Shown in pieces: positions 1 through 52,500 of a DNA stretch of 52,500 bases. The stretch's first letter is position 1. Each line of letters starts with the position of its first letter. The position numbers and the translations under genes were made by a program. Origin of the DNA: Salinibacter grassmerensis. GTDB lineage: Bacteria > Bacteroidota > Rhodothermia > Rhodothermales > Salinibacteraceae. The stretch spans positions 1 to 52,500 of the forward strand of contig NZ_CAMTTF010000005.1 of the NCBI RefSeq assembly GCF_947077765.1, read 5' to 3'. Under the pieces are notes generated by a model, which searched no databases, had not been told where the DNA came from, and worked only from the letters and a program-made list of their open reading frames with translations.

Positions 1-54
1 CCCGCAAGGTGCCCGAGACGCTGGCCCAGAGTTTGCGCCTTGTTACATCCGACC

Positions 55-69
55 CGAAAGGCCCTTTCG
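55..69. repeat. Small perfect inverted repeat upstream of the sulfotransferase gene
   Basis: CGAAAGG at 55-61 and CCTTTCG at 63-69 are perfect reverse complements around a single base. It lies about 80 bp before the chosen start, so it could be an operator half-site pair or part of a leader hairpin. There is no independent support. Confidence 0.3.
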
Positions 70-146
70 ACCGAAGGATCTTCCGGCCCGGGCCGGCCGA
101 GGGCCGCCGACCTCCACCTGCTCATCACCTGCCCGATTCCACACCC

Positions 147-1004
147 ATGCAGTTTGTCGCCAGCTACCCGAAGAGCGGAAACACCTGGATTCGGCTCGTC
201 GCCGCCGCGTACTCGCTGAAGGACGTCACGGCCGAGGACTTCATGCAGTTCAACGAGGACGACAACACGTCCCTCGCGAACGTCATGCGGTTCGGGGACG
301 GCACCAAGTACTACTACCAGTCGGTCAGCCCCTTTCCCATCAGCGCCATCGACTTTCCGACGGAGGTCCGCCTGCGGCCCGCCGCCATGATGGTCATGGA
401 TCGTGAGCTGTCCGAGACGACGACCCAGCGCCCGATTCTGGTGAAGAGCCACCACCTTAACGGCGAGGTCGACGGAATTGACCTGTGGAACTCGGCGTGG
501 ACCGACGAGGTGGTCAATCCGGTCCGCGACCCGCGCGAGGTGTGCTGCTCCTTCTCGGCACACATGGGCAGAAGCTATGAGGACACGGCCGAGCTCATGG
601 GCAGATCCAAAGCGCGCCTTGGAGACAAGGCCGAACTGCATCACCTTCTCGGTACCTGGTCGGACCACATTCGCGGCTGGCTGAACGCCGACGAGAGCCC
701 GGTCCACACCGTGCGGTACGAAGACATGAAGACCAACCCCATCGGGGAGTTCTACGACATCCTTGAGTTTTTAGGAGCCCCGGACCTCACCGTGGAGCGG
801 GTAGAGGCGGCCGTGAAGAAGACCCAGTTCGACCGGATGAAGCAGGTGGAGTCGGAGCACGAATTCCCCGAATCCACCGAACACCAGGAAAACTTCTTCC
901 GCTCCGGAAAGACGGACGGGTGGAAGGAAGAGCTTCCCCTGCGCATCGTCCGCAGGATCGAGAAGGACCACGGAGAGATGATGGAGTACCTTGGTTATCT
1001 GTAA
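147..1004 (+). CDS. Sulfotransferase domain protein (285 aa)
   Basis: Predicted PAPS-dependent sulfotransferase, which would move a sulfuryl group from 3'-phosphoadenosine 5'-phosphosulfate to a hydroxyl acceptor. The N-terminus carries the 5'-phosphosulfate loop YPKSGNTW directly after the start. A middle segment, VRDPREVCCSFSAHMG, matches the 3'-phosphate-binding strand-helix, and the C-terminal FRSGKTDGWKEEL resembles the conserved RxGxxGxWK region. The frame is open further upstream, but the ATG at 147 puts the P-loop at residues 7-14, as is usual in the family, so I chose it. No signal peptide is seen, so it is probably cytosolic. The acceptor cannot be read from sequence. It lies tail-to-tail with the flagellar and HDOD block, and a role in sulfating a surface polysaccharide or lipid is only a guess. 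Confidence 0.85.
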   Translation: MQFVASYPKSGNTWIRLVAAAYSLKDVTAEDFMQFNEDDNTSLANVMRFGDGTKYYYQSVSPFPISAIDFPTEVRLRPAAMMVMDRELSETTTQRPILVKSHHLNGEVDGIDLWNSAWTDEVVNPVRDPREVCCSFSAHMGRSYEDTAELMGRSKARLGDKAELHHLLGTWSDHIRGWLNADESPVHTVRYEDMKTNPIGEFYDILEFLGAPDLTVERVEAAVKKTQFDRMKQVESEHEFPESTEHQENFFRSGKTDGWKEELPLRIVRRIEKDHGEMMEYLGYL

Positions 1005-1063
1005 GCCCCCGGTGGGCAACGCGATGCTTCATCTTCTTCTCGCGTCGCTCCCTGGTGTGGGCC

Positions 1064-2074
1064 CTACGCCGCAAGGGGCTCGCCGAACGGCAGGTCCGGC
1101 TCCTCCGTGTCTGAGGTTCCCACAAAGAAGTCGGTGAAGAGCAGAACCGTCTCCTTCTTCGCCCGCAGCCGGTCCATGAGGTCTGAAGGGGGACCGTCGG
1201 CCTCAGGGTCGGAAGTCCAGTGACACCACACCGGCTGGTCGGCGCACGTCTCCCAGCTGATCGGCTCTTCGGAGGGACACACGCCCGCGAGGGGCGTCCC
1301 CATCGCCTTCGCCGCAAGGTTGGCCGCCCGGATGGCCCGCAGCACCCGCGGCGACGCGTCGCTCGACTCGGGGCGGGGCGAATGGTGGTGGCGGATCACG
1401 TCGACGAGCGTCTGCGGAAAGTTCAGCTCCAGGGCCGCGTACGCCCCGGCCTGGCAATGGTCGCACCCGAAGATGAACCGCTCCATCTTGCGGTCGTCCG
1501 GCTCCTCGAGGTGGTCCGCAAATCGCTTCTCCTCGTAGAGCGCGGCGGCCTTTTCGGGGTAGTTGTAGAACAGGACCAGCTTCCCGAAGTCGTGGAGCAG
1601 GCCCTCCGCGAATCCCTTCCCCTGGGTGACGTCCGATTCCGAGCTCGGGACCCGGCTGTTTCCATCCGGCGACAGCGGGCCCAACAGGCTGCTGGCGAGG
1701 AAGCCGGTCGCCTCGCTGTGGCGGATGAACCGCTGGAAGCAGGCCTCCACCGGCCCGTCCGCCAATTCGTCCATCCGGAGCATACCGAGGCTCACGACCG
1801 ACCCGGCGGCGGTGGTCGTCCCCATCATGCGGATCGCCCGCCCCACGTCCGTGATGGAGCGGCGGAGGCCGTAGTAGGCGGAGTTGATCTGTTTGAGCAG
1901 CCGCGCGGTGGCGGCCGGGTCGTGCTGCACGATCTCGGTCAGGTCCTGCGGGTCCGTAAAGCCCGGTTCGTGGAGGAGCTCCAGGACGCGAGGAAGCGTG
2001 CGTGGGAACGGCGGCACGCGCAGGTCGAGGTCGCGCAGGGCCGCGTCGGAAGAGCGAGACGGGTCGTTGCTCAT
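1064..2074 (-). CDS. HDOD domain signalling protein (336 aa)
   Basis: HDOD (HD-related output domain) protein. The N-terminal half has the typical opening PPFPRTLPRVLELL, then DPAATARLLKQINSAYYGL and DVGRAIRMMG, which are hallmarks of the family. The later segment EGLLHDFGKLVLFYNYPEKAA is the degenerate HD-like core, and a histidine-rich stretch (FGCDHCQAGAY, IRHHHSP) follows. HDOD proteins usually act in regulation, including chemotaxis, motility and cyclic-di-GMP circuits, and mostly lack phosphohydrolase activity. The ATG at 2074 is chosen over an upstream in-frame start because the domain begins about 20 residues after it. It lies 73 bp downstream of flgL on the same strand and is probably co-transcribed with the flagellar genes, which fits a motility-related role. 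Confidence 0.85.
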   Translation of the reverse strand: MSNDPSRSSDAALRDLDLRVPPFPRTLPRVLELLHEPGFTDPQDLTEIVQHDPAATARLLKQINSAYYGLRRSITDVGRAIRMMGTTTAAGSVVSLGMLRMDELADGPVEACFQRFIRHSEATGFLASSLLGPLSPDGNSRVPSSESDVTQGKGFAEGLLHDFGKLVLFYNYPEKAAALYEEKRFADHLEEPDDRKMERFIFGCDHCQAGAYAALELNFPQTLVDVIRHHHSPRPESSDASPRVLRAIRAANLAAKAMGTPLAGVCPSEEPISWETCADQPVWCHWTSDPEADGPPSDLMDRLRAKKETVLLFTDFFVGTSDTEEPDLPFGEPLAA

Positions 2075-2147
2075 TGGGCTGGGGCGCCGGGGCACGGACC
2101 GCGAGGCAAGGGGCGGGCCGCGGACCCGGCTCAAGTTCAGGGGAGTG

Positions 2148-3110
2148 CTAGAGGAAGTTCACGAGGGACGTCTGCTGGGACGAAGAGGTGGCCTGGAAGG
2201 CGGCCTGGAGCTGGGTCTGCCGCTGCTGGAGCTCGGAGATGGCGGTGGCGAGGTCCGTGTCCTCGGCGTCGGAGCGTCGCTCGTTGGCCTCAAGCGACGC
2301 CGCCTCCACCTGCTCCTGGGCCGTAGAAAGGCGCCGTCCGATGGCCCCCGCCTCCGAGCCCTTCGAGATCACGTGGTCGAGCGCATCCTCCACCTCACCG
2401 AGGGCCGTGTTGATGTCCGGGTCCGGCGGGCCGCTCGGGGCCGAATTGTCGGCCGGGTCCACGGCTTTGATCAGGTTGTCGAGGGCCCCAGTGATGGTTT
2501 TCGGGTCCCCACCAGCCGTGGTGCCGTACTGCGTGAGCGCCTTGCCGTCGACGTTGACGGTCAGGTCTTGATTTTTTCCAATCGGCCGGATCCGGTCGCC
2601 GTCGATGGCGTCGAGGGCCCCGTTGATGGGGGCGTCGCCGTTGACGGTCCCGTCCGCCGCGAACGGCTGCGTGTCGGTGCGATTGCCGGCAAAGATGTAC
2701 TCCCCGTCCTGCGTGCTATTCATCCGGTCCACGACTTCGTCCTTGATGGACCGGAGTTCCCGGGCGATGGCCGAACGGTCCTCGTCGCTCCGGGTGTCGT
2801 CGGCGGCCCGGACGCCGTCCTCTCGGGCCTTAGTGAAAAGGTCGATCATCCCGTCCAGCTCCTGCTGCGTGCGGTCGACGAACGTGCGGGCGCTGGCGAT
2901 GGAGTCCTCGCGGCGCGAGAGCTCGTTGCCGAGCGTCTTCAGCCGCTCGGCCGTGGCGAACGAGGTGGGGTCGTCCGAGGGGCGGTTCACCCGGGTCCCC
3001 GAGCTAATTTGCTCACGAAGGCGGCTGATGTCGCGCTGTAGCCGGGGCACCTCGTCGGAAATCACGCCGGAGTAGACACTTGAATTGGAGGCAATGCTAA
3101 CGTTGGCCAT
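2148..3110 (-). CDS. flgL: Flagellar hook-associated protein 3, FlgL (320 aa)
   Basis: Junction protein between hook and filament (HAP3), of the flagellin family. The N-terminal D0/D1 coiled-coil shows the flagellin-type pattern LQRDISRLREQISSGTRVNRPSDDP, followed by LGNELSRREDSIASARTFVDRTQ. The C-terminal helix contains EDTDLATAISELQQRQTQLQAA and ends in SLVNFL, as expected for FlgL or flagellin. The length is typical of FlgL. The central part contains EYIFAGNRTDTQPF, the signature found in FlgL rather than filament flagellin, which separates the two. It is the last structural gene of the minus-strand flagellar cluster, 71 bp after flgK. The protein would be exported by the flagellar type III apparatus, helped by the FlgN-like chaperone encoded upstream. 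Confidence 0.92.
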   Translation of the reverse strand: MANVSIASNSSVYSGVISDEVPRLQRDISRLREQISSGTRVNRPSDDPTSFATAERLKTLGNELSRREDSIASARTFVDRTQQELDGMIDLFTKAREDGVRAADDTRSDEDRSAIARELRSIKDEVVDRMNSTQDGEYIFAGNRTDTQPFAADGTVNGDAPINGALDAIDGDRIRPIGKNQDLTVNVDGKALTQYGTTAGGDPKTITGALDNLIKAVDPADNSAPSGPPDPDINTALGEVEDALDHVISKGSEAGAIGRRLSTAQEQVEAASLEANERRSDAEDTDLATAISELQQRQTQLQAAFQATSSSQQTSLVNFL

Positions 3111-3181
3111 ATCAAAATTTTAGGGTTGGGGGCGTAGCGCCGCGAGTGCGGGGCCGGGCCGACCGGAGCGCCCGATGGTCA

Positions 3182-4963
3182 TTACCGCGCGATGGAGAGC
3201 AGCGTACTTGAGACCTCTCGGGCCGTCGTGAGGACCCGCGCGGACGCCGCGAACTGCTGCTGCTGCTCGATCAGGCTGCTCAGCTGCTGATCCACCGACA
3301 CGCCCGACACGTCTTCGATCTGGGCCTGGACGCGCTCCCCCACGGCGGCCTGGGCCTCCTCCTTGGTGGACGCCTCCTGTACCTGCGTGCCCACGCTGGC
3401 GGCCAGGTCGGTCGCGTCTGTGGTCAAGTCCGACGAGCGGTCGGCGATGGTCTGGGCCGGACCGGTGTCGCCGGAGAGGGGGTCGTCCACCGTCACCGAA
3501 AACTCTTTGGTTTCTGTCGCTCCCACATCCCCATCCGCGAAGGCGGTGCCCACGTCAAGCTTGAGCGTGTTGCTGCTTCCGTCGTCTTCCAGCGTGATCG
3601 TGTTTCCATCGGGGCCGACATCCACGGTCTGCGCGCTCCCGCCGTCAACCGTAAAATCAAGGGAACTCCCGCCCGCATCCTCGACGGTGACGTCGAAGGT
3701 TCCCCCCTCCAAGTCTCCTGGCAGGTTTCCGTCGGGGGAAATCGACGACACCTCGACCGTGCTGGCACCGCTTTCGGGGCCGTTGGTGAGTCGGGACTCG
3801 ATCTGGCCCGCGCCCTCGGTGTCTCCGAAGTCGCCCTGGCCGATGGTGACGGCCGTCTCTTTCCCCCCCGGCGTGCCGAGGGCCGGCGTCGCCACGGCCG
3901 CAATGTCGTCGGGGCCGTCGACGTTGAGTTCGATGTTGCCCGCCGTGTTTTCCGACGTGGGCCCGGACTTGTCGACGAAGAAGTTCTCCCCCGTGTCCCC
4001 GTTCTGGTCGGCCCCTTTCCGGTGCGCCTCGTTCACGTCTTTCACCACGCTATCGGCAAGGGTATCGAGCCGGCCCTGCACGCCGGGCAGGGTGTCGTTC
4101 AAAAGACGCGCCTGCGCGCCGATCTCCCCGCCGCCCTCCTGTCCTGGACTGAACTCCACGCCCGTCTTTCCAAACTCGACGGCCGGGGTGTCCCCGGACT
4201 GGTCCACGCTCAGGTTTGTCGCCTCGGTGCCCTGCACCACCGTCATGCCGTCGACGGTGAGCGTGAACCCGTCCGACCGGTTCTCCTGGGCCTGCACCGG
4301 GAGCAGCTTCGACAACTCTTTGACGGTCTGGTCCCGCTGGTCCTCCGCGGCGTAGTCGGGGGAGCCCCCGGACCGGGCGGTTTCGATCTGCTCATTCAGG
4401 GAGGCCACCTTGCCCAAAAGCCCGTTGGCCTCCTCCACGTTGCCGGCCAGCGCGTTCTCGGTGTCGGTCGTGAGTTCCCCGAGGCGCTGGTCGAGGCGGC
4501 CGAACGTGTCGGTCAGCTGGCGGGCCCGTCCCAGGACGGACTCACGCACGCCCTGACTCTCCGGGTTGTTGGCGAGAGTGCTAAAGCCGTCGGCGAGGCC
4601 CTCCAGTGAGGCCGACAGGCTCGCGTCCGTGTCGGTCGCCAGGGCCCCTTCCAGCACGCCCAGCACGCGCCCTTCCTCCCGGGCGGCGCTCTCGCTGCTC
4701 CGGGCCTCGTTCCGGGCGGCCACGAGCATGCCGTCTCGGACCCGCTCGAACTTTTCGACCCCCACGCCGCTCGACGTGACGTCCTGCGCCCCGTTCGAGG
4801 TGTACAGGCCCGTGGTGGCGACGCTGCGGGAGCTGAGGCTCACGCGGCGCCGGCGGTATCCCTCCGACTCGGCGTTGGCAATGTTCTGGCTGGTCGCGTC
4901 GATCTTCTCACCGACGGCGCGCAGCGACGTGCTCCCAATGTCGAACAACGAGTTGACGCTCAC
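3182..4963 (-). CDS. flgK: Flagellar hook-associated protein 1, FlgK (593 aa)
   Basis: HAP1, the first junction protein on the hook. The N-terminus SLFDIGSTSLRAVGEKIDATS followed by QNIANAESEGYRRRRV is the conserved rod/hook N-terminal motif. The C-terminus SSLIEQQQQFAASARVLTTA is the matching C-terminal helix shared by FlgK, FlgE and the rod proteins. In between are the FlgK-type coiled segments with LTDTFGRLDQRL and NGLLGKVASLNEQIETARSG. The start codon is GTG (4961-4963). Residues roughly 350-500 form a Gly/Asp/Thr-rich insert of beta type, very acidic, which fits a surface-exposed variable domain of a halophile. It lies 16 bp downstream of the flgN-like gene. Confidence 0.92.
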   Translation of the reverse strand: MSVNSLFDIGSTSLRAVGEKIDATSQNIANAESEGYRRRRVSLSSRSVATTGLYTSNGAQDVTSSGVGVEKFERVRDGMLVAARNEARSSESAAREEGRVLGVLEGALATDTDASLSASLEGLADGFSTLANNPESQGVRESVLGRARQLTDTFGRLDQRLGELTTDTENALAGNVEEANGLLGKVASLNEQIETARSGGSPDYAAEDQRDQTVKELSKLLPVQAQENRSDGFTLTVDGMTVVQGTEATNLSVDQSGDTPAVEFGKTGVEFSPGQEGGGEIGAQARLLNDTLPGVQGRLDTLADSVVKDVNEAHRKGADQNGDTGENFFVDKSGPTSENTAGNIELNVDGPDDIAAVATPALGTPGGKETAVTIGQGDFGDTEGAGQIESRLTNGPESGASTVEVSSISPDGNLPGDLEGGTFDVTVEDAGGSSLDFTVDGGSAQTVDVGPDGNTITLEDDGSSNTLKLDVGTAFADGDVGATETKEFSVTVDDPLSGDTGPAQTIADRSSDLTTDATDLAASVGTQVQEASTKEEAQAAVGERVQAQIEDVSGVSVDQQLSSLIEQQQQFAASARVLTTAREVSSTLLSIAR

Positions 4964-4979
4964 GGGGCGCGGTTAGGGC

Positions 4980-5516
4980 CTATCCAATGGTGTTGACGAG
5001 AGAATGCTCGCCGCCCCCGGACTCGGCCGTTCCGTCGGCGGTGTACGTGCGGCGGTCGGTGTCGACCGCGGCCTCCTGCACGGCGGCCAGTAGCTCGTGG
5101 TTGAGGCCGGCGGCGTACTCCAGCGCAAACTGGAGCGTGTCGTTAGTCCGCTGGGCCGACTCGGCCCGCTCCAGCACGGTGGCGCGAGCCTGGGCCAGCC
5201 GCGTGCTTGCCTCCGCGTCGGGCGCCCGCTTCTCCAACACCTCGATCAGCGTCTCCAGGGACGGGTCTTCTTCCTCAAGCTCCACCATCCGAATGAGGAG
5301 GCGCGCCTGTCGCTGGTACGTCTGGCGCAGGTCGTCGATCGTGTCCGTGCAGTCCTGCGCCTCCGTCGCGAGGGGGCCCAGCGCGTCGGTCTCCCCGTTC
5401 CGGAGGGCGTCCAGCTGCTGCTCGAACAGAGACTCCAATTTTTTAAATGCGCCGGCCTTTTCGTTGAGGGTTTCAACCAACTTATCGACGGCCGGAGTGA
5501 GGCGTTTAAACGACAT
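4980..5516 (-). CDS. FlgN-like flagellar export chaperone (178 aa)
   Basis: Probable chaperone for FlgK and FlgL. It is a small, all-helical, acidic protein with heptad-like segments: AVDKLVETLNEKAGAFKKLESLF, then a middle helix DDLRQTYQRQARLLIRMVELEE, then AQARATVLERAESAQRTNDTLQFALEYAAGLNHELL. Size, predicted coiled-coil and position immediately before flgK match the FlgN family, which is poorly conserved in sequence. The ATG at 5516 overlaps the end of the flgJ-like gene by 11 bp; a TTG two codons upstream (5522) is also possible. The overlap suggests translational coupling. The assignment rests mainly on context and fold type, not on a diagnostic motif. Confidence 0.68.
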   Translation of the reverse strand: MSFKRLTPAVDKLVETLNEKAGAFKKLESLFEQQLDALRNGETDALGPLATEAQDCTDTIDDLRQTYQRQARLLIRMVELEEEDPSLETLIEVLEKRAPDAEASTRLAQARATVLERAESAQRTNDTLQFALEYAAGLNHELLAAVQEAAVDTDRRTYTADGTAESGGGEHSLVNTIG

Positions 5517-6018
5517 GGTCAATCTGGGGGCGATCCTTAGAGGTTGAGGGGTCGGCCGGGGCGGGGAGCGGGTCTACGAACTCCGGAATGGCCTTCTCCG
5601 GCGACGCCGGGGCGGGGGCGGGGGCCTCGTTGTCGGCCTCCGTGTCGTCGGCCTCCGCGGACGCGTCCTTGCCCCAACTTTGCATGAGCGTCTCCGAAAT
5701 CTGGAGGTTGCCCGCCTCCGTGAGCTTGTCGGTGATCATGTTGGTCATGACCTTGCGCTGCCGGTCGCGCTGGCTGCTCATCCAGTTTTTGCCGCCGTCT
5801 CCCGCGAGGGACGAGGAGTGCATGTCTTCGGTCATCACGTCCACGAACTGGCGGACCAGCACCTTCTCGAACTGCTCCGCCGCCTCCTTCGGGGTCTCGG
5901 GGTTGTCGTCGCCGATCAGGCCCGTGCCCAGCCCACCCGGGGACGGGGACGCGCGGCGCTGCGTAGCGAAGCGGGCGGCCGCTTCTTCGGGGCCGGCCGA
6001 TGTAGGAGAGGACGTCAT
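5506..6018 (-). CDS. flgJ: Rod-binding FlgJ-like protein, no muramidase domain (170 aa)
   Basis: Matches the N-terminal rod-cap domain of FlgJ: TPKEAAEQFEKVLVRQFVDVM, then MSSQRDRQRKVMTNMITDKLTEAG and LQISETLMQSW. Enterobacterial FlgJ has a second, glucosaminidase-type domain that opens the peptidoglycan. Here that domain is absent, and the protein ends in an acidic Ala/Pro-rich tail (about residues 128-170). This single-domain form is common outside the gamma- and beta-proteobacteria, so another lytic enzyme must do the wall remodelling. It is placed between flgI and the flgN-like gene. Confidence 0.85.
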   Translation of the reverse strand: MTSSPTSAGPEEAAARFATQRRASPSPGGLGTGLIGDDNPETPKEAAEQFEKVLVRQFVDVMTEDMHSSSLAGDGGKNWMSSQRDRQRKVMTNMITDKLTEAGNLQISETLMQSWGKDASAEADDTEADNEAPAPAPASPEKAIPEFVDPLPAPADPSTSKDRPQIDHVV

Positions 6019-6061
6019 GAGAGCACTCGGGGTTGGGAACGGTCGGACCGCAGCGGGGGCG

Positions 6062-7225
6062 TTACAGGATTACCAGCTCTGCCTGCAGGGCGCCGGCGCG
6101 GTCGATGGACTGGAAGATGGAGATAATGTCGCGGGCCGTGATGCCCAGATCATTCAGGGCGGACGCCAGCTCGCTCACGTTCGTATTTGGCGGGAGCACG
6201 ACCGACCGCGCCCCCTCCTGCTGTACCTCGGCCTGCCCCTCCGCCACCGGCTGGGTTTCCCCCTCACCCAGCGGGTTCGGCTGGGAGACAAACCGGTCTT
6301 CCTGCGTGGAGACCGTGATCCCCCCGGTGGTCACCATCACTTCGCTGATCGTGACGTTGCCCCCGGCGACGATGGTGCCGGTGCGCTCGTTGATGACGAC
6401 GCGGGCGGGCGCCGTCACCTCGACTTCCACCCCCTCCAGGGCCGCCATCAGCTGGGAGGTATTGTTCAGCTCATCGGGCATCCCCACGTTGACGAGGCCC
6501 GCGTGGGCGGCCTCCGCGGCGTCGGGGAAGACCTCGTTGATCGCGTCGGCAATCTTGCTCGCGTTCGTGAAGTCGGGCCGACGGAGGATGAGCCCCACCT
6601 CCTCCTGATTCAGGTCGACGGGGTGCGCCTTGCGGACGATGGCGCCGTTCGGGACGCGGCCCGTGTTCGGGCTGTTGACCGTCACCTCCGTGCCCTGGCT
6701 CGACGCCTGGGCCGACCCGGTGGTCAGCGGGCCCTGCGCCACGGCCCGGAGTATCTTGTCGGGGTCCTGCAGGGGGGTGCGCAAAAGCACGCCGCCAGAG
6801 AGGGAGCGGGCGTCCCCCATTGAGGAGACGGTGACGTCAATCTCGCTGCCGGCCCCGGCAAACGGGTCCAGGTTGGCCGTCACCAACACCGCCGCCACGT
6901 TGCGCGACTGCAGCACCTCCTGATCGACGTTCACCCCAAACTCGCGTAGCATGTTGGCGATGCTCTGCACGGTGAACACCGAGCCGCTCTGCGCACGGGC
7001 ACGGTCGCCGGTGCGGTCGAGCCCCACCACGAGGCCGTACCCGGTGAGCTGCACGGGGGAGGCCCCTTCAATGGAGACCATGCTCTTCAGCTCCGAGGTG
7101 GCCGTGGCGGCCTCCCCGGAGTCCGCCGCCGCGGGGCCCTGCTGGGCAAGGGCCGATCCCGCGCTCCCGCTCAGGGCGAGCGCCAGCAGTGCCAGCACAG
7201 TGCGTCGTAGGCGAACGGTTCTCAT
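6062..7225 (-). CDS. flgI: Flagellar P-ring protein FlgI (387 aa)
   Basis: Periplasmic P-ring subunit around the distal rod. An N-terminal signal peptide (positive start, hydrophobic LALLALALSGSAGSALAQ) ends near residue 27. The diagnostic segment QLTGYGLVVGLDRTGDRA follows, then FTVQSIANMLREFGVNV and RNVAAVLVTANLDPFAGAGSEIDVTVSSMGDARSL, all conserved in FlgI. The C-terminus LNDLGITARDIISIFQSIDRAGALQAELVIL is the usual ending. A stretch around residues 27-45 before the conserved core is Ala/Ser/Glu-rich and longer than in the enterobacterial protein. It is a complete gene, next to flgH as in most flagellar operons. Confidence 0.95.
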   Translation of the reverse strand: MRTVRLRRTVLALLALALSGSAGSALAQQGPAAADSGEAATATSELKSMVSIEGASPVQLTGYGLVVGLDRTGDRARAQSGSVFTVQSIANMLREFGVNVDQEVLQSRNVAAVLVTANLDPFAGAGSEIDVTVSSMGDARSLSGGVLLRTPLQDPDKILRAVAQGPLTTGSAQASSQGTEVTVNSPNTGRVPNGAIVRKAHPVDLNQEEVGLILRRPDFTNASKIADAINEVFPDAAEAAHAGLVNVGMPDELNNTSQLMAALEGVEVEVTAPARVVINERTGTIVAGGNVTISEVMVTTGGITVSTQEDRFVSQPNPLGEGETQPVAEGQAEVQQEGARSVVLPPNTNVSELASALNDLGITARDIISIFQSIDRAGALQAELVIL

Positions 7226-7282
7226 AAACAGGCGGATGGGTGCACGTGGCGCGTGGGGACGGCGGCTGGGAGTTCTTCTTGA

Positions 7283-7930
7283 TTACTGTATCCCAAGAAA
7301 GATGCCAATTCCGGTTGCGATGACGCCGCCCACCTTCAGAAGGAGGCCCTTCGAGAAAATCCCCTGGTTGCGAAAGCCCTCCTCGCCGTACTTGATTTCG
7401 GCGTTGGCGATCTGGGTGGACAGGACGGTGTTGTCCTGGCGCACGTCGGTCGGCCGCACGACGCCGGACACCTCCATGATGTGGGTCACGCCATTAATCG
7501 TGAGGCGCCGCTCCCCCTCAACCTCCAGGTTGCCGGCGTTGCTGACGCCCGTCACGCGGGCGGTGAAAGTCCCGTTCAGCACCTCGCTCTGGACGGACTC
7601 GTTGCTGTTTTCGGTCTCGGAGGTGACCTCCGTGCCCGCGGAGAAGCTGCCGCTAATGTTTTCGGAGAGGGTCCCGGACCCGCTGCCGTTCAGGCTCGAC
7701 GAGGAGTTGCCCTCATACGAGCTCTCGCGCTGGCCGGACGTCTGCTCGTTAATGACGACGGTGATCACGTCGCCCGGCTTCTGGGCCACAGGGTCGGCGT
7801 ACAGTGACTGCTCCGCCGCCCTGACGCTGGTGGAGGACTCCTGCCCATGTGCCGGGGACGCCCCGATCAGGCCGAGGGGCAGCGCTAGGACAAAGAGGGA
7901 CGCAACCGAAGCACAGCAAAATCGAATCAT
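7283..7930 (-). CDS. flgH: Flagellar L-ring protein FlgH, without a lipobox (215 aa)
   Basis: Outer-membrane ring subunit. It has AAEQSLYADPVAQKPGDVITVVINEQTSG near the N-terminus, the Ser/Gly-rich central region, TARVTGVSNAGNLEVEGERR, and SGVVRPTDVRQDNTVLSTQIANAEIKYGEEG, all recognisable FlgH segments. The start at 7930 gives a signal peptide (MIRFCCASVASLFVLALPLG) ending in ASPAHGQ. That is a signal peptidase I type site with no cysteine, whereas canonical FlgH is a lipoprotein. The C-terminus ends in a hydrophobic segment (residues 192-213), where typical FlgH has an aromatic tail. So this FlgH may be anchored differently in the outer membrane. Confidence 0.9.
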   Translation of the reverse strand: MIRFCCASVASLFVLALPLGLIGASPAHGQESSTSVRAAEQSLYADPVAQKPGDVITVVINEQTSGQRESSYEGNSSSSLNGSGSGTLSENISGSFSAGTEVTSETENSNESVQSEVLNGTFTARVTGVSNAGNLEVEGERRLTINGVTHIMEVSGVVRPTDVRQDNTVLSTQIANAEIKYGEEGFRNQGIFSKGLLLKVGGVIATGIGIFLGIQ

Positions 7931-7984
7931 GGGGACTAATCGGTACGGTGAGCAAGAATGCAAGGGAGGAAGCCGCTGTTACAG

Positions 7985-8710
7985 TTACAGTGTTTTGACC
8001 CACTCGACCGCCTCTTCCGTCCGGACGCGAGCCTGGTAGGTCTTGCGCGTGTCGGGGCAGTACACCCGGACCACGTCCTCGACGAAGCCGGTCTCCCGGA
8101 CCGTACAGGAGAGCCGGAAGGAAACCCGGCCGCGTCGGTAGTACATGTCGGTGTCCGTGCCGGGGTCCACCGCGTAGGGTGGGCGCACATCTCGCGTCCG
8201 CAGGACGCGCTCGGAACGCAGGTACCGGTCGGCGACGAGCGTCCCCTTCTCCCGTTGCGCCCGAAACTTCGACGCCCGCAACGGATCACCGTGGAGGTCG
8301 CTCACGCTCATCCACGCCCGGCTCACGTCGTCGGGCCCAATCGATTCCCCCTGCTCGATGCGACTGCGCGTCGTGAGCACCGAGTCGTAGCGGGTCACGC
8401 GGAGCATGGCCCAGCCCGCATCGCCCCACCCCGACGCTGTCCGGGCCCGGACGCGGGCTCGGGTCAGCCCGCCCGTCACGATGCCGCGGTCGGGGAGCTC
8501 CAGCCGCAGCTGGGCCGTGCTGTCGACTGTGCCTCGCACGCGGCGCACCCGCACCTCCAGGTGGTCCGCGCTCTCGGGGTGACGCGCCGCAATCTTCTGC
8601 GTCGCGGCACGCTGCACGGCCGCCTCCGCCCCACTGTCCTGCGCCCGCAGGGCCTGCGGCCCACTGGCGGCGATCAGCCCAAGGAGACCGAAGACGAGGA
8701 AGCGCTGCAT
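7985..8710 (-). CDS. flgA: FlgA-like P-ring assembly chaperone (241 aa)
   Basis: Periplasmic chaperone for P-ring formation. It has an N-terminal signal peptide (LVFGLLGLIAASGPQALRAQ) and two SAF/beta-clip-type stretches. The second contains RSRIEQGESIGPDDVSRAWM and GTLVADRYLRSERVLRTRDVRPPYAV, which match the SAF motif of FlgA (initial E/G then DV..., later L...V). The C-terminal part, GRVSFRLSCTVRETGFVEDVVRVYCPDTRKTYQARV, resembles the FlgA C-terminal beta-domain that ends in a conserved hydrophobic/aromatic-V pattern. It sits between flgG and flgH, the usual place for flgA in many non-enteric operons. Sequence conservation of FlgA is low, so position is an important part of the call. Confidence 0.85.
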   Translation of the reverse strand: MQRFLVFGLLGLIAASGPQALRAQDSGAEAAVQRAATQKIAARHPESADHLEVRVRRVRGTVDSTAQLRLELPDRGIVTGGLTRARVRARTASGWGDAGWAMLRVTRYDSVLTTRSRIEQGESIGPDDVSRAWMSVSDLHGDPLRASKFRAQREKGTLVADRYLRSERVLRTRDVRPPYAVDPGTDTDMYYRRGRVSFRLSCTVRETGFVEDVVRVYCPDTRKTYQARVRTEEAVEWVKTL

Positions 8711-8741
8711 ACGAGCGGAGTGGGGAGCTACGAACGGCGGA

Positions 8742-9530
8742 TTACCGCTTCACGTTGTTGGCGGTCTGCATCATTTCGTCGCTGGTGGTCACCATCCGCG
8801 AGTTCAGCTCGTAGGTGCGCTGGGCCTGGATCAGGCTCGTCATCTCCTGCACCACCTTCACGTTTCCCTTCTCCAGGAAGCCCTGGCGCACGTTGCCGAG
8901 CCCTCCTCGTCCCGGCGTTCCGATGAAGGGCTCCCCGCTCGACTCCGTCTGCTCGTAGAGGTTGCCCCCCTGTGGCCGCAAGCCGCCGGAGTTGGAGAAG
9001 CGGGCGAGCTCCATCTGGCCCAGCTCCACCATCTCGGACTCCCCCTGCAGCCGCGCCTTGACCGTTCCTTCCTGGTCGATGCTGATCTCCACCGCGTTGG
9101 GCGGCACGTTGATGTTCGGCTGCACCTTCAGTCCGGTCTGGGTGACGATGTTGCCCTCGCTGCTGAGGGTAAACGTGCCGTCGCGGGTGTAGGCGAGGGA
9201 CCCGTCCGGCTGCTGCACCTGGAAAAACCCATCGCCGTTGATGGCGAGGTCTAGGGAGTTGCCCGTCTTGGAGAAACTGCCCTGTGAAAAGTTGCGCACT
9301 GTGGCGACGGAGGTGGCGCCGCTTCCAATCTGGAGCTCCGCGGGCTCAGCGCCGTCGGTCTGTCCCTCCGCGCTGGCCTGCACGTTCTCGTACAACAGGT
9401 CCTGAAAGACCACGCGGGACCGCTTGTACCCGGTCGTATTGGCGTTGGAGAGGTTGTTCGCAATGTTGTCGATACTGGTCTGCTGGGTCTGCATTCCCAG
9501 CGCAGCCGTCTGGAGAGAGCGAGGGGGCAT
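8742..9530 (-). CDS. flgG: Flagellar distal rod protein FlgG (262 aa)
   Basis: Distal rod subunit. The N-terminus LQTAALGMQTQQTSIDNIAN followed by NLSNANTTGYKRSRVVFQDLLYE is the conserved rod/hook signature. The middle has NSLDLAINGDGFFQVQQPDG and YTRDGTFTLSSEGNIVTQTGL, typical of FlgG and FlgE. The C-terminus KVVQEMTSLIQAQRTYELNS with MQTANNVKR is diagnostic of FlgG. The length (262 aa) is exactly the family standard. It is separated from the flgF gene by 39 bp and from flgA by 31 bp, in one minus-strand operon. Confidence 0.96.
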   Translation of the reverse strand: MPPRSLQTAALGMQTQQTSIDNIANNLSNANTTGYKRSRVVFQDLLYENVQASAEGQTDGAEPAELQIGSGATSVATVRNFSQGSFSKTGNSLDLAINGDGFFQVQQPDGSLAYTRDGTFTLSSEGNIVTQTGLKVQPNINVPPNAVEISIDQEGTVKARLQGESEMVELGQMELARFSNSGGLRPQGGNLYEQTESSGEPFIGTPGRGGLGNVRQGFLEKGNVKVVQEMTSLIQAQRTYELNSRMVTTSDEMMQTANNVKR

Positions 9531-9569
9531 AGGCGTCGAGAAACAAAAATTTGAAAGAGAGTGCCGCGT

Positions 9570-10295
9570 CTACATGCCGCCGAGCGACTGGGTCGCACGG
9601 CCCAGCACCCCATCGGTCGTCTGGATGGTCTTCTGCTGGGCCTCGTACTGGCGCTGGTGCTCAATCATGTTGGTGAGCTCGGTCACCGGGTCCACGTTGC
9701 TGGTCTCCACCTTGCCCTGCAGCACGACCGGGTCCTCGGCCGTCTGGGCCTGGGCATCTCCGGCCGCGAAGGCAGCGCCGTTCGTCCGCTCTAGCTGCTC
9801 GGGGTTCTCGAACGTCGCGACGCGAAGGGACCCGACCTCCTCCTGGCCCGCGGTGATCCGGCCGCTCTTGGAGATGCTGACGTCGCCGCCCTCCTCCACC
9901 GGGATCTGGATCGGGCCACCCTCCCCCATCACTTCTCGCCCCTCGGGCGTGCGGAGCGTCCCCTCACTGCCCACCACGAAGTGACCGGCCCGCGTGTATC
10001 GTTCGGCCCCGCCCCCACGAGGCTGAGTGACGAAGAACCCCTCGTCCCCCAGCGCCACGTCGAGCGGGTTTCCTGTCTTCTTGAGGCTCCCGCCCGACAG
10101 GTCGTTGGCCTGCTCCAGGCGCCGGTCGCTGATCGGCGACCCGTCTTTCGTGAGGCGCTCGTTCAGGGCCTCGGTGAAGACGCGGTCCTTCTTGTAGCCG
10201 GTGGTGCTGGCGTTGGCGAGGTTGTTCGCCACCTGCTCTTGCTGGAGCCGCATCTCACTCATGGCGGCGGCGGCGTTCTGGAACCGGGGAAGCAT
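9570..10295 (-). CDS. flgF: Flagellar proximal rod protein FlgF (241 aa)
   Basis: Rod protein of the FlgF/FlgG family. The N-terminal motif MSEMRLQQEQVANNLANAST then GYKKDRVFTEAL is conserved. The central NPLDVALGDEGFFVTQPRGG and RYTRAGHFVVGSEGTLRTPEGRE are typical. The C-terminus TELTNMIEHQRQYEAQQKTI then TTDGVLGRATQSLGGM matches FlgF. The frame is open for 37 more codons upstream, but the ATG at 10295 puts the D0 helix at the N-terminus, so it is preferred. It is the first gene of the visible operon, so the promoter should lie upstream, in 10296-10420. No flgB, flgC, flgD, flgE or fliE gene is in this window, so the rest of the basal body is encoded elsewhere. Confidence 0.9.
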   Translation of the reverse strand: MLPRFQNAAAAMSEMRLQQEQVANNLANASTTGYKKDRVFTEALNERLTKDGSPISDRRLEQANDLSGGSLKKTGNPLDVALGDEGFFVTQPRGGGAERYTRAGHFVVGSEGTLRTPEGREVMGEGGPIQIPVEEGGDVSISKSGRITAGQEEVGSLRVATFENPEQLERTNGAAFAAGDAQAQTAEDPVVLQGKVETSNVDPVTELTNMIEHQRQYEAQQKTIQTTDGVLGRATQSLGGM

Positions 10296-10373
10296 GGCGG
10301 GGCCAGAGGACGATGAACGGATCGGTCTGTTGGACTCTAAGGGCCTTTCAAAGAGCCTACCAGGTTCTGAGAG

Positions 10374-10387
10374 TGGGGCGCGCCCCA
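10374..10387. promoter_or_regulatory. 14-bp palindrome upstream of the flagellar operon
   Basis: The sequence TGGGGCGCGCCCCA is a perfect palindrome about 80 bp upstream of the flgF start. It lies inside the 402-bp gap between flgF (minus) and the SH3-like gene (plus). The rest of this gap holds no convincing gene; a TAGAAT element at 10669-10674 is a weak -10-like match for the plus-strand gene. The palindrome could be an operator for either divergent unit, but a chance GC palindrome is possible. Confidence 0.3.
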
Positions 10388-10697
10388 GCGCCGGGACCGG
10401 AACCACTCCTGCTCGGGCACAATTTTCCGACCCGTTACGGCAGATCCTGCCGTCCTCGCAGGCGGATCACGGTCCGGGCGAATCGTGACGCAATGGCGGC
10501 CCGGCGGCCCTGATTCGTGGGGAGGCCTTCAGGGCGGACCGCCAATGAGGCCGTCGGGAGCCGGCTGGCTCCTCAACCGGTGACGCCCCGCCGCCGGCGC
10601 CACGCCGCAATTGTCTCGGCCCCGCTCCCCGCGTCAAAACGAGGGGCCCCAGCACGGCGTACACTGGATAGAATCTTCGCCGTACTTCCTCTTCCCG

Positions 10698-11519
10698 ATG
10701 GCCACTCCCCCCATGACGCCCCCCTCACGGCTCGTTCGGCTGGCGGTCCTCTATGGCCTCGGGCTGCTGCTCGCGCCGGCGGCGCACGGGCAGCCGGGGT
10801 CCGCCGCCCCGAGCCCGGGCGACACGGTCCGCACGTCGATGCCGACCGCCCTCTGGGCATCCGCCGACGCGGTCGAACTGGCCGCGGCCCTGCCCGCCGA
10901 TACGTCTCTGGTCGTGGAGGCGGTGCAGGATGGGCGCTTGCGCGTGCGGTCCGCATCCGGAACGGGATGGGTGTCCCGGTCGGCCCTCTCCCCCGTTCCC
11001 ACCGTCGTCCAGCGCTCGTCCGCAGGGATCGGCGTTCGTCCGTCGTGGCGAGCCCGCCTCCCCCAGGGCCGAGGGCGTGCACTCGCCGTTCCCCGGCTGG
11101 CCCTGCACCCCGGGCGGGACGGCCCCGCGGTCGTGTCCGTCCTTCTCGCCAACCCGTCCCGGCGCACTGTAAAGTCCGCGGACCTGGTCCTGGTGCTCTA
11201 CGACCGGGCCCCCGACTCGACCGCGGAGAACATTCGTCGACGGACCGTGCGGGTGGTCGGTCCGCTAGAGCCGCGGGGCTTGGCCTCCTATGACGTTCGG
11301 CTTCCGGGCAGGGCACGTCGCCCCTGTGTGGGCATCAGGCAGGTGCGGGTAGAGCGGCTCGACGGCTCGACGGTCATTTCGGCACCGCGTCCTTCGGGCC
11401 GCCGACCGGCCGGGATGAGAGCGGCCCGCAAGAGCCTTTCGTACGCGGGCAATGTCTCGTACGCGGGCGACGATTGCCTCGCGGGACCGGACGTGGAGAC
11501 CTCGACGGACTCGCCGTAG
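10698..11519 (+). CDS. Secreted SH3-like domain protein, function unknown (273 aa)
   Basis: Probably exported. The ATG at 10698 (or 10713) is followed by a basic start and a hydrophobic segment, LVRLAVLYGLGLLLAPAAHG, ending in a peptidase I type site. About residues 45-90 look like a bacterial SH3-like domain (LWASADAVELAAALPADTSL, then VRSASGTGWVSRSAL, with the GWV strand). After it comes a domain with HPGRDGPAVVSVLLANPSRR and VKSADLVLVLYDRAPDST, similar to beta-sandwich extracellular modules. The last 40 residues are Ser/Arg-rich and low in complexity. I recognise no enzyme motif. Bacterial SH3 domains often bind cell wall, so a peptidoglycan or envelope role is plausible but not shown. It lies 157 bp before the S9 peptidase on the same strand. 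Confidence 0.65.
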   Translation: MATPPMTPPSRLVRLAVLYGLGLLLAPAAHGQPGSAAPSPGDTVRTSMPTALWASADAVELAAALPADTSLVVEAVQDGRLRVRSASGTGWVSRSALSPVPTVVQRSSAGIGVRPSWRARLPQGRGRALAVPRLALHPGRDGPAVVSVLLANPSRRTVKSADLVLVLYDRAPDSTAENIRRRTVRVVGPLEPRGLASYDVRLPGRARRPCVGIRQVRVERLDGSTVISAPRPSGRRPAGMRAARKSLSYAGNVSYAGDDCLAGPDVETSTDSP

Positions 11520-11676
11520 CATTCTCGCTCTGGGGTGCCCGAGGTCTTTTCGTCCTTACTTCCCGTGCGTCCTAAACGGTCCTCCAAGTCGCGCGTGACC
11601 TGTATATCTTTTGTGTCGTGCGACTTACGTTGGGGAGACCCACTACGCATCTACCTTTTTCCGTCCCCTTCCCCTC

Positions 11677-14403
11677 ATGCGCACCTGCCTCCTCGCCCTC
11701 TCTGCTCTCCTGTTGGCCGTCCCGCTTTACGGCCAGTCCGCCGACGAGGCCCCTTGGACCATCGACCACGTCCTCACACAGCGCTCGCTGACGGACGTGA
11801 ACATCGGGCCGGACGGCAGCCGCGTACTGTGGGTCAAAGAGACGCCCGATCCCGACGCCGACGAGACAACGTCGGACGTCTACCTGACCTACCGGGACGA
11901 TCCGCACGGCGGCGACTCGACGGCCACCCTCCAGCTGACGCGCACCGGCGACAACCGCGCCCCACGCTGGAGCCCGAACGGGGAGCACATCGCGTTCTTA
12001 TCGTCTCGCGGGACGGAGGCGGAAGACGCCGGCGGCACTCAGCTCTGGCGGCTTGACCCACGGGGCGGGGCACCCGAAGCCGTCACCTCAATCGAACACG
12101 GGGTGCGAGGCGCCCGGTGGGTCGACGACGACCGGCTCCTCGTGACAGCCCGCGAGCAGAGCACCCGCTACGAGGAGCACCTCGAACAGACGGAGGACGA
12201 CGCCGACGTCATCGAGGACACGACGCTCTTCCGGCCGGTGCGCCTCTTCACCGTCCACGTGGCGACTGGGGACGTGACGCGCGTGACGGACAATGATCAC
12301 CAGATCAGGGAATTCGCTCCGTCGCCGAACGGCCGATACGTGGTCTACAGCCTCGACGACTCTCCGATCGACGCTGACGCCCGCAATCAGCCGCACCAGT
12401 TTCTGCTGAACCTTGAGACGGACAAGACGACCGAGATTTTCGACGAGCAGTACGTTGACCCGTCCAACTATCAGTGGACGGCCGACGGCAGCGGCTTTTA
12501 TGCCACCGACTCGCATTCCTCCGACCCCGAGCACGAGGGCGCCGGCATCACGAAATTGTACCACTACACCCTCGCCGCCCGTGATTACCAGGAGGTGCCC
12601 CTGGCGTGGGGCGACAAGGGCGTCGGCTATGGGGGATACACGGTCGTGGACGGCGGGGTGCACGTGCAGCTGGCCGACGGCCCGACCTTCGAGCCGCGCT
12701 TCTACCGGAAGACGAGCGGCGGATGGACGCCGGAGGAGGTCACCGACGAGCGACTCGAACACGCCTCCGCATTTACGGCGGGCCCGGACGGTGAAACGGT
12801 TGTCTTCAGCCACTCGACCGCCGACACGCCGCCGTCGTACCGTGTGGGCACCTACCGCAACGGCGACATCCAGAGCGATGAGACCCTAACGACGCTCAAC
12901 GAGAATCTCGACGACCTGCCGATTCCGCGGGCCGAGGTCGTGGAATGGGAAGGAGCCAACGGCGAGACCGTCAACGGCATCCTGCACTACCCGCTCGACT
13001 ACGACCCGGACCGGGCCTATCCCATGATGACAGTCATCCACGGCGGGCCCAGCGGGGTGGACCTGGACGCCTGGAGCCTCGGGTGGACCGTCTACGCCCC
13101 GCTCCTCGCCCAGCGCGACGCGTTCGTCTTCCGCCCCAACTACCACGGCTCCGGCCACCACGGCCTGGACTTCGTGGAGTCGATTAAGGGCCAGTACTAC
13201 GAGCTGGAGATCCCCGACATCGTACGCGGCATCGACAGCCTGACCGCCGCGGGCACGGTGGACCGGGACTCGCTCGGCGTGATGGGCTGGTCAAACGGCG
13301 CCATCCTGACCACACAGCTCACCATCGAACATCCCGAGCTCTTCCGGGTGGCCGCGCCCGGCGCGGGCGATGTCAACTGGACCTCCGACTACGGCAACTG
13401 TGCCTTCGGCGTGCGCTTCGACCGGTCCTACTTCAAGGGCGCCCCCTGGGCGTACACCGAACACTACATCGAAAAGAGCCCGCTCTTCGAGATGCCGAAG
13501 GTGCGAACCCCCACCCTCATCCACCACGGCACCGAGGACCGGGCCGTCCCCTACGAACAGGGCTGGGAGTACTACCGCGCCCTCCAGCAGATCGGCAACG
13601 CGCCGGTCCGCTTCCTCAGCTACCCCGGCGAGCCGCACGGGCTGGGCGAGCTCTCGCACCAGCGGCGCAAGGTGGAGGAGGACCTGAAGTGGATCGATAC
13701 ACACCTCTTCGGCAAGACCTCGATGCAGGAGCGCGTCTCGGAGCGGCTGCTGGCCGACGACGCACCGCTCTCACTCCTCGAAACCGCCGACGTCCCCGCC
13801 CGGACCGACGGCCGGTACGGCGAGCAGGTGGACGGCCGTCTCGTCCCCGAGACCGTCACGCTCGGCGACACCCTCACGGTGGGGCGGTTCGAGGTGACGC
13901 GGGCGCAGTTCCAGGCGTACGATGCTGACTTCGAGGTGCCATCCGGCACCGCCGACCACCCGGCCCACGGCATCTCCGCGGACCGGGCCCAGGCGTACGT
14001 CGAGTGGCTGCGTGAGCAGACCGGCCGCGCCTACCGCCTCCCCACCGCGGAGGAACTGGCGGCCCTGAAGACGGCCCGCGCAGGGACGTCCGAGAACACC
14101 CCCGCGTACTGGGCCGGCTTCACGCCCACCCCGGACGAGTTCCACCAACTGCGGGCGCGCTTCGCGCAGCACTCCACCGATGCCCTCCTGATGCCGGTGG
14201 GCAGCCGCCCCGCCGGGCACGGCCCCGACGGGGGTGGGCCGCTCGTCTACGATGTGGACGGCAACGTGGCCGAGTGGGCCCGTGCCGACGACGGCCTTCA
14301 GGCCCAAAACGCCTCGGCACTCACCCTGACGGGTCCGAGGGCCGACGCCGCCCCAACGCCCCCACGCCGCGTGACGGGCGTCCGGGTCGTGCTCGACCGA
14401 TAG
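11677..14403 (+). CDS. Secreted S9 prolyl-oligopeptidase-family peptidase fused to an FGE-like domain (908 aa)
   Basis: An N-terminal signal peptide (MRTCLLALSALLLAVPLYGQ) is followed by a beta-propeller with WD40-like/TolB-like repeats (for example RVLWVKETPDPDADE and PRWSPNGEHIAFLSSRG) and then an alpha/beta-hydrolase peptidase domain. Catalytic residues seen: Ser539 in GWSNGA, Asp621 in HGTEDRAVPY and His654 in YPGEPHGLGE, the order expected for peptidase family S9. S9 peptidases cleave short peptides. After about residue 715 a second unit starts: VTLGDTLTVGRFEVTRAQF, YRLPTAEELAALKTA, DVDGNVAEWA and ending RVTGVRVVL. This resembles the formylglycine-generating-enzyme (sulfatase-modifying factor) fold, here shortened (about 185 aa). 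The fusion is unusual. The ATG at 11677 is chosen because it starts the signal peptide. Confidence 0.88.
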   Translation: MRTCLLALSALLLAVPLYGQSADEAPWTIDHVLTQRSLTDVNIGPDGSRVLWVKETPDPDADETTSDVYLTYRDDPHGGDSTATLQLTRTGDNRAPRWSPNGEHIAFLSSRGTEAEDAGGTQLWRLDPRGGAPEAVTSIEHGVRGARWVDDDRLLVTAREQSTRYEEHLEQTEDDADVIEDTTLFRPVRLFTVHVATGDVTRVTDNDHQIREFAPSPNGRYVVYSLDDSPIDADARNQPHQFLLNLETDKTTEIFDEQYVDPSNYQWTADGSGFYATDSHSSDPEHEGAGITKLYHYTLAARDYQEVPLAWGDKGVGYGGYTVVDGGVHVQLADGPTFEPRFYRKTSGGWTPEEVTDERLEHASAFTAGPDGETVVFSHSTADTPPSYRVGTYRNGDIQSDETLTTLNENLDDLPIPRAEVVEWEGANGETVNGILHYPLDYDPDRAYPMMTVIHGGPSGVDLDAWSLGWTVYAPLLAQRDAFVFRPNYHGSGHHGLDFVESIKGQYYELEIPDIVRGIDSLTAAGTVDRDSLGVMGWSNGAILTTQLTIEHPELFRVAAPGAGDVNWTSDYGNCAFGVRFDRSYFKGAPWAYTEHYIEKSPLFEMPKVRTPTLIHHGTEDRAVPYEQGWEYYRALQQIGNAPVRFLSYPGEPHGLGELSHQRRKVEEDLKWIDTHLFGKTSMQERVSERLLADDAPLSLLETADVPARTDGRYGEQVDGRLVPETVTLGDTLTVGRFEVTRAQFQAYDADFEVPSGTADHPAHGISADRAQAYVEWLREQTGRAYRLPTAEELAALKTARAGTSENTPAYWAGFTPTPDEFHQLRARFAQHSTDALLMPVGSRPAGHGPDGGGPLVYDVDGNVAEWARADDGLQAQNASALTLTGPRADAAPTPPRRVTGVRVVLDR

Positions 14404-14596
14404 GCTCCCCGCTGAACTGAACGAATAGCGCCCGTCACGTCACGGCATCTTCAACCGGGAGTGGGCCGGGTCCGGGATCCTTCGCGAGCCGAGCGGGTGT
14501 GATACATTCCGCTTTGTGACAAAGTGGCAGGAAGAGTGTTGTAGAGCCTGCCGACAGCCCCGCATCGCTGTTTCGTGCTGGATTCCCTCCGCTCCC

Positions 14597-16021
14597 ATGG
14601 ACCGCACCTCCATTCAGGAACGCTTCGGCATCGTCGGCGAGTCCGACGTCATCAAGAACGTGATCGACCAGGCCCGGCAGGTGGCCGACACGGACATCAC
14701 CGTGCTCCTGCAGGGCGAGAGCGGCGTCGGCAAGGAGCTCATCTCTCAGGTGCTGCACGAGCTCTCGATGCGCCGCCACGAGAAGATGGTGGTGGTCAAC
14801 TGCGGGGCCATTCCGGAGGGCCTCATCGAGAGCGAACTGTTCGGTGCCGAAAAGGGAGCCTACACCGGAGCCGTCGAGGAGCGTGTCGGCTACTTCGAGG
14901 AGGCGGACGACAGCACCATCTTTCTCGACGAGATCGGCGAGATGCCCATGGAGGCACAGGTACGCCTCCTCCGTGTGCTCGAGACCGGCCAGTTTACCCG
15001 CGTCGGCGCGTCTCAGCAGCAGCAGGTCGATGTCCGCATCGTGGCGGCGACGAACAAGGACCTCGCCGAGGAGGTGCAGAAGGGCAATTTCCGCAAGGAC
15101 CTGTACTACCGCCTGAGCACGGTCCTCATCGACATTCCGCCGCTGCGGGAGCGTCCGGACGACATCCTGCCCATCTTTGATACGTTCCTCCACGAGTTCT
15201 CGCAGGAGTACAGCTCGTCCCGCAAGCGGCTCACGGAGGACGCGGAGGAGCTCCTCGAGTCGTACCGCTGGCCGGGCAATGTGCGCGAGCTCCGAAACAT
15301 CGCCGAGCAGGTGGCGGTCCTGATGCGCACGAATGAAGTGTCGGCCGACGACCTGCGCCCCCTTCTCCGCGACCTCGGGCAGGCCTCGACCTCGACGGGC
15401 CTGATGCGGGTGGAGCCCGATCCCCAAGAGCCGGACGCGGGCGTCGGCACCGAAGACGATCTTCGCCAGCGTGAGTTGCTGTACCGCGCCATTCTGGAGA
15501 TGCGCATGGACATGCGCAACCTGAAAGAGCGGATCGACTCCCTCATGTCGAACGTGGGCGTCGTGGTGCCCCGCGAGGTGGCCGAGCGCGGGGACTTCCC
15601 AAGCGACTACGACGACTTCGTGGTCGTGAACAGCGAGGACGGCCCCGCGACCTCCCGCCCTCACCGCGAGCGCGAGCAGCGGGGCGGGGGCAAGGTCGAC
15701 TCCATGATGCGGGACGTCATCTACGAGGTGGAGGAGAGTGGCCCCGCCCGGCCTACGAGGCCCCGCCCGGATCGCCCCTCGGCGCCTGAGCCGGGGTCGC
15801 CGCCCTCCGCGGAGCCCGAGGCCGAAATTGAGGCGGACCCGGCCAAGGACCCGGATCAGGAGACGGCGGACGAACTGCCCACGCTCGAGGAGTCCGAAAA
15901 ACAGCTCATTAGCCGCGCCCTCAGGCGGTTTGATGGCAACCGCCGCAAAACGGCCGACGCGCTCGGCATTAGCGAACGCACCCTCTACCGCAAGCTCAAA
16001 GACATCGACGAAGACCTGTAG
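14597..16021 (+). CDS. Sigma-54-dependent transcriptional activator without receiver domain (474 aa)
   Basis: Bacterial enhancer-binding protein. The AAA+ domain starts almost at the N-terminus. It shows Walker A GESGVGKE (about residues 39-46), the sigma-54 contact loop GAYTGA (about 87-92, a GAFTGA variant with Tyr), Walker B FLDEIGEM (about 109-116), then RLLRVLETGQFTRVG and an arginine-finger region FRKDLYYRLSTVLIDIPPLRER. About residues 255-425 are a poorly conserved, acidic, Pro-rich linker. The C-terminus LISRALRRFDGNRRKTADAL with ISERTLYRKLKDI is a Fis-type helix-turn-helix. There is no response-regulator or GAF domain, so activity must be controlled another way, for instance by a partner protein. 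It is followed by an LptE-like gene, a linkage I recall from other Bacteroidota. Confidence 0.9.
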   Translation: MDRTSIQERFGIVGESDVIKNVIDQARQVADTDITVLLQGESGVGKELISQVLHELSMRRHEKMVVVNCGAIPEGLIESELFGAEKGAYTGAVEERVGYFEEADDSTIFLDEIGEMPMEAQVRLLRVLETGQFTRVGASQQQQVDVRIVAATNKDLAEEVQKGNFRKDLYYRLSTVLIDIPPLRERPDDILPIFDTFLHEFSQEYSSSRKRLTEDAEELLESYRWPGNVRELRNIAEQVAVLMRTNEVSADDLRPLLRDLGQASTSTGLMRVEPDPQEPDAGVGTEDDLRQRELLYRAILEMRMDMRNLKERIDSLMSNVGVVVPREVAERGDFPSDYDDFVVVNSEDGPATSRPHREREQRGGGKVDSMMRDVIYEVEESGPARPTRPRPDRPSAPEPGSPPSAEPEAEIEADPAKDPDQETADELPTLEESEKQLISRALRRFDGNRRKTADALGISERTLYRKLKDIDEDL

Positions 16022-16446
16022 GGGCGCGGGGAGACAGGGAGTCTGTGCCGTACACTGCGCGCTGCCACGACGGAATTCTCAGACGAAGAGACGTGCTCGG
16101 CGGTGGACCAGGTTCGACACTTCTCCCGGTCACGGTGTGCGCACACGCTGTCGAAGCGTGACGTCGGCGCCGCTCCACCGGTTCCTTTCGGCTCAGGCCG
16201 GGAGGCGCTGGGAGCGCAGCGGAGGAGACAGGTGCTGCGAGTCGGGCGTGCCTGCCGATGTGGGGACCTCGACGGGAAGGATGCGAGGGGGCTCGATGAG
16301 CAGTACGACCAAGTGCCCGGTCGGCTGGTGCAGATGCGCCCGAACACTGACGACTGGATTCTCCGAACGTAGCCGATAGCCTCATGCCCTCCCCTCCTCC
16401 TACGTCGCCGCGTCGCCACGCCCCCGGCTCGCCGCACCTCTCTCGC
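16022..16446. other. 425-bp gap with no gene seen
   Basis: No open frame here looks like a real protein: those present are Arg/Ser/Ala-rich shadows. It contains a perfect 12-bp palindrome GTGTGCGCACAC (16135-16146) and a distant pair CGGTGGA (16100-16106) / TCCACCG (16175-16181) that could form a stem. It could be the leader or promoter region of the LptE-like gene or host a structured RNA; neither is proven. Confidence 0.4.
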
Positions 16447-16965
16447 ATGGGCACTCGGCCCCTCCTGTGCGCTCTGTTGCTTCTCTTCGGGGCGGGCAGC
16501 CTCTCCGGCTGCACCGTCTACAGCTTCAGCGGCGCCAGCATCCCGTCCAACCTCGAGACCATCTCGGTTCCGATCGCCCAGGACAACACCTCCAGCCCCG
16601 TCAACCGGCTCGGCGCCGACTTGACGGACCTCCTCACCGACCGGTTCGTCGACCGCACAAGTCTCTCCCTGACGACCGACAACGCCGGCGCCGATGCGTT
16701 TCTGACCGCCCGCATCCAGCGCTACACGAACGAGCCCACCGGCGTCAGCGGCGATGAGCGCGCCACGACGAACCAGGTCACCATCCGGGTGCAGGTGCGC
16801 TACGTCGACCAGACGAAGGACGAGGAGCTCCTGAGCCAGACGTTCAGCGGCTCCGCCAACTACAATCCCGTCGAGGCGGGCCTCGACGGGGAGCGGCAGG
16901 CCATCCAGAATGCGCTCGAAAACGTGGCCGACGACATCTTTAGCACGGCGACCTCGAACTGGTAG
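16447..16965 (+). CDS. lptE: LptE-like outer-membrane LPS-assembly lipoprotein (172 aa)
   Basis: Putative component of LPS delivery to the outer membrane, the LptE partner of LptD. The start at 16447 gives a short lipoprotein signal (LLCALLLLFGAGSLSGC, lipobox LSGC, Cys at residue 22), then TVYSFSGASIPSNLETISVP, the typical opening of the Bacteroidota LptE family. The rest (VNRLGADLTDLLTDRFVDRT, NQVTIRVQVRYVDQ, LSQTFSGSANYNPVEAGLDG) is the beta-rich domain with a C-terminal helix. An ATG at 16384 in frame is possible but would bury the lipobox. It ends only 4 bp from the end of the convergent asparaginase gene. Confidence 0.82.
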   Translation: MGTRPLLCALLLLFGAGSLSGCTVYSFSGASIPSNLETISVPIAQDNTSSPVNRLGADLTDLLTDRFVDRTSLSLTTDNAGADAFLTARIQRYTNEPTGVSGDERATTNQVTIRVQVRYVDQTKDEELLSQTFSGSANYNPVEAGLDGERQAIQNALENVADDIFSTATSNW

Positions 16966-16969
16966 TCCG

Positions 16970-18055
16970 CTATTCTTCGTCGAAAAGCCCCGGGATCTCG
17001 ACCCGGCGGACCCCGTCGGCGTCGCCTACCACCATCTGGCCGCTGCCCCGCATCTGCGCCCCGCCAAACTCACCGTCTTTCCGAAGCGCGTAGAACCGGA
17101 CGCCGAAGTTCGGCTCGTCCCGTGCATTGAGGAGTCGAGGGACCTGGGTGTTCTCCGCGATGCGGCGACAGGCAAACAGGCACGCCTCCTTGGGCGTGTC
17201 GCCGGCCCGCATCCGCTCCACGATGAGGTAGCTCGACAGGTTTTTGAGGTTGGCCTCCCCGCGTCCCGTAGAGCCCGCTGCGCCCACGTCGTTGTCGGCG
17301 TAGAGGCCCGCCCCCACGACCGAGGTGTCCGCCACCCGGCCCGGAATCTTGTAGAACAGCCCGCTGGTGGTCGTGACGGAGCCGATGTTGCCGTTGGGGG
17401 CGAGGGCCGAGCAGTGGATGGTGCCGTAGTGTCGCTGCACCTCGCGCACCTTTGCCCCGAGTGCCGGGTCCTTCAGGCTGTCGGGCGGCAGGTAGTTGTC
17501 CTCCTGCGACAGGTTCTCCTTCCATTCCACCCAGATCCTGCGGGCCTGCTCAGTGAGAAGGTCCTGCGTCTCGACCCCGTGCATCTTGGCAAACTCCTTC
17601 GCGCCCGCCCCCACCAGTCGGACGTGGTCGGTCCGCTCCATGACCAGGCGCGCCACCTGTGAGGGCACCGGAATGTCTTCGAGGACCGCCACCGCCCCGG
17701 CCCGGTGCGTCTTTCCCTCCACCACCCCCGCCTCCAGCTGCACGGTCCCCTCGGCGTTCGGGATGCCGCCGTACCCCACCGTGATGTCGTCGGGGTCGCG
17801 CTCGACAATGTTCACCCCTTCAATCACGGCGTCCAGTGCCTCCCCCTCCTCGGCCATCACCGCCAGGGCTCGCTCGGCAGCTGGCGCGCCGTTGTCGCTC
17901 GCCACCACCAGCGGGCCGCCGTTGGCCCCGGCGTCGAACGACGGCGATTCTCCCGACGCAACCTGCGGCAGGGCGGCCGCCCCGGCGCCGGCCAGCGCCG
18001 CGCGTTTTAGAAAGGTGCGACGGGACGAAGACGGGGAGGAGGCGTCGTCGGACAT
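16970..18055 (-). CDS. N4-glycosylasparaginase / isoaspartyl peptidase family, Tat-exported (361 aa)
   Basis: Ntn-hydrolase of the glycosylasparaginase type, which self-cleaves and hydrolyses N4-(beta-N-acetylglucosaminyl)-L-asparagine or beta-aspartyl peptides. The N-terminus has a Tat signal SSRRTFLKRAALAGAG. The segment YGTIHCSALAPNGNIGSV then TTTSGLFYKIPGRVADTS and GAGLYADNDVGAAGSTGRGE is highly diagnostic. Thr212 (in YGTI) aligns with the nucleophile at the autocleavage site. The residue before it is Gly rather than the Asp of classical aspartylglucosaminidases, as in many bacterial isoaspartyl peptidases. The start at 18055 is chosen because it begins just before the twin-arginine motif. 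The usual length fits. Confidence 0.92.
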   Translation of the reverse strand: MSDDASSPSSSRRTFLKRAALAGAGAAALPQVASGESPSFDAGANGGPLVVASDNGAPAAERALAVMAEEGEALDAVIEGVNIVERDPDDITVGYGGIPNAEGTVQLEAGVVEGKTHRAGAVAVLEDIPVPSQVARLVMERTDHVRLVGAGAKEFAKMHGVETQDLLTEQARRIWVEWKENLSQEDNYLPPDSLKDPALGAKVREVQRHYGTIHCSALAPNGNIGSVTTTSGLFYKIPGRVADTSVVGAGLYADNDVGAAGSTGRGEANLKNLSSYLIVERMRAGDTPKEACLFACRRIAENTQVPRLLNARDEPNFGVRFYALRKDGEFGGAQMRGSGQMVVGDADGVRRVEIPGLFDEE

Positions 18056-18155
18056 ACGTTCGCGGACGTGACATTGGGGGGAGGCCATGCATCCGCAGAA
18101 GGTAACAAGGAACGCTGAGAAGCAAAACCATGCGCCCCCCGGCGCTCTACACAAC

Positions 18156-19211
18156 TCAGTACATCGCCGACGAGCGGGCGTCGTGGCGCCGGGCGTACGC
18201 CACCATCGCCGAGGCATAGTCCGGCAGGAAGGGACAGGCGATTCCCGTTCCGTCGAGAGCCGCCCGCGTGCTCGACGCGTCGTACCGGGACGAGTGGTCG
18301 AAGTAATCGATGAGCTCCGGCGCAATGCCGAGCGCCCGTCCCACGCCCGTCCTCATCATTGCCCGCGCCAGGTCGGGGGGCACCGGCACGTACGCCACTC
18401 GCTTGTCCAGCAGGTCGGCGAGCAGCTCCATGAGGGCCTGGGCCGTGAGCGGGCGCGGGTCGGTGAGGTGGAAGACCGTGCCCTCGTGCCCGTCCGCCCC
18501 CAGAAGGTGGCCCATCGCGTCGACCACGAAGTCGACCGGCACCAGGTTCACCGGCTCGGTTCCCGAGCCTACGCGGGTCATGAGCGTGTACCGCGGCAGC
18601 CGGCGCAGCGCATTCAGCACGAAGTATACCCCATCGAACTTGTCCGTCTCGCCCGTCTTGGAATCGCCCACTACGATGCTCGGGCGGAAGACGAGGGTCG
18701 GGATTTCGTCCATGCGGTCCTGCACCAGCACCTCGGCGTGGTATTTCGTCTCCTCGTAGAAATTCTTGAACCCGGCATCGTGGACGAGCTCGTCCTCATA
18801 GACCGTGCCTGTTCGCTCGCCCGAGACATAGGCGGAGCTGACGTACCCGAAGCGCTCTAGATTGGGACTCCGGGCGAGCAGATCAAGCACGTGCCGCGTG
18901 CCCTCCACGTTGACCTGCCAGCCGACCGGTCGGGGAATCGTGAGGTCGTACACGGCGGCGAGGTGCACCGCCCGCGTGATCTGCTCGGCCACCGCATCGT
19001 AGCGCCCCTCAAGGCCCAGGTCCGGCTCCGTGATGTCGCCGGGCAGCACCGTCGCCCGGTCGGCCAGCCCCAGGTCGGCGAGCAGCGTGTGCGTGCGCCC
19101 CTCGAACTTGGGCTGGACGAGCAACAGGAACGAGGCCCCGGGCTCCGCCGCGGCGAGGCGGCGCAGGAGGCGCGTGCCGAGGAAGCCGGGGACGCCGGTA
19201 AGAAAAAACAT
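18156..19211 (-). CDS. NAD(P)-dependent thioester-reductase / epimerase-like protein (351 aa)
   Basis: Extended SDR-fold protein of the thioester-reductase (NAD_binding_4, male-sterility-like) group. The start [20 protein letters not shown] has the nucleotide-binding TGxxGFLG loop at residues 5-12. [14 protein letters not shown] and [14 protein letters not shown] are typical. The catalytic YxxxK appears as [30 protein letters not shown] matches the substrate-specificity region of fatty-acyl or peptidyl thioester reductases. No acyl-carrier or adenylation domain is attached, so it acts alone. The substrate is unknown: fatty acyl thioesters (aldehyde or alcohol production) are one option, nucleotide-sugar epimerisation another. 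It diverges from purL; the 235-bp space between holds both promoters. Confidence 0.82.
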
Positions 19212-19446
19212 ACGTTCGGAATCGACGGTGGACGGAACTGCGAATGGGAAGCCCTGCGACAGTCGAGGGGGGAGGCGCCCCCTGATGCTCTGGACTACAC
19301 GCCCGCTGCCACTTTTCCGAACGGCTTTTTCCCGAACGGCGACGGCGGGCTTTCCCAATTCCCCACAAAGGGAGGATCCATCCCGTTGTCCCCTCATACT
19401 CACCACCGAATCCATATTTCCCCGTGCTCCCACGCTCCAGTCCCCT

Positions 19447-21711
19447 ATGCCCGACACGCTTCCGCAGCCCCCCGAGGTCGACCGGGATCTCGCCCTCGGC
19501 CACGGCCTCACCGACGACGAGTACGACGAGATCCTCGACCGGCTCGGGCGCACGCCCACCTTCACGGAGCTGGGGATCTACTCGGTGATGTGGAGCGAGC
19601 ACTGCTCCTACAAGAACTCGACCGCCCTGCTCAAGACCCTCCCCACAGAGGGCGAGCAGCTGCTGGCGGAGGTGGGGGAGGAGAACGCGGGCCTCGTGGA
19701 CGTGGGCGACGGGAAGGCCGTGGCATTCAAGATCGAGTCGCACAACCATCCCTCCGCCGTGGAGCCGTACGAGGGCGCGGCCACCGGCGTGGGCGGCATC
19801 CACCGCGACATCTTCACGATGGGCGCCCGGCCCATTTGCGCGCTCGACTCTCTGCGGTTCGGGTCGCTGGAGGAGTCGCGCGTCCGCTACCTGTTCGACG
19901 GCGTGGTGCGGGGCATCGGCGACTACGGCAACTCCTTCGGCGTGCCCACCGTGGGCGGTGAGGTCTACTTCGAGGACGCCTACGAGGGCAACCCGCTCGT
20001 CAACGCGATGAGCGTAGGCGTGGTGGACACCGACCGGACCGCGCGCGCCGCAGCCGAGACGCCGGGCCATCACGTGGTGCTCGTCGGCGCCGACACCGGG
20101 CGCGACGGCATCCACGGAGCCACCTTCGCCTCCGCCGAGATCGACGAGGACAGTGAGGAGGACCGCCCCAGCGTGCAGGTGGGCGACCCGTTCACCGAGA
20201 AGCTGCTCCTGGAGGCCACGCTCGAAGCCATCCGCGAGGGCGTCGTGGGCGGCATTCAGGACATGGGTGCCGCGGGCATCACGAGCTCGGCCTTCGAAAT
20301 GTCCGCGTCGGGCGGCACGGGGATGGACCTACACCTCGACCGCGTGCCGACCCGCGAGACGGGCATGACGCCCTACGAGATCATGCTGTCGGAGAGCCAG
20401 GAGCGGATGCTCGTGGTCTGTGAGCCGGGCGACGAGGAGGCCCTCGCGGAGATCTACGGAAAGTGGGACCTGAATGCCCAGCACATCGGCACGGTCACCG
20501 ACACGGGCCGGGTCCGGGCCTACTGGGACGACGACGAGGTCGCTACGCTCGATCCGGCCCACGTGGCGGGAGACGATGTGCCCGTCTACGAGCGCGACAC
20601 CGAGCGCCCCACCTACCTGGAGGACACGCGCGCGTTCACTACGGAGGACGTGCCGGACCTCGCCCCCTCCGACGTGGAGGATGCCCTCACGACGCTCCTC
20701 GGCAGCCCCAATATTGCCTCGAAGCGCTGGGTCCACGAACAGTACGACACGATGGTCCGCACAAACACGGTCGTGGGCCCCGGGGCCAGCGACGCCGCGG
20801 TGGTGCGCCTGAAGGGCACCGGCAAGGGCCTCGCCGTAAAGACGGACTGCAACGGCCGCTACGTCTACCTCAACCCCCGGCGCGGTGCCCAGATTGCGGT
20901 CGCTGAGGCGGCGCGCAACGTCACCTGCGCCGGCGGCACGCCCGTGGCCCTCACCAACTGCTGCAACTTTGGCAACCCGCACGACCCGGAGGCCTACTGG
21001 ACCTTCGCGGAGGCCATCGAGGGGATGGGCGACGCCGGCCGGGCCCTCGGCACCCCGGTAACGGGCGGCAACGTGTCGCTCTACAACGAGCACCCCGAGG
21101 GCGCCATCTTCCCCACCCCCACCATTGGCATGCTCGGCGTGGTGGACGACATCGACACCCAGCCCACCGCGGCGGCGCTGCAGAACGAAGGCGACGCGCT
21201 ATTCCTGCTCACCCCGAGTGACTGGCGTCACCCCGAACGGACCGGCGGCACCGAATACCTGTCGACGGTCCACGACCGCACCGCCGGCGACGCCCCGCAT
21301 CTCGACCTGGACGAGGAGGTGGCCGTGCAGTCCGCCACGCAGGCGCTCATCCGGGATGGAATCGTTCAGCACGCCCATGACGTATCCGACGGGGGACTGG
21401 CCGTGTGCCTGGCCGAGTCCGTAATCCACAGCGACGGGCTTGGGCTGGAGGCAGGACTCCCGGCGGCCGACCGCCTCGACGCGGCCCTCTTTGGGGAGGC
21501 GCAGTCGCGCGTGGTGGTCTCCGTGCAGCCGGACAACACCCCCGCCCTCGACACCATCCTCGCGGACCACGACGGCGTGCAGGCCCACCGCCTCGGGGCC
21601 GTCACGACGGGGGACCTTCGCCTCAGCATGGGGGACGAGACGATACTCAGCAGCTCTCCCGAGGTCCTGGCCAATCCCTATGAGGAAGCCATTCCTGACG
21701 CTGTGACGTAG
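19447..21711 (+). CDS. purL: Phosphoribosylformylglycinamidine synthase II, PurL (754 aa)
   Basis: Fourth step of purine synthesis: FGAR + Gln + ATP to FGAM. This is the small, stand-alone PurL form that works with PurQ and PurS. Recognised segments: [21 protein letters not shown] near the N-terminus (ATP- and FGAR-binding), [59 protein letters not shown] and [20 protein letters not shown]. The second half repeats the PurM-like fold ([20 protein letters not shown] and [14 protein letters not shown]). The length is normal. The ATG at 19447 is the first that preserves the family N-terminus. A divergent 235-bp region lies before it. Neither purQ nor purS is in the window. Confidence 0.97.
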
Positions 21712-21788
21712 CCCCGTCGAGATTGCATGCCATCGCCCTGTCAGTTGGACACGACCTCGAAGCAATTGCTGCGCATCCTGTAACGCAA

Positions 21789-21818
21789 CAGGGAAGCGCC
21801 CCGTCATAGCCTTCCCTG
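21789..21818. repeat. 8-bp inverted repeat between purL and trxA
   Basis: CAGGGAAG (21789-21796) and CTTCCCTG (21811-21818) are perfect reverse complements with a 14-nt loop. There is no T-run after it, so a terminator of purL is possible but weak. It could equally be a regulator site next to the putative -24/-12 promoter. Confidence 0.45.
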
Positions 21819-21825
21819 ACCGATG

Positions 21826-21840
21826 TGGCACCCTCTTTGT
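21826..21840 (+). promoter_or_regulatory. Candidate sigma-54 (-24/-12) promoter upstream of trxA
   Basis: TGGCAC at 21826-21831, 5 bp, TTGT at 21837-21840. The distance between the GG and the -12 element is the canonical 10 nt; only the last base of TTGC differs. An 8-bp inverted repeat (21789-21796 / 21811-21818) lies just upstream. It would give a leader of about 113 nt before trxA (start 21965). A TATAGT element at about 21903-21908 is an alternative sigma-70-like -10. Confidence 0.4.
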
Positions 21841-21964
21841 GCTAACACACACTGACTGCGTTGACGCCAGCCCGCGGCGAGAAACTGCTAGGGGGCGCCG
21901 ACGGTATAGTAGAGAGTGCGTTAGAACGTTCGCCTTCTTCCCCACAGCAACGACCATTCCCATT

Positions 21965-22309
21965 ATGGCCGAGAGTGCCAATGTTATCACGCTGACCGAC
22001 GACAACTTTGAGGACGAAGTCTTAGACGCCGACCAGCCGGTGCTCGTGGACTTTTGGGCCACCTGGTGCGGGCCCTGCCGCCAGATCGCTCCGATCGTTG
22101 AGGAGCTGGCCGACGAGTACGAGGGCCAGGCCAAGATCGGCAAGGTCGACGTCGACGAAAACCCGGAAACCGCGCAGGAGTACGGCGTGCGGTCCATCCC
22201 GACCCTCCTGTTCTTCAAGGATGGAGAGGCAGAGGAGCAGGTCGTCGGCGCCGCCGGCAAGCAGCCCCTGAAGGAGAACCTGGAGGCGCTCGTCGGCCAA
22301 CCGGCATAA
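21965..22309 (+). CDS. trxA: Thioredoxin (114 aa)
   Basis: Small thiol-disulfide oxidoreductase. It contains the active site WCGPC (Cys35 and Cys38) in VLVDFWATWCGPCRQIAP, then VDVDENPETAQEYGVRSIPT with the cis-proline and LLFFKDGEAEEQVVGAAG. The length is standard for thioredoxin 1, with a short N-terminal extension. It is cytosolic (no signal peptide). The thioredoxin reductase gene follows 185 bp downstream on the same strand, so reductant flow NADPH-TrxB-TrxA is encoded locally. The 253-bp gap to purL holds the possible promoter and inverted repeat listed separately. Like its neighbours, the start codon is preceded by a pyrimidine-rich tract with no Shine-Dalgarno. Confidence 0.96.
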   Translation: MAESANVITLTDDNFEDEVLDADQPVLVDFWATWCGPCRQIAPIVEELADEYEGQAKIGKVDVDENPETAQEYGVRSIPTLLFFKDGEAEEQVVGAAGKQPLKENLEALVGQPA

Positions 22310-22494
22310 CGTCGCGCCAGGCGTAATTCCACGCCAGGCGCAGATCCGTCTGGACGAGGCGTCGCCCCGAACGGATCGTCACTTCGAATGGCAGGCGGCA
22401 CGCGCCGAACCGACTCTCCCCGGCGTCCCCCGGGATTTCTCGGCGCGTGCCTGCACCATTCGCCCGCTTAGCTTCGACACTCAGCAACACCCTT

Positions 22495-23550
22495 ATGCAC
22501 CAGAACGGAGCCCTCTCAAACGGACATCAGCATCCGGACCTTGCGGCCTTCGAGGACGTCGACTTTTCGGAGGCGGAGACGCGGGACGTAGTCGTGATTG
22601 GAACCGGTCCGGCTGGCTGGACGGCGGCCCTCTACACGGCGCGGGCCGACCTGAACCCACTCATCTTCATGGGCCCGGAGCCGGGCGGCCAGCTCACCAC
22701 GACGACCGACGTGGAGAACTACCCGGGCTTCCCCGAGGGACTCATGGGCCCGGAGATGATGGACCGCTTTCAAGACCAGGCCGAACGGTTTGGCACCGAA
22801 TCCCGCTACGGAACCGTCACGCACGTTGATTTTCGGGAGCGTCCGTTCCGGCTCCTGATCGACGGAGAGACCCCAGTGTACGCCCAGACCGCCATTCTCT
22901 CGACCGGTGCATCGGCCCGGTACTTGGGGCTGGAGAACGAGCAGCGCCTCATCGGGAAGGGCGTGAGCGCCTGCGCGACCTGCGACGGCTCGTTCTTCCG
23001 CGGAGAGACGGTGGCCGTGGTCGGCGGTGGCGACAGCGCAATGGAGGAGTCCACCTTCCTCACCAAGTTTGCGGAGAAGGTATACGTCCTCCACCGCCGC
23101 GACGAGCTGCGGGCCTCGGAGATCATGCAGCAGCGGGCCTTCGACAACGACAAGATCGAGTTCGTCTGGAATACGGAGGTTGTCGATGTGCTCGGCGAAA
23201 ACGCGGTCGAGGGCATTGAGGTGATCAACAACGAGACCGGCGAAATGCGCGTCATGGACGACGTGACCGGCTTCTTCCTCGCCATTGGCCACACGCCCAA
23301 TACCGGGCCGTTCAACGGCTGGGTGGAGATGAACGAAAACGGATACATCCAGACCGAGGGCGCGTCCACTTACACGAATGTGCCGGGCGTCTTTGCCTGT
23401 GGCGACGCGCAGGATAACACGTATCGGCAGGCCGTGACGGCCGCCGGGACCGGCTGCAAGGCCGCCATCGACGCCGAGCGGTGGCTCAGCGAGCACGGCG
23501 CGGCTGAGGCCCAGCGCCCTGACGCCGAGCGGCAGCCCGTGGAAGCGTAA
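22495..23550 (+). CDS. trxB: Thioredoxin reductase TrxB (351 aa)
   Basis: Flavoprotein reducing thioredoxin with NADPH. The N-terminal FAD motif GTGPAGWTAALYTARADLNP and PGGQLTTTTDVENYPGFPEG are conserved. The redox pair is ACATCDGSFF (Cys160, Cys163). The NADPH motif VVGGGDSAMEESTFLTKFAE and the C-terminal GVFACGDAQDNTYRQAVTAA with GTGCKAAIDAERWLSEHGAA complete the family pattern. About 35 extra residues precede the FAD motif, and a short acidic/polar tail follows it, so the protein is slightly longer than the E. coli enzyme (about 320 aa). The ATG at 22495 is preceded by an in-frame GTG upstream; ATG is preferred. Confidence 0.96.
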   Translation: MHQNGALSNGHQHPDLAAFEDVDFSEAETRDVVVIGTGPAGWTAALYTARADLNPLIFMGPEPGGQLTTTTDVENYPGFPEGLMGPEMMDRFQDQAERFGTESRYGTVTHVDFRERPFRLLIDGETPVYAQTAILSTGASARYLGLENEQRLIGKGVSACATCDGSFFRGETVAVVGGGDSAMEESTFLTKFAEKVYVLHRRDELRASEIMQQRAFDNDKIEFVWNTEVVDVLGENAVEGIEVINNETGEMRVMDDVTGFFLAIGHTPNTGPFNGWVEMNENGYIQTEGASTYTNVPGVFACGDAQDNTYRQAVTAAGTGCKAAIDAERWLSEHGAAEAQRPDAERQPVEA

Positions 23551-23572
23551 CGTGTCCCCTTGTTGCGTACCG

Positions 23573-24166
23573 ATGTCCGCCCGCTCGCTTCTTTTTCTTC
23601 TCGGGGGCCTCGCCCTCGGCACTAGCCTTGTTTCCGCCTGTACGCCGGGGTCTTCCCACTCTTCCCCGGCGGACACGACGGCAACAGCGGCCCCCCATGG
23701 TGCACCGGGGGACTCGTCCGCACGACAGCCGGCGGCGCCCTCCGCCCCCACCGACGCAGGGCCCCGATCGGTGTCGCAACGACTGGCGGACGCGGGTGTG
23801 GCGGCCCGTGCCAAGCAGGCTCTCGTCCGGCACCGAACCCTTCGGCGTTTCGACTTCTCCCCGTCGGTCGTGCGAGGCCGCCTCACCCTGCGCGGCGACG
23901 TCGACACCCGCGAGCAGTACCGCGAAGCGGAGCGCGTGGTCACGGCCCTGAGTGCCGTTCGCGCGGTCACGAATGAGGTGACCATTGACGGCCGCCCGGC
24001 ACCCGACACCGATCCATCTTCTTCCGGCAGGGCCTACCACACTGTTCAGCGTGGAGATACACTCTCCGAAATCGCCCGCCGGTACGGGGTGTCGGTGCAA
24101 CAGCTCCGCAGGCTCAACAGCGGGACCTCCTCTCTACAGCCCGGCGAGCGCATTCGTGTGCGGTAG
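23573..24166 (+). CDS. Lipoprotein with BON domain and C-terminal LysM (197 aa)
   Basis: Exported, cell-envelope protein. A lipoprotein-like signal starts with MSARSLLFLLGGLALGTSLV and ends in VSAC (Cys near residue 23). A Pro/Ala/Ser-rich linker follows to about residue 60. A BON domain then spans about residues 70-135 (VAARAKQALVRHRTLRRFDF, GRLTLRGDVDTREQYREAER, VTALSAVRAVTNEVTIDG). BON domains bind membrane or phospholipid. After a short linker a LysM repeat ends the protein (YHTVQRGDTLSEIARRYGVS, then QQLRRLNSGTSSLQPGERIRV), which binds peptidoglycan. The BON-LysM pairing is also seen in E. coli YgaU. It starts 23 bp after trxB and may share its transcript. Confidence 0.85.
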   Translation: MSARSLLFLLGGLALGTSLVSACTPGSSHSSPADTTATAAPHGAPGDSSARQPAAPSAPTDAGPRSVSQRLADAGVAARAKQALVRHRTLRRFDFSPSVVRGRLTLRGDVDTREQYREAERVVTALSAVRAVTNEVTIDGRPAPDTDPSSSGRAYHTVQRGDTLSEIARRYGVSVQQLRRLNSGTSSLQPGERIRVR

Positions 24167-24545
24167 TTCGACATCTACCTCCACGACTCCCTTTGTCTCT
24201 CCCGCACCGAAGAGGGCTCGCGGTCACGTTGCCACACGCACGCAAGACGCGGTCCGCTGGCGAGTCTCGTGCCTGCGTACTGAGCAGTGACGGCCATCTA
24301 GGCGCCGGGCAGCCATGGACGCATTGAGCGGCGCCCGGCGCGAGCACACCCCGACCGCCCAGGCTCCTCTCTTGTCCTCCAAACGGGCTTGTCCCCACGG
24401 AGAACTCCGGGGCGGTCCTCCATCGGAGCGTCAACGGAATGCGTCCGGCATCGGGGTCCCAAAAACGGTGGGCTCCGTTTTCGCTTTGTGCTCCAGTTCC
24501 TATGTTACGGGTCCACCAACCTACCGCAACTGCGTTTTTCGCCTC
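24167..24545 (+). other. 379-bp non-coding stretch before ggt with two hairpins
   Basis: No credible gene. Two inverted repeats are visible: GCGCCGGGC (24302-24310) with GCCCGGCGC (24333-24341), and AAAACGG (24462-24468) with CCGTTTT (24475-24481). The second looks like a small terminator or attenuator: T-rich after the stem, and directly followed by the recurrent element TTTGTG (24485-24490), 56 bp before the ggt start. It probably holds the ggt promoter and leader. Confidence 0.4.
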
Positions 24546-26348
24546 ATGCGCCGCTCCTCACTGCTTCCTCTCTTGCTCTGTGCTCTTCTCCTCGCTGCTC
24601 CGTCGGCGCTCGCCCAGAACGGCGACGGCGGCGGCGATCGCCTCACGGGACCGGACTTTGCCCGCAGTCCGGTGACGGCCCAGCACGGCATGGCGGCCAC
24701 CAGCCAGCCCCTCGCCTCGCAAATTGCCATCGACGTGCTCAAAGAAGGGGGCAGCGCGGTCGACGCGGCCATTGCCGCCAACGCCGCCCTCGGCCTCATG
24801 GAGCCCACCGGCAACGGGCTCGGGGGCGACCTCTTCGCCATCGTGCACGACCCGGAGACGGACTCGACGTACGGCCTCAACGCCAGCGGCCGGTCCCCAC
24901 GGGGCCTCTCCTACGAGGACCTGCAGCGGGAGCTGGGGGAGCGTGACCAGATTCCGCTGCTCGGGCACCTTCCGGTGAGCGTGCCCGGCACTGCCAGTGG
25001 ATGGGGCAAGCTGCACGAGCGGTTCGGGGAGCTGCCCCTCCGTGAGGACTTGGCGCCCGCCATCGAGTACGCCCGGGACGGCTTTCCGCTCTCACAAGTG
25101 ATCGCCTACTACTGGCAGGGCAACGTGGAGAGCTTCCGCGAGAACAGCGACCTGATCCCGACGGACAACTGGAGGGAGACCTACCTCATTGAGGGCGAGG
25201 ACGGAGAGATGCGGGCGCCGGAAGAGGGGGAGATCTTCCGCAACCCAGACCTTGCGGGCACCCTGGAGACAATCGCCGAGAACGGCACCGACGCCTTCTA
25301 CGAGGGGGAGATCGCCCGGACCATCGCCGACTATGCCGAGCGCACCGGGGGCTACCTGCGGATGGAGGACCTCCGAGAGCACGAGGCCAACTGGGTGGAT
25401 CCGGTCTCGGTCGACTACCGGGGCGTCGAGGTCTTCGAACTGCCCCCCAACGGCCAGGGCATCGCCGCGCTGCAGATGCTCCAGATCTTGAAGGGCTACG
25501 ACGTGGCGGACATGGGCCACAACTCCACCGACTACCTCCATGTGCAGGCCGAGGCCAAGAAGCTCGCCTTTGAGGATCGTGCCCGCTTCTATGCCGATCC
25601 GGACTTCGCCGACGTGCCGGTGCAAGAGCTCATTTCGGAGGAGTACGGCGCCCGGCGACGCCAGCTGATCGAGATGGACCAGGTGCTGTCCGCGCCGGAC
25701 GCCGGAAGTCCCCGTGCGGTGGCCACGTCGGATCTAGACCCGACCATGCAGAAGCGTCTCAACAGCGGGGACACGATCTACCTGACCGTCGCAGACTCGA
25801 GTGGCATGATGGTCTCACTCATCCAGAGCAACTATGCCGGGATGGGCAGCGGCCTCGTCCCCGACGGCCTCGGATTCATGCTGCAGGACCGCGGCGCCCT
25901 CTTCACGATGGAGAAGGGCCACCCCAACGTCTACAAGCCGGGCAAGCGCCCCTTCCACACCATCATTCCTGCCTTCGCCACGAAGGACGGCGAGCCGTTC
26001 TTGAGCTTCGGCGTCATGGGCGGCGGGATGCAGCCCCAGGGGCACGTGCAGGTGCTTAGCAACATCGTCGACTTTGGACTCAACGTGCAGGCGGCCAGCG
26101 ACGCGGCGCGCTACCGGCACTACGGCAGCAGCTCGCCCACCGGCGAGGCCATGGAAGGGCGGGGCACGCTCCGCGTGGAGAGCGGCGTGTCGGAGGATGT
26201 GGTGGGCGCCCTCCGGGGTCGGGGACACAGCATGGACGTGGGTGCGGGCGGATACGGGGGCTATCAGGCCATCCGTTGGGACCCGGAGGAGGAGGTCTAC
26301 TGGGGCGGCACGGAGATGCGAAAAGACGGGTATGTGATCGGATACTGA
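24546..26348 (+). CDS. ggt: Gamma-glutamyltransferase (600 aa)
   Basis: Periplasmic or secreted Ntn-hydrolase that moves or hydrolyses gamma-glutamyl groups, as in glutathione breakdown. A signal peptide (MRRSSLLPLLLCALLLAAPS, then ALAQ) is followed by VTAQHGMAATSQPLASQIAIDVL and GGSAVDAAIAANAALGLMEP then TGNGLGGDLFAIVHD, the family N-terminal segments. The autoprocessing Thr appears to be Thr410 in GDTIYLTVADSSG, which aligns with the TTH(Y)SV region; the second residue of that motif is Ile rather than Thr. Downstream SNYAGMGSGLVPDGLGFMLQ and PGKRPFHTIIPAFATKDGEP complete the small subunit. The length is normal. The start is fixed by the signal peptide. Confidence 0.93.
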   Translation: MRRSSLLPLLLCALLLAAPSALAQNGDGGGDRLTGPDFARSPVTAQHGMAATSQPLASQIAIDVLKEGGSAVDAAIAANAALGLMEPTGNGLGGDLFAIVHDPETDSTYGLNASGRSPRGLSYEDLQRELGERDQIPLLGHLPVSVPGTASGWGKLHERFGELPLREDLAPAIEYARDGFPLSQVIAYYWQGNVESFRENSDLIPTDNWRETYLIEGEDGEMRAPEEGEIFRNPDLAGTLETIAENGTDAFYEGEIARTIADYAERTGGYLRMEDLREHEANWVDPVSVDYRGVEVFELPPNGQGIAALQMLQILKGYDVADMGHNSTDYLHVQAEAKKLAFEDRARFYADPDFADVPVQELISEEYGARRRQLIEMDQVLSAPDAGSPRAVATSDLDPTMQKRLNSGDTIYLTVADSSGMMVSLIQSNYAGMGSGLVPDGLGFMLQDRGALFTMEKGHPNVYKPGKRPFHTIIPAFATKDGEPFLSFGVMGGGMQPQGHVQVLSNIVDFGLNVQAASDAARYRHYGSSSPTGEAMEGRGTLRVESGVSEDVVGALRGRGHSMDVGAGGYGGYQAIRWDPEEEVYWGGTEMRKDGYVIGY

Positions 26349-26432
26349 CCACACGGGGCTCTGTGAAGGGCGCGGGCGTGCTCTGCGCCTTGCCTTCTCA
26401 GGTTCCCTTCCCAGTGTGGGGACACCCATCGG

Positions 26433-26777
26433 TCAAGGGACGGGGCCTTCCTCGGTCGAAGACTGGGGGGGCTCGGAAACGCTCTCCGCGGCTTCCAGCC
26501 GGCGGAGAAGTTGCCAGCGTGCCCCGGACCCAATCACCAGGAGCACCACGACCACCGTGTACGAGACGGTGGTCAGCTCCTCCACGTCTTCCTGCGGCAG
26601 TGCAGGCGGGCGCACCGTCAGCAGCCACTCGGCCAGCACATTTCCCTCCACCACCAACAGCGTCCCAAGAGCCAGAAGAAGCACGACGCGAAGGAGAAGT
26701 CCCCACCACAGGTAGCCGCGCAAGACGGGCGCGGCATGCTTCGTATCGTGAACGCGGCCGAGGAGCCGATCGAGCAT
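26433..26777 (-). CDS. Small two-TM membrane protein, function unknown (114 aa)
   Basis: From the ATG at 26777 the protein begins MLDRLLGRVHDTKHAAPVLRG. Two hydrophobic stretches are visible: YLWWGLLLRVVLLLALGTLL (about residues 23-44) and TVSYTVVVVLLVIGSGARWQ (about residues 68-86). It ends in a polar acidic tail (SVSEPPQSSTEEGPVP). This fits an inner-membrane protein with both ends on the same side. I recognise no family. An upstream in-frame start (26837) would add 20 residues. It lies between ggt (opposite strand) and another small gene, and its pattern of codon use looks like real coding. Confidence 0.6.
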   Translation of the reverse strand: MLDRLLGRVHDTKHAAPVLRGYLWWGLLLRVVLLLALGTLLVVEGNVLAEWLLTVRPPALPQEDVEELTTVSYTVVVVLLVIGSGARWQLLRRLEAAESVSEPPQSSTEEGPVP

Positions 26778-26851
26778 AGATGGGTACAGCGTTCGCCATA
26801 AACGGTGGGGCTTGTGGTCGCAGACGCCTCGACGCATAGACGTGTGTACGC

Positions 26852-27256
26852 CTAGTCCGCGGAGACGTTGACCTCCATCTCGCGCGGATCCGTCGCGATT
26901 CGCTCAGCCACCCCTACGGCGTCAGCGTGAGGGCCTGTGTGCGCCGTCACGCGGAGCGTCTCTCCGTCGACCTCAGCGTGCCACTGCTCCGCGTCCTCGT
27001 CGGCGGCCCCCTCGTCCTTGAGAAGAATTGCGTTCCCGTCGACTTCGAGAACCGGGTGGGACGCAACGTACGGTTCGGGGCCTGAATCGTGCTTCACGAC
27101 GTCCCAGGTATTGGGCGTGGCGACGTAGTAGGTCGGCACGGCCGGCTCCGCCCCGTCCCAGCGGCGCACCCGCCAAAAGCCCGCCCAGTCGGGATGTGCG
27201 TCGGTGGGCGCAGAGCCATCCGGGGCGGAATCGGACTCGTCGGGACCTGGGGGCAT
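26852..27256 (-). CDS. Small acidic protein, function unknown (134 aa)
   Basis: A soluble-looking protein with no signal peptide and no membrane segment. It starts MPPGPDESDSAPDGSAPTDA, a disordered acidic tract, then DWAGFWRVRRWDGAEPAVPT. That is followed by a beta-rich stretch (YYVATPNTWDVVKHDSGPEP, VLEVDGNAILLKDEG, QWHAEVDGETLRVTAHTGPH) which could be a small lipocalin-like or similar barrel, but no family is recognised. The Asp/Glu excess is typical of the window. It is 75 bp upstream (in transcription) of the membrane protein gene above, so the two may form one minus-strand unit. Confidence 0.6.
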   Translation of the reverse strand: MPPGPDESDSAPDGSAPTDAHPDWAGFWRVRRWDGAEPAVPTYYVATPNTWDVVKHDSGPEPYVASHPVLEVDGNAILLKDEGAADEDAEQWHAEVDGETLRVTAHTGPHADAVGVAERIATDPREMEVNVSAD

Positions 27257-27337
27257 TGTGGAGAGTGGGATGGTGAACGGGAAAATACACTTCCCGTACG
27301 GATCTCCAGAAGTGACAGATTCCCATGTTCTCGTCGG

Positions 27338-29641
27338 TCACTGTGGGGCCGATGTCCCGCGGGGTTGGAGCACAAACTCGACGTCCCGCGAGACGGTCGT
27401 CCCCGTGACCTCGTCGGTCACGCGGACGGTGACCCGCACGTCCTGCGGCTCATCTCGCTCGATCTCAGAAAGGTCGAGCAGAATCGCCTCCTCGGTGCGA
27501 CGGTCAGTGCCCGCCATCGTCATTTCGGTGCTGGTGCGCTGCGTGTCGGTGCCCCGGAAGATCTCCGTCCAGCCGCGCTTCGTCTCCCCGCTTGCCTCGT
27601 AGGCGATCGAATACCGCGTTCGGTCGTCGGCGCCGTAGGCAAGGTGATACAGCTCGAAGGAAAGGAGGAGGGGCGTGTCCCCTGTGAGGGCGCGGAACGG
27701 ATACGGCGTGGCCTGCTCGGTGGGACGGATGAGGGATTGGGCGCTCGTGTCGGGCAGCGTGAGCACCTTCACGTCACTCATCTCGACCGCCGGGCCTTCG
27801 GCGCGGAGCGGCTCGAGCGAGTCGGCGCGGGCGGTGGCCACCCGCCGCTTCGGCCCCAGCCGCTTCCCCTCGGACGCCGATTCGGACGCCCACAACTGGT
27901 ACTGTCCCCACTGCAGGCCGAGGTGGTACCGGTCCGTGGCCCCCTCCAGGGTGAGGGGCGACGGCACAATCATCCGTGAGTCCGTACCCGGCTGCACCTC
28001 CACCGGATACCGACGGCGTGTCCGCTGCGACAGCCGGTGCTCATCGTCGTACTGTGCCGCCGAGACAGCGATCAGGGACGACGAGAGCGAGTTGGCCTCG
28101 CCCAATTGCAGCCGAGCGGCCGGCACGCCCCAGTAGACCTCCGTGCGGGTGGTGCCATCCGGGTCGAGGAACCGCGCCGTCCGCACCGACACCGGAAGTC
28201 GCGCCGTCTCGTCGAGGAGGGTGGTGTGCTGACGAGGCATCGCGTCCTCACGCCGCTCTACTGCCTCCCGGTCTTCACGCTCGGCCCGCCTCACCATGCG
28301 GGAGACGAACCGGGTCGGATAGTCGTAGCCGACCGACGGGTTCGAGAAGACGCGCCGGGTCTGCCCGACGCCCGCTCCCACTTTCGTCGACCGCTGGCCA
28401 GCCGAACCGGATGCACTGCCGCCGGAACGCTCGGCCGCTCTCGCGGCCGTCGCCTGCATCTCCTGCCAGCTTGCGTAGTTGGCGATCTTCGAGTACCGCG
28501 TGCTGAAGTTGATGTGGAACAGGGCCAGCTCCCGGTAGATGGCCCGCATGGCCATGAGGGCGGAATAGGCAATGTTGAGCCCCCGCTCCGTATCCGCGCG
28601 CTGCCGAGTCAGGTACCCCGGCATGAGCTCATTGGCTTTCGCCTGCCGGAAGCACTCCGACGTGTTGTCTTCGGCAAACAGGTAGAAGCCAGACTCGTCG
28701 ATGTGGGTGTACAGCCAGATTTCGCTCTTCGGGAAGCTGGACGGAGGGACGTTCACCCCGAAGCGGTAGACCTCTTGAAAGAACTCCCCGTCCTCGTAGT
28801 TGAGGGCGCGCTGCTTGTAAGGGCTCCCAAACCGGAGGTGCACGAGCCCTCGGTCATCGAGCGCGCTGGCCCGCTCGGCACACGCAAAGTTCTTGCGCAC
28901 CCGCACGAGCCGGGTGAGGTGCTCCTCTAAGCGCTCGTTCGCGTCGGTGGCTGGAAGGGGATCGAGTCCGCGCCACCACTCCACGAGGGCTGCCCCGGCC
29001 TCGGGCGCGAAGGTCCACTCTGCGGGAGCCGTGGAGCGATCTTGCTGGATGACACGGGCCAGTGCAGAGTCGGCCATGAGGGGGGCCAACTGCGCCACTC
29101 GGCGGCGGGAGAGCGACCGCATGGCCTCCGATGTATCGGTGCCAACCCGACCAAGGAGGGACCGGTAGATGTCGACCGCGTAAGGTCGCTCGCCCCGAAG
29201 TTGCCCCGGCGTAAGCCCGCGGAGATACGCGTCGGCGAGGCGGGCGTCGAACTGCCCGCTGTCCCAGAGCGTCCGGAGCCCTACACGCCGCGTCGATTGT
29301 GCCTTCTCCGCCTGGTCGGCCTGCTCGTAGGCTTTGCCCAACCAGTAGGCGGCCGCACCGTGGACGGGAGAGACGAGCGCGGAATCGGTGTCCAGCGCCG
29401 AACGCAGTAGGGAGACGGCCTCCTCGTGCCGCCCCTCGCGGAGCAGCTCAACCCCCGTTTCGACCTGGGACGTCCCGGACGGGCCCTGAATCTCTGGGAT
29501 GTCGAGCTGGGCCCGTGCGGGGAGAGAAGCAGCGCACGAGTACAGAAGCATTCCCCCAAGTAGCCCAAATACAAAGCGTGTCACGCGGATGAACGTGGGA
29601 CCCGAAGGTCGGTGTCGGAGGGAGTGGGGCGAATTGCGCAT
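27338..29641 (-). CDS. GWxTD domain-containing protein (767 aa)
   Basis: Large exported protein with the GWxTD-type domain known from Bacteroidota and related phyla. The start at 29641 gives MRNSPHSLRHRPSGPTFIRV, then a hydrophobic segment RFVFGLLGGMLLYSCAASLP (signal or lipoprotein-like, Cys about residue 35). A TPR-like region follows (GVELLREGRHEEAVSLLRSA, YWLGKAYEQADQAEKAQSTR). The GWxTD region has DRGLVHLRFGSPYKQRALNY then SEIWLYTHIDESGFYLFAED. The last third is beta-rich with repeated outer-barrel-like strands. The function of this family is not well established, so no biochemical role is claimed. An upstream in-frame start at 29752 would give a longer N-terminus but is not preferred. 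Confidence 0.8.
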   Translation of the reverse strand: MRNSPHSLRHRPSGPTFIRVTRFVFGLLGGMLLYSCAASLPARAQLDIPEIQGPSGTSQVETGVELLREGRHEEAVSLLRSALDTDSALVSPVHGAAAYWLGKAYEQADQAEKAQSTRRVGLRTLWDSGQFDARLADAYLRGLTPGQLRGERPYAVDIYRSLLGRVGTDTSEAMRSLSRRRVAQLAPLMADSALARVIQQDRSTAPAEWTFAPEAGAALVEWWRGLDPLPATDANERLEEHLTRLVRVRKNFACAERASALDDRGLVHLRFGSPYKQRALNYEDGEFFQEVYRFGVNVPPSSFPKSEIWLYTHIDESGFYLFAEDNTSECFRQAKANELMPGYLTRQRADTERGLNIAYSALMAMRAIYRELALFHINFSTRYSKIANYASWQEMQATAARAAERSGGSASGSAGQRSTKVGAGVGQTRRVFSNPSVGYDYPTRFVSRMVRRAEREDREAVERREDAMPRQHTTLLDETARLPVSVRTARFLDPDGTTRTEVYWGVPAARLQLGEANSLSSSLIAVSAAQYDDEHRLSQRTRRRYPVEVQPGTDSRMIVPSPLTLEGATDRYHLGLQWGQYQLWASESASEGKRLGPKRRVATARADSLEPLRAEGPAVEMSDVKVLTLPDTSAQSLIRPTEQATPYPFRALTGDTPLLLSFELYHLAYGADDRTRYSIAYEASGETKRGWTEIFRGTDTQRTSTEMTMAGTDRRTEEAILLDLSEIERDEPQDVRVTVRVTDEVTGTTVSRDVEFVLQPRGTSAPQ

Positions 29642-29708
29642 GACACTGTATGTACTGCGCCGCGCTAAACAGACGGCTTGCGTCCACATGCTACAGGGAT
29701 TAAGTAAG

Positions 29709-30554
29709 ATGTTCACTGAACCTTTGTCGTTCCCATTATTCGCGTCGCCCACTCTCAGCCGTTACAATTGTGTAGAGGAAGAATCCGTCGAGGGCGGGCG
29801 GCGTGTGTTGTTTTCCGATACAACGTTTCCATTGGTGTTCACTCTCGTGTCGCCCTTCACCACGCGCCTCCGGTCTACGACGCGCATTGAGCGCTGGTCA
29901 CTCGTCAACGCCGTTGCCGTGCTCCTTGCGGCCGTGGGCGCCGTGTGGCTTCGCGCCCTCGCTCCAGTTCTAATCGCGGGCGTGGCGATGCTCGGGGGGC
30001 TTGCCAGCATCGAACGGGATCGTTGGACCCCCCGTGGCACATTCGGCGTGGCCAACGGCGTGACTGCGCTTCGGGTAGGCCTGCTGGGCCTGCTCGCCCC
30101 CGCGGCGTCCGTCGGCCCGTGGCCCTTCGTCGCGCTGAGTCTTCTCTTTCTAGGCCTCGACGGCCTCGACGGGTGGCTGGCCCGTCGGTATCACCTCTCG
30201 TCGTCGTTTGGGGCGTTCTTCGATAAAGAAACCGACGCCCTTTTTCTGCTTCTGCTCTGTGGCCTCGCGGCGTTCCAGGGGATTCTCCCACTCTGGATTT
30301 TGGGCGCTGGACTGCTGCGCTACGGGTTCGTGGTGGTTCTCTTTCTCCTTCCGACTCCGCAAAAGACCGAATCTCGATCGTCAATCGCCCGGTACGTGTT
30401 CGGGAGCATGGTCGGGGCGCTCCTCGCGTCGTTTCTTTTGCCCCCGAGCCTGTCGCGTCCGCTCGTGGCTGTGGCCACGGCGGCCTTGCTCGTGTCGTTT
30501 GGGCAGTCGCTCTGGGGGATCGTTGCTCCGCAGTGGGTGTTGAGGGAATCGTAA
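29709..30554 (+). CDS. CDP-alcohol phosphatidyltransferase family membrane protein (about 281 aa)
   Basis: Integral membrane enzyme predicted to join a CDP-activated lipid to an alcohol, the chemistry that makes phosphatidylglycerol, -serine, -inositol or -choline. The full family signature D-x2-D-G-x2-A-R-x8-G-x3-D-x3-D is present: DGLDGWLARRYHL (first Asp at residue 151) followed by SSSFGAFFDKETD. Hydrophobic helices occur before and after it (LVNAVAVLLAAVGAVWLRAL, GPWPFVALSLLFLG, LFLLLLCGLAAFQ, LPLWILGAGLLRYGFVVVLF). The true start is uncertain: ATG at 29709, or GTG/TTG near 29832-29835 closer to the first helix, are all open. The alcohol substrate is unknown. It diverges from the GWxTD gene. 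Confidence 0.82.
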   Translation: MFTEPLSFPLFASPTLSRYNCVEEESVEGGRRVLFSDTTFPLVFTLVSPFTTRLRSTTRIERWSLVNAVAVLLAAVGAVWLRALAPVLIAGVAMLGGLASIERDRWTPRGTFGVANGVTALRVGLLGLLAPAASVGPWPFVALSLLFLGLDGLDGWLARRYHLSSSFGAFFDKETDALFLLLLCGLAAFQGILPLWILGAGLLRYGFVVVLFLLPTPQKTESRSSIARYVFGSMVGALLASFLLPPSLSRPLVAVATAALLVSFGQSLWGIVAPQWVLRES

Positions 30555-30612
30555 TCGGAGAAGTGAGACGCGCCGATTCGGGTTCGTCGTTCTCCTCCGG
30601 AAGGACCGCACC

Positions 30613-32397
30613 ATGGCAACTCGCTGGCACACGTCGATCTCCGCCCCCGGCCAGGCCTGGGTCTCATTCGTCGGGGCGTGGGGGCTTCTGACGCTGCTCC
30701 CCTTCCTTCCGTCCCTCGCGACGCCACGCCCCCGAAGTCCGTATTTTCCCCTCTGCGTGGAGGTGCTGGTACTCGGGACGGCGGTCGTTTACACCCACCG
30801 GACACGATGGGCCCGCACCGCTCGCCTCGGAGCGGGCCTTGGCCTCGGGCTCCTGCTGGTGTACCAGGTGTACGACGCGACGGCCTACGTCGCCACACGC
30901 CGTAGCGGCATCTTCTACGAGGACCTGCAGTACGTCGACAACCTGATCTACTTCGTGTTCGACCTCTGGTCGTGGCGCGTGGGCGTCTTCGCCCTCCTGG
31001 TGGTCGTCGGAATTGGGGGACTTGTGTGGCTCGTGGCGTGGGGCCTCCGGACGGTGGGCCGGACGGCGCAGTATGGAGGCTGCCGGGCGGTCCTGCTAGC
31101 CACGCACCTCGCGGCCTGGCCCCTCGTCGCCGTGGTGGGGCCGGCCCTGGAGCTCGGCCCCGTGAACATGACGTACCAGTCGTCGGGCGAGCGGACCCGG
31201 GTGCGCACGACGACCACCCGCGCCGTCGCCAATGCCCAGGCCTCGCTGCGCCTCCGAACGATGCTCGACTCGATGCAGACAGCCCCGGTCGATTCGGCCT
31301 ATGCGGATTACGACACCCTTGCCCTCGACCGGCGCCCCCCAGTCTATCTTCTCATGGTGGAGTCGTACGGGTCGGCCCTCAACACGCATCCGTCGCTTCG
31401 TGCTCCATACCGGGCCCTCATGCGACGTACCGACTCGGTCTTCGCCGCGGACGGCTGGCACCGGGCCACCGCCCGGAGCGACATTCCCGTACGGGGCGGG
31501 CGGTCGTGGCTTTCCATCGCTTCTCTTCTGACCGGCACACGGGTGGGCCACCAGTTGCTCTTCAACCAATTCCAGACTGCCTCGGACGATTCGACCCGTA
31601 CGGTGCCCCATCTCGTCCGCTTCTTCAACGGGCAGGGCTACCGCACCGTGGCCCTCCAGCCCTTCACCTTCGAGCGCCCCGGGCTCCCGGTCCGCAACCT
31701 CTACGACTTCGACGTTCCCACCTACCGGGACGACCTTAATTACCGGGGCCCTTCCTACAGCCTGGCGGATGCCCCCGACCAGTACAGTCTTCACCACACG
31801 CACGAGACGCACCTAGCCCCCTCCAACGACCCATTCTTCCTCTTCTTTGAAACTGTCGATTCGCACTCGCTCTGGAACTACGGCCTGCCGCCCTACCTCG
31901 ACGACTGGACCCAGTTTAACGAGCACACGGAGGCCGACCGCTCGCCCCACCCCAATTCGGAGTCCTTTCCCCCGGTCTTTCTGCCGGACTCCATCACCGA
32001 TCCCACCATTTACGACCAGCCCACGCCGTTGCGCTACCTCCGCCACGTGGCCCACGAGATGCGCGTCCTTCGCGAATACCTGATCGAGAAGGCCCCGCCC
32101 GGCAGCCTCGTGCTTCTGCTCGGCGACCACCAGCCGCCCCTGATTGACTCGGCGGACCGCACGGTTCCCCTTCACGTGCTGAGCACCGACTCGACGCTGG
32201 TCGCGCACGCCCGTCACCATGGCTTTACGAAGGGCCTCCTTCCTGCGCCCGAAAGCTCAACGTTTCGCCAGGAGAGCCTGTACTCGTTCCTCGTCCGCCT
32301 GCTGGCCGCCCACGACCGGGGGGCTGTGCCGACGGACACGACCGCCCTCCCGCCGCTGCAGCCGCGGGGGGTGCCGCCGTCCCTGCTGGTGCAGTAG
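30613..32397 (+). CDS. Membrane sulfatase / LTA-synthase-like phosphoglycerol transferase (594 aa)
   Basis: The N-terminal third is membrane-embedded (about four or five hydrophobic stretches, for example WVSFVGAWGLLTLLPFLPSL, LGAGLGLGLLLVYQVY, VGVFALLVVVGIGGLVWLVA). The rest is an alkaline-phosphatase-superfamily catalytic domain outside the membrane: VYLLMVESYGSALNTH (metal-site Glu), VRGGRSWLSIASLLTGTRV (position of the nucleophile), PFFLFFETVDSHSLWNYG and LVLLLGDHQPP (metal-binding Asp-His). This is the LtaS/OpgB/sulfatase layout. The usual catalytic Thr is not obvious; a Ser in GGRSWLS is the likely candidate. It follows the CDP-alcohol transferase gene by 58 bp on the same strand and may be its functional partner. 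Substrate unknown. Confidence 0.82.
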   Translation: MATRWHTSISAPGQAWVSFVGAWGLLTLLPFLPSLATPRPRSPYFPLCVEVLVLGTAVVYTHRTRWARTARLGAGLGLGLLLVYQVYDATAYVATRRSGIFYEDLQYVDNLIYFVFDLWSWRVGVFALLVVVGIGGLVWLVAWGLRTVGRTAQYGGCRAVLLATHLAAWPLVAVVGPALELGPVNMTYQSSGERTRVRTTTTRAVANAQASLRLRTMLDSMQTAPVDSAYADYDTLALDRRPPVYLLMVESYGSALNTHPSLRAPYRALMRRTDSVFAADGWHRATARSDIPVRGGRSWLSIASLLTGTRVGHQLLFNQFQTASDDSTRTVPHLVRFFNGQGYRTVALQPFTFERPGLPVRNLYDFDVPTYRDDLNYRGPSYSLADAPDQYSLHHTHETHLAPSNDPFFLFFETVDSHSLWNYGLPPYLDDWTQFNEHTEADRSPHPNSESFPPVFLPDSITDPTIYDQPTPLRYLRHVAHEMRVLREYLIEKAPPGSLVLLLGDHQPPLIDSADRTVPLHVLSTDSTLVAHARHHGFTKGLLPAPESSTFRQESLYSFLVRLLAAHDRGAVPTDTTALPPLQPRGVPPSLLVQ

Positions 32398-32404
32398 CCA
32401 TGCC

Positions 32405-33478
32405 TCAGGGGGCCGCCCCCGCGGCCCGCGCCCGCAGGGTTGCGAGGGCCTCCCGAAACCGGGCCGCCGCCTCGGTCCACGTCGGAAAGTCGCGACTTCG
32501 ACGCCACGCCGCCCGTCCCCTCTGCGCCCGGGCCATTGGGTCGGCGAGGAGCGATCGCAGCGCGGCCCGAAGCGATCGCGGGCCGTCCGTCGACACAAGA
32601 CAGCCCACCGTCTCGTCCCCGGCGTTTTCCGCCATGCCCCCCACGCGATACCCGGCCACCGGCAGGCCACGGGCCATCGCCTCGCGGGTCGACAGGCTGC
32701 ACGTTTCGAAGCGGGACGGGAGCACGAACAGGTCCGCCCGGTCGTACCATGTGCGGAGCGCTTCGGGCGCGATCGGTCCGGTCCAGGTGACGCGGTCGGT
32801 CAGCCCCGCCGCCCGGAGCCGCCGGAAGAGGCCCACGGCGTACGCCGGATCGAGCGAGGCGTCCCCGACCAGCGTCCACGTCCACGGCCGGTCTCGGAGG
32901 GCGTAGAGCACGTCCACGAACGACTGAAGGCCTTTTTCGGGGAGCAGGTTGGCCACCGTGAGCATCTGCGGCCCGTCGCACCCAAGCCGATCGGGCAGCG
33001 CCCCGCGGTACCGTTCATCAAGGCCCGGACGGACGACCTGGACCCGCTCCGCGGACGGCCCTTCGTCTACGAGCGCCTGCTTCACATACCGACTCGTCGC
33101 CACGGCCCCATCCACCACGCCCAGGGTGGCCCGCTCCTCCGCAACGCCGCCCGTGTCCGGCGCATGGGGGTCGATGCAGCGCAAGTAGTGTACGAGTAGA
33201 ATCATGGGGGTCTCCGCAGTGTGCTCCTGGACGGCCCGCAGCGCATCCGGGTGGCGCGCCAGAAGACTGTCCACCACGACGAGCTCTGCGTCCGGCAGGT
33301 TCAGGTCCGGGGCCGGACGTGTGTCCGGCGCCCACGTCTTTGCTCGGACCGTTGTCTCGGGACGCAGCCCCGCCACCATCCGCCGGTTGAACACGTTGCC
33401 GCCGGTCTGCAGGTCGTGGATGTCGGGGACCAGGAAGACGATCGGTTTGTCCTCCGGTTCGTTCGTCACGGGACTCAT
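32405..33478 (-). CDS. Glycosyltransferase family 4 (357 aa)
   Basis: Probable GT-B retaining glycosyltransferase. The N-terminal domain opens with KPIVFLVPDIHDLQTGGNVF and NRRMVAGLRPETTVRAK. The C-terminal nucleotide-sugar domain has MLTVANLLPEKGLQSFVDVL and TWTGPIAPEALRTWYDRADL, then FVLPSRFETCSLSTREAMAR with GLPVAGYRVGGMAEN, the E-x7-E motif region of GT4. The ATG at 33478 is six codons inside the longer frame and fits the family start. Its 3' end lies only 7 bp from the end of the sulfatase-like gene on the other strand, so they converge and are not an operon. The acceptor is unknown; the neighbourhood suggests an envelope glycolipid or polysaccharide. Confidence 0.85.
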   Translation of the reverse strand: MSPVTNEPEDKPIVFLVPDIHDLQTGGNVFNRRMVAGLRPETTVRAKTWAPDTRPAPDLNLPDAELVVVDSLLARHPDALRAVQEHTAETPMILLVHYLRCIDPHAPDTGGVAEERATLGVVDGAVATSRYVKQALVDEGPSAERVQVVRPGLDERYRGALPDRLGCDGPQMLTVANLLPEKGLQSFVDVLYALRDRPWTWTLVGDASLDPAYAVGLFRRLRAAGLTDRVTWTGPIAPEALRTWYDRADLFVLPSRFETCSLSTREAMARGLPVAGYRVGGMAENAGDETVGCLVSTDGPRSLRAALRSLLADPMARAQRGRAAWRRSRDFPTWTEAAARFREALATLRARAAGAAP

Positions 33479-33594
33479 AGCAGTAGGAACTCGCATTGGG
33501 GGATTGTGGGCGCGGACAACTCCCGTCGTTGCTCTCCGTTAAGGGAGCACATAAGCACGACACGTTCGTTCTTCTCATCTGCACTTTTTCCTCC

Positions 33595-34368
33595 ATGGCC
33601 GGACACACGCGCAAGTGGGCAAAGGTCAAGCGCAAGAAGAAAAAGGACGACCGGCGCAAGTCGAAGGTGTGGGCGCGGCTATCGCAGGAGATTGAGAAGG
33701 CCGCCCGGGAAGGAGGGGGCGACCCGGACACGAACGTCGCCCTCTCACAGGCCCTGGAGCGGGCCCGCGAGGAAGACATGGCGAAGGACACGATTGAGCG
33801 AGCCATCAAGCGGGGCACGGGAGACCTAGAGGAAGAGGGCCGCGAGAAGGTGACCTATGAGGGCTACGCTCCCCACGGTGTGGCCGTCTTCGTGGAGGGG
33901 GAGACGGAGAACATCAATCGTACCGTGAAGGACCTCCGCAACCTGTTCTCCGACCACGGCGGCAACCTCGGCAAGGACGGCTCCGTCGCGTACCTGTTCG
34001 GGCAAAAAGGGCGATTCGAAATCCCCACCGACGCCACGGACGAGATGACGCTCTTCGAGGTCGCCGTGGAGGCCGGTGCGGAGGAGGTCGACGAGACCGA
34101 CGAAACGTACGTCGTTACCACCGACCGGGATGCCTTCGCCGACGTGGGCGAGGCCCTCGACGAGGCCGGAATTCCCATGGACGCGAACGACCTCGTGCGC
34201 GCCCCGACCACGACCGTCGCCCTGGCCCCCGACGAGCGCGACGCGGTAAGGGGGCTGATCGAAAAGATCAACGACCTCCGGGACGTGGAAGCCGTCTACA
34301 CCACTCTGGAGATCGACGGCGCCCCGCTGGCGCTCGGCGTCGACGTGGACTCCCCCGCTGGACATTGA
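33595..34368 (+). CDS. yebC: YebC/PmpR family protein (257 aa)
   Basis: Conserved DUF28 family member. Studied members act as transcriptional regulators (PmpR) and, in recent work, as translation factors that ease ribosome stalling. The N-terminus MAGHTRKWAKVKRKKKKDDR is close to the usual MAGHSKWANIKHRK, and EDMAKDTIERAIKRGTGDLE with YEGYAPHGVAVFVEGETENI and DLRNLFSDHGGNLGKDGSVA are all family landmarks. The length is standard. ruvC starts 56 bp after the yebC stop codon, a known yebC-ruvC neighbourhood. The basic N-terminus stands out against the acidic proteome. Confidence 0.95.
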   Translation: MAGHTRKWAKVKRKKKKDDRRKSKVWARLSQEIEKAAREGGGDPDTNVALSQALERAREEDMAKDTIERAIKRGTGDLEEEGREKVTYEGYAPHGVAVFVEGETENINRTVKDLRNLFSDHGGNLGKDGSVAYLFGQKGRFEIPTDATDEMTLFEVAVEAGAEEVDETDETYVVTTDRDAFADVGEALDEAGIPMDANDLVRAPTTTVALAPDERDAVRGLIEKINDLRDVEAVYTTLEIDGAPLALGVDVDSPAGH

Positions 34369-34424
34369 CCCCGATGCGGGCCATCTTGGGGGTCCGCCTT
34401 TCTCCTGCTCCATCTTGCAGACCG

Positions 34425-34964
34425 ATGATTATTCTCGGCGTTGACCCCGGCTCCCGCGCCACCGGCTACGGCCTCGTTGACCAGTCCGGCGGCGGTGAGC
34501 ACCTCGTGGCCGCCGACACGATCCGTCTCGGGAGCACCGACGATCATCCCTCCCGCCTGAAGCACATTTACGACGCGCTCGTCGATGTCATCGACGCGCA
34601 CGGCCCCGACGAGTTTGCGGTGGAGATGCCGGTGTACGGCCAAAACCCCCAGTCCATGCTGAAGCTGGGGCGGGCCCAGGCCGCCGCGATGATGGCGGCC
34701 CTCAACCGCGACCTGCCCGTGGCTCAGTACACGCCGAAGGAGGTAAAAAAGTCCGTGACAGGCAACGGCAATGCCTCGAAGAAGCAGGTCGGGTTTATGA
34801 TCGAGTCGATCCTCTCCGCCGAGGCGGAGACCTTTACCCACGACACCTCCGATGCCCTCGCCATTGCGTTGTGCCATGGCAACCGCGACGCGCACGACGA
34901 CGGCGACTCCTACACCGGATGGGCCAGCTTCGTCGACGCCAACCCCGACCGCGTGTCGGAATGA
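34425..34964 (+). CDS. ruvC: Crossover junction endodeoxyribonuclease RuvC (179 aa)
   Basis: Holliday-junction resolvase of the RuvABC pathway. The start MIILGVDPGSRATGYGLVDQ holds the first catalytic Asp; the next catalytic Glu is in FAVEMPVYGQNPQSMLKLGRA, and the C-terminal HDTSDALAIALCHGN carries the last acidic residues. VAQYTPKEVKKSVTGNGNAS matches the DNA-contacting region. The ATG at 34425 gives the standard length and N-terminus, so an upstream in-frame ATG at 34365 is rejected. It follows yebC and probably shares its transcript. Confidence 0.95.
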   Translation: MIILGVDPGSRATGYGLVDQSGGGEHLVAADTIRLGSTDDHPSRLKHIYDALVDVIDAHGPDEFAVEMPVYGQNPQSMLKLGRAQAAAMMAALNRDLPVAQYTPKEVKKSVTGNGNASKKQVGFMIESILSAEAETFTHDTSDALAIALCHGNRDAHDDGDSYTGWASFVDANPDRVSE

Positions 34965-35014
34965 TGGCGTAGGCGATGGGGGACGCCTCCCTTCCCTCCC
35001 ACCCCGCGAATGCC

Positions 35015-35290
35015 CTAGCGGTACCCTTTTTCTTTGTCCCGCACCCGAACCGCCCGTTCTACCTCGTCGGTGTCGAGTTGACCGCCGCTCAACTCGTGGG
35101 CGAGCTCGGCAATCCGCTCTACCTTCTTGGGGGCCTGCCGCCACTCTGGATGGGCCTGGTCGATGAGGCTGATGAGGATGCGAACATACGGGTATCGATC
35201 CTCCCGCGAGTCCAGCTCGGCGATCGACTGTGCGAAAAGCTCAGCGTTTCGGCCCACCTGTCGGTCGACCATCGTAGAATCATAGCGCAT
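35015..35290 (-). CDS. Short DUF4290-like protein (91 aa)
   Basis: The start MRYDSTMVDRQVGRNAELFA and the following IAELDSREDRYPYVRILISLIDQAHPEW resemble the N-terminus of DUF4290 proteins of Bacteroidota, as I remember them (a pattern like Y-x-x-x-x-x-x-x-x-x-YGRN, then I-x-x-x-DREER). The usual family length is about 200 aa, so only the first half is present here. The stop codon is clean and no second part is seen in another frame next to it. It may be a real short version or a truncated gene. It is mostly helical and charged, with no signal peptide. Confidence 0.55.
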   Translation of the reverse strand: MRYDSTMVDRQVGRNAELFAQSIAELDSREDRYPYVRILISLIDQAHPEWRQAPKKVERIAELAHELSGGQLDTDEVERAVRVRDKEKGYR

Positions 35291-35563
35291 AATGGAGAGC
35301 CGTCAAACCAAAGCCATTGAGGATTCCTCCTCCCATTCTTACTTCCGATAGTGTCGTTCTCTACCCGGGATGAAGGGACTGCCACCAACGTGCCCCCCGG
35401 CCGAGAGTTGCCTCTGCCATCGGTCCGCTTCTCTCGGCGTCCGGACTCACCCCGATGGTTTCACTTCTTTAACAGACGGCAGAATGTGCACCAAGGGGGC
35501 CGGGCGAACTTGGCCTCACACGTTTCGTACGTGGTACTGGTATCTTCCAGGCCCCGCAGTACC

Positions 35564-35848
35564 ATGAGCAACCGCTCCGACGAGTCCTCCACCCCATATC
35601 AGCTTGATCGCCTCCAGGAGGTGCCCGCCTTTCACCGGGACGCCCGCCGGGACGGCCGATTGTCCGAGGGACAACTGGTCTACTACGGCCCCCAGCCCTC
35701 GTACTACGGCATCGGCGAAGTGAAGCGCATCAACGGTTCCGACATCGCTGTGGATTTCCGCGGCACCGGGCTCTTCAACGTCCACGAGGAGATTATTGAG
35801 CAGCGCTACCTCATCGGCATCCCCCCGGACAAGATGGCGGAGCTGTAG
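35564..35848 (+). CDS. Small conserved-looking protein, function unknown (94 aa)
   Basis: From the ATG at 35564: MSNRSDESSTPYQLDRLQEV, then FHRDARRDGRLSEGQLVYYG and PSYYGIGEVKRINGSDIAVD then FRGTGLFNVHEEIIEQRYLI. The second half looks like a small beta-barrel (SH3-like or Tudor-like, with GxGxV-x-x-I and VDFxGxGLFxVHEE), a fold often used for RNA or protein contacts. No family is recognised. It is cytosolic. The 273 bp before it (35291-35563) contain no gene. Confidence 0.6.
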   Translation: MSNRSDESSTPYQLDRLQEVPAFHRDARRDGRLSEGQLVYYGPQPSYYGIGEVKRINGSDIAVDFRGTGLFNVHEEIIEQRYLIGIPPDKMAEL

Positions 35849-36022
35849 CCTCTCTTTTGGGCCCTGGGAATCAAGGAGTCGTCCGCTAAGCGGTTCGTCG
35901 TCCCGCTCAACACGTCTTTCTCCCGTCCGGCACATCGTCGCTCTCGGCGGTTTCTTTTGCTCCCCGCACCCTCTTTCTTTGTGGGGAGCTTGTGTCCCGG
36001 CGTCTCCCAACCTTGCCTCTCC

Positions 36023-36973
36023 ATGGCACACCTAGAGGTATCTCGCGTGACGAAGCGCTACGGCAATACCGTAGCGGTCGACGACGTGTCGTTCTCGGCC
36101 GAGCCCGGCCGCATCCTTGGCCTTCTCGGCCCCAACGGGGCCGGCAAGACCTCAACGATTCGGATGATCACCTACATCGCCGTGCCGGACGCCGGTGCGG
36201 TCCGCTACGACGGGCGCACCGTCGGGACCTGGAGCCAGCGGCGGATGGGCTACCTGCCCGAAGAGTCGGGGCTCTACAAGCGCCTCGGCGTCAAGGAGCA
36301 GCTCGTCTATCTCGGCACCCTGAAGGGGCTCTCCAAAGACACGGCCGCCGACCGGGCCGACTACTGGCTCGACCGCTTCGACGCCACCGACTGGGCCGAC
36401 ATGACGACCGAGGAGCTGTCGAAGGGCATGCAGCAGAAAATCCAGTTCATCGCTACGCTTTTGCATGACCCGTCGCTTCTCATCTTCGACGAGCCCTTCA
36501 GTGGCCTCGACCCCATCAACGCCGACCTTCTGCGCGACATCATCCTGGAGCTGCGCCGCGACGACCGCACGATCCTGTTTGCCTCCCATCGCATGGAACA
36601 GGTCGAGCAGCTCTGTGACGACATCTGCCTGATGGCCGAGGGAGACGTGGTGCTCCAGGGCCCGCTCCGCGACGTCAAGGCACAGTTTGGACAGAACACG
36701 CTCGTCCTCGAGTTCGACGGCGATGATGCCTTCATCGACGAGCTCGTGGCGGCCGGGCAGGTGCGCGTCAACACCCGCAGTGCCCACCGTGCTGAGCTCA
36801 CCCTGGCCGACGGCGCCGACGCCCGTCAGGTACTCGACCGTGCGCTCGACCGCACCGACGAGCTTTACCGCTACGAACGCGTGGCCCCACCGCTGAATGA
36901 GATTTTCGTCGAGGTGGTGGGCGAGGCCGAGGCTCAGCGCATGCGGGAGGAAGCGGCCGCGGGTGCCGCCTGA
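36023..36973 (+). CDS. natA: ABC transporter ATP-binding protein, NatA type (316 aa)
   Basis: Nucleotide-binding subunit of an ABC-2 exporter, probably with the next gene. Walker A GPNGAGKTS (about residues 36-44), signature LSKGMQQK, Walker B LLIFDEPFSGLDP, H-loop LFASHRMEQVEQ. The C-terminal 90 residues match the extra domain (DUF4162-like) common in NatA-type ATPases. Members of this group export sodium ions, drugs or lipids; in a salt-adapted organism sodium export is attractive but not proven. The ATG at 36023 is preferred over the upstream start of the open frame. The permease follows 54 bp downstream. Confidence 0.92.
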   Translation: MAHLEVSRVTKRYGNTVAVDDVSFSAEPGRILGLLGPNGAGKTSTIRMITYIAVPDAGAVRYDGRTVGTWSQRRMGYLPEESGLYKRLGVKEQLVYLGTLKGLSKDTAADRADYWLDRFDATDWADMTTEELSKGMQQKIQFIATLLHDPSLLIFDEPFSGLDPINADLLRDIILELRRDDRTILFASHRMEQVEQLCDDICLMAEGDVVLQGPLRDVKAQFGQNTLVLEFDGDDAFIDELVAAGQVRVNTRSAHRAELTLADGADARQVLDRALDRTDELYRYERVAPPLNEIFVEVVGEAEAQRMREEAAAGAA

Positions 36974-37027
36974 CCGCCTCCGTACCGAGCCGTCTCGAGT
37001 TCCTCAAATTCAGCCCACGGTCCTCGA

Positions 37028-38329
37028 ATGTCGTTCCACAAGATCTGGCTCATTCTTCGCAGTGAGTTCTGGCGTCGCGTCCGGTCGAAGGCGTTCGTGC
37101 TCGCCACGCTCCTGGTGCCATTCGGGGCCATTCTGTTGTTCGCGGCGCCCGCCCTGTTTGGGTACCTCGCCGACCAGACCGACGAGCAAACGGTCGCCGT
37201 CGTGGACGAGACTGGCCAGCTTGCCGACTCGCTCATGGCCGCAAGCGGAGAGAGCCTCACCTTTCGCTCCGTCGATGCCCCGACGGACTCGGTGCGAAGC
37301 GCCGTGCGGCGCGGCCAGTACGACGGGTACCTGCGGCTGCCCGCGTCGCTGCTAGAGGGCACGGGGGAGGCCACTTACTACTCAGTGGAGGGCGGGGGGC
37401 TCACCCTTCGGTCGGACCTCGACACGCGGGTCAATCGGGTGGTGCGGCGGCAGCGTCTCGCGACGGCCGGCGCCTCTGCGGACGTGCTGTCCATCGTGGA
37501 CTCGGACGTGGGGCTCGCCACACGCAAGCTGAGCGAGGACGAGGGCACTACGGACGACTCCACCCTCGCCTACACCGCCATCGGCTACGTGATGGCGTTC
37601 ATCATCTATTTTGCCGTCTTCATCTACGGCCAGTACGTGATGCAAGGGGTCATTGAGGAAAAGAGCAGCCGGGTCGTCGAGGTCATCGTCTCGTCGGTTC
37701 GTCCATTCGAGCTGCTGATGGGCAAGGTGCTCGGCATCGGGGCCATGGGCCTGACCCAGATGGTGACGTGGGCCGCGCTTGCAACGGGCGGCATGGCGGC
37801 GATTGGGCCCGTGCTGGCACTCTTTTTTGCCCCGTCCGACCTAGGCGTCTCTCCGGGGGCCTCCCCGGACGCGATGCGGGAGGCGGCCGGAATTTCAGTC
37901 CCCACAATCCCCCTCGATCTCGTCGTCTGGTTTATCCTGTTCTTCGTCGGCGGCTTCCTCCTGTACGCCTCCCTCTTTGCCGCCGTGGGCTCGGCCGTCG
38001 AGCAACAGCAGGACGCGCAGAACCTCCTGCTGCCGGTCATGACACCGCTCATCCTGCCGGTTCTCTTTCTCGTCTTTGTCATCGAGAGCCCGAACGCAAC
38101 GGTGTCGATCGTCACGTCGATCATCCCGTTTTTCTCCCCTATTCTCATGGTGCTGCGCCTCGCCATCACCTCCGTCCCGCTGTGGGAGGTCGCCACGGCG
38201 TTCGTCCTGCTGGTGGGCACCTTCGTCGGGATGATTTGGGTCGCTGGGCGCATCTACCGGGTCGGCATTCTCTCCTACGGCAAGACCCCGAGCCTGCGCG
38301 AGATCGCGCAGTGGGCCATGTACCGGTAG
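37028..38329 (+). CDS. natB: ABC-2 type permease, NatB-like (433 aa)
   Basis: Membrane subunit of the NatAB-type ABC exporter. One N-terminal membrane segment (AFVLATLLVPFGAILLFAAP) is followed by a large outside domain (VAVVDETGQLADSLMAASGE and onward, to about residue 175). Then about five more segments follow: YVMAFIIYFAVFIYGQYV, VTWAALATGGMAAIGPVLAL, LVVWFILFFVGGFLLYASLF, LILPVLFLVFVIE and VATAFVLLVGTFVGMIWV. The sequence VMQGVIEEKSSRVVEVIVSS then RPFELLMGKVLGIGAMGL is the conserved ABC-2 region of this group. A possible hairpin overlaps the stop codon (listed separately). Confidence 0.9.
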   Translation: MSFHKIWLILRSEFWRRVRSKAFVLATLLVPFGAILLFAAPALFGYLADQTDEQTVAVVDETGQLADSLMAASGESLTFRSVDAPTDSVRSAVRRGQYDGYLRLPASLLEGTGEATYYSVEGGGLTLRSDLDTRVNRVVRRQRLATAGASADVLSIVDSDVGLATRKLSEDEGTTDDSTLAYTAIGYVMAFIIYFAVFIYGQYVMQGVIEEKSSRVVEVIVSSVRPFELLMGKVLGIGAMGLTQMVTWAALATGGMAAIGPVLALFFAPSDLGVSPGASPDAMREAAGISVPTIPLDLVVWFILFFVGGFLLYASLFAAVGSAVEQQQDAQNLLLPVMTPLILPVLFLVFVIESPNATVSIVTSIIPFFSPILMVLRLAITSVPLWEVATAFVLLVGTFVGMIWVAGRIYRVGILSYGKTPSLREIAQWAMYR

Positions 38330-38378
38330 CCGAACGGCCCCACTGGCTTTTCATCCGGGATTTGTGGGGTTTTCGGCT
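38328..38378 (+). terminator. Possible bipartite hairpin overlapping the natB stop codon
   Basis: AGCCGAA (38328-38334) pairs with TTCGGCT (38372-38378), and inside it CCCCAC (38338-38343) pairs with GTGGGG (38364-38369). The loop is 20 nt and has TGGCTTTTCATC. A T-run lies inside the closing strand rather than after it, so Rho-independent termination is uncertain. It may terminate the natAB transcript or protect its 3' end. Confidence 0.4.
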
Positions 38379-38539
38379 TCCAGACTCTGATTAAGGGCGC
38401 TCACGGCGATCTTTCTGCTGGCCCGTGCATTTCAAAGGTGTTCCCTTACAGGAACAAACGCCCGCTCTCCGGCACATCCACGGAGCGCCGGGCGACCCGT
38501 CCTTGCTCTCGCCCTCTCAGCGCACCTCCTTTGCCGCTT

Positions 38540-39922
38540 ATGGACACCACACTCTCGAAGGCTTCTCCGGTCGAGTACGAATTGGACCTCCACGCTACGG
38601 CCGATGACCTGGAACCGAAGCTCAAGGAGGCCCTGGACGCCCAGCGCAAGAACATGGACGTGCAGGGGTTCCGCAAGGGGAAGGTGCCCCTCGGACTCGT
38701 CAAGAAAATGCACGGCGAGGCGATTGGCTACCGTGTGGCCGAGCAGTTTGTCCAGGAGGCCTTCGAAGAGGAGGTTGAGGAGACCGACGAGATCGAGCCG
38801 CTCGGCCAGCCGACGCTGGTGGACCTCAACTACGAGCTCGACGCAGACCTGCAGGCCACCCTTCGGTTCGGCGTCCGGCCCGAGGTGGAGCTGGAGGACT
38901 TCTCGTCGGTCGAGATCACAATGCTCGACCCCGAGATTACCGAGGAGGATGTGGAGGACGAAATCGAGCGTCTCCAGAAGGAGGAGGCCGACCTGCTGCC
39001 GCTGGAAGAAGAGGCCGCTGAAGACACCGACTACGTGAACGTCGACCTTCAGCGCATCGACCCGGACACGGATACCCCCATCATCGGGGACAAGGACGAA
39101 GACCTCACCTTCTTCCTCGATGACGACCGCCTCAAGGAGGAACTCCGCCAGGCCCTCGTGGGACGAAAGGCAGGGGATACATTTCGCGTAGAGTTGCCGC
39201 AGGAGCACCCGGCCCACGAGCACGGAGGCCCTGGGCATCAGCACGAGCACGACGGAGACGGCGAAGACCGCCTCTACGAAGTGACGGTCAACGACGTGAA
39301 GCGTCGCGACCTACCGCCACTGGACGCGGAGTTTGTGCGCCGCGTTACCGAGGGGGAGTTCGACGACCTGGATGCCTTCCGCGACGACATCCGCGAACGC
39401 CTGCAGGAGGCCTGGGACGAGCGGGCCCGTGAGATGGCGCAGGGCGAGGTGATCGACAAGATGCTGGAGCTTCACCCTGTCCCCGTTCCCGAATCGGTCA
39501 TCGAGGGCTACCTCGACTCGTTCGTCAAGCAGGTGGAAGAGGAGAACGACGGCGAGCTGCCCGAGGACTTTGACGAGGAGCACTTTCGCCAGCGCAACCG
39601 CCGCGACGCCGAGGACCAGGGCCGCTGGATGCTCATCCGGGACCAGATTGTGGAGGAGGAGGATCTGGAGGTTTCCAACGAGGAGATCCAGGCGTTCTTC
39701 GCTGAACAGTCCGGGGGCGAAGAGCAGGTAACTGCCCAGCAGATCGAGCAGTTCTACCAGACCATGCCGCAGATGATGGAAAAGGTGGAGCAGCAGATTC
39801 TTAGTGACAAGGTGTACGACTTTCTGTTCGACCGCCTCGACGTGCAGTCCAAGAGCCGCGAGGAGTTCGAAGACGAGATGCAGCAACAGCAGCAACCGCA
39901 GGGGCAGCGCATGGCGCCGTAG
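38540..39922 (+). CDS. tig: Trigger factor (460 aa)
   Basis: Ribosome-bound chaperone with peptidyl-prolyl isomerase activity. The ribosome-binding motif appears as VQGFRKGKVPLGLVKKMHGE (FRxGKxP), followed by YRVAEQFVQEAFEEEVEE. The FKBP-type domain lies roughly at residues 150-250 (TDYVNVDLQRIDPDTDTPII, LVGRKAGDTFRVELPQEH). It carries a His-rich insert around residues 223-239 (HPAHEHGGPGHQHEHDG). The C-terminal helical arms (LPPLDAEFVRRVTEGEFDDL onward) complete the protein. The tail is Gln-rich (QQQQQPQGQ). The length is close to E. coli Tig (432 aa). clpP follows 105 bp downstream, the common tig-clpP pairing; clpX is not in the window. Confidence 0.94.
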   Translation: MDTTLSKASPVEYELDLHATADDLEPKLKEALDAQRKNMDVQGFRKGKVPLGLVKKMHGEAIGYRVAEQFVQEAFEEEVEETDEIEPLGQPTLVDLNYELDADLQATLRFGVRPEVELEDFSSVEITMLDPEITEEDVEDEIERLQKEEADLLPLEEEAAEDTDYVNVDLQRIDPDTDTPIIGDKDEDLTFFLDDDRLKEELRQALVGRKAGDTFRVELPQEHPAHEHGGPGHQHEHDGDGEDRLYEVTVNDVKRRDLPPLDAEFVRRVTEGEFDDLDAFRDDIRERLQEAWDERAREMAQGEVIDKMLELHPVPVPESVIEGYLDSFVKQVEEENDGELPEDFDEEHFRQRNRRDAEDQGRWMLIRDQIVEEEDLEVSNEEIQAFFAEQSGGEEQVTAQQIEQFYQTMPQMMEKVEQQILSDKVYDFLFDRLDVQSKSREEFEDEMQQQQQPQGQRMAP

Positions 39923-40027
39923 CCGTACTTTTCCCTTCCCGTAACGCCCGCGGAGGGGAACCACCGCCCCGAAATTTGGGTTCGATACAGTCCGTTTTTG
40001 AGTTCTTTAGGAACGTCTACCGACCCT

Positions 40028-40762
40028 ATGGTTGATGACTTTGTCAAGTTCAGTAGAGGCCTGACGTCTCTTCCCAGCGGCATCTACGATGGGGACCTGA
40101 GCGACCAGCCCATGTCGGGGCTCGTGCCCATGGTCGTAGAGCAGACGACGCGGGGCGAGCGTGCCTACGACATCTTCAGTCGCCTGCTGAAGGAGCGAAT
40201 CGTCTTCATCGGCACGCCGATCAACGATCAGATTGCTAACCTGACGGTCGCGCAGCTCCTCTATCTGGCGAGCGAGAGCTCTGAGCAGCCCATTAACATC
40301 TACATCAACTCGCCGGGCGGGGTCATCTACAGCGGCCTCGGCGTCTACGACACGATGCAGTACATCGGTGCTCCGGTGTCGACCATCTGCGTGGGCCTGG
40401 CGGCCTCGATGGGATCGGTGCTGCTCGCAGCCGGCGAGGACGGAGAGCGCGCGTGCCTCCCCAACTCCCGCGTCATGATCCACCAGCCGATGGGCGGGGC
40501 CGAAGGTCAGGCCTCCGACATTGAGATCCAGGCACAGGAGATCATGTGGCTCAAGGAGCGCCTCTACGAGATCCTGGCCCTCCACACCGGTCAAGACATC
40601 GATCAGATCGAGGCAGACGCCGACCGAAACTACTGGATGAGCGCAGAGGAGGCCGAGGAGTACGGCCTCGTGGACAACGTTCTGAACCCTGACAACCTGA
40701 ACGGCCTGAAGTCCATCCAGCCCAACGGCGAGACAGCGGACGATTCTGAGGACGACGCGTAG
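40028..40762 (+). CDS. clpP: ATP-dependent Clp protease proteolytic subunit ClpP (244 aa)
   Basis: Serine peptidase subunit that forms a 14-mer and works with ClpX or ClpA ATPases. Catalytic triad recognised: Ser in [14 protein letters not shown], His in [10 protein letters not shown] and Asp in [34 protein letters not shown] and [20 protein letters not shown] are typical. It has about 25 extra N-terminal residues and a C-terminal tail compared with E. coli ClpP (207 aa), with an acidic end. A TTG at 39998 in frame is possible, but the ATG at 40028 is chosen. It is terminated by the hairpin at 40793-40820. Confidence 0.94.
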
Positions 40763-40792
40763 TCGCCCTCCTCTTTCTGCCCTGAGCATCAT

Positions 40793-40827
40793 GGCGACGG
40801 TCCCAACTGGGGGCGTCGCCCTTTTTA
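40793..40827 (+). terminator. Rho-independent terminator of clpP
   Basis: GGCGACG (40793-40799) and CGTCGCC (40814-40820) form a perfect 7-bp stem, with a 14-nt loop, followed by CTTTTTATTT. It lies 30 bp after the clpP stop codon. Confidence 0.75.
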
Positions 40828-40861
40828 TTTCTATCGGGCCCCGCGGCGGAGGCTACCACAA

Positions 40862-40911
40862 CAAAAAAGAGGCGCTGGCCTGGGGGGAGGGAGGAGGAAG
40901 GCCAGCGCCTC
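40862..40911 (-). terminator. Strong terminator of tRNA-Glu
   Basis: Perfect 12-bp inverted repeat GAGGCGCTGGCC (40869-40880) / GGCCAGCGCCTC (40900-40911), with a purine/pyrimidine-biased loop of 19 nt. On the minus strand the stem is followed by a run of T (from AAAAAA at 40863-40868), the arrangement expected downstream of the tRNA at 40929-41001. A-rich DNA on the other side (AAAAA after 40911) could let it work in both directions and isolate clpP from the tRNA. Confidence 0.75.
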
Positions 40912-40928
40912 AAAAAGGCGTCGTGACG

Positions 40929-41001
40929 TACCGCGTACGGGATTCGAACCCGTGCTACCGGCGTGAGAGGCCGGCGTCCTAGACCCCTAGACGAACGCGG
41001 C
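40929..41001 (-). tRNA. tRNA-Glu (anticodon CTC)
   Basis: On the minus strand the 73-nt sequence begins GCCGCGTTCGTCTAGGGGTC and ends ACGGGTTCGAATCCCGTACG plus CGGTA. D-stem and loop, the anticodon arm (stem around CCTCTCACG with anticodon CTC), and the T-arm with GGTTCGAATCC are all visible. Anticodon CTC reads GAG (glutamate), and the anticodon arm is like other bacterial tRNA-Glu. No CCA is encoded at the 3' end. The first pair would be G-U (G1 with U72) if the ends are as given, which is unusual. A possible minus-strand promoter (TTTATAGA near 41010-41017) lies just upstream. Confidence 0.93.
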
Positions 41002-41313
41002 AGGTCGTGTCTATAAATGCACACAAACGTACCTTAGGGCTCGCTCCAGGTTTCGCGTTCATGGAAATTCAACCCCGGTTAGGGACCTCTTCTCCGCGTC
41101 TGCCCCCCTAACGCGCCGCCTGTCCTGCATGCGTCAGGCCGTGCTTTTGCCCGGCGTTTCGAGAAACATGTCCGTGCGGGGGGACGTGCATCCACCGGTC
41201 GCTGGATACCCCCCACTCCAAGCACCCATTCCTCAGCATGCTCCGGCGTCCCCCTGCTCGTTAGCCAGCACTGCTCTTCTCTTCGCACTCACCCGACCGA
41301 CTGCACTGTGATC
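41002..41313. other. 312-bp gap between tRNA-Glu and the parvulin gene
   Basis: No gene is seen. It must hold the tRNA promoter on the minus strand (a TTTATAGA-like -10 just above the tRNA) and the promoter of the parvulin lipoprotein gene. A recurrent TTTGTG element lies on the minus strand near 41021. Nothing else stands out. Confidence 0.4.
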
Positions 41314-42345
41314 ATGCGCCTCCCGACCCCCTCACGCCTTCTGCCGGCCGTTGCGCTTCCCGCCCTCCTTCTTTTATTGGCTGGGTGCGGGGGGGAGAGC
41401 GGAACCAGTTCCGAGACCGCGGACGTGCCCTACCAGATGGGCACTCCCGTTTCCGACTCCACTGTGGCCCTCGTCGTATCGTCCGAGTATGGCGCCGACA
41501 CCCTCTCGGCCCAGCGCTACCAGCAGCAGGTGCGGATGTCGATGAAACGCCAGGCTCCCGGTCAGCAGTCCGAGGATCAGATGCAGGAGACGCACCGCCA
41601 GCTCATTCGCGGCTTCGCGCGTCAGCACGCCCTCCGGGGAGAAGCCAAGGCCCAGGATGTTGAGGCCGACCCCGCGCAGGTGAACGCACGCCTCGAGAAG
41701 CTCAAGCAACGGTACGGAAGTGAGGAGCAGTTTCAGAAACAACTGGCCCGCAATAACATGACGGTCGACTCGGTCCGGAGCCTGCTGGCCGATCGGTTTC
41801 GTCAACAGCAGTTGCAGCGGCAGATGGCCGAGAACTATGAGGAGCCGTCCTCCGACGACGTCACGGCGTACAGCGAGAAGAACCGGCGCATCCGGGCCCA
41901 GCACATTCTGATTAAGGCAGGCGAGAATGCCCCTGAGTCGGAGGTCGACTCGGCCCGACAGGCCACGGCGGCCCTCGTGGACAGTGCCCAGATGGACAAT
42001 GTCGACTTTGCCGAGCTGGCCCGGCGTCACAGCCAAGGCCCGTCCGCTCAGAAAGGCGGCGACCTTGGTTTCTTTACCCGAGACCGGATGGTCGATGAGT
42101 TTGCCGAGGCGGCCTACGCCCTCTCCGACTCCGGCGATGTCGCCCCCGAACCAGTGCGCACGCGGTTTGGGTTCCACGTCATCCGCCTAACCAACGCCGG
42201 GCAACCAATGGATACGACCAAAGCGCGAAAGCAAATGACGAAGGAGCGCCGGCAGCAGGCCGTCGAGGACCAGATTAATGCGCTGTTGAAGGACGTGACC
42301 GTGCGGACCAACACGGATGTCGTCAGCGCCGGGCTGCGCGAGTAA
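41314..42345 (+). CDS. Parvulin-type peptidylprolyl isomerase lipoprotein (343 aa)
   Basis: Periplasmic PPIase and chaperone of the SurA/PrsA type. A lipoprotein signal ends in LLLLAGC (Cys about residue 27). An N-terminal chaperone region with helices follows (QQQVRMSMKRQAPGQQSEDQ, HALRGEAKAQDVEADPAQVN), then the parvulin domain from about residue 195: RRIRAQHILIKAGENAPESE, FAELARRHSQGPSAQKGGDL with GFFTRDRMVDEFAEAAYAL and VRTRFGFHVIRLTNAG. It probably helps outer-membrane or secreted protein folding. The ATG at 41314 (next to GTG 41308) starts the signal peptide. Confidence 0.9.
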   Translation: MRLPTPSRLLPAVALPALLLLLAGCGGESGTSSETADVPYQMGTPVSDSTVALVVSSEYGADTLSAQRYQQQVRMSMKRQAPGQQSEDQMQETHRQLIRGFARQHALRGEAKAQDVEADPAQVNARLEKLKQRYGSEEQFQKQLARNNMTVDSVRSLLADRFRQQQLQRQMAENYEEPSSDDVTAYSEKNRRIRAQHILIKAGENAPESEVDSARQATAALVDSAQMDNVDFAELARRHSQGPSAQKGGDLGFFTRDRMVDEFAEAAYALSDSGDVAPEPVRTRFGFHVIRLTNAGQPMDTTKARKQMTKERRQQAVEDQINALLKDVTVRTNTDVVSAGLRE

Positions 42346-42396
42346 GGGGCTCGCCCGACTGCAGGGGCTAAGGTGCAGGTCTGGACACGCGGTCGT

Positions 42397-42840
42397 TCAC
42401 TCCCTACGGATCATCTCAACGTGGGGAATGCCAACCTCCTCAAAGGTCCGGCCCGTCGATTCGAAGCCCAGGTCCTCGTACCAGTCCTGTAGATGCGCCT
42501 GGGCATGAACGAGGAACGCGTCAAAGCCGGCGCGGCGGGCATCGTCGAGGACCGTCCGGACGAGCCTCGTGCCGTGCCCCTGCCCGCGGTGGCCACGCAG
42601 AACGGCGAAACGCTCAAGCTTGGCGACGATCTCCTCGTCGTACGCCACCGTACGCCACCGCGCCGTGGCGACGGCCTCCCCTTCGACCCACCCCAGCACG
42701 TGCCGGCTCGTCGCGTCGTGCCCGTCCCACTCTTCATCGGGGGGACACTCCTGTTCTTCCACAAACACCTGCGTACGAATAGCGCGGGCCTTCTCCCAGT
42801 CCGCGTCGCGCTGTACAGGGGTCACGTTCATCGAGGCCAT
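42397..42840 (-). CDS. GNAT-family N-acetyltransferase (147 aa)
   Basis: Acetyl-CoA-dependent acetyltransferase of the YjcF/ElaA-like group. AIRTQVFVEEQECPPDEEWD is typical of the N-terminus. The acetyl-CoA motif appears as RFAVLRGHRGQGHGTRLVRT (R/Q-x-x-G-x-G/A), then VLDDARRAGFDAFLVHAQAH and WYEDLGFESTGRTFEEVGIP. The substrate is unknown. Start at 42840 (MASMN), or 42831; an upstream start at 42882 is less likely. A short tandem repeat GTACGCCACC/GTACGCCACC (about 42640-42659) lies within the gene. It diverges from the HD-domain gene (116 bp gap). Confidence 0.85.
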   Translation of the reverse strand: MASMNVTPVQRDADWEKARAIRTQVFVEEQECPPDEEWDGHDATSRHVLGWVEGEAVATARWRTVAYDEEIVAKLERFAVLRGHRGQGHGTRLVRTVLDDARRAGFDAFLVHAQAHLQDWYEDLGFESTGRTFEEVGIPHVEMIRRE

Positions 42841-42956
42841 CGGACACCGGTCATTTCGCAAGAGACATTCTGCAGAAGACACGCACGCTGCGGGCAGATG
42901 CTCCGCGCTGCCTACGTGCCTTCGCCTTGATCTCTCCTACACGCCTGCACAGCATC

Positions 42957-43613
42957 ATGCCTTCTTCCACCGACGCCTGGGGCCTCTGGGAAGACCGCTT
43001 CACGACCTTTCTCGACGCCCAGGCCTCCGACGCCGACGCGGCCCACGACCGTGCTCACGTTGAGCGTGTCGTGACGACGGCCCGTCGCCTGGCCCAGGAC
43101 GAGACGGCCCAGATGGACGTCGTCGTGCCCGCCGCCTGGCTGCACGACTGCGTGGTCCTGCCGAAGGATGCCCCCGACCGTGCCGAAGCCGCCCGGCGCG
43201 CGGCGGACGCGGCCCGCGACTTTCTCGCGGACGAGGGGTATCCCGAACAGTGGATCCCCGACATCGAGCACGCCGTCGCCGCCCACAGCTACTCGGGCGA
43301 CACCGAGCCCGAAACTGTCGAGGCGAAGGTTGTCCAGGACGCCGACCGGCTCGATGCCCTCGGGGCCATCGGCATCGCACGCTGCTTCACCGTGGGCGGG
43401 GCGCTGGACCGGTCGCTCTACAACCCCGACGACCCGTTCTGTGACGACCGCGATCCCGACGACGACACGTATACGCTCGACCACTTCTACGCCAAACTGC
43501 TACGCCTTCCCGAGACGATGCAAACCGAGGCGGGACACACCGAGGCCAAACGGCGTGCAGCGTACATGCGGTCGTACCTGAACCGGCTCGACGACGAGAT
43601 CAGTGCGGCCTGA
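42957..43613 (+). CDS. HD-domain phosphohydrolase (218 aa)
   Basis: Metal-dependent phosphohydrolase of the HD superfamily (YedJ-like). Metal ligands appear in order: His in HDRAHVERVV, the HD pair in AAWLHDCVVLP, and Asp in KVVQDADRLDALGAIGIARC. EHAVAAHSYSGDTEPETVEA is a further conserved region. This group hydrolyses small phosphorylated compounds; some members act on nucleotides. There is no sensor or output domain. The ATG at 42957 is chosen over an upstream frame start because the family begins there. Confidence 0.88.
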   Translation: MPSSTDAWGLWEDRFTTFLDAQASDADAAHDRAHVERVVTTARRLAQDETAQMDVVVPAAWLHDCVVLPKDAPDRAEAARRAADAARDFLADEGYPEQWIPDIEHAVAAHSYSGDTEPETVEAKVVQDADRLDALGAIGIARCFTVGGALDRSLYNPDDPFCDDRDPDDDTYTLDHFYAKLLRLPETMQTEAGHTEAKRRAAYMRSYLNRLDDEISAA

Positions 43614-43762
43614 ACCGATGCATTCTCTCGACACTGTGCATTTCTACTCGGTCGGGCTGTCTTGCATCCATCCCCGAACGGCGCTGAAGAAACTCCCCCC
43701 TTGCTGCGTCGATTCCAGAGCACGGATCGGATACATACATCTTCTAATCTCCCTTTTTCCTT

Positions 43763-44338
43763 ATGGAATCGATTGAGAATCGCGTTGCCCAGGGCGAAAT
43801 CGAGGTCTACAACCTGGCCGACCTCTGGGACGATCGACCCGTCACGGAGCTCGACATCAGCACGTTTCTCGTGGAGGGACTGATGTTGAAAGAGAAGGAG
43901 TTCCGGTCGGAGGTCGACGCACACGACTGGTCTCAGTACGCGGGCGAGCATGTCGCCCTGTACTGCTCGACGGACGCCATCGTGCCAACCTGGGGGTACA
44001 TGCTGATCGCGTCGGAGCTTCGCGACATCGCGCAGTCCACCACCTTCGGCCGGGCCGACGACCTCCGGCGCGAATACTACGTGGCGGCGCTTGACGCGGA
44101 AGACTGGTCGGCCTACGAAGACAAGCCGGTCGTCATTAAGGGCTGTGGGGACGACGTGGTGCCGGAGATGGCCTATGTCCATGCCACACAGAAGATGCAG
44201 GGCGTGGCCCGCAAGCTGATGTACGGAGAGCCCTGCTCGTCCGTCCCCCTCTGGCGCCGGCCCCAAAAAGACGAGCCCAAGCCCGACGCCGAAGCCGTGG
44301 GCGTGAAGAAGCCGGACCTTCCCACCCCAAACGCGTAG
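43763..44338 (+). CDS. DUF2480 family protein (191 aa)
   Basis: A conserved family of unknown role, limited as far as I know mainly to Bacteroidota. Diagnostic stretches: ENRVAQGEIEVYNLADLW, LDISTFLVEGLMLKEKEFRS, DWSQYAGEHVALYCSTDAIV then PTWGYMLIASELRDIAQST, AYEDKPVVIKGCGDDVVPEM and LMYGEPCSSVPLWRR. A polar tail follows (to residue 191). It has no signal peptide, and one or two invariant Cys (CST, GCG, PCS) that might bind metal. It is good evidence for the group of the organism. Confidence 0.85.
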   Translation: MESIENRVAQGEIEVYNLADLWDDRPVTELDISTFLVEGLMLKEKEFRSEVDAHDWSQYAGEHVALYCSTDAIVPTWGYMLIASELRDIAQSTTFGRADDLRREYYVAALDAEDWSAYEDKPVVIKGCGDDVVPEMAYVHATQKMQGVARKLMYGEPCSSVPLWRRPQKDEPKPDAEAVGVKKPDLPTPNA

Positions 44339-44418
44339 ACCATTGCCCCCTTCCCAAGGCCTCAGTCGCCCCACCCGAGGCATCCTCATTACCGCCTCGC
44401 CCGGACAACACACCCATC

Positions 44419-45183
44419 ATGGACCTTGACCTGTCGAGCCAGACCATTCTCGTAACGGGGGCGAGCCGAGGCATCGGTCGGGCCACCGCCGAGGCCCTCG
44501 CCGAGACCGGGGCCACCGTGGCCGTCCACTACGGCCGGAGCGAAGACGCCGCAGCGGAGGTCGTAGAGGCCTGTGGTCGCGGCGCCCGCGCCTTCCAGGC
44601 CGACCTGTCGGCGCTGGAGGCGACGGACGCTCTGATCGAGCGCGTAGTCGATGCCTACGGGCAGCTCGACGCCCTGGTGCTCAACGCCGGCGTGGCCATT
44701 CCCACGCCTCTGGACGACGACACCCAGTCTTGGAGCAGCGCGTGGGCCAAAACGATGAACGTCAATCTCCGGGCCCCCGAACTGCTGTGTCGGCACGCCC
44801 TCAACCACTTCCGGTCCCGCTCGCCCTCCGACGGCCGCATCATCAGCGTGGCCTCGCGGGCGGCCTTCCGGGGCGATACGCCCGATTACATGACGTACGC
44901 GGCCTCAAAGGCCGGTCTGGTTGCGCTCACGCGTTCCATCGCCCGCGAATTTGGGGAGGACGAGATCAAGGCCTTCACGCTCGCGCCCGGCTTCACACGC
45001 ACCGACATGGCACAGGACTTCATCGACGAGTACGGGGAGGCCCATGCCACGAGCGACCTTGCGCTCAACGAACTCACTGAGCCCGCGGACGTGGCCTCGG
45101 TCGTCGTTTTTCTCGCCAGCGGACACGCGGACCACGCCACCGGCACCACCATCGACGTCAACGCCGGCAGCTACGTCCACTAA
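44419..45183 (+). CDS. Short-chain dehydrogenase/reductase (254 aa)
   Basis: NAD(P)H-dependent oxidoreductase of the classical SDR type. Coenzyme motif TGASRGIGRA (residues 12-21), LVLNAGVAIPTPLD (NAG motif), catalytic Ser in IISVASRAAF, then YMTYAASKAGLVALTRSIAR (Y-x-x-x-K) and the closing GTTIDVNAGSYVH. The length is typical. The FabG-like family reduces 3-oxoacyl groups and many other ketones. The nearby PHA genes suggest an acetoacetyl-CoA reductase (PhaB-like) role as one option, but nothing in the sequence decides it. Confidence 0.88.
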   Translation: MDLDLSSQTILVTGASRGIGRATAEALAETGATVAVHYGRSEDAAAEVVEACGRGARAFQADLSALEATDALIERVVDAYGQLDALVLNAGVAIPTPLDDDTQSWSSAWAKTMNVNLRAPELLCRHALNHFRSRSPSDGRIISVASRAAFRGDTPDYMTYAASKAGLVALTRSIAREFGEDEIKAFTLAPGFTRTDMAQDFIDEYGEAHATSDLALNELTEPADVASVVVFLASGHADHATGTTIDVNAGSYVH

Positions 45184-45266
45184 CCGACGCATCCGCCCTT
45201 CTCTCCCTTCGTCGTCGGTCTCGCTGGAAGTCTTCGTCGACACTCAGCCGGGACCTGCGGAGGCGA

Positions 45267-46058
45267 CTACGCCTCTCCAATTCGCTTTAGAAAGCCGTCC
45301 ACGACCGCGTTGAACGCCTCCGGGCGCTCGACCGGCAGTGCATGCCGGGCATCGCGCACGACAGCAAGCTCGGCCCGCGGCATCCGTGCCTTCATCTTCC
45401 TCTTTTTCGCCACTGGGGTATAGTCCTCATCCGAGGACACAAGTAGCGTGGGCACATCGATGCGGTGGAGGCGATCCGCAACGCTCCACCGCATGATCGC
45501 ATCCATGGACCAGAGATAGGCCTGTTTGTCGTTTCCGGCCCAGCGCTCGACGAGCGTGCGGCGAAGCGCCTCCTGGCCCGGTTTCACGAACAGCTGGCGG
45601 GCGAGCAACTGCCCAACGCGCCGCATGCCGAGCGCCTGTACCGCCAGCCGACGCGAGACATAGAACCACACGTCACGCCACGAGTGGAGCCGCATGTCGG
45701 CGACACTGTTGACCACGACAAGGCCACGAAGAAGTCGTGGGGCACCGGCGGCTAGTTCGAGGGCAACCATGCCTCCCATGGACAGGCCCACCACGTGTGC
45801 AGGCCCCTCCGCATGCTTGCGCAGAAGCACGGCGACCTCCCTCGCAAACTGGGCGATGGAATACGGCCCCTCGCCCCGCCCAGAACGCCCATGGCCCCGC
45901 AGGTCGACCCGGAGAACACGGTAGCGATCGGCGAAGTCGTCGACCTGTGCGGCCCAGTCGCGACCGCTCGACCCCAGACCGTGCACGAACAGGAGAGGGG
46001 CTCCCCGTCCCCGATCGGTGTAGTAAAGACGTGTGCCGTCGGCGGTGTAGTGGGGCAT
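45267..46058 (-). CDS. Alpha/beta hydrolase (263 aa)
   Basis: Serine hydrolase of the alpha/beta fold. Oxyanion region FVHGLGSSGRDW, nucleophile elbow VGLSMGGMVALEL, acid in LLVSSDEDYTPVA and His in RDARHALPVERPE. The start at 46058 (MPHYTADGTRLYYTDRGRGA) is the usual beginning of this family; the open frame continues upstream without conservation. Such enzymes include esterases, 3-oxoadipate enol-lactonase-like and other acyl hydrolases, so substrate stays open. It diverges from the PhaR-like gene. Confidence 0.85.
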   Translation of the reverse strand: MPHYTADGTRLYYTDRGRGAPLLFVHGLGSSGRDWAAQVDDFADRYRVLRVDLRGHGRSGRGEGPYSIAQFAREVAVLLRKHAEGPAHVVGLSMGGMVALELAAGAPRLLRGLVVVNSVADMRLHSWRDVWFYVSRRLAVQALGMRRVGQLLARQLFVKPGQEALRRTLVERWAGNDKQAYLWSMDAIMRWSVADRLHRIDVPTLLVSSDEDYTPVAKKRKMKARMPRAELAVVRDARHALPVERPEAFNAVVDGFLKRIGEA

Positions 46059-46400
46059 ACGAAGTGCGGAACGTCTGCAGGAGACCAAGCAGACGAAGCC
46101 TCTGGAACGAGGTTCGTTTCGTCTGGGGGCCCTCGGCGGGCCCACCGCCTCGACGCACCTTGCGTTCCGATTCCGGCACCGCTGGACAGGGGAAGCCTCA
46201 GGCACGTTCCGCCATGCATGTAGCGTGTGTCCGGCGGACCCTGCGGCCCGAACAGCGCCGGACGGGCCGTCCAGTTTCAGTTCTTCGATTTGCTCTGCTG
46301 GCCCATTGTACGGACCACCGGGATCAATTTGTAACGCGGTGCGTCAAAATAAGTGAGTAAATTGATGCATTGCGTTACAAACGGCCTGTTGCCCCTGCCT
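46059..46400. other. 342-bp divergent gap between the hydrolase and the PhaR-like gene
   Basis: No gene. It carries the inverted repeat listed next (46328-46381), close to the PhaR-like start codon. Promoters for both divergent genes should be here, but I see no strong sigma-70 boxes. Confidence 0.5.
46328..46381. promoter_or_regulatory. Candidate operator: perfect 10-bp inverted repeat before the PhaR-like gene
   Basis: TTTGTAACGC (46328-46337) and GCGTTACAAA (46372-46381) are exact reverse complements, 34 bp apart, so the arm centres are 44 bp apart (about four helical turns). The right arm ends 19 bp before the ATG at 46401. A DNA-binding regulator gene directly downstream makes autoregulation likely, and looping between two sites possible. 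Confidence 0.6.
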
Positions 46401-46919
46401 ATGGCTCGACGGATTAAGCGCTACGATAACCGCAAGCTGTACGACACCGAAACGAGTGAGTACGTGTCGTTGGGCGACATTGCCGAGCTTGTCCGACAGG
46501 GCAATACCGTGGAGGTCGTAGACAAGGCGACCGGTGAAGACATTACGGCCCAGACGCTTACCCAGATCATCCTGGAAGAGGGAAAGAAGGGCTCGCCCGT
46601 CATCCCATCTGGCCTGCTCCACACGTTGCTGCGCCGTAGCAGCAAGGCCCTCGACACCGGACTCGACCAAATTCGATCGACGGTCGACGGTCTGGTGGAA
46701 CGCTCGCTGGGACAACTCAAGCAGGTCGTGCAGGGTCCTCGGCGGCAAGAACTCGACGACCTCCGACGGCAGCTGCGCCACCTGGAGCGCCGATTGTCTG
46801 TCTTGCTCGATGACCTAGACGATTCTCCGTCCGAGGCTTCGGACGGCCAGCGACACCCTCAGGGGATCTCTGAGCAGACGCCCGCCGCCGAGTCCCATTC
46901 CGCCTCCTCTCAGGACTGA
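46401..46919 (+). CDS. PhaR-like polyhydroxyalkanoate synthesis regulator (172 aa)
   Basis: The N-terminus MARRIKRYDNRKLYDTETSE then YVSLGDIAELVRQGNTVEVV and DKATGEDITAQTLTQIILEE is the PHA accumulation regulator DNA-binding domain (PHB_acc_N), very well conserved here. PhaR in other bacteria represses phasin genes and also binds PHA granules, so it senses granule formation. The C-terminal part is helical with a leucine pattern (LDDLRRQLRHLERRLSVLLD, possible coiled coil), then a polar tail. The ATG at 46401 is confirmed by the domain start. It is followed 44 bp later by a phasin gene, as expected for the target. Confidence 0.85.
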   Translation: MARRIKRYDNRKLYDTETSEYVSLGDIAELVRQGNTVEVVDKATGEDITAQTLTQIILEEGKKGSPVIPSGLLHTLLRRSSKALDTGLDQIRSTVDGLVERSLGQLKQVVQGPRRQELDDLRRQLRHLERRLSVLLDDLDDSPSEASDGQRHPQGISEQTPAAESHSASSQD

Positions 46920-46963
46920 TTCCTCCCTCCACACGCTTCGTTCACAACTCATTTTTCCACGCC

Positions 46964-47389
46964 ATGACGACTGAACACGACACCCCCGATTCCGAAAACC
47001 TACAGGACGAACTCACCGAGCGCGGCCGCGAGGTGTGGCTGGCCGGCCTCGGGGCCCTGGCCACAGTTGAGGAAGAAGGCACCAAGCTCTTCAATCGGCT
47101 CGTGGACCGGGGACAGGATTTTGAGGAGGACCGCCAGGCCAAGCTCGAAGAGGCGACCGAGAAGGTCCGCGAGCAGAGCGATGAGGCCCTCGCCCAACTC
47201 GAAGAGGCCGGCGAGGAAACACAGTCGATGCTCGCCGACTCTGTGAAGGCCGCCCTGGAGCGCTTTGGCGTTCCTACTCAAACGGAAGTCGATGACCTGG
47301 CAGACAAGGTGGATCACCTGTCCACACAGGTCGAGGAGCTTGCCAATCATCTCGCGGAGGACGAAGAGCCGTCCCCGGATCAGTCGTAG
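46964..47389 (+). CDS. Phasin family protein (141 aa)
   Basis: Granule-coating protein for polyhydroxyalkanoate (PhaF/PhaP-like). It is acidic and helical, with the typical ERGREVWLAGLGALATVEEE then GTKLFNRLVDRGQDFEEDRQ, and Ala/Glu-rich amphipathic repeats (LEEATEKVREQSDEALAQLE, AALERFGVPTQTEVDDLADK then VDHLSTQVEELANHL). The C-terminal part forms a heptad pattern suitable for oligomers. It sits just after the PhaR-like gene, which fits with regulation by it. No PHA synthase (phaC) is seen in the window, so that gene must lie elsewhere. Confidence 0.85.
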   Translation: MTTEHDTPDSENLQDELTERGREVWLAGLGALATVEEEGTKLFNRLVDRGQDFEEDRQAKLEEATEKVREQSDEALAQLEEAGEETQSMLADSVKAALERFGVPTQTEVDDLADKVDHLSTQVEELANHLAEDEEPSPDQS

Positions 47390-47431
47390 ATCCGCTCATC
47401 GTCTGGTCTCGACCCTGCATTCTCGGGGGAA

Positions 47432-47455
47432 AGGGGCCCCTCCGCAGGGGGCTCC
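47432..47455 (+). terminator. Possible hairpin after the phasin gene
   Basis: AGGGGCCCC (47432-47440) pairs with GGGGCTCCT (47447-47455), one G-T pair included, with a loop of CCGC and neighbours. The T-run after it is weak (CTCCTTCG). It may end or protect the phasin mRNA. Confidence 0.4.
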
Positions 47456-47559
47456 TCTCCTTCGACTAGTGCCTGGACGTGTTCGATGCTCTTTCGGAAC
47501 CGCTTCCGTAAAGTGCAAGACGGCGGACCGGACCGTTTTTCCATCACCCACTCTGCCCG

Positions 47560-48858
47560 ATGCCTTCATCCACTACCGGTTCCAGCACAGTTGGCCTCGC
47601 CTGTGCGGGCGGGGTCATTGAAGGTGCGCTCTACGAAATTGGGGCGCTGTGTGCCCTCGACGAAGCAATTGAGGGACGTCGCCTGCACGATCTAGACGTC
47701 TATGTCGGAGTGAGTTCAGGCAGTTTGATTGGGAGTATGCTGGCCAGCAACGTCTCTGCACGTGAGCTCAGCCGAGCCGTCGTCTCCGAGTCCACAGATC
47801 CGAGCCTCAACCTGGAGCCAGAAGCGCTCTTCCGTCCGGCCGTAGGCGAATACGCGGGCCGACTGAGGCGTCTTCCCGGGGCGTTCTTCTCTTCTCTACG
47901 GCACTACCTTCTCCATCCCGGTGACCTGTCTCTGCTCGGGCTTCTCGCGACGTTTGGGTCCCTGGTTCCCACGGGTCTTTTTACCAATGCCTCTCTCGAA
48001 CGCTTCCTCGCCGAGGCCCTCTCTACCGGCGGACGCACCAACGACTTCCGTCGGCTGCAGCGAAAGCTGTACGTGGTGGCCATGAATCTCGACTCCGCCG
48101 ACGTCACGGTCTTTGGCGAATCCGGCCACGACCATGTGCCCATCTCATCGGCCATCCAGGCGTCCACTGCACTTCCTGGCCTGTACACCCCCGTCGAAAT
48201 CGACGGCCAGCACTACATTGACGGGGTGGCCCGCCGTACCGTGCACGCCAGTGTGGGGCTGGATGCCGGTGCCGATCTTCTTTTCTGTATCAACCCCATC
48301 GTGCCGATCAACATCCAGCTGAAGCAACATGCCGAGCGGTTGCTCGACCGCCGGACAAACGGTCAAGGAGCAACCCTCGCCGACCGCGGCCTTCCGACAG
48401 TATTGTCCCAGACGTTTCGGGCCATCGTGGACTCCCGCAAGCAGACCGGTTTCAAGAAGTACGAGCACACTCACCCCGACGCGGATCTCATTTTAATTGA
48501 GCCGGAATGCGACGACACGCACCTCTTCTTCTCCAACATCTTCAGCTTCAGGAATCGGCACGACATCTGCGAACACGCCTACCAGGCCACTCGCCGTCAC
48601 CTGCGCTCCCGCGCGGACGAGCTCCAGCCCATTTTGGAGCGGCACGGTCTGTGGCTGCGACGCGACGTGCTCGACGCCCCGCACTCCCTCTATGACACCG
48701 GTCTTTCTAGACGCAGCCGCGAATCTCAGCGCGCCGAGTCTTCGATGACAGAGGTGCTCCGCGAGGCCGGCGAGACTCTCGACCGCCTCGATATTCTGCT
48801 CAACCGTCTGCACGACCGCGCAGAACCGCTCAACCGGCCGCCTTCGGAGCGTTCGTGA
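47560..48858 (+). CDS. Patatin-like phospholipase (432 aa)
   Basis: Serine acyl hydrolase of the patatin family. The oxyanion stretch VGLACAGGVIEGALYEIGAL is at residues 8-27, and the nucleophile is Ser53 in YVGVSSGSLIGSML (G-x-S-x-G). The catalytic Asp is probably Asp221 in HYIDGVARRTVHA; the usual DGG/DGA is DGV here. The domain ends near residue 330; a helical C-terminal part follows (STMTEVLREAGETLDRLDIL, LLNRLHDRAEPLN), possibly a coiled coil. There is no signal peptide. Patatin-type enzymes hydrolyse membrane lipids; its location next to PHA genes suggests, without proof, action on granule or stored lipid. It ends 7 bp from the convergent UbiB gene. Confidence 0.88.
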   Translation: MPSSTTGSSTVGLACAGGVIEGALYEIGALCALDEAIEGRRLHDLDVYVGVSSGSLIGSMLASNVSARELSRAVVSESTDPSLNLEPEALFRPAVGEYAGRLRRLPGAFFSSLRHYLLHPGDLSLLGLLATFGSLVPTGLFTNASLERFLAEALSTGGRTNDFRRLQRKLYVVAMNLDSADVTVFGESGHDHVPISSAIQASTALPGLYTPVEIDGQHYIDGVARRTVHASVGLDAGADLLFCINPIVPINIQLKQHAERLLDRRTNGQGATLADRGLPTVLSQTFRAIVDSRKQTGFKKYEHTHPDADLILIEPECDDTHLFFSNIFSFRNRHDICEHAYQATRRHLRSRADELQPILERHGLWLRRDVLDAPHSLYDTGLSRRSRESQRAESSMTEVLREAGETLDRLDILLNRLHDRAEPLNRPPSERS

Positions 48859-48865
48859 GCCCGAC

Positions 48866-50707
48866 CTACCGGGCCCACACTGCTAGGCCCGTCCCGAGCA
48901 CGAATAGGGGAATCGACAGCCACAGCGGGCCGCTCTGCACCACGGAAATCACCCCTCCGATAATGCAGGCACCGCCGATGACGCTGCTTCGAATCCCGGA
49001 CAGGGGGTCACTCGTGGGCTGATCAGTCAGCGACTCCTCAAGGCGCGCCACCCCAGACGTCAGCAGCTGGGGTAGCTTCAGGGCCACGTCCACCAGTTCG
49101 GGGGCATTGCTTAACATCTCCGATCCCAGCGTCAGGGGGTTGAACCGCTCGCGGAAGATCCGTTGCACGTGGCGCCGCGACACCGACACCACGTCGAGAT
49201 CCGGATCGAGGGTCCGGCCCACCCCCTCAAAGGTGACGAGGGCCTTCACCATGAGCGTCATCTCCACCGGAAAGAAGATTCGGTACTGTCCCCCTAGACT
49301 CAGCGACTGAAGGATCACCTGCGCGAGGCTGATCGAGCCTTGCTTGCTCCGCATCAGAAAGTGGCGGGCCATGTCCGAGACGGCCCGCCGAAATCCCTGC
49401 GGATCGCCTCCTTCTCCCACCCGCGCCATGTCGAGGAGGTAGCGGGCCGCATTTTCCACGTCCCCCCGTACCAGGGCGTAGTAGTAGTACAGCATGCGCC
49501 GCCGGATGTCGGCTCGGAAACGCCCGACCATCCCGAGGTCAATGAAGCCAATCTGGAGGTCCTCAGGGCGGTCTCCGGGCAGGATTTTCAGGTTGCCCGC
49601 GTGCAGATCGGCGTGAAAGAAGCCGTCCTTGTACAGCATCCGGATAACGGCGGAGGCGCCGAGGTCGATCACACGCTGCCGCTCGGCCTCGCTCAGTTCA
49701 CGGACGGCCTGTGGTCCGGGACGGATGCCACCCAGATACTCCATCGTGAGCACATCGCTCGTGCTCAGTTCACGATGGACCTCCGGGAAGACCACTCCTG
49801 GGGCGTCCTGAAAGTTCGCGGCGAAGATCTCGGCGTGGTCGGCCTCGTAGTCGAAGTCAATCTCTCGCTTCGTGTAGGCCCCAAACTCTTCGATAATCTG
49901 TTTCGGCTGGTAGCGGGGCAGCAGCCACTGCAGAAACACCCCGAAAAACTCGAGGAGCTTCAGGTCGGACGTCACAACATCCCGGATGCCGGGCTTAATG
50001 ACTTTCACGACGACATCCCGCCCGTCGTGCGTCGTGGCACGGTGCACCTGTGCAATGGACGCGGCGGCCAGCGGCTCCGGGTCGATCGACCGAAAGAGAG
50101 ACTCTACAGGGTCTTCCAGCTCCCGCTCAATAATTGCCTTCACCTGCGCGAAGGGGATGGGCGGCAGGTGGTCCATCAAGCTATCGAGTTCCTCCGTGAT
50201 CACTTCCGGAAGCAAATCCTCCCGGATGGCCATGATCTGTCCCAGTTTGGTAAACGTAGGACCAAGGATTTCCAAACGACGTCGCAGCTGCTCCGGAAAG
50301 GGACGATCCCGAAGGTCGCTGCGGACAAAAGGCTTCAGGATGCCCGCCAACATGCGCTTTCCCAACGACCGCATGCCCATCTTCTGTACGCGCGGCAAGG
50401 ACCCGACGTAGGCGATGTGCCCTCCCATTAGCAATCCCGCCACATGCCGCCACACTGTAAAGAAACGCCAGAAGGCCCCTCGATAAGGCGCCAGCGGGTC
50501 AAAGTCCGTGAGGGGCGAGGACTGTGTACTGCCGTTTGGTGACGGGGGCACACTCATGTTGTCGGGAACGGAGGACTCCTTCCCCGCCGAAGACTCACCA
50601 GGGTCTTCGGCGGAAGCCTCCGCACGTCCCACGGCAGACCGGTCTTCTCCACTCGGGGCTACCTGTCCAGATGAAGAGCCCGATGGGGATCCGTTAGTGC
50701 GTTCCAT
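48866..50707 (-). CDS. ABC1/UbiB-family atypical protein kinase (613 aa)
   Basis: Member of the UbiB/ADCK/AarF family, ATPases or kinases needed for quinone synthesis in other bacteria. Conserved motifs: KxGQ in GPTFTKLGQIMAIREDL, the Ala-rich nucleotide loop AAASIAQVHRATTHDG, Lys in VVVKVIKPG, HADLHAGNLKI (catalytic loop) and FIDLGMVG (DFG-like). The C-terminus has two membrane segments (VIGGACIIGGVISVVQSGPL, WLSIPLFVLGTGLAVWA). About 75 N-terminal residues are low-complexity and Ser/Gly/Asp-rich. An ATG at 50557 (563 aa) is an alternative start inside this region. The 3' end converges on the patatin gene. Confidence 0.9.
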   Translation of the reverse strand: MERTNGSPSGSSSGQVAPSGEDRSAVGRAEASAEDPGESSAGKESSVPDNMSVPPSPNGSTQSSPLTDFDPLAPYRGAFWRFFTVWRHVAGLLMGGHIAYVGSLPRVQKMGMRSLGKRMLAGILKPFVRSDLRDRPFPEQLRRRLEILGPTFTKLGQIMAIREDLLPEVITEELDSLMDHLPPIPFAQVKAIIERELEDPVESLFRSIDPEPLAAASIAQVHRATTHDGRDVVVKVIKPGIRDVVTSDLKLLEFFGVFLQWLLPRYQPKQIIEEFGAYTKREIDFDYEADHAEIFAANFQDAPGVVFPEVHRELSTSDVLTMEYLGGIRPGPQAVRELSEAERQRVIDLGASAVIRMLYKDGFFHADLHAGNLKILPGDRPEDLQIGFIDLGMVGRFRADIRRRMLYYYYALVRGDVENAARYLLDMARVGEGGDPQGFRRAVSDMARHFLMRSKQGSISLAQVILQSLSLGGQYRIFFPVEMTLMVKALVTFEGVGRTLDPDLDVVSVSRRHVQRIFRERFNPLTLGSEMLSNAPELVDVALKLPQLLTSGVARLEESLTDQPTSDPLSGIRSSVIGGACIIGGVISVVQSGPLWLSIPLFVLGTGLAVWAR

Positions 50708-50848
50708 GCCGGAAACTCAACTCGTAAGGAGGAAAACCTGCCCTAAGGCATATGAATGCTCCCGCTGTACAACGCGTAATGGCAACACTCCAAAATGGTT
50801 GGTTGCCAGACGCTACAGGGCCGACGTTCCTGACCGACCAGTAACCTC

Positions 50849-50887
50849 AAAAAAAAAGGGACGCCGTTGCAGCTGCAACGGCGTCCC
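50849..50887 (-). terminator. rRNA operon terminator with a perfect 30-bp palindrome
   Basis: GGGACGCCGTTGCAG (50858-50872) and CTGCAACGGCGTCCC (50873-50887) are exact reverse complements, next to nine A residues (50849-50857). On the minus strand this gives a 13-bp or longer stem with T9 after it, located 10 bp downstream of the 5S 3' end. It is the strongest terminator in the window. Confidence 0.85.
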
Positions 50888-50897
50888 TAGAGGGGAA

Positions 50898-51010
50898 TCC
50901 TGGCAACGTCCTACTCTACCGGCCGAGGGCCAGTACCATCGGCGCTGCGGGACTTAACTTCTCTGTTCGAAATGGGAAGAGGTGTTGCCCCCACGCTATA
51001 ATCACCAGGA
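50898..51010 (-). rRNA. rrf: 5S ribosomal RNA
   Basis: On the minus strand the sequence begins TCCTGGTGATTATAGCGTGG and contains CACCTCTTCCCATTTCGAAC and AGAGAAGTTAAGTCCC, the universal 5S core, ending GACGTTGCCAGGA. The two ends pair (TCCTGG with CCAGGA) to make helix I. The length is about 113 nt. It lies about 120 bp after the 23S end. Ends are given by the terminal helix, so they may be off by a few bases. Confidence 0.95.
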
Positions 51011-51132
51011 AACTCAGTGCTGGTGCGTTCACCAGCGAATGTCTGACATAGTGGTAGATCTTATCGCACTCCCGATTGGAATCGGGATGCAAGCGTTGCG
51101 TTGTGCCCCCATGATGGCATGTGCAAAATAGG
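51011..51132 (-). other. 23S-5S spacer with hairpin
   Basis: About 120 bp between the 23S and 5S genes. TCCCGAT (51070-51076) pairs with ATCGGGA (51081-51087) with a 4-nt loop, a possible processing signal. There is no tRNA. Confidence 0.6.

Positions 51133-52500
<1,368 letters not shown>

Follow-up and report, generated by a model that had tools for sequence, protein, structure and literature searches.

The formylglycine-generating enzyme (FGE) has two key cysteine catalytic residues (PMC12421860). A cryo-EM study of PorK describes an FGE-like fold which lacks both of them and acts as a docking hub, the substrate groove having been converted to a protein interface (PMC12421860). Domains annotated as FGE-type have also been recorded on peptidase chains. 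These include the putative metacaspases, 33 of 671 of which carry an FGE-sulfatase domain (PMC3501461), and the prolyl oligopeptidases, for which the Figure 3 legend of a 2014 survey of prokaryotic members lists "FGS-Formylglycine-generating sulfatase" among the partner domains (PMC4522959). Section 8 of that survey does not discuss the pairing of S9 and FGS or its cysteines, and the main text of PMC2605481 does not mention FGE, formylglycine or sulfatase. We found no description of a function for such proteins in the literature on prolyl oligopeptidases or S9 peptidases with FGE-type domains.

The DNA examined here (the window) is the whole stretch of 52,500 nucleotides from Salinibacter grassmerensis. 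It contains a gene whose product, referred to below as the S9-FGE protein, joins an S9 peptidase to an FGE-like domain. The reading frame starts with ATG at 11677, encodes 908 amino acids and ends with the stop codon at 14401-14403. Its features, in protein and window numbering, are as follows.

11677-14403, + strand: whole gene, S9 peptidase plus C-terminal FGE-like domain, 908 aa and a stop codon (translation, Pfam)
11677-11739, + strand: signal-peptide-like N-terminus, about residues 1-21, MRTCLLALSALLLAVPLYGQS (reading of the sequence)
11752-12876, + strand: beta-propeller, about residues 26-400 (Pfam PD40, and mostly strands in the model)
12877-13707, + strand: S9 alpha/beta-hydrolase, about residues 401-677, with Ser539, Asp621 and His654 (Pfam, triad, fold match)
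13708-13791, + strand: linker, about residues 678-705 (model pLDDT, alignment)
13792-14400, + strand: FGE-like domain of C-type-lectin fold, residues 706-908, with no Cys (PF03781, model, fold search)
8742-10406 (- strand), 14606-16021 (+ strand), 16384-16965 (+ strand) and 16970-18325 (- strand): neighbouring genes, comprising two of the flagellar FlgE/F/G family, a sigma-54 activator with a Fis-type HTH, LptE and an Asparaginase_2-family gene

The occurrence of peptidase and FGE-like domain in one protein is far above chance. As far as the legend in PMC4522959 goes, the proteins listed there are alike in pairing an S9/POP domain with a formylglycine-generating sulfatase domain, and this pairing of domain types is therefore already in print. 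The metacaspase fusions share the union of a peptidase with an FGE-sulfatase domain on one chain, but they are homologues of caspase-type cysteine peptidases while the window protein belongs to S9 (PMC3501461). The N-terminus (MRTCLLALSALLLAVPLYGQS) looks like a Sec signal peptide, no lipobox being visible by eye in the window protein, and the orthologues have N-termini of a similar kind. The protein had been predicted to be a secreted chain carrying both domains; both domains and the signal-like N-terminus are indeed present, and export is presumed from the latter.

The family comparisons use an alignment which retains 36 of 38 rows; the two omitted are L054 and L059, which are truncated by the ends of their contigs, and L017 and L052, similarly cut, are also absent. 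All counts out of 36 include the window's own sequence. Peptidase_S9 is found by Pfam at residues 475-677 (E 8.8e-39; 133.6 bits against a cut-off of 22.6) and a PD40 repeat at residues 89-125, and Ser539, Asp621 and His654 are identical in 36/36 sequences. The S9 assignment thus has a domain score, a Ser-Asp-His triad and an N-terminal beta-propeller behind it. The whole-chain model, built from 36 sequences, has a pTM of 0.72 and was judged from its per-residue values, not from inter-domain errors. Its closest fold match is 8wt1, the Geobacillus S9 carboxypeptidase (Z 34.0; rmsd 2.6 A; 610 aligned positions; model residues 25-678). Together with the Deinococcus S9 peptidase 5yzm and the Pyrococcus acylaminoacyl peptidase 4hxg, this structure shares the propeller and hydrolase arrangement (Z 30.9-34.0 over 563-610 residues) but only 18-25% identity over the aligned part, and none of the three alignments extends beyond model residues 25-690, leaving the FGE-like domain with no counterpart. 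The peptidase part, which the original prediction had described as a normal propeller plus alpha/beta-hydrolase with this same triad, has the acylaminoacyl-peptidase/S9-carboxypeptidase fold and is probably active.

One loop of the hydrolase, residues 566-581 (window 13372-13419; VNWTSDYGNCAFGVRF), contains five residues invariant in 36/36 sequences (D571, G573, C575, F577 and G578), C575 being the sole Cys among the invariant residues of the aligned S9-FGE proteins. The pLDDT falls below 50 at 566-580 despite these invariant residues. The loop could act as a lid or form an interface.

For the C-terminal domain, Pfam analysis of the whole protein gave FGE-sulfatase (PF03781) at residues 726-872 (E 9.1e-9), while the C-terminus alone scored 41.1 bits (E 2.2e-10; cut-off 23.3). 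PF03781 was the only Pfam family matched at E <=0.01 by the C-termini, and this in 36/36 aligned sequences. The AlphaFold2 model of residues 706-908 (36 sequences; mean pLDDT 89.8) has the FGE/C-type-lectin fold, and Foldseek returned 19 matches at E <=0.001, all of them FGE-fold proteins: PvdO, CarF, ToxD, CalU17, PorK, OvoA, FGE and its human paralogue, and Treponema variable protein 1. On structural realignment the scores were highest for Treponema variable protein 1 (Z 15.6; 2.7 A; 155 residues), followed by PvdO (Z 14.4; 3.1 A; 158 residues), human FGE (Z 13.2; 2.8 A; 154 residues) and the bacterial FGEs (Z 11.5-12.2); with ToxD and CarF included, 150-161 residues are shared. The window domain differs from these FGE-fold proteins in lacking the FGE Cys pair, in being compact and in being joined to a peptidase. 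A chance or low-complexity match to PF03781 is ruled out by the Pfam scores, the model, the fold search and the 36/36 C-termini. The proposal of an FGE-like domain on the peptidase chain was therefore correct, and the FGE/SUMF-like motifs quoted in its favour occur in the translation where they had been placed, but the domain starts slightly earlier than the 13840 then given, at about residue 706-716 (window about 13792-13822).

In profile searches against solved structures the top matches were PorK/GldK of the type IX secretion system (9myj, 9mzu and 9ots), with whole-sequence E values of 3e-13 to 5.1e-13 which sum several short stretches, the best single stretch having an i-E of 0.0009. ToxD (E 6.4e-11) and PvdO (E 8e-9) came next, and ToxD was the best solved match of a single-sequence query (E 2.9e-5). 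The likeness to PorK lies in a Cys-less FGE-like fold; PorK differs in that it is a ring protein anchored in the outer membrane, carries large insertions (PMC12421860) and has no peptidase. Membership of PorK/GldK itself is ruled out by a GldK equivalog score of 12.5 bits against a cut-off of 350.

Twenty residues of the domain are invariant in 36/36 sequences: G715, L722, P724, D731, F738, T741, Q744, Y774, W777, L778, R787, P789, E793, N807, G814, G862, N863, E866, G901 and R903. Since many of them (RLP, GN..E, G-x-R) resemble residues of the fold, they give no pointer to a binding surface. The domain is under purifying selection in 12/12 pairs (dN/dS 0.086-0.404).

No Cys occurs beyond residue 700 of the window protein. 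Across the alignment the domain has no Cys in 34/36 sequences and a single one in L036 and L037, immediately after the AEW motif in both, so that the FGE active-site pair is found in none of the 36. In the aligned sequences the closing G-x-R follows the GN of GNVAEW after 33-41 residues (39 in the window). The host genome and its relatives also contain full-length FGE-like domains with an RGGSW-type loop, and 13 of these gave a distance of 62-67; a pattern search had located the motif in 14 of 30 loci, of which L095 was set aside since the domain end was not reached. These values indicate that the segment with the RGGSW loop has been contracted by more than 20 residues. The original prediction was right that the unit is shorter than usual FGE domains and has no Cys pair.

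A profile search of the host genome revealed no PF00884 sulfatase above the cut-off of 25 bits; two matches fell below it, at 23.1 and 20.5 bits, one of them at window 31513-32142. Sulfatase activation by a working FGE is ruled out by these two absences, of Cys and of an above-cut-off sulfatase. An active formylglycine-generating enzyme, which the PF03781 score above the curated cut-off would permit, is consequently a reading to which we give almost no credence, and judged from its sequence the domain is almost certainly not a working FGE.

Two side observations concern the same protein types. The product encoded at window 30613-32397 (+ strand), 594 residues long, matches Sulfatase at 22.9 bits, below the threshold of 25. 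The sole other PF03781 protein found in the host genome (L001; G000:C3:170449-171138; 580 aa) has a full-length FGE domain, by eye a hydrophobic stretch, a GN to G-x-R distance of 62, and a tandem-95-type repeat match below cut-off (72.5 bits against 90).

EgtB/OvoA sulfoxide synthases possess a His-rich iron site. The domain could be another working enzyme of the superfamily, which would modify peptides before or after cleavage by an iron-dependent EgtB/OvoA-like or a PvdO-like oxidation. The structural matches include PvdO and EgtB/OvoA, and the domain has weak NCBIfam scores for PvdO (35.0 bits; cut-off 500) and OvoA (17.1 bits; cut-off 400). Against this, neither His nor Cys is conserved, the domain columns occupied in the window protein having His in at most 11 of the 36 rows, and the segment from GN..EW to G-x-R is contracted. 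The lack of a conserved His rules out an EgtB-type metal site, and we regard other enzymatic roles of this kind as improbable.

Given the compactness of the domain and the absence of the Cys pair, an FGE-type oxidase is very unlikely, and a role in binding or as a scaffold is the better reading. This had been suggested at the outset; its non-oxidase half is upheld by the missing Cys pair, the lack of a conserved His and the contracted segment, while binding itself is something we infer. In the explanation that we prefer and consider probable, the S9 peptidase is exported and bears at its C-terminus a non-catalytic FGE-fold module for docking or ligand binding. The peptidase would most likely be active, the FGE-fold domain would have lost its sulfatase-activating chemistry, and the tail, on its short linker, would bind a partner, a surface or the substrate and thereby place the peptidase there.

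S9 peptidases select their substrates through oligomerisation and gating. The main rival explanation, a possible one although we lean away from it, is that the domain has a structural role within the molecule: it would serve oligomerisation or gate the S9 active site so as to set substrate size, with no outside partner. The position of the domain suits this role: it follows the hydrolase directly and lies at the extreme C-terminus, with <=5 residues after it, in 62/62 ORFs with a complete domain (64 ORFs carry both domains, repeat copies included, and the remaining two are truncated where their contigs end). The fusion has been kept since a single origin, and Pro697 of the linker is invariant in 36/36 sequences, which could mean that the domain is docked in a fixed position on the peptidase and not tethered. 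What speaks for a tether is the pLDDT below 50 at linker residues 691-702 of the predicted model, which may be compatible with a flexible connection, a shallow alignment being the alternative cause. The FGE-like domain also has a higher dN/dS than the hydrolase in 11/11 pairs where both could be computed, a faster evolution which is a poor fit to a tight shared interface, and the same genomes contain S9 peptidases without the FGE-like domain.

A more specific version of the docking explanation rests on the analogy with PorK. The Cys-less tail would be a PorK-like docking module by which, in Rhodothermota and relatives, the S9 peptidase is held after export at one particular assembly of the cell envelope. 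We consider this unlikely as it stands; if true, the FGE fold would have been turned into a protein-docking hub once more in the same part of the tree, this time for placing a peptidase.

We constructed a tree of S9 domains from 39 fused and 15 unfused rows. The former are what remained of the 64 two-domain ORFs after removal of 22 regarded as repeat copies of one genome, the partial L017 and L052, and L079 (a fused member of f58); L053 and L055, probably from one genome, were both kept. The unfused rows are the 15 of 16 S9-only sequences that cover at least 220 model positions. All fused rows lie on one side of a single branch with a support of 100/100, present in 100% of 200 bootstrap trees, at a split where the tree tool flagged long branches meeting. 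Among the rows sampled, S9 sequences therefore place the fusion at a single origin; the unfused rows are those returned by the searches, and a nearer unfused relative of the fused group is possible. Families f1, f3, f16, f18 and f58 each group in the tree, f33 does so weakly (85/48), and the lone f19 row joins f58 on a long branch. An orthologue with 54% identity to the window protein (L051, 6001-8715), from a MAG titled Calditrichota, is sister to the window's family (f1) plus f3, a position which suggests horizontal transfer or a mislabelled MAG bin.

The S9-FGE protein is well conserved within its lineage, and the pairing of its domains is old. Whole-protein matches at E <=1e-80 were obtained in 18/395 genomes of the phylum sample, in 43/244 genomes and 17/89 genera of the class, and, outside the class, in 6/61 genomes of one family, where they end at residues 870-907. 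In the class 42/43 matches reach residue 869 or further and hence include the FGE domain; the remaining one (G024) is cut off at 790, where its contig ends, and another contig of that genome carries a fragment corresponding to 751-906. The phylum of the Calditrichota-titled MAG has the fused form in 2/40 genomes (G599 and G626, the match in the latter running up to residue 829, the end of its frame) and two further genomes with 29-31% matches which end at 686 and 700. Among the named carriers are Salinivenus iranica, Salinivenus lutea, a Rhodothermus sp. and the MAG titled Calditrichota. With this spread, and its listing in the legend of PMC4522959, the earlier view of the combination as unusual finds no support. 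At the same level most of the class genomes searched have no match, nor does one of the same genus (G006, 99% complete), so that the protein is dispensable.

The finding is accordingly an ordinary one, a domain architecture which is real, well conserved and uncharacterised. The FGE fold is frequently annotated as an enzyme, and this Cys-less family warns against names of the "sulfatase-modifying" type; it also provides a clean test case for the role of non-catalytic FGE domains.

The gene neighbourhoods of the window and 16 other loci were compared through their best 25 clusters, with ORFs called mechanically, a procedure which weak conservation could escape. Among these clusters only the S9-FGE gene is common to all 17 loci; no partner or ligand of the domain emerged, nor a neighbouring gene kept throughout the lineage. 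Two clusters, of 16 and 5 loci, follow in size and to judge from their coordinates resemble antisense reading frames of the S9-FGE gene, and the remainder comprise 2 or 3 loci each. Family f3 has a lipase-like alpha/beta-hydrolase gene directly upstream of the S9-FGE gene and on the same strand in 7/7 genomes examined (L015, L016, L033, L034, L035, L054 and L055), and it is possibly an operon partner there. The lipase-like gene at L053:5104-5964 scores 33.4 bits with Abhydrolase_1 (cut-off 25.8). A relative with 44-46% identity lies about 5 kb from the S9-FGE gene in L070 (family f16); within the best 25 clusters, neither the window nor the 13 other neighbourhoods compared showed the lipase-like gene.

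The clusters flanking the gene in the window are, among the best 25, shared with one of the 16 neighbourhoods, that of a genome of the same genus (L065). In a further MAG of this genus (L024; G002:C51) the frame at 1501-1977 joins residues 1-102 to 850-908 as if the middle had been deleted, which is likely to be an assembly error; by eye, a sigma-54-activator-like gene comes next, as it does in the window.
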